DNA of 36,121 nucleotides from Acidimicrobiales bacterium (GTDB lineage Bacteria; Actinomycetota; Acidimicrobiia; Acidimicrobiales; Ilumatobacteraceae): NCBI GenBank assembly GCA_025463415.1, contig JAOBWO010000211.1, forward strand, positions 1 through 36,121, read 5' to 3'. The translations under genes were made by a program, and so were the position numbers. Positions 1 to 36,121 of the stretch are shown piece after piece. The notes beneath the pieces were generated by a model. That model was given only the letters and a program-made list of their open reading frames with translations. It had not been told where the DNA came from and searched no databases. Position 1 is the first letter of the stretch, and each line of letters begins with the position of its first letter.

Positions 1-1
1 C

Positions 2-121
2 GACCACGGCGTCGCCACCGACCACCACCACGTCACCGACGCCGAGCACCTGACGGCGCGCTCGCCGCGCCCGGAGAAGCGGCCCGCGTCCGACGAATTC
101 GCCCAGCGCCTGCGCGTCCAT
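2..121 (-). CDS. Partial unassigned open frame at the window edge
   Basis: A reading frame on the minus strand starts at an ATG at 121 (or a GTG at 151 preceded by AAGAG) and runs off the left edge, so only about 40 to 50 residues are visible. The visible part is Arg-rich and then has a hydrophobic Val/Gly stretch. I recognise no family. The strand is not certain: the opposite frame beginning at base 2 is also open and has an even higher GC content at its third codon position, so this could be non-coding or coded on the plus strand. The position downstream of trpG/pabA is often taken by a sortase or pknB in actinobacteria, but nothing visible supports either. Confidence 0.22.
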   Translation of the reverse strand, partial: MDAQALGEFVGRGPLLRARRARRQVLGVGDVVVVGGDAVV

Positions 122-171
122 CCCACCGCCGCCGCCGCTGCACCGCCGCACTGGGCGCGCTCTTCACTTGC

Positions 172-311
172 GAATCTCCACGTGATGAAACCCTGCCGGG
201 GTGGTGGGGGCGGATGTCACGCGCGGTGTGGTTTGATTCGCTTCCACGGCACGATTCGGCATCGGCGGTTCCGATTCGGATGTCGTCCCGGATTTCATCA
301 CGTGGAGATTC
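172..311. repeat. 140-bp element bounded by perfect 19-bp inverted repeats
   Basis: Bases 172-190 (GAATCTCCACGTGATGAAA) are an exact reverse complement of bases 293-311, with 102 bp between. Outside the arms the match continues weakly (CTTGC against CTTCTT). The inner sequence is not itself symmetrical and has no recognisable gene. No clear target-site duplication is visible. It lies in the only sizeable gene-poor stretch of the left end (122-386), downstream of the trpG/pabA stop codon. It may be a small non-autonomous transposable element or a large hairpin acting on the end of the transcript. Confidence 0.6.
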
Positions 312-386
312 AAGAAGGCGGCGCTGCCGGGCAGTCGAAGGGCACGACAGCTCCGCTGGACCGCTGGACCGCCGGCACGATGCGTC

Positions 387-974
387 TCAGACGGGCTGGC
401 GGGCCTCGGCCAGGAAGTTGCGGAGCAGGTCGTGACCAGCCGCGGTGAGGATGCTCTCCGGATGGAACTGCACGCCCTGGACCGGGAGCTCACGGTGCCG
501 GACGCCCATGATGATGCCGTCGTCCGTGGTGGCGGTGACCTCGAGCACGTCCGGGACCGTCGCTGGATCGATCACCAGCGAGTGGTACCGAGTCGCGGTC
601 AGCGGGTTGGGGAGGCCGGCGAACACGCCTGCGCCTCGGTGGCGGATGACGCTGGTCTTGCCGTGCATCAACTCGGGCGCACGGACCACGGTGGCGCCGA
701 AGACCCGGCCGATGCCTTGGTGGCCGAGGCAGACTCCCAGCACTGGCACCCCTCGCTCGGCGAAGGCCGGCACGCACGCGCAGAGGATGCCGGCGTCTTC
801 CGGTCGACCCGGCCCGGGAGACAGCAGCACTGCGTCGGGTTCGAGCGCGAGGGCCTCGTCGACCGTCAGCGCGTCGTTGCGGTGCACGATCGGATCGGCC
901 CCGAGCTCGCCCAGGTACTGCACGAGGTTGTAGACGAAGCTGTCGTAGCTGTCGAGCACCAGAACACGGGTCAC
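387..974 (-). CDS. pabA: Glutamine amidotransferase of anthranilate/aminodeoxychorismate synthase (TrpG/PabA)
   Basis: A 195-aa class I glutamine amidotransferase. It releases ammonia from glutamine for a partner synthase (TrpE or PabB) that aminates chorismate for tryptophan or folate. The N terminus has the typical [13 protein letters not shown] strand-helix, the oxyanion strand [12 protein letters not shown] is at 51-62, and the catalytic triad is Cys82 (GVCLGHQ), His171 and Glu173 (QFHPES). The GTG at 974 starts the protein exactly at the conserved first strand. An earlier in-frame start would add a low-complexity Arg-rich leader that overlaps crgA. A weak -10-like CAGGCT ends 6 nt before this GTG. 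Whether it serves TrpE, PabB or both cannot be told from the sequence. It is divergent from crgA, as in the mycobacterial crgA-trpG-pknB region. Confidence 0.93.
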
Positions 975-1024
975 GCCGACAGCCTGCCCCGTCCGGCGCT
1001 GTCGTGTCGAACGCGTTCTTGCCG

Positions 1025-1030
1025 TAGACT
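1025..1030 (+). promoter_or_regulatory. -10 box of crgA (leaderless type)
   Basis: TAGACT ends 9 nt before the crgA GTG and no Shine-Dalgarno sequence is present, so the transcript probably begins at or within a few bases of the start codon. Confidence 0.45.
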
Positions 1031-1039
1031 CGCTTTTTC

Positions 1040-1381
1040 GTGGCACCACCTAAGCGCAGAACCGGCGGACGAGTAACCCCCAAGGGCACCAAGCCGGGTC
1101 AGCTCCCCCGCGCCAGCGCCGCACCAATCGGGTCGAGCACCAGCACGCGCACCTCGGCGACGGCCGGCGTCACGCCGTCGTCGCGCTACACGCCGCCCGT
1201 CCCGCGTTCGGTGAAGGAGAGCCCGCGCTGGCTCCCGGTGCTGATGTGCGTGTTCTTCTTCATCGGCATCGGGGCGATCCTGGCCCGCTACCTGCTGTCC
1301 GACTCGGTGGGCAACTGGCTGGTGTTCGCCGGCCTGGCGTTCGTGCTGTCCGGGCTGTACACGGCCACGAAATGGCACTGA
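1040..1381 (+). CDS. crgA: Cell division protein CrgA
   Basis: A 113-aa small membrane protein of the actinobacterial CrgA family, which joins the divisome at the septum and contacts FtsZ/FtsI-type partners. Residues 1-60 are a basic, Ser/Thr/Pro-rich cytosolic tail ([10 protein letters not shown] at the start). Two membrane helices follow at about 64-82 and 92-109, joined by a very short loop, and the protein ends in the family-typical TATKWH. The start is a GTG at 1040 with no ribosome binding site but a -10 box just upstream. The family is normally 80-95 aa, and the extra length here is in the disordered N terminus. It lies beside trpG/pabA, the conserved actinobacterial arrangement near the replication origin. 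Confidence 0.95.
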
Positions 1382-1406
1382 CTACCCACTTTCGCTGAAT
1401 TACAAC

Positions 1407-1425
1407 CATGTTGTTTCTCAACATG
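1407..1425 (+). terminator. Stem-loop after crgA
   Basis: CATGTTG (1407-1413) pairs perfectly with CAACATG (1419-1425) around a 5-nt TTTCT loop in an AT-rich stretch between two convergent genes. It has no U-tract, so termination is only a guess from its position. Confidence 0.35.
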
Positions 1426-1426
1426 T

Positions 1427-1447
1427 TTATCCACAGAATGTGGACAA
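1427..1447. promoter_or_regulatory. Inverted pair of DnaA boxes
   Basis: TTATCCACA (1427-1435) is the exact consensus DnaA box. Three bases later, TGTGGACAA (1439-1447) is the inverted form of TTGTCCACA, the common high-GC variant. The two form a 21-bp near-palindrome in the convergent gap between crgA and the next gene. A full origin would need many more boxes and an AT-rich unwinding element, which are not here. An isolated DnaA-binding or titration site is more likely. Confidence 0.55.
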
Positions 1448-1454
1448 CTACGGG

Positions 1455-1718
1455 TCACTCGATCGGGGCGACGATGTCCATGTCTTCGAGGCAGTGACGC
1501 GGCGGCGGGGGGTCCTCGTCGGGTGCCAGGGTCATCTTCAGCTCCAGCCCACAGACGCTGCAGCGGTACTTGACGTTGATCCGGCGCATCTCACCTGCTG
1601 GTGGAGGCCCGGGCAGCGGTGTCGTCATGCTGCGCAGCATGCCGATCCCGGTTTTCCACAGGACATAGCCGATCACGACCGCGCAGAACACCCACAGGAT
1701 GGTCGTCAGCGCGGGCAT
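1455..1718 (-). CDS. Small membrane protein with a CxxC zinc-ribbon-like tail
   Basis: An 87-aa protein of unknown function. One membrane helix lies at about 5-25, followed by a Pro/Gly linker and a short cytosolic or external domain with Cys53-x2-Cys56 and His75-Cys76, spaced as in a small zinc ribbon. The ATG at 1718 is preceded at exactly 6 nt by the hexamer TAGCGT, so it is probably transcribed from its own leaderless promoter. It is convergent with crgA, and the thiolase lies upstream on the same strand, about 70 bp away across a repeat. I recognise no named family. Confidence 0.75.
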   Translation of the reverse strand: MPALTTILWVFCAVVIGYVLWKTGIGMLRSMTTPLPGPPPAGEMRRINVKYRCSVCGLELKMTLAPDEDPPPPRHCLEDMDIVAPIE

Positions 1719-1724
1719 GCGTCC

Positions 1725-1730
1725 ACGCTA
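1725..1730 (-). promoter_or_regulatory. -10 box of the 87-aa membrane protein
   Basis: On the minus strand TAGCGT ends exactly 6 nt before the ATG at 1718, which places the transcription start on the start codon. Confidence 0.45.
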
Positions 1731-1741
1731 CCGGCCCCGCT

Positions 1742-1813
1742 TCAGCCCAACCGTTCGATGCCGCGTCAGCCCAACCGTTCGATGCCGCGTCAGCCCAATC
1801 GTTCGATGACCGT
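1742..1813. repeat. 24-bp tandem repeat made from the thiolase 3' end
   Basis: Two identical 24-bp units, 1742-1765 and 1766-1789, are followed by a third, diverged unit that is the real end of the thiolase gene (stop codon at 1790-1792). On the minus strand each unit encodes IERLG followed by TGA, so the last codons and the stop of the thiolase appear three times in a row. Only the first stop is used. Confidence 0.85.
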
Positions 1814-2959
1814 CGCGTTCGCCATGCCGCCGCCCTCACACATCGTCTGCAGTCCGTAGCGCCCGCCTGTGCGCTCCAGCTCGTGGAGCAGCGTCGTCAT
1901 CAGGCGTGCTCCTGAGCAACCAAGTGGATGGCCGAGTGCGATCGCGCCGCCGTTGACGTTGACCCGTTCCATGTCCGGATGCAGCTCCTGCTGCCAGGCG
2001 AGCACCACCGAGGCGAACGCCTCGTTCATCTCGATCACGTCCATGTCGTCGATGGTCAACCCGGCGCGGTCGAGCACCTTGTGGGTGGCCGGGATCGGTG
2101 CGGTGAGCATGTAGCGCGGATCGGCGCCGGCCAGCGCGAAGTCGACGAACCGCGCACGCGGGGTGAGCCCGAGCGACGCGGCCCGGTGCTCGCTCATGAT
2201 CAGGATCGCCGCAGCGCCGTCGGTGATCTGCGACGAGTTGCCGGCAGTCACCCGACCGCCGTCGTCCTCCGCGCGGAACGCCGGCTTGAGCTTGCCGAGC
2301 GATTCCATCGACGTCGGTCGCGGACCCTCGTCGACTCGCATGATCTTGCCGACGGCGTCGATCACCGGCACGATCTCGCGCTCGAATCGGCCCTCCTTGG
2401 TGGCACGCTCGGCGCGCTGCTGGCTGCGCAGGCTGTACTCGTCCATCGCCTCGCGGCCGATGCTCCACCGGTCGGCGATCATCTCCGCCGAGATGCCCTG
2501 CGGGACCAGCCCGCCATCGGACTGGTACCGATCGGCGATGGTGGGCCCGAACGGGAAGCCGAACTTGGCATCCATGAACGATGCGCCCATGGGAACGCGC
2601 GTCATGACCTCGACACCCGCTGCGACCACGACGTCGTACGCGCCGGCGATGACACCCTGCGCGGCGAAGTGCGCTGCCTGCTGGGACGAGCCGCACTGTC
2701 GATCGACCGTGGTGCCCGGCACCGAGTCCGGCCACCCCGCCGCCAGCACCGCGTTGCGACCGATGTTCGCGGCCTGCTCGCCGACCTGCATCACGCACCC
2801 CATGACGACGTCGTCGACCAGCGCTGGATCGAGACCGGTGCGATCGACGAGGGCGCGCAACGTCTCCGCAGCGAGGTCGACGGGATGCCAGTCCTTCAAC
2901 CGTCCGTTGCGGCGCCCGAGCGGTGTCCTGATGGCATCGACGATGACGGCTGTGGGCAT
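1790..2959 (-). CDS. Thiolase (acetyl-CoA C-acyltransferase)
   Basis: A 389-aa thiolase, full length for the family, catalysing thiolytic cleavage or condensation of acyl-CoA (beta-oxidation or acetoacetyl-CoA metabolism). The nucleophilic Cys89 lies in DRQCGSSQQA. The second signature, with the active-site His344, is in GGAIALGHPLGCSGAR, and the acid/base Cys374 is in CEGGGMAN. The NEAFA motif is at about 312-316. The ATG at 2959 is chosen because a GGGAG ribosome binding site lies 9 nt upstream and the protein then starts at the conserved PTAVIVDAIRTPLG strand. A GTG 27 nt earlier would add a Pro-rich tail. The MarR gene ends 60 nt upstream on the same strand. Chain-length preference cannot be read from the sequence. 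Confidence 0.93.
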   Translation of the reverse strand: MPTAVIVDAIRTPLGRRNGRLKDWHPVDLAAETLRALVDRTGLDPALVDDVVMGCVMQVGEQAANIGRNAVLAAGWPDSVPGTTVDRQCGSSQQAAHFAAQGVIAGAYDVVVAAGVEVMTRVPMGASFMDAKFGFPFGPTIADRYQSDGGLVPQGISAEMIADRWSIGREAMDEYSLRSQQRAERATKEGRFEREIVPVIDAVGKIMRVDEGPRPTSMESLGKLKPAFRAEDDGGRVTAGNSSQITDGAAAILIMSEHRAASLGLTPRARFVDFALAGADPRYMLTAPIPATHKVLDRAGLTIDDMDVIEMNEAFASVVLAWQQELHPDMERVNVNGGAIALGHPLGCSGARLMTTLLHELERTGGRYGLQTMCEGGGMANATVIERLG

Positions 2960-3019
2960 TGGCGGGCTCCCAGGTGGCGGAGGCACGAGTCTGGCCCTCC
3001 GCCTCTGATCCGCGCCACT

Positions 3020-3463
3020 TCAGTCGAACTCGTCGATGACCTTGGTGAGGGCGCGCTGGACGCCGGCGACGTCGGATTCGGTGAGCTTGCTGAGGAAGAA
3101 CCGCTTGAGCACCCGGTGGTAGGTCGTGCTGGCGCGGCGCCATGCCGCGCGGCCGTCCTTGGTGAGCACGACCACGACCACGCGCTGGTCTTCGGGATCG
3201 GCGCGGTCCCGGCGGATGAGACCCTCGTCCTCCATCCCGTTCAGCTGTCGGGAGAGGCTGGAAGGGCTGGCAACGAGGTGCTCGGCCAACTCCATGACGC
3301 GCATCTTGCCGCCCGCGTCCTGCAGCGCGTTCATCGTTTCGAACCACGTCAACGGAAGCTCACGTTCGGCCCTCAGCGCGTCGGTGAGCGCGCGGTCGAG
3401 CAGGGAGTGCGCCGTACGGAGGGAGCGCCAGACCGCGAGTCGTTCGGGGTCCGGCGCGGCCAC
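3020..3463 (-). CDS. MarR-family transcriptional regulator
   Basis: A 147-aa winged-helix regulator of the MarR family. Dimerisation helices occupy about 8-50 and 110-147. The DNA-binding domain lies at about 55-105, with the recognition helix SPSSLSRQLNGMEDEGLI and the typical wing DRADPEDQR followed by a run of Val. The start is a GTG at 3463 whose last-read base pair overlaps the aminotransferase stop (TAGTG, 1-nt overlap), so translation is coupled to that gene. Such regulators usually repress neighbouring catabolic genes and are released by aromatic or CoA-linked ligands. Here the likely targets are the aminotransferase or thiolase genes. The ligand is unknown. Confidence 0.88.
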   Translation of the reverse strand: MAAPDPERLAVWRSLRTAHSLLDRALTDALRAERELPLTWFETMNALQDAGGKMRVMELAEHLVASPSSLSRQLNGMEDEGLIRRDRADPEDQRVVVVVLTKDGRAAWRRASTTYHRVLKRFFLSKLTESDVAGVQRALTKVIDEFD

Positions 3464-4695
3464 TACGCGGTGGCCTTCAGCGCAGCCTCGAACGCGCCGA
3501 GGCCGATCTCGATCTCGTGCTCGTTGACGACCAGTGGTGGCATCCATCGCAACGTCGTGCCGTAGGTGCCGGCGTTCATCAGGATCATCCGACCTTCCTC
3601 GAGGCAGTGCTTCTGGATCGCGGCGACCCTGGCCGAATCGGCGAGCTCGGTGCCGACCATCAGGCCCAGACCTCGGACCTGCGTGATGCCGTCGTCGTGC
3701 CGCTGCAGTTCGCGCAAGCCGTCCATCAACTGCCGGCCACGATCGCGAACGTTCTGCAGGAACGCCGGTTCCTCCATGATCTCGATCGTCGCCAACGCCG
3801 CAGCGCATCCGATCGCGTTGCCACCGTAGGTGCCGCCGTGACTGCCCTTGCTCCACTTCGCGTCGAGCGCGGCGGTGGTGCCCAGCGCTGCGAACGGGAA
3901 GCCGGAGGCGATGCCCTTGGCCATGCAGATGATGTCCGGCTGGATGCCGTAGTGCTCGACCGCGAACAGCTCCCCGGTACGACCGAACCCGCTCTGCACC
4001 TCGTCGGCGATGAACAGGATCCCGTGCGTCCGACAGCGCTCGACCAACCCGGCGATGAACGCAGGCGGGGCGGGGATGTAGCCGCCTTCGCCGAGCACGG
4101 GCTCGAGGATCATCGCCGCGGTCTCCTCCGGCGCGGTCATCGACTTGAGCAGATGATCCAGGCCGTGCAGCGCACGGGCGACTTCAGCGTCCTGATCCGC
4201 AGCGAGCGGATCGGGGAACGGTGCCACGTAGATGCCGGCGGGCAGCGGGGCGTGTCCTGCGCGGTAGCCGGTCTTCGACGTCGTCATCGCCATCGCCATG
4301 TGCGTGCGCCCGTGGAAGCTGCCGCTGAACACGATGATGTGCGGACGCTTGGTGGCTTGCTTGGCCAGCTTCACCGCTGCCTCGGTGATCTCGGCACCCG
4401 AGTTGGCGAAGAAGAACTTGTCGATGCCATCGGGCGTGAGCTCAGCCAGCTTCGTCGCGAGCGGCTCGAGCAGATCGTGCTTGTAGACGTTGACCTGCGC
4501 GTGGATGAACCGCTCGGCCTGCGCGGCGATCGCCGCCACCACTTTCGGATGCGCGTGACCGGTCGAGTTCACCGCGATGCCCGCGGCGAAGTCGAGGTAC
4601 TCCTCGCCGTCGGTGGTGGTGACCCAGCATCCCTTCCCGCTCGCCACCTGCAGTGGAGTCACCGAGAACCAGACGTCCGAGAGGTGCGATGTCAT
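3463..4695 (-). CDS. Class III PLP aminotransferase (4-aminobutyrate aminotransferase-like)
   Basis: A 410-aa fold-type I, class III aminotransferase. The PLP lysine is Lys260 (CMAKGIASGFP), preceded by the cofactor-binding Asp231 in IADEVQSGFGRTG. The phosphate-binding NSGAEITEAAVKLAK is at about 98-112 and the FSGSFHGRT loop at 123-131. These features match GabT and ornithine/acetylornithine-type enzymes, which pass an omega-amino group to 2-oxoglutarate. GabT is the best fit, but the substrate is not proven. The ATG at 4695 has a TAGCAT hexamer ending exactly 6 nt upstream, so it may have its own leaderless promoter inside the cluster. It is followed directly by the MarR gene. Confidence 0.9.
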   Translation of the reverse strand: MTSHLSDVWFSVTPLQVASGKGCWVTTTDGEEYLDFAAGIAVNSTGHAHPKVVAAIAAQAERFIHAQVNVYKHDLLEPLATKLAELTPDGIDKFFFANSGAEITEAAVKLAKQATKRPHIIVFSGSFHGRTHMAMAMTTSKTGYRAGHAPLPAGIYVAPFPDPLAADQDAEVARALHGLDHLLKSMTAPEETAAMILEPVLGEGGYIPAPPAFIAGLVERCRTHGILFIADEVQSGFGRTGELFAVEHYGIQPDIICMAKGIASGFPFAALGTTAALDAKWSKGSHGGTYGGNAIGCAAALATIEIMEEPAFLQNVRDRGRQLMDGLRELQRHDDGITQVRGLGLMVGTELADSARVAAIQKHCLEEGRMILMNAGTYGTTLRWMPPLVVNEHEIEIGLGAFEAALKATA

Positions 4696-4701
4696 GTGCG
4701 A

Positions 4702-4707
4702 ATGCTA
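4702..4707 (-). promoter_or_regulatory. -10 box of the aminotransferase
   Basis: On the minus strand TAGCAT ends exactly 6 nt before the ATG at 4695. There is no Shine-Dalgarno sequence in the 44-bp gap to the upstream gene. Confidence 0.42.
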
Positions 4708-4739
4708 CGTCAGCAGCGAGACTCCCCGGGACAGCCGGC

Positions 4740-5564
4740 TCAGGGGGCGGTCACGGTGACGACGACGGCAGAGATCGCGCCGTCGAGATCCGTCGCGCCA
4801 TACGTCGCGGCGATCGCGGCCTCGACCCGATCGGTCATCGCCTCGAGGCCGTCGGGCTCGCGCGAGACGATCTCGGTCCGCAGCGGCGTGCCCTGGCAGT
4901 ACCCGATGGCAACGTGCCGAGGGGATGTGGATCGACTGCGCGCCGCGACGACATCGAACACGGCATGATCGACGAAGCCCCCGTCGACGAGGTCGGCCTG
5001 AACGGTGGCAGGGTCGTGGTACCCGTGTGGGATGCGAGCGAAGAAGTCCGGCGCGTCGTCGCCGAAGTGGCTGGCGACGGGCTCGTTGACGGTGCGCGCG
5101 AAGTCGTTGAGGTCGAGCGAGTCCCACAGGTTGAAGATGAAGGTTCCGCCGGACCGGAGCACGCGACGGATCTCGGCGAACGCACGGGCCTTGTCCGGGA
5201 AGAACATCACTCCGAACTGGCAGACGACCGTCTCGAACGATTGGTCAGCGAACGGCAGGGCGAACACGTCGGCCTGACGCCACGTGACGGGCCGGCTGGT
5301 GCCGACGCGCGCGGCATGGTCGATCATCGGCTGGTTGAGATCGGTGGCGGTGATGTCGACACCGGGATCCAGGCGGTCGGCCATCTCGCGGGTCACCGCA
5401 CCCGTTCCCGCGGCGATCTCGAGCAGCGGACCGACGGGCAGCGCACGGATGCGGGCGCAGAGGTCGACCGCGTACGGCGTGAAGATCAGGGGCACCATGA
5501 ACCGGTCGTAGATCTCCGGGATGGAACCCACGAAACCGTGGTCGGACGGCAGGTCATTGCTCAT
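4740..5564 (-). CDS. Class I SAM-dependent methyltransferase
   Basis: A 274-aa protein with the Rossmann-type methyltransferase core. Motif I (LLEIAAGTGAVTREMA) is at about 47-61, the acidic loop at the end of strand 2 (ITATDLNQPMIDHA) at about 75-88, DVFALPFADQSFETVVCQFGVMFF covers motifs II and III, and RVLRSGGTFIFNLWD is the post-motif region. This is the UbiE/Methyltransf_11 style acting on small molecules. The substrate is unknown. The start lies 3 nt after the reductase stop codon, so the two are surely cotranscribed. Confidence 0.88.
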   Translation of the reverse strand: MSNDLPSDHGFVGSIPEIYDRFMVPLIFTPYAVDLCARIRALPVGPLLEIAAGTGAVTREMADRLDPGVDITATDLNQPMIDHAARVGTSRPVTWRQADVFALPFADQSFETVVCQFGVMFFPDKARAFAEIRRVLRSGGTFIFNLWDSLDLNDFARTVNEPVASHFGDDAPDFFARIPHGYHDPATVQADLVDGGFVDHAVFDVVAARSRSTSPRHVAIGYCQGTPLRTEIVSREPDGLEAMTDRVEAAIAATYGATDLDGAISAVVVTVTAP

Positions 5565-5567
5565 GGT

Positions 5568-6794
5568 CTAGAAGGCTTCCACGGCGGCGAGCGCATCGTC
5601 GAACGAGAGCCGCTCGAGGAGGAGCTTGCGGCACTGCATCAGGGGCTTCGGCATCGAGAGCCCGAGCGCACCGCGCAGGCGCCCGTGCTTGCCGTACAGC
5701 GCGACGAACGCGCGATCCGCGACGGAGCCCTTGACGATGCGCACGTCGTCGTCGCCCGCCGCGCGACCGATGAACTGGATGCGGGCGCCGTACTGCTCGC
5801 TCCAGAAGAAGGGCACGGCGCTGTACGGCTCGGGCTCTGAGCCGCTCGCGACCGCGAGCAGGTTCTTCGCCGCGTGCATCCCCTGCTCGGACGCGTTGGT
5901 CCAGTGCTCCACGCGCATCTCCTCGCCGTCGAACTGGCCGTTCGGCCACCGCGCGATGTCGCCAGCCGCATAGACGCCGACGACGCCCGCGTTGAGCGTG
6001 GCATCGCAGACGATGCCGTCCCGAACTTCGAGCCCGCTGTCGACCAGCCACCCGGTGACGGGGCTGACACCGATGCCGACGACCACGATGTCGCTGACGA
6101 TCGACTCGGCCGCGCCGTGCCCGTCGGTGATGTGCACGGTCAGCGCTGCACCGTCGCGAGAGATGCCACCGACGGAGACGCCACAGCGGATCGCGACGCC
6201 GTTGTCGTCGTGCAGCGTCGTGACGGCTCGACCCATCTCGGCGCCGAGACCGCGGATCAACGGAGCCGGCAGGCCCTCGACGACGACGACCTCGTTGCCC
6301 AGTGTGCGCGCCGTCGCCGCGACTTCGAGCCCGATGAAGCCGGCACCGATGATCGTCACCCGCTGACTGCCGGGTGCGAGGCGGGCCCGGAGCGCCAACG
6401 AGTCGTCGAGGGTGCGCAGCTCGAACACCGAGTCGTCCTCCAGTTGCTGGGGGAGGCGGCGGGTGGCGGCGCCCGTGGCGAGGATCAGACCCTCGTAGTC
6501 GACGGTCTCGCCACTCGCCAGTTCGACGGCACGGTCCGCCAACGACAGCGCCACCGCTGGTTGGCCGAGGCGGAGATCGAGCCCCAACGACTCGATCTCG
6601 CCATCGCGGAACAGCGAGATGCGCTCCGGCTCCCACTCGCCCGCGAGGACCTTCTTCGACAGTGGCGGACGATCGTAGGGCTGATGTGGCTCGTTGCCGA
6701 CGAGCGTGATCCGACCCTCGAAACCGTTCGCGCGGAGGCCTCCGCACGCCCGGACTCCGGCGAGCGATGATCCGACGACGACGACCTTGTCCAC
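5568..6794 (-). CDS. FAD/NAD(P)-dependent ferredoxin (rubredoxin) reductase
   Basis: A 408-aa flavoprotein of the oxygenase-coupled ferredoxin/putidaredoxin reductase family. It passes electrons from NAD(P)H via FAD to a small iron-sulfur partner. The first dinucleotide motif is VVVGSSLAGVRA (5-16) and YDRPPLSK follows at 40-47. ATGAATRR is at 106-113, the NAD(P)-binding GAGFIG at 150-155, and the FAD-binding YAAGDIA at about 275-281. The C-terminal reductase domain starts at about residue 320. The start is a GTG at 6794 placed right at the first beta strand, with a TACCAT -10 box 7 nt upstream. No ferredoxin or P450 is adjacent, so the electron acceptor is unknown. It probably heads the minus-strand cluster. 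Confidence 0.92.
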   Translation of the reverse strand: MDKVVVVGSSLAGVRACGGLRANGFEGRITLVGNEPHQPYDRPPLSKKVLAGEWEPERISLFRDGEIESLGLDLRLGQPAVALSLADRAVELASGETVDYEGLILATGAATRRLPQQLEDDSVFELRTLDDSLALRARLAPGSQRVTIIGAGFIGLEVAATARTLGNEVVVVEGLPAPLIRGLGAEMGRAVTTLHDDNGVAIRCGVSVGGISRDGAALTVHITDGHGAAESIVSDIVVVGIGVSPVTGWLVDSGLEVRDGIVCDATLNAGVVGVYAAGDIARWPNGQFDGEEMRVEHWTNASEQGMHAAKNLLAVASGSEPEPYSAVPFFWSEQYGARIQFIGRAAGDDDVRIVKGSVADRAFVALYGKHGRLRGALGLSMPKPLMQCRKLLLERLSFDDALAAVEAF

Positions 6795-6801
6795 GGGCGA
6801 G

Positions 6802-6807
6802 ATGGTA
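6802..6807 (-). promoter_or_regulatory. -10 box of the ferredoxin reductase
   Basis: On the minus strand TACCAT ends 7 nt before the GTG at 6794, in a 38-bp divergent gap without Shine-Dalgarno sequences. Confidence 0.45.
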
Positions 6808-6820
6808 GCGAGCCGGGCTG

Positions 6821-6826
6821 TAGCCT
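6821..6826 (+). promoter_or_regulatory. -10 box of the NeuD-like acyltransferase
   Basis: TAGCCT ends exactly 6 nt before the GTG at 6833. It is back to back with the reductase promoter in the same 38-bp gap. Confidence 0.45.
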
Positions 6827-6832
6827 GCGCGA

Positions 6833-7477
6833 GTGCAGTCCAGGCGCGTGCTCGTGATCGGTGCTGGTGGCCACGCCGGCGTGTGCATCGAGGCGCTGCT
6901 CGACGATCCTCAGCACGTGGTCGTCGGCTGCGTCAGCAAGACCGGCGAGCCAGGCCGCAATCCGTTGCCGAGCGTCGAGATCGTCGGCACCGACGCCGAC
7001 CTCGACGACCTGATCCCGGCGCATCAGGTCACCCACGCCTTCGTCGCGGTCACCAACAACCGGGTCCGCGCCGCAATGCTGCGCCGATGCGCCAAGCTCG
7101 GGCTTGCGGTGGCGAACGCGGTCAGTCGCGGGGCCTACGTGTCCCACTCGGCAGCGGTCGGCGACGGCGTGCTGCTGGCCGCCGGATCGGTGGTCAACGC
7201 CTCGGCACGCCTCGGCGCCGGCGTCATCGTCAACACCAACGCATCGGTCGGCCACGACTCGATCGTCGGTGATGCCACGCACGTCGCACCCGGCGTGGCG
7301 ATGGGCGGCTCGGTGCTGATCGGTGAGCAGGTCCTGATCGGCATCGGCGCGCGCATCGTTCCCGGCGTGTCGATCGGCGACAACGCTGTCATCGGCGCCG
7401 GCAGCGTCGTCACGCGCGACGTGCCGGCGGGCGCAGTGATGGTCGGCAACCCCGCTCGCAGAGTTCAGCGACCCTGA
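6833..7477 (+). CDS. NeuD/PglD-family sugar O/N-acyltransferase
   Basis: A 214-aa left-handed beta-helix acyltransferase of the NeuD/PglD family, which acetylates nucleotide-linked amino sugars or sialic acids for surface glycans. The N-terminal Rossmann-like domain ([11 protein letters not shown], 6-16) binds the nucleotide sugar. Hexapeptide repeats run from about 103 to 205. His141 in [14 protein letters not shown] matches the catalytic His of PglD, and His150 is the companion position that binds acetyl-CoA. The C-terminal GNPARRV is typical. The GTG at 6833 gives the conserved beginning. The gene is convergent with the DUF4012 gene (16 nt between stops), which supports a role in cell-surface polysaccharide modification. 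Confidence 0.9.
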
Positions 7478-7493
7478 GCACGCCGGACACGCA

Positions 7494-9890
7494 TCAACGG
7501 ACGGCCGTCACGCCGGCCGCATCGAGCAGGCTGGTCCGGTTCAGAGCTCCGTCGTAGGTGAGGCCGGCCGGCGAGCCGTCCAGGACTTGCAGCTGCAAGG
7601 TGTCCGGTGCGGTCACCGGTTGCGGGCGCCAGACGAGGGAGTAACCGCCGGCGGCGATCGTGCCCTCGAGGTGGACCGTGACCGTCACCGTGGCCCCGGG
7701 GGCGATGTCGACCTCGACCGTGCTGACGTTCCAGCCGAGCTCGGGCTGGTTGTTGGGATCGACCGACGCGCCGTTCATCGTCGTGACGGTGGCGGAGAGC
7801 GGGCTGTAGATGCTCAGCTCCATCCGGTTGGTCCCGACCGGCAGGCCGAGCGAGTTGCCGATCACGTCCGGTGGCAGCGAGCTGGACGGCACTGCGTTGC
7901 GCAGCGAGACGGTGACGTCGCCGACGACCCGGCCGGTCGCCCGGTCGTAGGAGGCGTCGTAGGCCACAGTCCGCTGCAGGTACGCGTCCAAGGAGTTGCC
8001 GCTCGCATCGTTGCTGACGATCGCCAACCCATCGCTCCTCGGCGGGACGGCACCGCCTGCGTCGCCTTGTGAGGCCGCGGATCCATCGATCTCCGGAAAC
8101 GCGCCGGCCATGCCCACCGCAACGAACGCGGCCTCCTCGTCATCCCTGCTGGTCCACCAGCTGATGTGGCCCTGGGTGGCTGCGGGGCCGAGCGCGTCGG
8201 CCAGCTCTTGCACCGCGGGCAGCTTGGCGGCGAGGAACTGCTGCAGCGCCGCGCCGGCAGCCGCTTGGTCCAACTGGACCCGTACGTCGGGGGCGAGCGT
8301 GTACTGGTCGACGAGCAGGAACTGCTGCAGCGCTGCAGCGGAGACGTCGTGACCGATCAGCAGGCCCCCCAGCGAGCCGGTCAGCGTTGCGCTGTCGGGG
8401 ATGACGATCGGACCCGCCACATCGACCAGCGCGGCCACACCGACCGGATCCATCGTGATCACGCCGTCGATTGTCTGCTTGGTGGACGCCGCGTACATCG
8501 CTGCCATCACCCTCGATGCGGTCGGCGTGTCCGGGCTCATCGTCACGTTCGACCAGAACCCTGGATCCACCGGCGTCGTGGCGCTGCCTGCACCAGCCGC
8601 GCCGTACCGTGCGAAGTACTCGGCATTCTCGTGGAGCTGCACCGGTCCCGCCGCGGCGAGCTTCGTTACGAGGTCGTCGACGCGCCCGAACGCGGTCTGC
8701 TTGATCACGCCGTTGGTGATCGCGATCTCGGCGTAGTCGCTGATCGTGCCGGACAGCCCGCGAGCCGTACCCGGACTGGTGAACACGACGAGGTAGCGCC
8801 GCACACCATCGGCACCGAGCAGCGCGGGCCCGTGCTCGGCAACCGCGGCGCTGGCGGATGTCTGGACGAGCGCCTTGGTCAACTTGTCGCGTCCGTCCTC
8901 GAGGCGCGCCCGGACGGGACCGATCAGCCATGGCGAGTCGCCCCCGTCGAGCGCGTGCGACAAGTTCCGAACGGCAGCATCGAGCTGTCGGAGCGGCTTG
9001 GCCAGCTTCGCCAACGCATCGATGTTCAGCGATCCGCTGACCAACCGCAGTTGATCGATGTCGACCGCATCGAGCGCCGTTGCAGCGGCGATCGCAGAGG
9101 ACGACGCATCGGTCACGACCCGTGTGGCCAGCTCGCGGTGCTGGGCCACGACGGGCAGCAGTCGAGAGGGCTGGGTCCACACTGCGTCCAAGGACGTGCG
9201 CGCCGCGTCCAGATCCGACGCTGCATCGCGCAGGCTCTGTGCGGCCCCCGTCGTGTTCCCCGCGCGCAACTGGTCGAGCCCGTCCTGGAGGAGATCGGTG
9301 CCGGCGCGCAGCTTCGAGCTCGCGTGCGACGCGGCGAGGCCGAGGCCGGCCGATGCGGCGAGGATCAACACGACCACGCCGACGAGACCCCAGACCACTC
9401 GCGCCCGAACCTTCTCGCCGCGCAGCGCGAGACCGACGATTCCGAGGAACATCATTGCCGCGCCCGAGATGATCGCCGAGGCACCGATGAACGGGTTGAT
9501 CGACACGTGCAGCAGGGCAACGACGACACATCCCGCGGCCAGTGATCGCGGCCACGGGTACCCCTCGGGCAACCAGCCGATCGCGATTCCAATCAACAGA
9601 CCCGCCAGCGCGACCACGACCCACGGCCCGAGCCCGACACCGATCACGGCTACCACGGCCGATGCAGTGATGGCCCACCACGGTGCCGACGCCGCGAGCC
9701 ACGACACGAAGCAGGCGAGCGCAAAGGTGACCGCTACATCGGTGCCTCGCGAGCCGGTCGGGGACACGTGGCACAGCGCAGCGACGACTCCTGCGATGAT
9801 CGAGACAGCGAGCACGCCGAGCGCCTCGGGGCGGCCGGGATGGGACTTCCTGGCTGACCTCGCGAGGCCGGGTGCGATGGTCTCAGCCAT
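7494..9890 (-). CDS. DUF4012-containing multi-pass membrane protein
   Basis: A 798-aa protein. The first ~190 residues hold about seven hydrophobic segments, the last at about 180-200. A helical, Ala-rich stretch follows, then the DUF4012 domain with a characteristic LLGADGVRRYLVVF...RGLSGTISDYAEI segment at about 395-430. The extracytoplasmic C-terminal half is rich in beta structure. DUF4012 proteins occur in exopolysaccharide and cell-envelope loci of actinobacteria, but their biochemical role is unknown. The start is set at the ATG at 9890. A GTG 6 nt upstream is equally possible, and a CACAAT hexamer ends 8 nt before the ATG. It faces the NeuD-like gene. The long N-terminal membrane domain is larger than the single helix seen in many DUF4012 proteins. 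Confidence 0.85.
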   Translation of the reverse strand: MAETIAPGLARSARKSHPGRPEALGVLAVSIIAGVVAALCHVSPTGSRGTDVAVTFALACFVSWLAASAPWWAITASAVVAVIGVGLGPWVVVALAGLLIGIAIGWLPEGYPWPRSLAAGCVVVALLHVSINPFIGASAIISGAAMMFLGIVGLALRGEKVRARVVWGLVGVVVLILAASAGLGLAASHASSKLRAGTDLLQDGLDQLRAGNTTGAAQSLRDAASDLDAARTSLDAVWTQPSRLLPVVAQHRELATRVVTDASSSAIAAATALDAVDIDQLRLVSGSLNIDALAKLAKPLRQLDAAVRNLSHALDGGDSPWLIGPVRARLEDGRDKLTKALVQTSASAAVAEHGPALLGADGVRRYLVVFTSPGTARGLSGTISDYAEIAITNGVIKQTAFGRVDDLVTKLAAAGPVQLHENAEYFARYGAAGAGSATTPVDPGFWSNVTMSPDTPTASRVMAAMYAASTKQTIDGVITMDPVGVAALVDVAGPIVIPDSATLTGSLGGLLIGHDVSAAALQQFLLVDQYTLAPDVRVQLDQAAAGAALQQFLAAKLPAVQELADALGPAATQGHISWWTSRDDEEAAFVAVGMAGAFPEIDGSAASQGDAGGAVPPRSDGLAIVSNDASGNSLDAYLQRTVAYDASYDRATGRVVGDVTVSLRNAVPSSSLPPDVIGNSLGLPVGTNRMELSIYSPLSATVTTMNGASVDPNNQPELGWNVSTVEVDIAPGATVTVTVHLEGTIAAGGYSLVWRPQPVTAPDTLQLQVLDGSPAGLTYDGALNRTSLLDAAGVTAVR

Positions 9891-9928
9891 GTGCACCCAT
9901 TGTGGCCCACCCACTGGAGGCGCCGTGT

Positions 9929-10951
9929 TCAGCCGCCTGCCGATTGCGTCGCGGTGCCGCGGAAGCACCCGACCGTGTACGGGAACTCGTGGGTCGCGAC
10001 GTAGTGGTACATCGTCACCATCTCGCCGTCCCACAGCACCGGCGACGTCGTGCCGTGGCACTCGTCGAGGTCTTGGTCGCTGATCTCGTTGCCGTTCGCG
10101 TCACGCGATCCGTAGATGCCGAACCCGTCGAACGCATATCCCACCAGCGGCGAGGGGTTCACACCGGGAGTGTCGAGGCACTCCGAGATCGAGTGGTAGT
10201 GGTAGAGACCCCGATCCTGCGGGTGGCCCTGGCAGGTGTCCTGCACCTCCCACGCGCCGGCGTCGCGGCCACCGGCATCGAACGCGTTGAAGATCGGCAC
10301 GCCGTTGATCGCGACCCCGACCTCACCACCCACGCAGGTCGACGTCGCCGCAGCTGTCGGCGCGGCCGGGATCGAGAACGAGAGCGTCTGCTCCGTGATC
10401 GTGTTCGGGTTGCGGTCGTACGACGCCGCCGGATCGTCGGCCGCGACGGGGAAGACGCCGGTGCTCGTGTCCAGCGGGAGTCCGTTCGACGTGACCACGC
10501 GTTGATCACCCTGCACGCTGAAGGTGACGCTGGCGTCGTTCCACCGCACGCTGCCCTGGACGAATATCTTCTTGGTCAGGTCCCACGTGCCATCGCCGTT
10601 GAACCACGGTCCTGCGGCCTGCGCGCCCGCGTTGCCTGTCTGCTTCCGGCACGCGAACACCTTGCCCACCGTCGGCGCGTCTGCAAAGGCCTGATCCCCG
10701 ACCGTGAGGTGGGTGTCGTCGATGCCGGATCCTGTCGACGTGTCCGATGTGTCCGAGGCAGAGGCGAACGTCGACGCCGCACCCGTTTCCGTCGATGCCA
10801 CCGGAGTCGATGCCACCGGAGTCGTTGCCACTGAGGTCGACGCGCTGCCGGATGTCGACGACGGCTTCGCGTCACTGCCGCACGCGGCGAGGAGAGCGAT
10901 GCCCACGACGGTGGCCAGGATGATCCGAGAACGCGAGGGCGGCGAGCGCAT
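9929..10951 (-). CDS. YHYH-domain lipoprotein
   Basis: A 340-aa exported lipoprotein. The signal peptide ends in the lipobox LAAC with Cys24, followed by a low-complexity Ser/Thr/Ala linker to about residue 75. The mature domain contains the YHYH signature (GLYHYHSISECL, about 250-260), GYAFDGFGIYGSRD with its paired aromatic/acidic residues, and several conserved Cys (CRKQ, STCVGG, DTCQGH, DECHG, GCFRG). YHYH proteins are exported and of unknown function, often beside redox or copper proteins. Start choice: the ATG at 10951 begins a perfect signal peptide and has TACATT ending exactly 6 nt upstream. It follows the ferredoxin-like gene by 20 nt, so it may also be read through. Confidence 0.87.
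   Translation of the reverse strand: MRSPPSRSRIILATVVGIALLAACGSDAKPSSTSGSASTSVATTPVASTPVASTETGAASTFASASDTSDTSTGSGIDDTHLTVGDQAFADAPTVGKVFACRKQTGNAGAQAAGPWFNGDGTWDLTKKIFVQGSVRWNDASVTFSVQGDQRVVTSNGLPLDTSTGVFPVAADDPAASYDRNPNTITEQTLSFSIPAAPTAAATSTCVGGEVGVAINGVPIFNAFDAGGRDAGAWEVQDTCQGHPQDRGLYHYHSISECLDTPGVNPSPLVGYAFDGFGIYGSRDANGNEISDQDLDECHGTTSPVLWDGEMVTMYHYVATHEFPYTVGCFRGTATQSAGG
10791..10835. repeat. 15-bp tandem repeat in the YHYH lipoprotein linker
   Basis: GTCGATGCCACCGGA occurs twice in a row (10791-10805 and 10806-10820) and a third, diverged copy follows (10821-10835). It encodes repeated Pro-Val-Ala-Ser-Thr units in the flexible linker after the lipobox. Confidence 0.8.
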
Positions 10952-10957
10952 CGCGGC

Positions 10958-10963
10958 AATGTA
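10958..10963 (-). promoter_or_regulatory. -10 box of the YHYH lipoprotein
   Basis: On the minus strand TACATT ends exactly 6 nt before the ATG at 10951, in the 20-bp gap after the ferredoxin-like gene. Confidence 0.42.
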
Positions 10964-10971
10964 GTTCCGTG

Positions 10972-11688
10972 TCAACTCGCGGAGGGTGAATGGATCGCGA
11001 CCGCGACGAAGCCCTTGGGCAGCTCGTGCCCCAGCGGTGGCGCCGCCGATGACGTGGCACCGACGCATGCGAACACGATCGATGCGGGCACCCGAGGTTC
11101 GTCGACGCTTTCGAACACGAACGCTCGCGTGTCACCGGTGACCCGCAACGCGAAGCTGCCTGACGGACCGCTGCTGACGACCTGTTCGCCGACGACGTCG
11201 ACGTTCTCTCCCGGCATGAGCGACACCGGCGTCGCGTCGGCACCCGGCGTCGTCCACACGCCGCCGGCGCGCATCATCTCGGCGATCCATGCCGCCAACT
11301 CGGCTCCGTGGCGGGAGTCCATCACCGGCCGCGAGGTCGACGTCTCTTCGGGATCGAACGCATGCACGGCGAGCTCGGACGGCAACGGTTCGGCTCCGCC
11401 ACCGGCCAACCACTCGCCCAGCGTCGCGACGATCGCGTCGTCGAGCATCTCCCCGAACCATCGCCGCTGACCACCGGCACGAACGACCACGACGTTGGAG
11501 TGCGCGCACAGATCGAGGCAGTCGACGGTGAACAGCCTCGCCCCTGCCACTCCGTCAAGCGAGGTCCGAAGTCGGTCGATGTGACCATCGTGGTCGACAC
11601 CCGGGTGCTTGGCGACGGTGCCACAGCAGCAACCGCGGCAGGCGAGCACGGAGACGCGATCGTCGGCGCGGCGAGTGGACGAAGGCAC
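10972..11688 (-). CDS. Thioredoxin-like [2Fe-2S] ferredoxin / sucrase-ferredoxin-like protein
   Basis: A 238-aa protein. The N-terminal ~90 residues look like a thioredoxin-fold [2Fe-2S] ferredoxin: Cys17 in VLACRGCCCG (Cys17, 20, 21 and 22 are all present) and the second pair Cys57-x3-Cys61 in TVDCLDLCAHSNVVVV. The C-terminal part is unassigned, with no motif I recognise. The family is linked to electron transfer, and the partner is unknown. The GTG at 11688 is chosen because TACCCT ends exactly 6 nt upstream and because an earlier start would run into the divergent methyltransferase gene. It is followed closely by the YHYH lipoprotein. Confidence 0.75.
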   Translation of the reverse strand: MPSSTRRADDRVSVLACRGCCCGTVAKHPGVDHDGHIDRLRTSLDGVAGARLFTVDCLDLCAHSNVVVVRAGGQRRWFGEMLDDAIVATLGEWLAGGGAEPLPSELAVHAFDPEETSTSRPVMDSRHGAELAAWIAEMMRAGGVWTTPGADATPVSLMPGENVDVVGEQVVSSGPSGSFALRVTGDTRAFVFESVDEPRVPASIVFACVGATSSAAPPLGHELPKGFVAVAIHSPSAS

Positions 11689-11694
11689 GGGGTC

Positions 11695-11700
11695 AGGGTA
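11695..11700 (-). promoter_or_regulatory. -10 box of the ferredoxin-like gene
   Basis: On the minus strand TACCCT ends exactly 6 nt before the GTG at 11688, with no Shine-Dalgarno sequence. Confidence 0.45.
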
Positions 11701-11739
11701 GGGGCAGGGGTGGACGAGGGGATATGTTGCGTCGGCCGT

Positions 11740-12546
11740 ATGGAACCCGTCGCGATCACCGAGGCCACCGATCCCCGGGTTGCCGACTACATCGGGCTGC
11801 GCGATCCCCGTCATCGCCAGCAGTTGGAGGGTGACGAGTTCTTCATCGCCGAGGGGATCAACGTCATCGAGCGCTTGATCGCATCGCAGTACGCGCTGCG
11901 CTCGGTGTTGATCTCACCGCGACGCTACGACCGCATGGAGCCGATGCTGCGCGAGGTCGACTGCCCTGTCTACATCGCCGACCGCGACGTGATGACCCAG
12001 GTTGCCGGATTCGATCTGCACCGCGGCGCGGTGGCATCGGCCGATCGGGGACGCCCGACGGAGCTGAGCGACCTGCTCGCGGCCAGCCGCACGATCGCCG
12101 TGCTCGAAGGTCTCAACGATCCGGAGAACCTCGGTGCGATCGCGCGGTCGGCGCGGGCGCTCGGCATCGACGGGTTGGTCCTCGACCCGACGTGCGCCGA
12201 TCCGTTCTATCGGCGCACGGTGCGAGTGTCGATGGGCGAGGTCCTCTTCCTCCCGATCGTGCGGTCCAGCGACTGGATCACGGACCTCGATGCGATCGCC
12301 GCGCATGGTTTCCGGCTGCTCGGCCTCACGCCGGCGCACACCGCGACGTCGATCGGCGACGTCTCTCGCGTCGAAGGCGACCGGCTGGCGCTGCTGCTCG
12401 GTGCAGAAGGCCCGGGTCTGAGCAGCCACACCCTCGCCCGGGTCGAGCCGATCCGCATCCCGCTGCGCGGTGACGTCGACTCGCTCAACGTCGGCCACGC
12501 GGCAGCGATCGCGTTCGCACTGCTCGCCGTCGATCTCCCCGACTGA
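11740..12546 (+). CDS. SpoU/TrmH-family RNA 2'-O-methyltransferase
   Basis: A 268-aa SPOUT methyltransferase that methylates the ribose 2'-OH in tRNA or rRNA. The N-terminal substrate-binding domain (to about 105) contains DEFFIAEGINVIERL. The three knot motifs are all present: motif 1 at about 126-140 (LNDPENLGAIARSARALG, with Asn126 and Arg136), motif 2 at 219-227 (LLGAEGPGL) and motif 3 at 240-255 (IPLRGDVDSLNVGHAAAI). Motif 3 has Gly-His where most members have Ser-Val. The start could be the ATG at 11740 or the in-frame GTG at 11710, which follows a G-rich stretch. A TATGTT hexamer ends 11 nt before the ATG. The target nucleotide cannot be predicted. Confidence 0.92.
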   Translation: MEPVAITEATDPRVADYIGLRDPRHRQQLEGDEFFIAEGINVIERLIASQYALRSVLISPRRYDRMEPMLREVDCPVYIADRDVMTQVAGFDLHRGAVASADRGRPTELSDLLAASRTIAVLEGLNDPENLGAIARSARALGIDGLVLDPTCADPFYRRTVRVSMGEVLFLPIVRSSDWITDLDAIAAHGFRLLGLTPAHTATSIGDVSRVEGDRLALLLGAEGPGLSSHTLARVEPIRIPLRGDVDSLNVGHAAAIAFALLAVDLPD

Positions 12547-12554
12547 CGGACGCG

Positions 12555-13124
12555 TCACTGCTGCTGCTGTTGCTCCTGCGCGGCTCGGTGGAGGATTGCC
12601 TCGCGTTCGTCGGTCCACGCCTGCCAGGTCGGCATGATCTCGGGCAGCACGCCCTTGCCGGTCTGGCTCTGCGGCCAGTTGGCATCGGGCAAAACGTTCG
12701 GCCGGCTGAGCATGTCCGCCCCGTACCAGAGGTGATGACGGCGGCGGACGAAGAGCCATCGCGAGTCCCGCCGCTCGTACGTGTCGTGGTACTCGATGAC
12801 CTGGATCACCCACTCGTCGCCACGCTCGATCTCGCCACGGGTGCCGACGATGCCGGTTGCGTGATCTCCATCGAGGACGTCGATCACGTGGTTGGTGACC
12901 TGCAGGATCGTGCGATGCCCGTCGACGAGCTGCGCGGCCATGTTGGCGCGCAGCGCGGCCCGGCCCGTCAGTTCTCGGCCGACTCGCACGTCAGGGACGA
13001 ACAGCTCGGCCAACGCGTCGAGGTCGCGGTGGTTCATCGAGACCGCGTATCGCGACGCGAGTTGGCGAATCTCCTCGCAGGCGACCAGCCAGGCGAGCGG
13101 ATCCGTGTCGCGCAACGAGGTCAC
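12555..13124 (-). CDS. SnoaL/NTF2-like protein
   Basis: A 189-aa protein with an NTF2-like cone-shaped alpha+beta fold of the SnoaL_4 type. The helix EEIRQLASRYAVSMNHRDLDALAELFVPD is at about 17-46, ITNHVIDVLDGDHATG-like strands follow, and then RRRHHLWYGAD. Members are small enzymes (dehydratases, isomerases, dioxygenase subunits) or ligand binders. No catalytic assignment is possible. The C terminus ends in Glu-Gln with a run of five Gln, encoded by CAG-type codons, which is unusual for bacteria. The GTG start overlaps the TGA of the upstream cupredoxin lipoprotein by 4 nt (GTGA), so the two are translationally coupled. Its 3' end lies 8 nt from the convergent methyltransferase gene. Confidence 0.83.
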   Translation of the reverse strand: MTSLRDTDPLAWLVACEEIRQLASRYAVSMNHRDLDALAELFVPDVRVGRELTGRAALRANMAAQLVDGHRTILQVTNHVIDVLDGDHATGIVGTRGEIERGDEWVIQVIEYHDTYERRDSRWLFVRRRHHLWYGADMLSRPNVLPDANWPQSQTGKGVLPEIMPTWQAWTDEREAILHRAAQEQQQQQ

Positions 13125-14833
13125 GGTTGGTCGGCGACCCGGAAGGCTCCTCGCATCGAGGGATGGATCCGGCAGAAGTAGGTGTACGTGCCGTCGGGCA
13201 GATCGGTGGGGGTGCTCCACGTGACCCGCCCAGCAGTGGGCGGACCGACTGCGCCGAGCTCACCGGAATCGAACGGGATGTCCGCGTCGGCCCGCGGATA
13301 GGCGATGCCTGTCGACGCGTTGCACGGTGCCTTGCACGCCGTGATCGTGTGCCAGACGCCGTTGTTCAGCGGCGCATCGAGGTTGTCGAAGGTGATCGTG
13401 CCGCCGGGCTCGATCGTCGGGATCGCGTTGCCGGCCAGCATGTCGCCCTGCGCGTAGATGTAGCCCTGGATGGGGATCTCCGGCTGGGCCGGCTCCGACG
13501 GCTGCTTGGTCGCGTCGAGGTACTTCACGTCGACGGCGCCGCCATGGTTGTCGTTCTCGGCGAGATGACCGTGGGTCAGCTGTCCGGGAACGTCGACCGG
13601 GGTCGTGAACGGATCCACGGCCGGCACGTCGCCGGCCGTCGGCGCATCCGCCATCCAGACCACCATGATGCCCATCGACTCGTACCACGACGCCCGTGCG
13701 CTGTCGTAGGTGGCATCGGTCGACAGCACGTCGCCGGCCTTCACGGTCACCCGCCAGTCTTCGGGCGTCGCCGTCATCGAGACGTCCCACGACACCGATC
13801 CCGCGGGCTCGTAGTAGTGCGCGACGGACTCGAACAGATGCGCCGTGGTGCCGGCGCGGTCGAGGTACAGATCGGTGTGCAGGCCGCCGGGGTGGAGGTG
13901 ACCAGCTGTGGCCAGCAGGATGCCGTCACGATCGATGGTCCACGTGTTCTTGACGGGTCCGCCCGCGTAGGGATCGTTGGCGTCCTCCGGGTAGGTGTAC
14001 TCGCCGTTGGTGCCGGACCCCTTGATCACATCGAACACCGGGTAGATGCTGCCGTTCTGCACGTCGTTCCAGATCGGTCGAGCCGGTGTGATCGAGGCCG
14101 CCGCGGGATCAGTGGCCGGGATGAAGTCGATGTCGTAGGTGATCCAGATCTGTCGATCGATCGGGTACAGGTTGTGGAGCATGTAGTTGACGACCCACTT
14201 GTCGCTGGCGTGGTACGTGTACCCGTAGCCGGTCGGCAGGACCGTGGTGGTCTTCTCCTCGCCGGCGGCGAAGAAGCGCTCGGCGCCGCCGCTCGTCGAA
14301 TCGTGGCCGGACAGGTTGAGCCACACGCCGTGGTGCAGGTGGATCACGTCGACCCCCGGCACCGTGCCGTCGGCGAGGCGGATGTTCGGCGCGATGCGCA
14401 CGATGTAGCCATCCACATCCGGCTTCGGGATCTGGCCCTTGCTGAAGTCGATGTTGTTCTGTCCCGGCTGCACGTCGATCGGGCCGATCTCATAGTGCAA
14501 GCGGGTCGCACCGGCCGCGATCGGTCGCTCGGCAACGATGGAGCTGGCGTCGATTGGACCGGAGTCCGGCGGAACGGTGTCGGCCAACGAGGCATCCGTG
14601 GTTGCCGGATCCGTCGTTGCGACGTCCGAGGTAGCCGGATCCGTTGCGGGCGCGCTCGTCGCGGCGGGTTGCGTCGTGGCCGCGTCCGTGGTGGCCGCCG
14701 CTGCGGTGGCGGCCGCCGTGGAGGCGACCTGCTGCGTGGCGGCAGTGCTCGACGCGCTGTTGTCGCTGGCGCACGCCGCCATCACGAAACCGGCAGAGAC
14801 GACACCCGCGAGCACGATCCGAAGCTTCCCCAT
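13121..14833 (-). CDS. Lipoprotein with C-terminal blue-copper (cupredoxin) domain
   Basis: A 570-aa exported lipoprotein. The signal peptide ends in the lipobox MAAC with Cys21, then a long Ala/Thr-rich linker runs to about residue 90. The central part has His-rich motifs (IHLHHGVWLNL, AGHLHPGGLHTDLYL, THGHLAENDNHGG), which look like copper-binding sites and recall the SURNod19/PHM-like group. That assignment is tentative. The last ~110 residues form a plastocyanin-like domain with a His near residue 500 (VWHTITAC) and Cys554, His557 and Met560 (YFCRIHPSM), the full set of type 1 copper ligands. It is likely a periplasmic or cell-surface redox protein. TAGACT ends 7 nt before the ATG. The NTF2-like gene overlaps its stop codon. 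Confidence 0.87.
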   Translation of the reverse strand: MGKLRIVLAGVVSAGFVMAACASDNSASSTAATQQVASTAAATAAAATTDAATTQPAATSAPATDPATSDVATTDPATTDASLADTVPPDSGPIDASSIVAERPIAAGATRLHYEIGPIDVQPGQNNIDFSKGQIPKPDVDGYIVRIAPNIRLADGTVPGVDVIHLHHGVWLNLSGHDSTSGGAERFFAAGEEKTTTVLPTGYGYTYHASDKWVVNYMLHNLYPIDRQIWITYDIDFIPATDPAAASITPARPIWNDVQNGSIYPVFDVIKGSGTNGEYTYPEDANDPYAGGPVKNTWTIDRDGILLATAGHLHPGGLHTDLYLDRAGTTAHLFESVAHYYEPAGSVSWDVSMTATPEDWRVTVKAGDVLSTDATYDSARASWYESMGIMVVWMADAPTAGDVPAVDPFTTPVDVPGQLTHGHLAENDNHGGAVDVKYLDATKQPSEPAQPEIPIQGYIYAQGDMLAGNAIPTIEPGGTITFDNLDAPLNNGVWHTITACKAPCNASTGIAYPRADADIPFDSGELGAVGPPTAGRVTWSTPTDLPDGTYTYFCRIHPSMRGAFRVADQP

Positions 14834-14840
14834 GCGCGGG

Positions 14841-14846
14841 AGTCTA
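14841..14846 (-). promoter_or_regulatory. -10 box of the cupredoxin lipoprotein
   Basis: On the minus strand TAGACT, the same hexamer as before crgA, ends 7 nt before the ATG at 14833. Confidence 0.43.
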
Positions 14847-14979
14847 CGGCCGAGTGGCCGCGGAGTTCAGCGCGTAACGGCTGGCATAGAGTTTGCAACT
14901 GTCTTGCAGCCCGGCGATCACGCACCTCGTCCTCGCCGATCCGCAAGGTCCGAATGCACAAACCCACGGAGGCATCACG

Positions 14980-15963
14980 ATGACCGACCACCTGAACACC
15001 CCCAACAGCAAAGACGTACCGACCGACAGCGTCAGCCGACGCAACCTCCTGCTCGGCATGGGTGCCGTCGCAGGTGCCGCTGCCGGTGCCGGCCTGCTCA
15101 CCAGCGAGACGCACGCTGCGTCGAGCTCACCCGCACGCACCACCCTGCCCGCGTTCCACCCGCATCCCGAAGTGCTCGCGGCACAGATCCCCGGCCTGAC
15201 CTACATCACCATCGATGCCCAGCAGTTCTGGCCGACAATTGCCGGTGAGCGCGTCTACGCGAACGGAACGGGCACCCAACCGACCAACCCCAATGATCGG
15301 GTCTGGGCCGCACTGCCGCTGCCGGCCGGGTCCATCGTGTACCAGATGAGCGTCGGCTACCAGGGTGCTCCGTTCATGGAGATCAACCAGCGCAAGATCA
15401 ATCAGCCCTTCCCTGCCACGGCGCCGATCGCTGTCTTCCAGAAGCAACTGCAGGCGAGTCCCGGCGGACCGGTGTCGACGACCGTCAACATGAACGGGAC
15501 GCTTCTCGAAGCGCCAGTCACCATTGCGTCCGACTCGAGCTACACGGTCAGCATGCTCTACAGCACGCCCGGTTCGTCGATCTTCAACGTGCAGATCGGC
15601 TACTTGCCGCCCACACAAAGCTTCATGCCGTTCACCGGGACGCCACGCGTGTTCGACTCCCGCCTCGCCGCCAACGGACCGAAGTTCACGATCAACGACG
15701 AGCGCACGATCGATCTCGGCATCGCCGGTGCACGCACCGCGATCATCAACCTGACCGTCACCGAGACCGGTGCCGGCGGTGGTTTCGTCGCCGTGTTCCC
15801 GGCGAACCTCGCCTACCCCGGCAACTCCAGCATCAACTGGACGACAGCCGATCAGAACGTGGCCAACGGCGTGATCACCAGCGTCGACCCGACCGGGAAG
15901 ATCAAGGTGCGTGCGAACAACGCCACGCACATCGTCATCGACCGGATCGGCTTCATGATCTGA
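14980..15963 (+). CDS. Tat-exported protein with a C-terminal 'FDSR...VDRIGF' beta domain
   Basis: A 327-aa secreted protein. A twin-arginine signal is clear: SRRNLLLG with Arg20-Arg21, a hydrophobic Ala/Gly core, and a cleavage site after THA at about 47. The middle part (50-200) is beta-rich and unassigned. From about 205 to the end it matches a domain common in secreted actinobacterial proteins, with an RVFDSR opening, a NLTVT strand, a central GGFVAVFPA strand, and a final IVIDRIGFMI. Its function is probably adhesive or carbohydrate related, but unknown. The ATG at 14980 has a strong ribosome binding site, CGGAGG, 7 nt upstream. The 146-bp gap to the divergent cupredoxin gene has a possible TAGAGT -10 box at 14887-14892. 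Confidence 0.85.
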   Translation: MTDHLNTPNSKDVPTDSVSRRNLLLGMGAVAGAAAGAGLLTSETHAASSSPARTTLPAFHPHPEVLAAQIPGLTYITIDAQQFWPTIAGERVYANGTGTQPTNPNDRVWAALPLPAGSIVYQMSVGYQGAPFMEINQRKINQPFPATAPIAVFQKQLQASPGGPVSTTVNMNGTLLEAPVTIASDSSYTVSMLYSTPGSSIFNVQIGYLPPTQSFMPFTGTPRVFDSRLAANGPKFTINDERTIDLGIAGARTAIINLTVTETGAGGGFVAVFPANLAYPGNSSINWTTADQNVANGVITSVDPTGKIKVRANNATHIVIDRIGFMI

Positions 15964-16016
15964 GCCGACGCGTTCGCAAGGCGTGCACGGCGCCGTCGAT
16001 CACCGAACGGGGTGGC

Positions 16017-16037
16017 CGGCGGCGCTGTCGCCGTTTT
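16017..16037 (+). terminator. Possible terminator after the Tat-exported protein
   Basis: CGGCG (16017-16021) and CGCCG (16029-16033) form a 5-bp stem with a 7-nt loop, followed by TTTT. It lies in the 109-bp convergent gap between the Tat-exported protein and the pilin-like gene. Confidence 0.35.
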
Positions 16038-16072
16038 CGGACCCGGCGCGCCGACGCCGATGACCCGTTCGG

Positions 16073-16852
16073 TCAGAACCCGCCGGAAATGGTGGCGGCC
16101 ACGCCGCCCGATGTCGTCACGACGGTCCAGGTGTCACCCGCCGTTGGGTGCAGCGACGTGGTGCCGTCGGTCTGCGCGTCGATCGTCCACGAACCGGGGG
16201 CGATCGTCTGGCCGGCCGCAAGGGTGTAGACGAAGGTGACGACGCCGTTCGACGTGTCGTTGGTGAGGTCGACGGTGCCCGCGTCGAAGTCGGTGTACTG
16301 GCCGTGGTAGGTGACGCCGGTGGTCTGGGCGATGTTGATCGTGACGGTCATCGCGGTGATCGGCGCGGCGTTGGTGAGCGTGATGATGCTCTCGCCGTAG
16401 TACGCCTGGCCGTAGTCGGACCGTGCCGTGGCAGTCACGGTGTTGCCCACCGCCACCGTGGACGCAGTCGACGTCGTGGTCGCCGGGCCGTTGTTGCAGG
16501 AGAAGGTCGGTGGCGACGTGGTCGACATCGTCAACGTCCACTGCGGAGTCGAGAGGGTGTTCGCTGCCACCGTCGCGCCGGGCGGTGCGCTCATCGCCGG
16601 GATCGTGCCCGACTGGGTCAGCTCCAGGAATGAGGCCGGATAGCGCGCTGTGGTGACGAGGAAGGTGTTGGTTGCCGTGCGTGCCGCATCGGAGGACGCC
16701 GAGCAGGTTGCCGACGCAGCGTCGTTGGTCAGTGAGCCGACGCCGACCGCGACCACTGCGGCCAGCACACCGACGACCGTGACCGCGATGAGGATCTCGA
16801 CGATCGTGAAGCCGTGCCCGCGCCGAGCGCGTGTCGTCGGTCGTTCGTGCAT
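16073..16852 (-). CDS. Type IV pilin-like prepilin with a beta-sandwich C-terminal domain
   Basis: A 259-aa protein. It has a prepilin signal: a short basic leader ending in RRGHG, then the N-methylation motif FTIVEILIAV with Gly before Phe and Glu at position 5 of the mature protein, and a hydrophobic helix to about residue 40. The rest is Thr/Ala-rich and beta-stranded. The segment from about 165 to the end (YGQAYYGESIITLTN ... GSWTIDAQTDG ... DTWTV) resembles carbohydrate-binding or fibronectin-like beta sandwiches, which would be unusual for a pilin. That is inference. The ATG at 16852 has a good ribosome binding site (AGGAAGGA). It lies 116 nt after the GT-C glycosyltransferase. No prepilin peptidase or ATPase is in the window. 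Confidence 0.85.
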   Translation of the reverse strand: MHERPTTRARRGHGFTIVEILIAVTVVGVLAAVVAVGVGSLTNDAASATCSASSDAARTATNTFLVTTARYPASFLELTQSGTIPAMSAPPGATVAANTLSTPQWTLTMSTTSPPTFSCNNGPATTTSTASTVAVGNTVTATARSDYGQAYYGESIITLTNAAPITAMTVTINIAQTTGVTYHGQYTDFDAGTVDLTNDTSNGVVTFVYTLAAGQTIAPGSWTIDAQTDGTTSLHPTAGDTWTVVTTSGGVAATISGGF

Positions 16853-16873
16853 CGGTCGTCCTTCCTGTCTCTT

Positions 16874-16891
16874 CGAGCCGCCGCCGGCTCG
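16874..16891. promoter_or_regulatory. Hairpin in the leader of the pilin-like gene
   Basis: CGAGCCG (16874-16880) pairs with CGGCTCG (16885-16891) around a 4-nt loop, 22 nt before the pilin start codon. It could be an RNA stem in the 5' leader or the terminator of the upstream glycosyltransferase gene. Confidence 0.35.
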
Positions 16892-16968
16892 GCGCCAAGA
16901 TGGTGCGTCAGAGCTATCGGCACGACCAGCCCGCAACTCAACCTGTCTGACGACGCGCCGTGAACGCG

Positions 16969-18456
16969 TCAGGGCTTCGCCGCGACGGCGAGCGTGCTGC
17001 GTTCCAGCACTGCGATCCCGCTGACGATCGCGACCTGCCGGTACGAGCGGCGGATGATGCCGGACACTCGGCCGGATCGATCGCACGAGAGAGGCGCCTG
17101 GTACTCCGCGACATAGGTCGGCGCACGAGCCGGATCGTCGAGGTAGTCGACGAGGCGGTTCTGCGCGTTGGCACCATCGTGGACCTCCAGGAGCCACAGG
17201 AACGGGTACCCGGGATCCTGTCGCGCGTCCGCGTACACGCCAGCGCTCGCGCACAGCGCGTACAGGGTCTGGCCGGCCGTGTGGTGTTTCTCGAACCACT
17301 GCGCGACCCGTTGGTCCTGGCTCGCTCGCGGATCCGACGCGGCGCGGACGAGCAGGTGCGCGGAGTCACCGGCGTACACCCACGCGGTGATGATCAAGCA
17401 CGGCGCGAGCACCGCGGCGAGCACGGGGTACCGCGGTCGCGGCAGTTCGGCCAAGCCGACCGCGGCCAGCGCCGACAGCGGGGCGACGAGCAGCAGCCAG
17501 TAGTGGCGCCAGAAGCCCCCGCCGATGAGGAAAGCGATCGCCGACGCTGCGACCCAGAACACGAGCAGCACCGGGCCGGCGGAGAGGTCGGCGAACTGGG
17601 CGCGGACGCGGCGCATGACGCTCGTTGCGCCGAGCACGGCCAGCAACGCTGCAGCGCCGAGCACGACGCCTGCGTACCGCGCGGTGGCCTCGAGGTTCGA
17701 CCATTCGGCGGCCGCGAACGCGCTCTGCGTCTGCAGCCGGTAGCCCACGACTGCCGCCCACCACCGCGCCCAACCGGTCAGCGCACCGTGCACGGCCAGC
17801 ACTGCGACGACCACTGCGACGCCGCCACCGGTGGCGACGAGCGCTCGCCAAGCCGCCCGTCGACTCTGCCTGGAGCCGACCACCAGCAGACCCAGCCACA
17901 CTCCCATGGTCAGCAGACCATCGAACCCGGACTGCTTCAACGACAACGCAAGACCGGCCAGCAGACCCGAAGCAAAGAACCACCGGTTCCTCCGCGCCTT
18001 CGTCGGAGCCAGCACGCCAATGGCGAGTCCGACAGCAGCGACCGCACCACTGAGCAGCTCGGCGTTCGCCGCGTAGCCCTCCAGCACCGGCGCAGCGGAC
18101 GCCACCGCGCAGATCACGGCCGCGTTGCGCGCCGCCATGTGCCCGGCGAGCTCGCGGACGATGATCGCGGTCGCGATCACGAGAAGGGAACCGAACAGCA
18201 TGGCCATCAGCCGGATGGAGCCGATGTTGCCCCCGGACATCCAATCCCAGAAGCGGAACAGGACGAGGAGTCCCTGAGGCCGGTCGAGGAACACGTCGCG
18301 GTAGAGCACAGCACCGTGCGCCCAGCCGCGTGCCACTGCGAGGTAGCCACCTTCGTCGACCGTCACCGGCGACCACAGCATCCGCAGCCGGATCAACATC
18401 GACAGCGCGACTGCGATGCCGGTCACTCGCCAGGTGCGCGCTCGCTCGGTGGTCAT
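16969..18456 (-). CDS. GT-C type membrane glycosyltransferase (ArnT/PMT-like)
   Basis: A 495-aa integral membrane protein with about ten to twelve hydrophobic segments, of the glycosyltransferase 39/ArnT-like superfamily. These use polyprenyl-phosphate sugars to glycosylate lipids or proteins outside the membrane. The first external loop carries the catalytic acidic motif VDEGGY (Asp34-Glu35), followed by YRDVFLDRPQG, the equivalent of the family's DKPP loop. The last ~110 residues are soluble. The ATG at 18456 overlaps the TGA of the upstream GT2 gene (ATGA), which fixes the start and shows translational coupling. The GT2 enzyme could supply its polyprenyl-phosphate sugar. The acceptor is unknown, and the pilin-like protein downstream is one possibility. 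Confidence 0.88.
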   Translation of the reverse strand: MTTERARTWRVTGIAVALSMLIRLRMLWSPVTVDEGGYLAVARGWAHGAVLYRDVFLDRPQGLLVLFRFWDWMSGGNIGSIRLMAMLFGSLLVIATAIIVRELAGHMAARNAAVICAVASAAPVLEGYAANAELLSGAVAAVGLAIGVLAPTKARRNRWFFASGLLAGLALSLKQSGFDGLLTMGVWLGLLVVGSRQSRRAAWRALVATGGGVAVVVAVLAVHGALTGWARWWAAVVGYRLQTQSAFAAAEWSNLEATARYAGVVLGAAALLAVLGATSVMRRVRAQFADLSAGPVLLVFWVAASAIAFLIGGGFWRHYWLLLVAPLSALAAVGLAELPRPRYPVLAAVLAPCLIITAWVYAGDSAHLLVRAASDPRASQDQRVAQWFEKHHTAGQTLYALCASAGVYADARQDPGYPFLWLLEVHDGANAQNRLVDYLDDPARAPTYVAEYQAPLSCDRSGRVSGIIRRSYRQVAIVSGIAVLERSTLAVAAKP

Positions 18457-19205
18457 CGTCGGATGACAGTTGTCCACCACAGCGACCACAACTGACGCGC
18501 TGTGCGCATGAGCGACGGCAAGCGGAAGAACTGCGAACGACCGGACGGGCGTGGGTAGTGGTGCACCGGCACTTCGACCAAGCGGGCGCCCGACTCGGTG
18601 AAGCGGCGCATCATCTCCACGCAGATCACCCCGCTCGTGGACATCAGCATGTCGTCGGCGATCAGCGAACGCCGGAACATCCGGAAGTCGCAGTCGGTGT
18701 CCCGGCCGGGCAAGGCGAACATGCGCTTGACGAGGTGGTGGTAGGCACGGCCGATCACCTTGCGGGTCATTGAGTCGCCGCGGCCGAGCTTGTAGCCCTG
18801 GATGACATCGATGTCCTCGGTCGCCAGCGGCACAAGCCGCGCGGCCTCGAGCGCGTCGTACTGACCGTCACCGTCGGTGTAGAAGATCCAGTCATTGCGA
18901 GCAGCGGTGAACCCGCTGATGAGTGCGCCGCCGTAGCCACGGTTGGCCGGGTGATGGATCACGCGCAGCCACGACCTGGTTGCTGCGAGGGCGTCGAGCA
19001 CTTCGCGCGAGCCATCGGACGAGCCGTCGTTGACGACGATCACCTCGATGTCGGTGACCAACGGAGCGAGCGCCTCGTGCACGTCGTCGACCAGCCGACC
19101 GATCGTCGTCGCATCGTTGTAGCAGGGAAAGAACGCCGACACACTCGGCGCCGTCGGGCGCGCCTGTGGCTCAACGACGGGAGCGATCGTCGAGTCGAGA
19201 GTCAT
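18453..19205 (-). CDS. GT2 glycosyltransferase, polyprenyl-phosphate sugar synthase-like
   Basis: A 250-aa GT-A fold enzyme of the Dpm1-like GT2 group, which moves a sugar from a nucleotide donor to polyprenyl phosphate at the cytosolic membrane face. The motifs are FFPCYNDATTIGRLVD at 25-40, the nucleotide-binding VNDGSSDGS at 58-66, the metal-binding Asp111-Gly-Asp113 in YTDGDGQYD, and DCDFRMF with VEVPVHHYPRPSGRS near the end. There is no C-terminal membrane anchor, unlike many bacterial homologues. It starts 2 nt after the stop of a 43-aa ORF and overlaps the GT-C gene by 4 nt, so the three form one translational unit. Confidence 0.9.
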   Translation of the reverse strand: MTLDSTIAPVVEPQARPTAPSVSAFFPCYNDATTIGRLVDDVHEALAPLVTDIEVIVVNDGSSDGSREVLDALAATRSWLRVIHHPANRGYGGALISGFTAARNDWIFYTDGDGQYDALEAARLVPLATEDIDVIQGYKLGRGDSMTRKVIGRAYHHLVKRMFALPGRDTDCDFRMFRRSLIADDMLMSTSGVICVEMMRRFTESGARLVEVPVHHYPRPSGRSQFFRLPSLMRTARQLWSLWWTTVIRR

Positions 19206-19207
19206 CG

Positions 19208-19339
19208 TCAGAGGCGGACCGAGAAGGCGAAGAACTTGGCCGCAGTCAGCGTCTTCACGAGCGCCTTGGCCGCGGTCCTGGTGAGGCCGGTCGCCTCGAT
19301 GCGGTAGCGACGTCGCAACGTCGTGGTGGGAGCAGGCAT
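19208..19339 (-). CDS. 43-aa basic small protein leading the glycosyltransferase operon
   Basis: A small ORF of 43 residues starts at the ATG at 19339 with one of the best ribosome binding sites in the window (AAGGAGGG, about 4-6 nt upstream). It stops 2 nt before the GT2 start codon. The predicted product is basic (Arg/Lys 9 of 43), Thr/Ala-rich, with an RRRYR patch and an amphipathic C-terminal helix, and has no Cys or acidic cluster. The tight spacing suggests it is translated and hands ribosomes to the GT2 gene. It may be a small partner of the transferases or a leader peptide. No known family is recognised. Confidence 0.65.
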   Translation of the reverse strand: MPAPTTTLRRRYRIEATGLTRTAAKALVKTLTAAKFFAFSVRL

Positions 19340-19379
19340 GGCCCTCCTTCGGGTCGAGCCCGATCGTGCCCCGACTCCG

Positions 19380-19397
19380 ATGAGACGGAGATGAGAA
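19380..19397. promoter_or_regulatory. Direct repeat ATGAGA-N5-ATGAGA, possible response-regulator site
   Basis: ATGAGA occurs at 19380-19385 and again at 19391-19396, an 11-bp period. This is the spacing used by OmpR/PhoB-type regulators. It lies between the histidine kinase stop codon and the small ORF, where the promoter of the glycosyltransferase operon should be. Confidence 0.3.
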
Positions 19398-19405
19398 CTC
19401 GCCCG

Positions 19406-20749
19406 TCAGCGGGCCGGCAGGGTCACCGTCACCACGGCACCGCCGTAGGGCGGTCCGTTGGACGCGGCAATCGCTCCGTGCTGCAGCTCGATCAGCGCCG
19501 ACACGATCGCCAGCCCGAGGCCCGCGCCGCTGCTGCGCCGGCGCGAGGGGTCGGCTTGAGTGAATCGGTCGAAGGCCGTATCGAGGAACGCCTCGGGAAA
19601 GCCGGGTCCGTCGTCGCCGACCGAGATCGTCACTGCGTCGGCGATCGCGGCGATCTCGATCAGCACCCTTGAGTCCGCGTGGCGGCGGGCGTTGGCCAAC
19701 AGGTTGCCGACGATCTGTTCGAGTCGTTGGCGATGGCCGCGCACAGTGCCATGGCCGACGATCTGGACGCTGATCATGGCGCCGATGTCGAGTCGCTCGA
19801 GCCGACCTGCGACCGACTCCACCAACGGTGCCAGGTCGATCGACTCGACGGGCCGCTGCGAGTCGTCCACACCGCTGCGGGCCAGCACGAGCAGTCCCTC
19901 GGCCATGTCGGCCAGCCGCACGGCCTCCTCGAGCGCGCTCACGACGGCCCCGCGGAGCTCCTCGACGTCGTGGCTCGCCGATGCCAGCTCCAACTCCCCG
20001 CGCAGGATCGCGATCGGTGTGCGCAGCTCGTGGCTGGCATCGTCGACAAACGCGCGCTCACGCTCGAACGACTCGCCCAGCCGGTCCAGCATCGCGTTCA
20101 GCGTGCGCGACAGTTGGGCCAGCTCCGTCGTTGCCGGCTCCGGAAGTCGTCGCCCCACATCGATCCGGCTGATCTCCTCGGCCTCGCGGCTGATCCTGCG
20201 AACCGGCCGCAACGCCGCGGTGACCACGAACCACGCCCCAAGGCCGAGCAACAGCACGAGCAGCGGCCCGCCGACCGCCAGGGTGGTGAGCAGGCGCTGG
20301 CGTGCCTCGACCAGCGTCTCCAGTGGGATGCCCGTCACCACCACGAGGTTGTGTCCGCCGACGCTCTCCGGCTGCGCGATCAACCGCGCCTCCGCGCCGA
20401 GCCCAGCGACAGTCCGATCGACAGAGACGACTGACGTCGCGGCCCGGGCCAACTCAGCTGCGGACAAGACGGCCGCCGGCTTGCGGATCGTCGAGGACGC
20501 CGTGATCACCGTGCCCGTTCGGGTGAGCACCACCGCGAACCCGTTCTCCTCGCCGATCGACGGCTGAGCCAGGTCGAGCGTCGCGGCGATGTCGTCGGCG
20601 CGCTCGGTCAGCCGGTCGTTGACGGATCGATCGAGCTGGGCGCTGAGGGTCACGTAGATGGCCGTGCTCGCGCCACCGATGACGACCGCGAGACCCACTA
20701 CGAACAGTGCGACGAGGCGACCGCGCAGTGAGCCCAGGGGGAACGCCAT
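19406..20749 (-). CDS. Two-component sensor histidine kinase (HAMP-HisKA-HATPase)
   Basis: A 447-aa membrane kinase. Membrane helices at about 10-34 and 153-178 enclose a ~115-residue external sensor domain without a recognisable fold. A HAMP region (about 179-232) is followed by the HisKA dimerisation helix with the phosphorylated His240 (FVDDASHELRTPIA). The ATP-binding domain has the N box with Asn349/Asn353 (QIVGNLLANARRH), the G1 box DDGPGF (379-384), and the G2 box GAGLGL (408-413). All catalytic residues are present. It starts 6 nt after the response regulator stop, so the pair is an operon. The signal is unknown. Confidence 0.93.
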   Translation of the reverse strand: MAFPLGSLRGRLVALFVVGLAVVIGGASTAIYVTLSAQLDRSVNDRLTERADDIAATLDLAQPSIGEENGFAVVLTRTGTVITASSTIRKPAAVLSAAELARAATSVVSVDRTVAGLGAEARLIAQPESVGGHNLVVVTGIPLETLVEARQRLLTTLAVGGPLLVLLLGLGAWFVVTAALRPVRRISREAEEISRIDVGRRLPEPATTELAQLSRTLNAMLDRLGESFERERAFVDDASHELRTPIAILRGELELASASHDVEELRGAVVSALEEAVRLADMAEGLLVLARSGVDDSQRPVESIDLAPLVESVAGRLERLDIGAMISVQIVGHGTVRGHRQRLEQIVGNLLANARRHADSRVLIEIAAIADAVTISVGDDGPGFPEAFLDTAFDRFTQADPSRRRSSGAGLGLAIVSALIELQHGAIAASNGPPYGGAVVTVTLPAR

Positions 20750-20755
20750 TTGCGC

Positions 20756-21436
20756 TCAGGCCGTGACCGGCATTGCCAGCCGGTAACCGACCCCGACGAC
20801 CGTCTGGAGGTCGTTCGTGCCGAACGGCCGGTCGATGCGGTCGCGCAGGTAGTGCACGTACACGTCCACCACGTTGGAGGTTCCGTCGTAGGCGAAGTCC
20901 CACACGTGCTCGATGATGTCGCTCCTGCTCAGTGCCTCGCCCGGGTGGCGCATGAAGTGCTGGAGCAGTGCGAACTCCTTCGGCGACAGCTCGATCCCCG
21001 TGCCGTCGCGGCTGACCTGGTGAGTGGCCGGATCGAGACGGAGCCCGCCGACGCTCAAGACCACTGGACGCACCGCCGGCTCGCGACGCGTGATCGCCCG
21101 CAGGCGCGCCAGCAGCTCCACCAACGAGAACGGCTTGGTCAAGTAGTCGTCTGCGCCGGCGTCCAGACCCGCCACACGGTCGGCGACGGCGTCACGTGCG
21201 GTCAACATCAGGATGGGCACCCAGCATTCGGTCCCGCGCAGCCGCCGGCAGACCTCGAATCCGTCCGGCGCCGGGATCATCGCGTCCAGGACGATGGCAT
21301 CGAACGCAACCGAACCGGCGAACCACAGCGCCTCGTTGCCGTCCCCTGCAACGTCGACCGCGTGTCCGTCGCGCTGCAACGCGCGGCGCAGCACGTCCGC
21401 CATCTTCGGTTCGTCCTCGACCACGAGCACTCGCAT
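20756..21436 (-). CDS. OmpR/PhoB-family response regulator
   Basis: A 226-aa response regulator. The receiver domain (1-115) has the acidic pocket EDE (7-9), the phosphoacceptor Asp51 (VLDAMIPAPDGFE), the switch Thr78 (MLTAR) and Lys100 (LTKPFS). A winged-helix DNA-binding domain follows (about 128-222), with SPKEFALLQHFMRHPGEALSR and the recognition-helix segment TSNVVDVYVHYLRDRID. The ATG at 21436 has GGGAG as ribosome binding site. It forms an operon with the histidine kinase downstream. The gap to divergent ribF holds several TGACAT elements that are good candidates for its binding sites. Confidence 0.93.
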   Translation of the reverse strand: MRVLVVEDEPKMADVLRRALQRDGHAVDVAGDGNEALWFAGSVAFDAIVLDAMIPAPDGFEVCRRLRGTECWVPILMLTARDAVADRVAGLDAGADDYLTKPFSLVELLARLRAITRREPAVRPVVLSVGGLRLDPATHQVSRDGTGIELSPKEFALLQHFMRHPGEALSRSDIIEHVWDFAYDGTSNVVDVYVHYLRDRIDRPFGTNDLQTVVGVGYRLAMPVTA

Positions 21437-21527
21437 CCAGCTCCCATCGGAGAGCCGTCATCTCACCACAGTCCGCCGATCGGTTGCGGTCAGCTCACGC
21501 CGAGGGGCGCCGCGACGGAGGCACGAG

Positions 21528-21586
21528 ATGTCATCGCTCCGATGACATTCGGTGACATCGTGCGGGTTCTCACACGTGACATCGTG
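21528..21586. promoter_or_regulatory. Cluster of TGACAT elements between the response regulator and ribF
   Basis: A perfect 9-bp inverted repeat, ATGTCATCG-CTC-CGATGACAT (21528-21548), is followed by direct copies of GTGACATCG at 21552-21560 and 21576-21584. TGACAT therefore starts at 21543, 21553 and 21577, with the first two exactly 10 bp apart, typical of OmpR-type tandem sites. The cluster lies upstream of the ribF -10 box and about 90-150 bp upstream of the response regulator gene. Confidence 0.55.
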
Positions 21587-21608
21587 GCTCGTGGGACGGA
21601 CCGTTGGG

Positions 21609-21614
21609 TACGTT
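21609..21614 (+). promoter_or_regulatory. -10 box of ribF
   Basis: TACGTT ends exactly 6 nt before the GTG at 21621. There is no Shine-Dalgarno sequence. Confidence 0.45.
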
Positions 21615-21620
21615 GGCGGC

Positions 21621-22508
21621 GTGCGCATTCGATCTGGCCGCGGGAGCCAACGCTCGGTCGTCGTGCTCGGCGAGTTCGACGGGTTTCACCTCGGTCATCG
21701 CCACCTCGTGCAGGCGGCCGTTGACGTTGTGCGGCGCGACCATCTGCCGTTGGCAGCAGTCGTGCTCACCGACTCGGGGTCGACGGACCAACTGCTCGAT
21801 GTCGAGGAGCGATGCTGGACGCTGCTCGCCTCCGGCGCCGCAAGTGCCTTCGCGATCACCAACGATCCACGCGCGGCCGGCGAGCGCGCCACGACGCTGG
21901 TCGACGAGATCATCGAGCGTCTCCACCCCGCCGTCGTCGTGCTGGCGTGTCTGCCCGACATCTCGGAGCCCGCGCGCCATCCCGATCTTCGCGCCGCGCT
22001 GCGTGGACGGTCCATCGACATCATCGAGGTCGAACGGCTGACCGACCCCGACGGCTCACCCATCACCTCTGCCCGGATCCGCGATGCACTTCGGACGGGA
22101 CAGGTCGCCGCAGCCAATGACTGGCTGGGCCGGCCGTTCACGCTCGGCGGCACGGTGGTGCACGGCAGCGGACTCGGTCACACCATCGGGTTCCCGACGG
22201 CCAACCTCTCGCTCACACCGACGAGGCTGGTGCCGATGCGCGGCGTGTACGCGGCGTTCGTCGATCTGGAGGACGGCACACGTCATCGTGCGGCGGTCAA
22301 CATCGGTGTGCGCCCGACGGTCGAGGCCGACGGCCAGCTCCTCGTCGAAGCGCACCTGCTCGACTTCGACGCAGACCTCTACGACACGCACATCGCGGTC
22401 GTGTTCCGCCGCTGGCTGCGCCACGAGCAACGCTTCGATTCACTCGACGCCCTCGTCCAGCAGCTCGGCGACGACACCCGCCGGGCCGCCATCGTTCTGC
22501 GGCACTGA
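21621..22508 (+). CDS. ribF: Bifunctional riboflavin kinase / FAD synthetase RibF
   Basis: A 295-aa enzyme that phosphorylates riboflavin to FMN and adenylates FMN to FAD. The N-terminal nucleotidyltransferase domain carries GEFDGFHLGHRHL (17-29), the GxFDGxHxGH signature, and ITSARIRDALRTGQV, the counterpart of the family's SSTRIR motif. The C-terminal kinase domain has GGTVVHGSGLGHTIGFPTANL with the Mg-binding PTAN motif, then RGVYAAFV and AAVNIGVRPTV, ending in the usual WLRHEQRFDSLDALVQQL. The GTG at 21621 is set by the conserved beginning and the -10 box. The ATP domain is a little shorter and more divergent than usual, but both sites look intact. It is divergent from the two-component genes. 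Confidence 0.92.
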   Translation: MRIRSGRGSQRSVVVLGEFDGFHLGHRHLVQAAVDVVRRDHLPLAAVVLTDSGSTDQLLDVEERCWTLLASGAASAFAITNDPRAAGERATTLVDEIIERLHPAVVVLACLPDISEPARHPDLRAALRGRSIDIIEVERLTDPDGSPITSARIRDALRTGQVAAANDWLGRPFTLGGTVVHGSGLGHTIGFPTANLSLTPTRLVPMRGVYAAFVDLEDGTRHRAAVNIGVRPTVEADGQLLVEAHLLDFDADLYDTHIAVVFRRWLRHEQRFDSLDALVQQLGDDTRRAAIVLRH

Positions 22509-22517
22509 GGCCAACTT

Positions 22518-22917
22518 CTACGGCGAGGTGGATGCCGGAACGACTGGAGCTTCGGTGGTCGTGACACCGACCGGCACCGAGATCAGCCCGACCGATCGTC
22601 CGGTCTCGAGGTCGATCACCTGACGAGCGAGGGCCTCGAGCCGGGTCAGCGACTCCGGACTCGGGTCGGTCGTACTGACCCGCACGCTGCGCGGTCGAGG
22701 GTGATCGCGGCGGCGAGACCGAGCAGGCGCTGACGATGATCGATGAAGAGACGGGCGACGTCTGCCTCGACGCACTCGCTCGGGTCGGCGCGCAGCAACG
22801 GATCCAACCGCCCACTCATCGACACCGGCTCAGCCTCCACGAACACGACCTGACAGCCGACATCCCCAAACCGTTCCAGATCTGGAACCCAGTGGTCGCT
22901 GCGGGCAACAGTGTTGT
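22518..22917 (-). pseudogene. Frameshifted remnant of a small gene
   Basis: Two overlapping minus-strand frames read as one protein if a single base is restored near 22690. The upstream part (from an ATG at 22819 or GTG at 22846) reads ADPSECVEADVARLFIDH and continues into an RLLGLAAAI helix. The downstream part reads STTDPSPESLTRLEALA and ends at a TAG at 22518-22520. The frame also stays open and protein-like upstream to about 22917 without a start codon. The ARLFIDHRQRLLGLA segment recalls the first helix of sigma-70 region 2, but this is weak. It could be a decayed gene, a sequencing error in a real gene, or chance. Confidence 0.35.
22873..22888. promoter_or_regulatory. 16-bp perfect palindrome upstream of the sigma factor gene
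   Basis: GTTCCAGATCTGGAAC is a perfect palindrome 29 bp before the sigma factor start codon. A second, shorter one, CAACA-G-TGTTG, lies at 22906-22916, immediately before the start. Their position suits an operator for a dimeric regulator. Confidence 0.45.
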
Positions 22918-23478
22918 GTGAATCGGTTCGACACGAATGCGCCCTCCCAGCGCGACGTCACCGACGCCCGGTCCGAGATCGAGCGGCTCTTCACGGATCA
23001 CGCGAGCGCGATCTTCGGCTACGCATCCCGTCGCCTCGGTCGCGACCTCGGGGGCGATGTGACCGCCGAGGCCTTTGCCATCGCGCTGGAACGATGGGCG
23101 TCGTTCGACCCCACAAGGGGCACGGAGCTGGGCTGGTTGTACGGCATCACCTCGAACCTGATCCGTCGTCACTGGCGCACCGAGGAGCGCCGGCTCCGGG
23201 CGATCGGCGCGTCGGCGACGCGCCCGGACACCTCGACCGATCCGCTGCTCCGCGTCGAGCAGCGCGCCGACGCCGAGGTGCAGCTGGAAACGATCATCGC
23301 GTTGATCACCGACATGGACAGCGACGATCGCGACCTCTTGATGCTGACGGCATGGGAGCACCTCGGTCCTGCGGAGGTGGCCGACGCCCTCGGCATTCCG
23401 GTCGGAACGGTGAAGTCGCGGCTGAGCCGGCTGCGGTCTGCGCTGCGGCGCCAGCGAGAGGAGAACGACGATGAGTGA
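22918..23478 (+). CDS. ECF-type RNA polymerase sigma factor
   Basis: A 186-aa extracytoplasmic-function sigma factor. Region 2 covers about 20-85 (EIERLFTDHASAIFGYASRRLG ... DVTAEAFAIALERWASFDP), with an RGTELGWLYGITSNLIRRHWR segment as region 2.4 and the following linker. Region 4 covers about 125-178, with the helix-turn-helix LGPAEVADALGIPVGTVKSRLSRLR. The start is a GTG at 22918 without a clear ribosome binding site. The stop codon overlaps the start of the next gene by 8 nt, the usual arrangement of an ECF sigma factor and its regulator. Its promoter targets are unknown. Confidence 0.92.
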   Translation: MNRFDTNAPSQRDVTDARSEIERLFTDHASAIFGYASRRLGRDLGGDVTAEAFAIALERWASFDPTRGTELGWLYGITSNLIRRHWRTEERRLRAIGASATRPDTSTDPLLRVEQRADAEVQLETIIALITDMDSDDRDLLMLTAWEHLGPAEVADALGIPVGTVKSRLSRLRSALRRQREENDDE

Positions 23479-25402
23479 CGATCTGCTCGACGCCGTCGCG
23501 GCGATCCGTCCGAACGACGGCGATCTCGACGACATCACGCGCGCACAGCTGCGCATGCGGGCATTCGGTGCGGACCCAGGGCCAAGCGCGGCGAGTGACG
23601 CGCACAGATCACACGGGTCCGTCGAAGTCGGGCCGACGGCGGCCGTGCAGCGGCGCCACACGGCGCGACGGGCGGCACTCGTCTCGGTCGCCGCGGCGAT
23701 CATCGTCGCCGTCGTGGTCAGCGTCCGAACCGCCGAGGCGCCCGCATCACCAACACAGGCGAGCCAGACGGTGGGGTCCACCGCCGGATCGGCCTCGTCG
23801 GGCACACCCATACCCACGTCGATCGCGGCGGCGTCGACGACCGCATCACCGACACCGACCCCGACATCGGCACGGCCATCGACGCCGACGCAGGACACCG
23901 TGCCCGGCATCGCCGACGACTGGTCGAGCTTCCCGGCACCGCCGATCGAAGCACGCTTCCAGAACATCTCGATCGACACCAGTGACGGCTGGTTCGTCTG
24001 GGGCGGCATCGTCTTCGACAGCACCGCCGACACCCTCACCGACGATCTCCAGGACGGCGCGTACTATGACGCACACGCCGGTACGTGGCGAGTCCTTCCG
24101 CCTGCGCCCTTGAAGGTGCGCGACGCACAGGTCGGCAAGGCCGTCTGGACAGGTACCGAGGTCGTGATCTTCCAGGGTGGGGGCAACGTTCGCGCTGCGG
24201 CGTTCAACCCCACCACGTTCACATGGCGCACGATCGACCCACCGGCGGCCGCACAACTGGTCTCGGTCCCGAAGAACGACACCGGGTTCTCGATCGGATC
24301 GCCCCGGTACATCGACGGTCGCATCGTGATGTTCGCACCAGGGGATCCGGAGAACGGCAATCCGTCTGGCATCACGATGCTCGATCCGGTCACCGACACG
24401 TGGAGCTTCGGAGCCCCTCCGCCGGCCTCGGTCACGTCGCTGAACGCCCCGGCTCAGCCGACATCGTCGGACACCCAGCTGTTCTTCGTCGGTGGCGGCC
24501 AAGTGAACAACAGCGGCGCGTGTGTCGGATCGACGTCGTTGTACAGCTACGACGTGCCGACGAACGTGTGGACGGAGTCGATGCTCCCCCACGGCAACTG
24601 GCTCCCGGCGATCGTGTCGTGGTCGGGCAGCCGGCTCCTTCTCGGAGCCGGAACGGACTGTTCCTCCAACACGTCAGTGCGCTACGCCTCGTTGTTCGAT
24701 CCGGCGACGGGGAGGTTCGAGCCCACGGCGGACACGCCGATCGACCTACCCGTCGCGATCGCGTCGACGGTCGCCGGTCGCTACTCGGTTTCCGTTGCCG
24801 GTCCCGGTCCACTCGAACCAGTGCTGTACTCGTTCGACCGCGGCATCTGGCACGTCGGCCACCCACTGCTCGACGACGCGCAGACCGCGAGTGAGGCGAC
24901 GTTGAACATCGTCGGCGATGAGATCACTGTGTGGAGCCCCGGCCTCGACTTCGCGCCCGACACCTCGTTGGGCACCGGCGACGGGACGGCGTGCTGCGCC
25001 ACCTCCGGCGATGCGTACCGGTACACCTTGCCGGCACCCGAAGTCCTGTCCACGGAGACAACCACCGTGGAGCCGACGTCGACCACCGTGGCGACGCGAT
25101 CGACGGCGCCAGAGCAGTGTCTCGCCGTTGGCTCTGACGGGCGGCCCGGGCTGGACCCGGCGTGCTATCGCGCCGTCGAGAGGGACGGCGGCGGCACCTC
25201 CTTCATCGCTGCGCTGGATGCCTTCCTGAATGGGCCGATCTGGCCCTACGGCGGTCGGTTGTACATCGTGCAGGCGGGTGACTACCTCGGCGTCATCGCC
25301 GCCTCGCAGGGCCTCGACCTGCAGCAGTTGGTCGACGCCAACGGCCACAGCCTGAACATGATCCTGACCCCGGGGCAGCCATTGTTCATCCCCGCTGCAT
25401 GA
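23471..25402 (+). CDS. Membrane partner of the sigma factor: cytosolic tail, beta-propeller, LysM
   Basis: A 643-aa protein with an unusual set of parts. Residues 1-65 are a cytosolic tail (LLDAVAAIRPNDGDLDDITRAQLRMRAFG), as in many single-pass anti-sigma factors. One membrane helix follows at about 67-86 and then a Ser/Thr/Pro linker to about 140. Residues 145-520 form kelch-like beta-propeller blades (repeated WRTIDP, DPVTDTWSFG, YDVPTNVWTES and FDPATGRFEP units). The last ~45 residues are a LysM domain (YIVQAGDYLGVIAASQGLDLQQLVDANG). It is therefore probably anchored with its sensor outside, touching peptidoglycan. No zinc HxxxCxxC anti-sigma motif is visible. The ATG overlaps the sigma factor stop by 8 nt. 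Confidence 0.85.
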   Translation: MSDDLLDAVAAIRPNDGDLDDITRAQLRMRAFGADPGPSAASDAHRSHGSVEVGPTAAVQRRHTARRAALVSVAAAIIVAVVVSVRTAEAPASPTQASQTVGSTAGSASSGTPIPTSIAAASTTASPTPTPTSARPSTPTQDTVPGIADDWSSFPAPPIEARFQNISIDTSDGWFVWGGIVFDSTADTLTDDLQDGAYYDAHAGTWRVLPPAPLKVRDAQVGKAVWTGTEVVIFQGGGNVRAAAFNPTTFTWRTIDPPAAAQLVSVPKNDTGFSIGSPRYIDGRIVMFAPGDPENGNPSGITMLDPVTDTWSFGAPPPASVTSLNAPAQPTSSDTQLFFVGGGQVNNSGACVGSTSLYSYDVPTNVWTESMLPHGNWLPAIVSWSGSRLLLGAGTDCSSNTSVRYASLFDPATGRFEPTADTPIDLPVAIASTVAGRYSVSVAGPGPLEPVLYSFDRGIWHVGHPLLDDAQTASEATLNIVGDEITVWSPGLDFAPDTSLGTGDGTACCATSGDAYRYTLPAPEVLSTETTTVEPTSTTVATRSTAPEQCLAVGSDGRPGLDPACYRAVERDGGGTSFIAALDAFLNGPIWPYGGRLYIVQAGDYLGVIAASQGLDLQQLVDANGHSLNMILTPGQPLFIPAA

Positions 25403-25418
25403 AACGACCCCACGTTCA

Positions 25419-25437
25419 CCGGCTCGCGGGAAGCCGG
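25419..25437 (+). terminator. Stem-loop after the LysM protein
   Basis: CCGGCT (25419-25424) pairs with AGCCGG (25432-25437) around a 7-nt loop, 17 bp after the stop codon. There is no T-tract. Confidence 0.35.
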
Positions 25438-25500
25438 CCAGGACGTCGTGCATGACGCGTTCTTGGCCGTCGAATGCCGCTCGCGCAGCCGTGCTCGGCA

Positions 25501-25506
25501 TACGTT
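25501..25506 (+). promoter_or_regulatory. -10 box of the HPP-family gene
   Basis: TACGTT, identical to the ribF hexamer, ends 8 nt before the GTG at 25515. Confidence 0.42.
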
Positions 25507-25514
25507 GTGATCTC

Positions 25515-26243
25515 GTGACCATCGTTGGGGAGGTTCGCCACTGGTTCGGGGTGCCCGAGCACAGCACCTCGTGGCGCGACCGCTTCGTCGCCACGTTCAT
25601 CGCGGTGTTCGGCATCGCCGCCGTGATCGCCGTCGGGCAGTGGTCGAAGTCGATGCCGCTGTCCGCGCCGTACTGGTTGATCGGTTCGATCGGCGCGAGT
25701 GCCGTGCTCGTCTTCGGGGTGCCGCACGGACCGCTGTCGCAGCCGTGGGCAGTGCTCGGCGGGCACGGGGTGTCAGCACTGGTCGGCATCTCGGTTGCGT
25801 TGATCGTCGGACGCGGCGTGTTCCCCGCAGCACTGGCCGTCGGCCTCGCCATCGGCGCGATGCACACCTTGCGATGCATCCATCCTCCGGGTGGTGCGAC
25901 GGCATTGGGGGCGGTGGTCACCGTCACCAAGGCGACCAGCTCCTGGCTCTACCCGTTGACACCCGTGTTGCTCAATGCCAGCACGCTCGTGGTCGCCGCG
26001 ATCATCCTCAACGCGCCATTCGCTTGGCGCCGCTACCCGCTCGCGTTGGCCTTCCCCCGGCCACATCGAGGCGACCCCCCGCCGCCCGAGCCACCCTTCA
26101 CTGCCGAGCAGCTCGAGGTCGCATTCTCCGAGATCGACATCGTCGCCAGCATGAGCGATGAGGACCTGCAGACCATCTACCGCTCCATCATCCGCCAACA
26201 ACAAGAGGCCGAGGTGCCTTCCCGCCCTCAACCCGGCGTGTAA
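25515..26243 (+). CDS. HPP-family integral membrane protein
   Basis: A 242-aa membrane protein of the HPP family. Hydrophobic segments lie at about 24-41, 53-68, 80-98 and 103-118, with another at about 147-165. The signature HPPGGATAL is at 123-131, and GSIGASAVLVFGVPHGPLSQP at 57-77 is also family-typical. Cyanobacterial and plant members transport nitrite across membranes. For actinobacterial members the substrate is not established. The last ~70 residues are a soluble acidic tail with an SMSDEDLQTIYRSIIRQQQ helix and have no partner family that I recognise. The GTG at 25515 is selected by the -10 box. The 3' end overlaps the convergent folP gene by 16 bp. Confidence 0.88.
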   Translation: MTIVGEVRHWFGVPEHSTSWRDRFVATFIAVFGIAAVIAVGQWSKSMPLSAPYWLIGSIGASAVLVFGVPHGPLSQPWAVLGGHGVSALVGISVALIVGRGVFPAALAVGLAIGAMHTLRCIHPPGGATALGAVVTVTKATSSWLYPLTPVLLNASTLVVAAIILNAPFAWRRYPLALAFPRPHRGDPPPPEPPFTAEQLEVAFSEIDIVASMSDEDLQTIYRSIIRQQQEAEVPSRPQPGV

Positions 26244-27109
26244 CTCGCGTTCCTCAACGCGCGGTCGACCTGCATCGCCTCCCGGTGCCCCGGCACGTCG
26301 TGAACCCTGACCATCGCGGCCCCTCGCTGTGCCGCCCACAGATGGATCGCGATGCTGCCCGGGTCGCGACGCTGGACCGACGCTCGGCCGGCGAGTTGCT
26401 CGACCGTCCGTTTGCGCGACGCACCGATCAGCACCGGAAACCGCTGCGACAGTGGCAACGCTCGAAGGAGCGCGAGGTTGTGCTCCAGGGTCTTGCCGAA
26501 GCCGAGTCCGGGATCGAGGAGCACACTCGGCACTCCCGCCGCGAGCGCTACGTCCGCCTGCTCCTCCATCCAACCGACGACCTCGCCCACGACATCGTCG
26601 TAGCGAGGATCGAGCTGCATGGTCGTCGGCGAACCCTGCATGTGCACGATCACGACGGGCACGCCCATCTCCGCGCAGATGGCGACCATCTCCGGGTCAC
26701 GGAGACCGGCGACATCGTTGACGATGTTCGCTCCGACCGCGACAGCAGCTGCGGCGACGGCAGCCTTTCGAGTGTCGACGCTGATCAACACGTTGCCTTC
26801 CGCGGCGAGCCGTTCGATCACCGGGATCACCCTTTCGAGCTCGGCATCGAGCGGGATGTCCGCTGCGCCGGGCCGCGTGCTCTCGCCACCGACGTCGACG
26901 ACGAGCGCACCGTCGCGGGCGAGCGCGAGCCCGTGGGCGACAGCGTCTCCGACGTCGAAGTGCAGCCCGCCGTCGGAGAAGGAGTCGGGCGAGACGTTGA
27001 CGACGCCCATGATCGAGCAACCGATCCAATCGATGTGGTGCGCGTCAGACACTCCGGCGGCATCGACAGGAAGCGACCGGTTCGACCGCAGCTGCCAACG
27101 TTCGTTCAT
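26228..27109 (-). CDS. folP: Dihydropteroate synthase FolP
   Basis: A 293-aa TIM-barrel enzyme joining p-aminobenzoate to dihydropterin pyrophosphate in folate synthesis, the target of sulfonamides. All signatures are present: MGVVNVSPDSFSDGG (34-48), DVGGESTRPGA (72-82), SVDTRK (110-115), VNDVAGL (130-136), LDPGLGFGKT (198-207), IGASRKR (228-234) and RVHD (268-271). Its usual neighbours folE, folB and folK are not here. The ATG at 27109 lies close before the first barrel strand, with a -10-like CAGAAT ending 6 nt upstream. An N-terminally longer form is possible. Its stop codon lies inside the last codons of the convergent HPP gene. Confidence 0.95.
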   Translation of the reverse strand: MNERWQLRSNRSLPVDAAGVSDAHHIDWIGCSIMGVVNVSPDSFSDGGLHFDVGDAVAHGLALARDGALVVDVGGESTRPGAADIPLDAELERVIPVIERLAAEGNVLISVDTRKAAVAAAAVAVGANIVNDVAGLRDPEMVAICAEMGVPVVIVHMQGSPTTMQLDPRYDDVVGEVVGWMEEQADVALAAGVPSVLLDPGLGFGKTLEHNLALLRALPLSQRFPVLIGASRKRTVEQLAGRASVQRRDPGSIAIHLWAAQRGAAMVRVHDVPGHREAMQVDRALRNASYTPG

Positions 27110-27115
27110 CGAGAC

Positions 27116-27121
27116 ATTCTG
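27116..27121 (-). promoter_or_regulatory. -10-like hexamer of folP
   Basis: On the minus strand CAGAAT ends exactly 6 nt before the ATG at 27109. The key A and T positions are kept but the first base deviates from TANNNT. Confidence 0.32.
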
Positions 27122-27204
27122 CACCCGGGTGGTGAGGACGAATCGAGGGCGATGCCCGAAACGACCACCGGTGCAATCGTGGACCGTTTGGGCCGCATCG
27201 GCGA

Positions 27205-27237
27205 AACCCCGTGTCAACCCCGTGTCAACCCCGTGTT
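27205..27237. repeat. 11-bp tandem repeat, three copies
   Basis: AACCCCGTGTC occurs at 27205-27215 and 27216-27226, and again with its last base changed at 27227-27237. It is in the divergent gap between folP and the lipoprotein gene, where it could be a regulatory or slippage-prone element. Confidence 0.8.
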
Positions 27238-27273
27238 CTGCGTGGTCGGGATGACGTCAAGCGGCTCGCGACT

Positions 27274-27279
27274 TACTCT
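27274..27279 (+). promoter_or_regulatory. -10 box of the lipoprotein gene
   Basis: TACTCT ends 7 nt before the GTG at 27287 and selects this start among several possible ones. Confidence 0.42.
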
Positions 27280-27286
27280 GGCTCGG

Positions 27287-28132
27287 GTGAGGTCAGTCGC
27301 GGATTGCGTGGTCGGTGGTGTGTTCGCGCTGACGGTCGTCGGATGCGTCCTCGATCCGAAGCCGCTGCCACCCGAGCAGGTCGTCGTCAAGATCGCGGCT
27401 GCGTGCGCCGCACACAAGACGGCGTTCCTGGCGGGCACCCATGCGACAGCCGGTCCGGACTTCACGCGGGAGTCCCTCCACGAGTATGGCCCCTTCGGGG
27501 ACGACGCACTGGGCCTGATCCGGGAGATCAGGGCCGAGAAGGATCAACGGGTGCAGCTCGACGCGCTGTATCAAGCTGTCGACCGATTGCTCGTCCCTCG
27601 GGACGCCGCTCAGTCGGCACTTGACGAAGGCGACTGGAAAGCGTTGCAAACGAGCATCGACGCCGGCAAGGCACAACTTGTTCAGCTGGACACGGCCGCA
27701 GCGGCTCTCTCCCTTCCGGAGTGCGCATCGCCTACCTGGTTCGGTTCGTGGTTCGACGAAGCCCAGAAGTACCACGACGAGCAGGTTGAGGCGAACAAAC
27801 CGGCGGGCGATTTCATGACCGAAGTCAAGGCGGCCTGTGGACGCCTGGGCAAGGACATCGCCGACGCGCCCTCCACGGGGAGCTCCATCGACATCTACCT
27901 GTGGGCTGGGACGATCGACGAAGCGATTCGGGTGTTCGTGCGCGACGTCAAAAACCTCGAGGTGCCGGAAGGCAAACAGCGCGAGGTGTCGGCTCTGATG
28001 GCCTCAGCCGATGCGCTCAGTGCGGACCTGTCGAAGCTGCAAGCCGCAGCCCTGCAAGGCGCGACCGGCCTTGGGCCATCAGTCGAGTCAGCCTTCTTCG
28101 AGCTCCTCACCACCATGGCAGTGAGTTGTTGA
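27287..28132 (+). CDS. Helical lipoprotein of unknown function
   Basis: A 281-aa predicted lipoprotein. From the GTG at 27287 the signal peptide is short, with one Arg, a hydrophobic core and the lipobox VVGC at Cys20. The mature part is almost entirely alpha-helical and charged, with helices rich in Ala, Asp, Glu and Lys (about 40-135 and 165-275), and a few Cys (about residues 36, 148, 188 and the final residue). I recognise no family. An in-frame ATG at 27251 would give a longer leader that fits a signal peptide less well. It is divergent from folP and convergent, with only 5 nt between, with the IniC-like gene. A link to the dynamin operon is possible but not shown. Confidence 0.72.
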   Translation: MRSVADCVVGGVFALTVVGCVLDPKPLPPEQVVVKIAAACAAHKTAFLAGTHATAGPDFTRESLHEYGPFGDDALGLIREIRAEKDQRVQLDALYQAVDRLLVPRDAAQSALDEGDWKALQTSIDAGKAQLVQLDTAAAALSLPECASPTWFGSWFDEAQKYHDEQVEANKPAGDFMTEVKAACGRLGKDIADAPSTGSSIDIYLWAGTIDEAIRVFVRDVKNLEVPEGKQREVSALMASADALSADLSKLQAAALQGATGLGPSVESAFFELLTTMAVSC

Positions 28133-28137
28133 GTCGA

Positions 28138-29658
28138 CTACGTCGTTACGGACGTCGCGAGGATCCCGGCGTAGAACGACTCGCAGCACCGCACGACCGT
28201 GTCGCACAACTCGACCGTCGTGGGGTCGGCAAGCGGATCCGCCGCTCGGGTTCGCCACTTCGTGATCGCCGTGAGCGCAGCTGACTTCAGCGCGTCCTGC
28301 GACTCTGATGGCCCGCGTGAACCGGCGAAGGCATCCTCCGGCGCGTCGGCGACCAGGATCGTGCGCACCTCATCGGTGTCGGCTGCGGCTGCGAACGAGA
28401 CGAGGCCTGAGCCCAACAGGTGCAGGGCACGGATGCGCGCGAACTGCGTCGTGCTGGCCTCGATCCGCTCGAGGTCGCGGTCGATGCCGGCGGCGAGCGC
28501 CGAGGCCTCTGCGGGCAGACGACGAAGGAGCGCCCGCAACGCCAGCAACGCCGACCTCGCCTGCAACACACGGGCGCGTGGGGCGAAGTGGTCACGGAAC
28601 AACGACCGCAGGGCCTGCAGTCCGGAGACGTCGACCAGCACGGCGCCGAGTTCGGATGCGGTCGTCGCCCTGCCGGCGCGAATCTCCTCGACGGCGAGGC
28701 GAACCCCGAACAGCCCCAACCGGTCGAGCAGATCGCGTCGCCACTCGACGGTCAGCTGGCTGCTCGACATGTCGCAGAACTGCTCCGCGGACATGAGCAT
28801 CTGCTCCAGCACTGCGGCGTCGGTGGCAGCCAGCGTTCGCAACGCAGCGGCTTCGTCCTCGCGCAGCGTCAGCCCGGTCTCGGCGATCAACCCGGCTAAC
28901 GGCACCACCGTCGCGCACAGGTTCACCAGTTGTGGATCGGTGGAGTAGCGGGCCGCGATCCTGGCCGCTGATGCCATCGCATCGAGGCGGCCGGCGCCGA
29001 TCTCGTCGGCGCGGCTGAGCACGGCGACAGCATTGACCGGCGACGCTGCGGTCACCGACCGATCCATGAACGCATCGAGGAACGCGACGTCGCTGCGGTG
29101 TGCGTGCCGCATCAGGTACACGACCGCATCGGCGTCTCCCGGTCCCTCGGCGTCGGCCTCCAGGAACTCGCGGGTGCGCCGCGAGTTCTCGTCGTGCACG
29201 CTCTCCAGGCCCGGCGTGTCGATCAGCGTGACCGTCTCGAGCGACGATGTCGGCCACGACACGTCCACCCGGTCGATGTCGGCCTCCGTGGCCGAGCCGA
29301 GGTCGATCGACAGGGCTCCGCCGGCGCGATTGAAGGCCAGGTTGCGGCTCGTGCCGTCGATCATCCGGGCCGTGACCTCGTAGCCGGCGCCTCGTCGATA
29401 GGCCGTGACGAGCTTGGTGCATTCGCCGGCGTCGGTCGGGGCCAGCCGCTCGCCGACCAATGCGTTGAGCAGCGTTGACTTGCCGGCTTTCACCCGTCCG
29501 GCGATGGCCACCCGCAACGGTCCCCGGAGTCGCTCCACGATCGCCTGCGCGTCGGCGCGCATGGCCTCGTCTGGCGCCTCGGCGGCCAGCTTCGTGGCAG
29601 CCGCGAGGACGTCGTCCGCGACGGAGCCATGCGCTGCGGCCACACCAACGGAGCTCAT
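28138..29658 (-). CDS. Dynamin-like GTPase, IniC-type
   Basis: A 506-aa large GTPase of the dynamin superfamily. The P-loop is GRVKAGKST (54-62), switch 1 Thr is in AGECTKLVT, G3 is DTPG (147-150), and G4 is SRAD (215-218) in place of the usual TKxD. The region from about 290 to the end is helical, without a clear transmembrane helix. Its size, order and partner match mycobacterial IniC, the second GTPase of the isoniazid-induced iniBAC operon. It overlaps the IniA-like gene by 4 nt (ATGA), so the two are coupled and may work as a hetero-oligomer on the membrane. A symbol is not given because orthology is unproven. Confidence 0.87.
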   Translation of the reverse strand: MSSVGVAAAHGSVADDVLAAATKLAAEAPDEAMRADAQAIVERLRGPLRVAIAGRVKAGKSTLLNALVGERLAPTDAGECTKLVTAYRRGAGYEVTARMIDGTSRNLAFNRAGGALSIDLGSATEADIDRVDVSWPTSSLETVTLIDTPGLESVHDENSRRTREFLEADAEGPGDADAVVYLMRHAHRSDVAFLDAFMDRSVTAASPVNAVAVLSRADEIGAGRLDAMASAARIAARYSTDPQLVNLCATVVPLAGLIAETGLTLREDEAAALRTLAATDAAVLEQMLMSAEQFCDMSSSQLTVEWRRDLLDRLGLFGVRLAVEEIRAGRATTASELGAVLVDVSGLQALRSLFRDHFAPRARVLQARSALLALRALLRRLPAEASALAAGIDRDLERIEASTTQFARIRALHLLGSGLVSFAAAADTDEVRTILVADAPEDAFAGSRGPSESQDALKSAALTAITKWRTRAADPLADPTTVELCDTVVRCCESFYAGILATSVTT

Positions 29659-31523
29659 GCCTGCCTCGCGATCGCTGCGCGCAGCGCGGCCTCGTACTTG
29701 CCGAGGTCCGTGACCTTCGCATCGATCTCCCCCGCGCGTGTCTGACGCTCGGCGTGCGACTTCTGCACGTCGGCCTGAGCACGGGTGGCCGTGTCGGTGT
29801 AGGTGCGCTGCAGCTCCGCAAGGCGTTCACCGAACTCGTCGCGCAGGTCGCGTTGGATCTCCTTGATCAGGTTGGCGATCTGGTTGCCGACCTCGAACTG
29901 CACGTCGTCGAGGAACTGCCGGACCTGGGTGCGCGCCGCTTGCCGTCGCGCTTGCACCTTGCGCTTGCGGTCGTCGATCAGGCCCATCGACCCAAACAGC
30001 AGGCCAACGCTCAACAGCACAGGGTTCGAGGCGAGCAGAACTCCAGCCGCGGTGGGCAGGAAGGAGCCGAGCATGCCGAACATGTAGATGCCGCCTTGGG
30101 CGCCACGAATGGTCGTGACGCTCGTCGAGAAGGCGCGCTTGCTGGTTCGATCCGAGCCGGTGTCGAGCGATTTGCCCTGCCACAGCTCGCTGACGTCGTA
30201 GGAGCTGTTGTACGACGCCTCCGGTGCGAGTTCGAGCTGTTCGTCCCGGATCAGGTCGACGACCTGGGCGCGGATGTCGTGACGGCCCTGCTCGAGATCC
30301 ACGAACACATACGTCACCTGCTCGGCGACCACCGACTGGATGTGGCGCGAGAGGTCGTCCCATTCGTTGCCCTTGCTGAGCTGCTCGATCCGCTCGTCCA
30401 TCTGCTTGGAGATCGTGCGCGCGGCGCCACGGAACCGGAAGTTCACATCGCTGGAGAGATCGGCGACCCTGTCGCCGACGACCTGCGTCCACTTCGCGCC
30501 CGGTCCGCGCAGGTGGTCGAGCCGCGCCTTGGCATCCTCGAGCGTCTTCAACGCGGCTCCTGCCGCGGCCGGATCGGTGAGCAGCGACCGCTCGGTCTGG
30601 AACCCACTTCGCACCTGATCGATGATGCCGCTCGCGTCCACTGCAGCGCGGTTCGCTGCCCCGGTCTTCGCGGGTTGGACGACGTCGTCGTTGAGACGTG
30701 CGATCACGTCCGGGACCCGGCTGCGCACGTTGAGGTCACGGTCCTTGCGGCGGAGCGCCTCGAATCGCAACGCGCTGCTGACGGCGACGATCGGCACGTC
30801 GATCTTGGCCTCGGCGAGATGACGTCGGTCGAGCTCCAGGATCTTCTCCCATGACGGATACAGGTCGATCTTGGTCAGCGCGAACAGCACTGTCGGGCAC
30901 AGCTCGCGCGCCTGCTTCAAGAACGCGATCTCCGGTGCGCTCAGCTCTGCCGACGCGTCGCTGACGAACACCAAGCCGTCGGCGAACGGCAAGAAGCCGA
31001 GCGTCGCTGCGGCGTGTCCCGCACCGAGCCCGCCCATCCCCGGCGTGTCGACGACGACGAGCCCTTGCTTCAGCAACGTGCTGTTGCACGCCATCTCCAC
31101 TCGTTCGACGCGCTTGAGGTTGCCCGGGTTGCCGATCTCGCTGACCCAGTCCTTGATCGATCCGACCGGCACCGACTCGGAGACGTCTTTGTCACCGTCT
31201 TTGCGACGGACGATCGCGGTTGCTTCGTCCCCGAACCGCACCAGCGTGATCGCCGACGTTGCCAGATCGTCGTCGACGGGGCACAGCTCCTGGCCCAGGA
31301 GCGCGTTGATCAACGAGCTCTTGCCCTGCTTGAACTCGCCGACCACACAGACGACCGTGTTCGGCCGTCGCAGCCGAGCGACGGCTGCAGCGGTACGACG
31401 AGCCAGATCGGCTCGACCCTCTCGGGTCAGCCACTTGCCCAGTTCGCTGATGACGACGTCGGCAGCCGGACCTTGGCCCGCAGCCGGAGCGGCGGTCTGG
31501 GGAGCGGGGTGCACATCGGTCAT
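29655..31523 (-). CDS. Dynamin-like GTPase, IniA-type
   Basis: A 622-aa bacterial dynamin-like protein. The P-loop is GEFKQGKSS (62-70), G3 is DTPG (159-162) and G4 is TKID (217-220). A long helical stalk follows, then a hydrophobic paddle at about 472-515 (YMFGMLGSFLPTAAGVLL ... LLFGSMGLI) that would insert in the membrane, and a C-terminal coiled coil. Mycobacterial IniA has this layout and remodels or severs membranes in a GTP-dependent way. That is known for the family, not shown here. The ATG at 31523 overlaps the stop of the upstream IniB-position gene by 4 nt (ATGA), which fixes the start and ties the three genes together. Confidence 0.9.
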   Translation of the reverse strand: MTDVHPAPQTAAPAAGQGPAADVVISELGKWLTREGRADLARRTAAAVARLRRPNTVVCVVGEFKQGKSSLINALLGQELCPVDDDLATSAITLVRFGDEATAIVRRKDGDKDVSESVPVGSIKDWVSEIGNPGNLKRVERVEMACNSTLLKQGLVVVDTPGMGGLGAGHAAATLGFLPFADGLVFVSDASAELSAPEIAFLKQARELCPTVLFALTKIDLYPSWEKILELDRRHLAEAKIDVPIVAVSSALRFEALRRKDRDLNVRSRVPDVIARLNDDVVQPAKTGAANRAAVDASGIIDQVRSGFQTERSLLTDPAAAGAALKTLEDAKARLDHLRGPGAKWTQVVGDRVADLSSDVNFRFRGAARTISKQMDERIEQLSKGNEWDDLSRHIQSVVAEQVTYVFVDLEQGRHDIRAQVVDLIRDEQLELAPEASYNSSYDVSELWQGKSLDTGSDRTSKRAFSTSVTTIRGAQGGIYMFGMLGSFLPTAAGVLLASNPVLLSVGLLFGSMGLIDDRKRKVQARRQAARTQVRQFLDDVQFEVGNQIANLIKEIQRDLRDEFGERLAELQRTYTDTATRAQADVQKSHAERQTRAGEIDAKVTDLGKYEAALRAAIARQA

Positions 31524-33616
31524 TGGTCGAGATCGTCCCACACTTCGTCTGCGGCGGCCTGGTTGACCTCGGCGCCGACGACGTCGCCGGTGAAGTCGTC
31601 GAAGTTCCCCTCCTGCGCATATGTCGCGACGGCCTGGACCGCACTGCCCGCGTCGTCCGGCAGGGCATCCTGCACCTGACCGAGGACGTCGCTGAGGTCG
31701 CCGGTCGAGGCGAGTGCGCCGACCAGATCGGCCTGGCTCGGCATCTGGTCTGGGAACGGCACGCCGCCATCAGGGAGGTCCAGATCGGGGATGTCCGGCA
31801 GCGCCGCGATCGCGTCCTGGACCTCGGGCATGTCGGTGATGTCACCAAGCCCCGGGATGTCCCCTGGGAGCTGATCCGGCAGCGAGCTCAGATTCGGAGC
31901 GGCGGGGATCTGATCGAACGCATCCTGCGGCGTCGGGATCTGATCGAGCGCATCCTGCGGGGTCGGGATCTGATCCAACGCGTCCTGCGGGGTCGGCAAC
32001 CCACTCGTCAGGTCGTCGAAGGTGGGTGGGCTGTCGAAGCCGTCCGGCAATCCCGGGATGTCGACCCCACTGAGGTCGCCGTCGGTGGTGGTGACGCTCG
32101 TCCGGGTCCCGTCGGCCGCGGTCTCGGTGGTGTTGTCGTAGCTGCCCTGGGCGCTGGCATCGCCATAGCTCCCGTGACCGGAGACGTTGGTGTGCTCAGT
32201 CACGGACCCGTCGGCGTTCTCCTGGCTCTCGTGGTCGTATTTGCCTCCGGCGTCGAAGTCGCCGGCCGTCACGTCGACGTTCGCGTTCGTGGTCTCCGTC
32301 TCCCGACCTTGCGCGTCGACATCGTCGGTGTCGTCGTAGCCGGCGGCCGCATGGAAGTCGTCACCCTGTGCACTGCCGTGCACGCCGAAGGTCGTCGTCT
32401 CCGATCCGTCGGCGCGCTCGGTGTCCGAGTACTCGCCGTCGCCGTGGAACGTGTTGCCGGCAGCGTCGACGTCGGCGTTGACCGAGACGGAGTCGCGCGT
32501 CGTGCCGTCGGATGTCTCCTCGTGCTCGTACTTGCCCCCGGCGTCGATGTGCGTGCCGTCGGCGTCCACGGTGGTGTGCGTCTGCACCGTCGTCAGCGAA
32601 CCGTCCGGCGACTCGGTGTGGGTCACGCTCTCGTTGGCGTCCACGTCGACGCCATCGCCGTGGGCGGTGCCGTGGAGGTTGACCCCGTCGGTGGTGGTGT
32701 CGCCTTCTTCGTCGTGTTGGTATGCGACGTCGACCGTTCCACCGCTGCCCTCGTAGTCCTTGTAGCCGCCACCGCCCGCCACTGCGACGTCGGTGTTGCC
32801 CTGGTTGTCCTCGGACACCTCCACGTCGGCGTTCGCGCTGTACGCGCCGGACGGCGTGTACAACGTTCCGTCCGCCTGGTGGACGGTGTTCCAGCTGCCG
32901 TCGGCGTTCTTCTCGAATCCACCGTGAGCCGACGCGTCGAGCAGGCCGACGGGTGTGGGGATGATCGCCTGGGCCTTGCCGTCGATGCTGATCTCGCCGT
33001 CGGCGCCGTGCTCGATGTGCCCCTTGGCGCCCGGGAGCGACGCGATGTCGAGCCCGGCTCGCCCGTCGACTCCGAAGCTGCCGTCCGTGCCGACGTCGCC
33101 GCCGAGGCCGAAGGTCAGGTCCTCGTAGTGTGCCCCGATGCCGCCTTCGCCGACGTGAGCGCTGCCATACAGCACGTCGGGCACACCGGCTTCGATCGAC
33201 AGGTTGCCGTTCTCGTAGTTCGGCGCGATGAGGCCGAACGTCATCGTCTCGACCGGGTCGAACACGATGGTGTCGGCTGCGGACAGGCCCCAGTCCATCG
33301 TGTCGACGGCGGCCTGCGCCACGACCTTGGGCGCGTCGGCGATGGCCTGGGCGACCGGCTTGACCCAGTCCTCCATCATCCCGCCGACGCCGTCGGACAC
33401 CCACCCCATCACCATGCCGGTGTGATCCACGACCTCGTTGACGACGGTCTCCGCCGCGCCTGCGGCGAATCCGTAGCTGTAGGTGACGCCGTCCTTGACG
33501 ATGCCGGCCATCGTCTCCACGACGTCCTTGACGATGTCGGCACCGTCCTCGACGACCTGCACGGCGTCGTCGACTCGATCTCCGGCCCACCCGATCGGAT
33601 CATCAAACAAGCCCAT
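31520..33616 (-). CDS. Acidic beta-repeat protein in the IniB position
   Basis: A 698-aa, strongly acidic protein that I cannot assign to a family. Residues 1-100 contain amphipathic helices (GLFDDPIGWAGDRVDDAVQV ...). Residues ~130-500 are built of repeating 30-45-residue beta units rich in Gly, Asp, Thr and His (patterns such as ADGTHIDAGGKYEHE, HGDGEYSDTERADGS and DFDAGGKYDHESQENADGS). About 530-570 holds three tandem copies of PTPQDALDQI, and the rest is an Asp/Pro/Leu-rich tail (DIPGLGDITDMPEV, DIPDLDLPDGG). No signal peptide or membrane helix is clear. The ATG at 33616 has an AGGAG site. It is translationally coupled to the IniA-like GTPase, the place that Gly/Ala-rich IniB holds in mycobacteria. 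Confidence 0.85.
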   Translation of the reverse strand: MGLFDDPIGWAGDRVDDAVQVVEDGADIVKDVVETMAGIVKDGVTYSYGFAAGAAETVVNEVVDHTGMVMGWVSDGVGGMMEDWVKPVAQAIADAPKVVAQAAVDTMDWGLSAADTIVFDPVETMTFGLIAPNYENGNLSIEAGVPDVLYGSAHVGEGGIGAHYEDLTFGLGGDVGTDGSFGVDGRAGLDIASLPGAKGHIEHGADGEISIDGKAQAIIPTPVGLLDASAHGGFEKNADGSWNTVHQADGTLYTPSGAYSANADVEVSEDNQGNTDVAVAGGGGYKDYEGSGGTVDVAYQHDEEGDTTTDGVNLHGTAHGDGVDVDANESVTHTESPDGSLTTVQTHTTVDADGTHIDAGGKYEHEETSDGTTRDSVSVNADVDAAGNTFHGDGEYSDTERADGSETTTFGVHGSAQGDDFHAAAGYDDTDDVDAQGRETETTNANVDVTAGDFDAGGKYDHESQENADGSVTEHTNVSGHGSYGDASAQGSYDNTTETAADGTRTSVTTTDGDLSGVDIPGLPDGFDSPPTFDDLTSGLPTPQDALDQIPTPQDALDQIPTPQDAFDQIPAAPNLSSLPDQLPGDIPGLGDITDMPEVQDAIAALPDIPDLDLPDGGVPFPDQMPSQADLVGALASTGDLSDVLGQVQDALPDDAGSAVQAVATYAQEGNFDDFTGDVVGAEVNQAAADEVWDDLDQ
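31907..31996. repeat. 30-bp tandem repeat, three copies
   Basis: Three near-identical 30-bp units (31907-31936, 31937-31966, 31967-31996) encode the three copies of PTPQDALDQI/PTPQDAFDQI in the acidic protein. Confidence 0.85.
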
Positions 33617-33659
33617 GCGGACGACTCCTGTCGGGTTCGGCGTGACCGCCTGTACATGC

Positions 33660-33678
33660 GCGAGCAACGACTGCTCGC
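33660..33678. promoter_or_regulatory. Inverted repeat upstream of the IniB-position gene
   Basis: GCGAGCA (33660-33666) and TGCTCGC (33672-33678) form a perfect 7-bp inverted repeat with a 5-nt spacer, 44 bp before the start of the acidic protein. It could be an operator or a leader hairpin. Confidence 0.4.
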
Positions 33679-33731
33679 ATGAAGGACGGCCTCATCTCCA
33701 TGATCGTAGAACGTGCGGTTGCATGCGTTCA

Positions 33732-33755
33732 CCGGGAACATTCCCGGTTCCCGGG
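33732..33755. promoter_or_regulatory. Operator-like palindrome CCGGGAA-CA-TTCCCGG plus a third half-site
   Basis: A perfect 7-bp inverted repeat with a 2-nt spacer (33732-33747) is followed at once by another TTCCCGG half-site (33748-33754). The cluster overlaps the expected -35 position of the LpqN-like gene, whose -10 box is at 33771. It is also upstream of the iniBAC-like operon on the other strand, so one regulator could control both. Confidence 0.5.
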
Positions 33756-33770
33756 CCCGCAGCGGATCAC

Positions 33771-33776
33771 TACAGT
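33771..33776 (+). promoter_or_regulatory. -10 box of the LpqN-like gene
   Basis: TACAGT ends 7 nt before the ATG at 33784, with no Shine-Dalgarno sequence. Confidence 0.45.
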
Positions 33777-33783
33777 CCCCGAC

Positions 33784-34299
33784 ATGGACGCGACACCTTC
33801 CCTTGATCTGGCAGCGCAGATCGTCGCTCAACCGAGTGCGATGCTGCCGGGGATCCCGCCCTTCGTGTTCTCCCTGCCTCTGGGCTGGGTGCTGGACGAA
33901 GCACCGGGAGCGCTCGCGTTGATCCGCCTGCCCGAAGAGATCGACGGGTTCTTGATCAACGGCATCCTCAGCCACGACAAGGTCTCGCGCACGGTCGACT
34001 TCAAGGAGGCGGCCGCGTTCACGCTGCAGCGGCTGAAGGCAGGCTGCCCCGACGTCGAGGTCTTCATGGAGAAGTTCATGCAGCTCGGTGGCCGGCCGGT
34101 GTTCCTGCGCGCGATGCGGATGAGCGCACCGAAGTCGGGCCGGGCGATCTCGCAGCTGCAATCGATCTGGTTCGGCCCCACCAACGGGCCGGGCAAGGTC
34201 GTCGACTTCTTCCAGTGCGTGTTCACCTGCCCGGCCGAGCACGTCAACGCGGTCTCCCCGCAGGCCCTGCACTTCCTCGCCAGCTTCAAGTTCGTCTGA
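33784..34299 (+). CDS. LpqN/LpqT-like protein
   Basis: A 171-aa protein that resembles the LpqN/LpqT family of actinobacteria (PsbP/Mog1-like fold). After ~25 polar residues come a strand FVFSLPLGWVLDEAPGALALIRLP, a middle segment with KEAAAFTLQRLKAGCPDVEVF, and a C-terminal strand-helix pair FQCVFTCPAEHVNAVSPQALHFLASFKFV. The typical family features are the opening P-x-GW strand, a central long helix, and a final helix followed by a beta strand. Unlike mycobacterial LpqN it has no signal peptide or lipobox, so it is probably cytosolic or exported another way. The family is of unknown function, and some members interact with envelope or type VII secretion proteins. It is divergent from the iniBAC-like operon. 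Confidence 0.65.
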   Translation: MDATPSLDLAAQIVAQPSAMLPGIPPFVFSLPLGWVLDEAPGALALIRLPEEIDGFLINGILSHDKVSRTVDFKEAAAFTLQRLKAGCPDVEVFMEKFMQLGGRPVFLRAMRMSAPKSGRAISQLQSIWFGPTNGPGKVVDFFQCVFTCPAEHVNAVSPQALHFLASFKFV

Positions 34300-34300
34300 G

Positions 34301-34368
34301 CAGCGCGCCGCGCCGCGCCTCGCGCCGCGGCCGCGCGCGACCGTCTCCACCGTTCTGTGTCAGGAGAC
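34301..34368. terminator. GC-rich hairpin region between convergent genes
   Basis: A run of CGCGCC-type repeats (34302-34340) can fold on itself. GTCTCC (34343-34348) pairs with GGAGAC (34363-34368) across a 14-nt loop. It lies in the convergent gap between the LpqN-like gene and the Ala-rich gene, with no T-tract. A two-way terminator is likely from position only. Confidence 0.3.
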
Positions 34369-34421
34369 AGGTCGAAGGTCGACCAATGTCTTGACTCGAT
34401 CGTTCGCCGGCCTGGATCCCG

Positions 34422-36121
34422 TCAGAAGTCGGTGGTGGTCGGATCGCTCGGTGAGACGTCGTTGCCGATGTCGTCGCCGAAGCTCGGACCGTCGTCGCTC
34501 GAGAAGTCGGGCGGCGACGGCGGGCTCGGCGGATCGGGAAGGTCCGGGAGCTGGCTGAGGTCGGGCGCGTCCGGCACGTCCGGAGCGTCGGGGATCTGCG
34601 GGATGTCGGGCAGGTCGAGGGCGGGCATGTCCGCCGGCGGCGGTGGCGGTGGCGCTTCCCCCGTCGGAGCATCGGGGATCGTCGGGAGGTCGAAGTCATC
34701 GGCGGGAGCCGGTGCGGAGATGTCATTGGTCGCGTCGACGCCGCCGAGGATGTCGGGCAGGTCGGTCGGATCCGGGATCGAGGGCTTCTCGGACGGTCCG
34801 GCGTCGCCTGCTGCGCCTCCCCCGCTGTAGTCGCCGCCTGCGTCCGGCACCGTCGAAGCCGATCCGGCCGCAGCCCCCTGCGACGTCGCAGACTGTCCGA
34901 CGTGTGCATCGAACGGGTCCATGATCCCGGTGTTGCCACTACCGGCCGCGCTCCGGAACCCGCTGTCCTGGTCATCGCCCGCTGCAGGTTCGGGTGCCCC
35001 GGCGCCCTCACCGGCAGCCACGTTGGCGGCGCCGCCCTGTGCGTAGGCGACACCCGGCCCGTCCGAGATGGCGCCGTTGGAGGGTTGGTCGGCACTGGAC
35101 ATGCCTGCGGTGTTCGCAGCCGCGACAGTGGCAGCGCCGTAGGTGGCCGCGTCGGCCGCGCCAGACGTTCCCGGGTCGGAAGCGGCGGCACCCTCGTTCG
35201 TGGCAGCAGCGCCTTGGTACGCAGCGGCGTCGCCGTGGCCTTGCGCCTCACCGGCGGAGGCGCCCGTCGGAGCCTGCGCGGCACCCTCGCCGGCGCTCGG
35301 CACGGCCGTGTCGCCGAGACCGCCGGGCAGGACGATCGTCGGCGTCGGGATCTGCACGGTCGGTAGGCCCAGCGCTGCAGCCGTGCCTGCGATCTGGGCG
35401 TTGGCGCTCGCGACCTGCGCGGCCAACGCAGCGTTGACCGCAGCCAGATCCGGAGCTGCATCAAGTGGGTCCATCGGCACCTGGATGGGCGTGAACGGCA
35501 GCCCGCTCGCGCCGGCCTGGGCCGCCATCGCCTGGTTGATCGCAGCCACTTGCGTCGCGACCGCGTCGTACGCGGCGGACGGTGCATCCGCTCCGGACTC
35601 ACCCATTGCGCCGCCGGCACCAGTGTCCTGCGGAGCACCCTCGCTAGCGCTCGGCATCGCGGTGTCGCCGAGACCGTCCGGCAAGACGATCGTCGGCGTC
35701 GGGATCTGCACGGTCGGCACGTTCAGGGCGGAAGCCATGCCCGCCAACTGGGCGTTGGCGTTGGCGACCTGCGCGGCCACCGCCGCGTTGACCGCAGCCA
35801 GGTCCGGTGCCGCATCGGCGGGGTCCATCGGCACCTGGATCGGCGTGAACGGCAGCCCGCTGGCGCCGGCCTGGGCAGCCATCGCCTGATTGATCGCCGC
35901 AACTTGCGTCGCCACCGCGTCGAACGCGGCCGACGGTGCATCCGCTCCGGACTCACCCATTGCGCCACCGGCCCCGGGATCCGCGCCAGGACCGCCGGCC
36001 TGACCAGCTTCCGGATCGGTGCCAGTCGGTGCCTCGTCCGGGAGCGTGATCGTCGGGATCGGGATCTGCACCAGTGGCCGATTCATGGCGGAAGCCATGC
36101 CGGCCATCTGCGCGTTGGCGC
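34422..36121 (-). CDS. Large Ala/Pro/Asp-rich tandem-repeat protein (partial, 3' end)
   Basis: The last 565 residues of a longer protein whose start is outside the window. Repeats of 118-120 residues run from the window edge: each has AQxAGxAxAL, VQIPTPTI, a variable acidic/Gly linker, GAMGESGADAPSAA, DAVATQVAAINQAMAAQAGASGLPFTPIQVPMDP and AAPDLAAVNAA. Two complete units and the start of a third are seen. An Ala/Gly-rich stretch (about 260-430) follows, and the C-terminal ~115 residues are Asp/Pro-rich, with a run of six Pro and ladders such as LDLPDIPQIPDAPDVPDAPD. No enzyme motif is seen. Ala-rich repeats and the acidic tail resemble the IniB-position protein next door, suggesting a related envelope role. 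Confidence 0.75.
   Translation of the reverse strand, partial: ANAQMAGMASAMNRPLVQIPIPTITLPDEAPTGTDPEAGQAGGPGADPGAGGAMGESGADAPSAAFDAVATQVAAINQAMAAQAGASGLPFTPIQVPMDPADAAPDLAAVNAAVAAQVANANAQLAGMASALNVPTVQIPTPTIVLPDGLGDTAMPSASEGAPQDTGAGGAMGESGADAPSAAYDAVATQVAAINQAMAAQAGASGLPFTPIQVPMDPLDAAPDLAAVNAALAAQVASANAQIAGTAAALGLPTVQIPTPTIVLPGGLGDTAVPSAGEGAAQAPTGASAGEAQGHGDAAAYQGAAATNEGAAASDPGTSGAADAATYGAATVAAANTAGMSSADQPSNGAISDGPGVAYAQGGAANVAAGEGAGAPEPAAGDDQDSGFRSAAGSGNTGIMDPFDAHVGQSATSQGAAAGSASTVPDAGGDYSGGGAAGDAGPSEKPSIPDPTDLPDILGGVDATNDISAPAPADDFDLPTIPDAPTGEAPPPPPPADMPALDLPDIPQIPDAPDVPDAPDLSQLPDLPDPPSPPSPPDFSSDDGPSFGDDIGNDVSPSDPTTTDF
35405..36121. repeat. 354-360-bp tandem repeat inside the Ala-rich gene
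   Basis: The sequence around 35461-35620 recurs at 35815-35974 with an offset of 354 bp and very few changes. Just before the window edge the same unit begins again. Homogenised repeats of this size are prone to expansion and contraction. Confidence 0.85.

Follow-up and report, generated by a model that had tools for sequence, protein, structure and literature searches.

The window, i.e. the whole stretch of 36,121 nt that was analysed, carries three consecutive ORFs on the minus strand, listed at 28138-29658 (506 aa), 29655-31523 (622 aa) and 31520-33616 (698 aa). Read along the minus strand, the two gene junctions, CCAATGACC and GGCATGAGC, are each formed by ATGA. The start codons are ATG at 31523 for the 622-aa iniA-type gene and ATG at 33616 for the 698-aa first gene, termed rep; AGGAG is present within 30 bases upstream of the latter. 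The first-pass annotation had described three minus-strand genes with 4-nt ATGA overlaps, and ORF coordinates and junction letters bear this out. The features are as follows.

31520..33616, minus strand: rep (first gene), acidic repeat protein of 698 aa, overlapping iniA by ATGA
33242..33616, minus strand: rep residues 1-125, predicted 11-residue-periodic amphipathic helices, candidate lipid-surface helix (periodicity, AF2)
32069..33232, minus strand: rep residues 129-516, 33-residue beta-hairpin repeats (lag-33 z = 6.5, AF2 strands)
31523..31606, minus strand: rep C-terminal tail NFDDFTGDVVGAEVNQAAADEVWDDLDQ, alike in most rep-family members and paralogues
29655..31523, minus strand: 622-aa dynamin of iniA type, in clade II of the IniA family (6j72 match, trees)
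29976..30086, minus strand: IniA residues 480-516, hydrophobic stretch without charges that corresponds in position to the lipid-interacting loop of IniA (alignment)
28138..29658, minus strand: iniC-type dynamin, 506 aa (Dynamin_N, identity to genes after IniA)
33784..34299, plus strand: divergent gene 'div', 171 aa, Mog1/PsbP/LpqN-like fold, in 9/23 clade-II loci
34422..36121, minus strand: Ala/Gly/Pro-rich acidic gene (ORF), truncated by the contig end, at most a candidate member of the module

A tail homologue of the Ala/Gly/Pro-rich acidic gene sits at the same place in locus L083.

The 622-aa product (gene 2) matched Pfam Dynamin_N at 1.9e-20. The reference structures for IniA were 6j72 and 6j73. 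Compared with M. smegmatis IniA (6j72) it scored 279.7 bits over residues 34-607, whereas the next dynamin reached 41.2 bits; an IniA profile (18 sequences including that of the window) gave 600 bits. The G1 motif GKS is present, its Ser being found in 21 of 23 clade-II rows with the other two gapped there. Judged by its sequence gene 2 is an IniA-family dynamin, homologous beyond the GTPase domain into the helical part and the tip; the earlier designation as IniA-like was correct and the protein is not a generic dynamin. In the IniA tree, in which mycobacterial IniA is one row, M. smegmatis, the window is in clade II (23 rows), a sister lineage apart from clade I with M. smegmatis IniA. The tree was rooted on distant dynamins, which is uncertain (support 88-89, long branches), and we rely solely on the split between clades I and II. 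The IniA family extends far beyond the mycobacteria, with at least two main lineages and one with Hsp70 fusions. In contrast to mycobacterial IniA, the window protein has S and M in place of R488 and K489 of the lipid-interacting loop and a longer uncharged hydrophobic stretch there. The position of R488, on which lipid binding by M. smegmatis IniA depends, is R in 0/23 clade-II versus 59/74 clade-I rows. Because R488 is absent in 23/23 clade-II proteins, fission by the same lipid contact is not assured in this clade.

The 506-aa product (gene 3) matched Dynamin_N (Pfam) at 8.2e-14. It is 39-53% identical to 13 genes downstream of IniA in relatives and was typed as IniC by these non-mycobacterial relatives and by its place. 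An IniC-type gene follows IniA in 96/96 loci with room for it (70/70 clade I, 20/20 clade II, 6/6 clade III), which bears out the proposed IniC-like dynamin in the order iniA-iniC; in L147 IniA and IniC are within one open frame. The iniA/iniC overlap is a trait common to IniA loci. Among loci in which 1.3 kb or more follow iniA, a 4-nt overlap was present in 59/70 of clade I, 18/20 of clade II and 2/6 of clade III; only overlaps in frame with iniC were scored because the last four iniA bases alone often match by chance. The gene caller of the locus survey was simple and gives only approximate start codons, as well as some approximate overlapping ORFs. By sequence comparison we have shown that the genes of an IniA-family and an IniC-type dynamin form one unit of overlapping genes, preceded by that of an acidic repeat protein.

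Rep contains 19% Asp plus Glu and 2% Lys plus Arg (count over the 715-aa ORF that begins at an upstream TTG), and a period of 33 residues is seen in the beta part (z = 6.5 versus 200 shuffles). These values confirmed the 698-aa acidic beta-repeat protein which had been noted as first gene. In the N-terminus autocorrelation at lag 11 gave z = 5.8 and the best helical angle was 97.5 degrees; 0/300 shuffles were as high. The AF2 model is helical in this part with low confidence. Beta strands had block pLDDT values of 46-89 across residues 331-510 and lower ones before 331. With a mean pLDDT of 48.8 the model is poor and too weak for fold assignment. Foldseek matches in the PDB were mostly porins, with TM-scores of at most 0.27 among the 50 listed, and were uninformative; matches from PDB and viral models were mostly porin-like, tail-fibre-like or unnamed with low TM-scores and were set aside. 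A porin-like barrel is doubtful because the beta region is poor in hydrophobic residues. Pfam and NCBIfam gave no match to rep at E<=1, and one of eight rep proteins weakly matched Pfam Perilipin (E 0.0062). The perilipin family comprises 11-residue-repeat lipid-surface proteins and shares the 11-residue amphipathic periodicity with rep. However, rep is acidic and fused to beta repeats and the Pfam match is weak; homology is not claimed.

Rep is a family-restricted, fast-changing protein. When its single sequence was searched against 248 genomes of the order, the window was the sole match. A rep profile returned seven of 221 family genomes at E<=0.001, six of them convincing; the seventh, G006, was a low-complexity helical match and was not counted. 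The six convincing genomes are all among the 20 of 221 with IniA (hypergeometric p 2.6e-7, G006 excluded), a tally at E<=1e-60 which overlooks genomes with a cut iniA, e.g. G351 (L224). Rep relatives are located directly upstream of iniA in L083, L084, L085 and L089; the relative in L090 is a gene further upstream, and that in L086 is beside iniC on the other strand. At the level of genomes rep accompanied iniA in 6/6; in two genomes paralogues are on contigs without iniA. Other clade-II loci carry unlike acidic proteins, or none, at the place of rep.

An acidic first gene on the same strand was found in 46/60 clade-I and 12/20 clade-II loci versus 21/675 background genes. It is not obligatory because it was absent within reach in 8/20 clade-II and 7/7 clade-III loci. 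The bodies of the first genes differ widely between loci. Where bodies had no BLAST match, tails were alike in 17/25 pairs (p<0.05, uncorrected) and not significantly so in 8/25. The tail of rep is acidic/aromatic and conserved; it is similar in most rep-family proteins and paralogues, with L090 more different. A tail model from six rep proteins was run against 1374 gene tails and gave 11 rows at E<=1, i.e. ten rep-family members and one chance-level row. It missed L087, L088 and both acidic proteins of L090, and this model did not bear out a single motif common to the tails of all first genes. The survey suggests that dynamins related to the mycobacterial drug-stress genes iniA and iniC often work with an acidic partner, the exact sequence of which is of little importance.

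An Hsp70 gene is present in 74/103 IniA loci (50/73 clade I, 17/23 clade II, 7/7 clade III). Hsp70 NBD and IniA are joined in one polypeptide in 3/3 such ORFs scanned with Pfam (L217, L227 and L228, all clade III); in L217 HSP70 spans 5-355 and Dynamin_N 429-587. These gene fusions support a putative link between Hsp70 and the dynamins. The clade-III loci are like the window in the IniA family and in IniC as next gene (6/6 with room); they differ by the Hsp70 NBD on the IniA polypeptide in these three loci and by the acidic first gene, 0/7. The window contig has no Hsp70 gene and no regulator beside the operon; in its own genome Hsp70 and STAND-LuxR regulator genes are on a separate contig, C147. 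Gene annotation has shown for the clade-II lineage many loci with a gene for a predicted Hsp70-type ATPase and some with a STAND-LuxR regulator gene.

Excerpts of PMC5760070 give the mycobacterial operon order as iniR-iniB*-iniB-iniA-iniC, place a dnaK-like gene beside iniR in M. smegmatis and call the role of IniB next to the IniA/IniC dynamins unclear. GTP-dependent fission activity of M. smegmatis IniA is described in excerpts of PMC6715688 and lower vesicle release upon iniAC loss in those of a review (PMC11077946). The window resembles iniBAC in that IniA is homologous over nearly its full length, an IniC-type gene is next and the first gene is repetitive; the dnaK-like gene mentioned in the PMC5760070 excerpts is comparable to the Hsp70 genes beside many surveyed loci. 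It differs in that it belongs to a sister lineage and gave no IniB_NTERM match, and the regulator of L085 is without an IniR match. We propose that the three genes may be a membrane-remodelling module which is sister to, but distinct from, iniBAC, and that the first product may be a membrane-surface scaffold; we consider this explanation the most probable of those weighed, and about as likely to be right as wrong. In its favour are IniA homology over residues 34-607, fission by M. smegmatis IniA and iniAC-linked vesicle release, IniC after IniA throughout (96/96), the Hsp70-IniA fusions and the frequency of Hsp70 genes (74/103), acidic first genes compared with background, rep in six genomes all with IniA, the 11-residue period and hydrophobic moment of rep, and the tails alike in 17/25 pairs. 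Against it are the poor rep model, the absence of R488, the proteins of L087, L088 and L090 missed by the tail model, the 8/25 tail pairs without significance, a first gene that is not obligatory, rep paralogues without iniA, and Hsp70 and regulator off the window contig.

In this module envelope stress would turn the operon on. Rep would rest on the cytoplasmic membrane surface via its 11-residue-repeat amphipathic N-terminal helices and present a long negatively charged beta-repeat arm; its acidic/aromatic C-terminal tail may dock on IniA, IniC or Hsp70. On the rep-covered membrane patch IniA and IniC would then assemble as a pair which, with GTP, severs or remodels damaged membrane. The dynamin assembly might be loaded or dismantled by Hsp70. 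The arm would be exchangeable for unlike acidic repeats because, as we propose, mainly its bulk and charge matter.

Alternatively, rep is a structural or envelope protein, merely stress-co-expressed with the dynamins and without direct contact, a reading which is rather unlikely but retains some weight. It would be compatible with the widely differing first-gene bodies and with M. tuberculosis IniB (Rv0341) which, as reported in excerpts of PMC7350357, is located in the cell wall and, upon expression in M. smegmatis, changes permeability. However, rep has no evident signal sequence (by inspection only), its stop overlaps the iniA start and the convincing rep genomes, 6/6, have iniA.

We regard it as unlikely that rep is a highly diverged IniB, i.e. 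the same ancestral protein with an N-terminal domain eroded past recognition. Rep has the same place, is acidic and repetitive, and both proteins begin, as judged by eye, with a short helix-like segment of hydrophobic/acidic character; IniB size and presence vary strongly even among mycobacteria, according to excerpts of PMC5760070. Yet NCBIfam IniB_NTERM (NF038175) did not match rep at E<=1 and no Rv0340-type domain was found in it, in agreement with the first-pass annotation that the first gene is not recognisably IniB. With a purpose-built model the IniB N-terminal domain was detected upstream of iniA in 41/60 clade-I loci and even so in 0/20 of clade II. The former is probably a lower bound because some clade-I loci scored without the domain apparently carry diverged versions (by eye). 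In the own genome of the window (76% complete) the purpose-built profile had a best E of 0.295 and NF038175 gave none at E<=0.01.

The first-pass annotation had viewed the locus as an iniBAC variant, i.e. a true orthologue with iniB replaced by another repeat gene. Gene order and overlaps are the same, IniA is homologous, and an acidic, repetitive first gene is frequent in both lineages. Nevertheless, this reading is quite improbable and already disfavoured. The IniA of the window does not fall in the clade that contains M. smegmatis IniA, and uniting the two was rejected (AU p 0.0035, the group being named after seeing the tree). All 41 loci with an IniB-type domain are in clade I, and Chloroflexota-labelled clade-II loci have neither IniB nor rep. 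The binned genome G444 apparently holds both operon types, the second on a 4.6-kb contig which could be a binning error; this speaks for separate systems and not for one system with a replaced gene. Three regulators were scanned with the IniR model NF038181: clade-I L043 matched with 159 bits, below the 750-bit cut-off, whereas clade-II L085 and the own-genome STAND-LuxR of L073 had no match at E<=0.001. Dynamins are encoded side by side also in the C. jejuni pair and in LeoABC. Similarity to both is low; chains of the C. jejuni dynamin pair (5owv; PMC6715688, excerpts) had 22-29 bits to gene 2, which alone was compared. A LeoABC-like dynamin system for phage defence is very improbable: with the LeoA profile of PADLOC, gene 2 gave 3.9e-19 and gene 3 gave 1.8e-11, but these are weak, family-level matches (67 and 42 bits versus 279.7 bits to IniA) judged generic, and among the seven proteins run with PADLOC those outside the two dynamins gave only weak matches, to the LuxR part of L085.

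A wider reading is tentative and more doubtful than probable: a machine for membrane remodelling, 'IniAC + Hsp70 + acidic arm', would be widespread in Actinomycetota and Chloroflexota, with iniBAC as one branch and the first protein as a scaffold with constant ends and a variable body. If true, the N-terminus, which binds the membrane, and the tail, which docks, stay constant while the long acidic part between them is swapped for unlike repeats, and IniB would represent one form of a charged arm that can be interchanged. No description of such a machine was found in the accessible parts of the open-licence PMC literature; there, no report on iniBAC in Acidimicrobiales or on dynamins in Ilumatobacter was found either. 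The comparison across the IniA family turns the role of IniB into testable questions, i.e. on a charged membrane-surface partner and on the link between Hsp70 and dynamins.

Plasmid searches returned 39 and 37 records, mostly partial matches. In one Nocardia farcinica record an IniA-like place (87% covered, 32.6% identical) is close to an IniC-like one (50% covered).

The first-pass annotation had described three minus-strand genes joined by 4-nt overlaps, with an IniA-like dynamin in the middle. The two ATGA overlaps were borne out by the open reading frames and the dynamins of genes 2 and 3 by Pfam:

31520-33616, minus strand, first gene (rep), 698 aa, open reading frame with an ATGA overlap to gene 2
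29655-31523, minus strand, gene 2, 622 aa, dynamin
28138-29658, minus strand, gene 3, 506 aa, dynamin

The window is a complete contig of a 4.7-Mb genome (76% complete, 482 contigs). As a single query, gene 2 matched Mycobacterium smegmatis IniA (structure 6j72) over residues 34-607 with 279.7 bits (E 4.6e-82) against 41.2 bits for the runner-up dynamin, which confirmed the IniA assignment. An 18-sequence profile that included the window gave 600 bits to IniA versus 86 bits to the runner-up. Gene 3 was 39-53% identical to 13 post-IniA genes of relatives; its name, IniC, is based on position and on this family, not on mycobacterial IniC.

An IniA tree was built from 110 rows: 103 locus sequences (115 minus 12 exact duplicates, one short row having been removed beforehand), M. 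smegmatis IniA and six outgroup dynamins. Clade I comprised 74 rows including M. smegmatis IniA, clade II 23 rows including the window (SH-aLRT 99) and clade III seven. The same grouping came out of a mixture-model tree built on 59 selected rows (support 94, 100 and 91); the root position is uncertain. Forcing clade II together with a 12-row M. smegmatis group was rejected (AU p 0.0035, a value weakened because the group was named post hoc). By this test and the clade II placement, the window operon does not lie inside the iniBAC clade. The initial reading as an iniBAC variant with an exchanged first gene was half correct. The dynamins do belong to the IniA/IniC kind, yet they come from a lineage sister to iniBAC with its own partner set. 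In an Amycolatopsis locus (L147:7926-11231, plus strand) the IniA and IniC matches share one open frame, a possible fusion.

The first gene matched no Pfam or NCBIfam model at E≤1. The gene ahead of iniA in Acidimicrobiales relatives frequently contains the IniB N-terminal domain: all 11 hand-chosen upstream genes matched the NCBIfam model NF038175 at E≤0.1, with 7.4e-14 as the lowest value, and four also matched the Rv0340 family. With a model built from these genes (E≤1e-3; loci with 1.5 kb available upstream of iniA) the domain was found in 41/60 clade I, 0/20 clade II and 0/7 clade III loci (clade I versus II, p 1.9e-8, kinship among loci ignored). The earlier statement that the first gene is not recognisably IniB stands. 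Within the window's family IniA was present at E≤1e-60 in 20 of 221 genomes; NF038175 matched weakly (E≤0.01) in six, none above cut-off. A rep profile matched in seven. The match in G006, a helical protein of low complexity, was set aside; the other six genomes all contain IniA. One binned genome (G444, 83% complete) appears to combine a rep-type operon (L089, contig G444:C676) with a second iniA-iniC pair that has an IniB-like stretch (E 1.8e-8, below cut-off) and lies on another contig (L211, G444:C506). Locus L224 (484-2718, minus strand) has IniB-domain genes upstream of a truncated iniA and shares its genus code with L035 from G006; close relatives may thus differ in operon type. Rep paralogues ending in a comparable W(D/N)DLG-type tail were seen on contigs devoid of iniA (L213, gene at 5670-7259; L214, genes at 3096-5379).

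Acidity was widespread. An acidic first gene (same strand, Asp+Glu minus Lys+Arg ≥10%, ≥100 aa) was present in 46/60 clade I, 12/20 clade II and 0/7 clade III loci, against a background of 21/675 other genes from the same loci. It was absent in eight clade II loci (L095, L096, L097, L098, L117, L145, L154, L161), five of them labelled Chloroflexota; L095, L096, L097 and L117 carry a gene acidic by the same measure elsewhere in the fetched stretch. An Hsp70-type gene was found in at least 50/73 clade I, 17/23 clade II and 7/7 clade III loci, lower bounds because many loci are short. The most useful outcome is this general pattern, in which IniAC dynamins are frequently accompanied by Hsp70 and by an acidic protein that is interchangeable. 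In three clade III proteins the Hsp70 nucleotide-binding domain and IniA are fused in a single frame of about 1000 aa:

L217:7376-10342, minus strand, IniC gene next
L228:6950-9913, plus strand, IniC gene next
L227:7572-10619, plus strand, contig end too near to hold the next gene

A STAND-LuxR gene, detected with a profile from both lineages, was present in 39/73 clade I, 6/23 clade II and 0/7 clade III loci. The NCBI model of the iniBAC regulator IniR matched one clade I example at 1.6e-46, below its cut-off, and at E≤0.001 matched neither the one clade II nor the one own-genome STAND-LuxR searched. According to PMC5760070, M. smegmatis has no iniB, and a dnaK-like gene adjoins iniR. Another contig of the window's genome (C147) carries, besides a STAND-LuxR gene, two Hsp70 genes and one gene of 63 aa. 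A short conserved gene (63-94 aa, '..WW....DPW..') adjoins the STAND-LuxR and Hsp70 genes of the window's lineage:

L073:1435-1626, minus strand, short gene
L089:889-1110, plus strand, short gene
L090:2183-2467, plus strand, short gene

Within rep residues 1-125 the sequence shows a periodicity of 11 residues (z 5.8 for the window, 10.3 for L084, 8.9 for L089); in L085, L090, L086 and L088 a lag other than 11 scored highest. The hydrophobic moment of this region peaked at 97.0-100.5 degrees in 7/7 proteins tested. This is close to the pitch of 98 degrees of amphipathic helices made of 11-residue repeats and invites comparison with helices of the perilipin type, for which Pfam gave one weak match. 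For residues 129-516 the period is 33 residues (z 6.5), and this lag likewise ranked first in L084, L085 and L090 but not in L089. An AF2 model has helices and then hairpins whose strands are about 13 residues long, at a mean pLDDT of just 48.8. The bodies of other clade II first genes are unlike rep, with a 'GIDAGDLAGKLGE' repeat (L088), Gly-rich (L087) or Pro/Thr-rich (L092, L093). The C-terminal tail was clearly similar in 7/8 aligned rep members, less so in L090. In a right-anchored comparison of ten proteins, 17 of the 25 pairs without a BLAST body match reached p<0.05 (uncorrected) and eight did not; one of the 17, window-L086b, falls inside the family defined by the rep profile. Run against 1374 tails, a tail model of six rep proteins retrieved ten sequences of the rep family and one row at chance level. 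From these comparisons, members of the rep family probably share a docking tail, whereas outside the family the case for one is no more than suggestive.

IniA of the two clades differs at the membrane contact. According to PMC6715688, R488 and K489 are responsible for the lipid binding of M. smegmatis IniA, and an R488D mutant does not cut. The Arg position corresponds to chain index 490, the offset of two being taken from the GKS serine (S50 in that paper). It is Arg in 59/74 clade I and 0/23 clade II rows, and the K489 position is Lys in 53/74 and 5/23, respectively. In the window and its closest relatives the site is occupied instead by a longer stretch free of charged residues (window residues 480-516), with DDRKRK after it. 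This stretch could plausibly insert into the membrane as a hydrophobic hairpin.

Two further genes lie beyond rep:

33784-34299, plus strand, divergent gene, 171 aa, beside rep-type operons
34422-36121, minus strand, acidic gene rich in Ala, Gly and Pro, truncated by the contig end, its long internal repeats nearly identical

The divergent gene was near iniA in 9/23 clade II and 0/73 clade I loci. Its confidently predicted Mog1/PsbP/LpqN/Eag-like fold (AF2, mean pLDDT 86.5) resembles 3lyd, PsbP, LpqN, Mog1 and the Eag chaperones EagT6/SciW (E 1e-8 to 1e-3); speculatively, the product might be a chaperone for amphipathic helices. L083, from an Ilumatobacteraceae metagenome-assembled genome, is nearly identical to the window, the first gene (87% identity) being more diverged than its neighbours IniA (96%) and the divergent gene (94%). 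At the same place L083 has a homologous tail of the Ala/Gly/Pro-rich gene.
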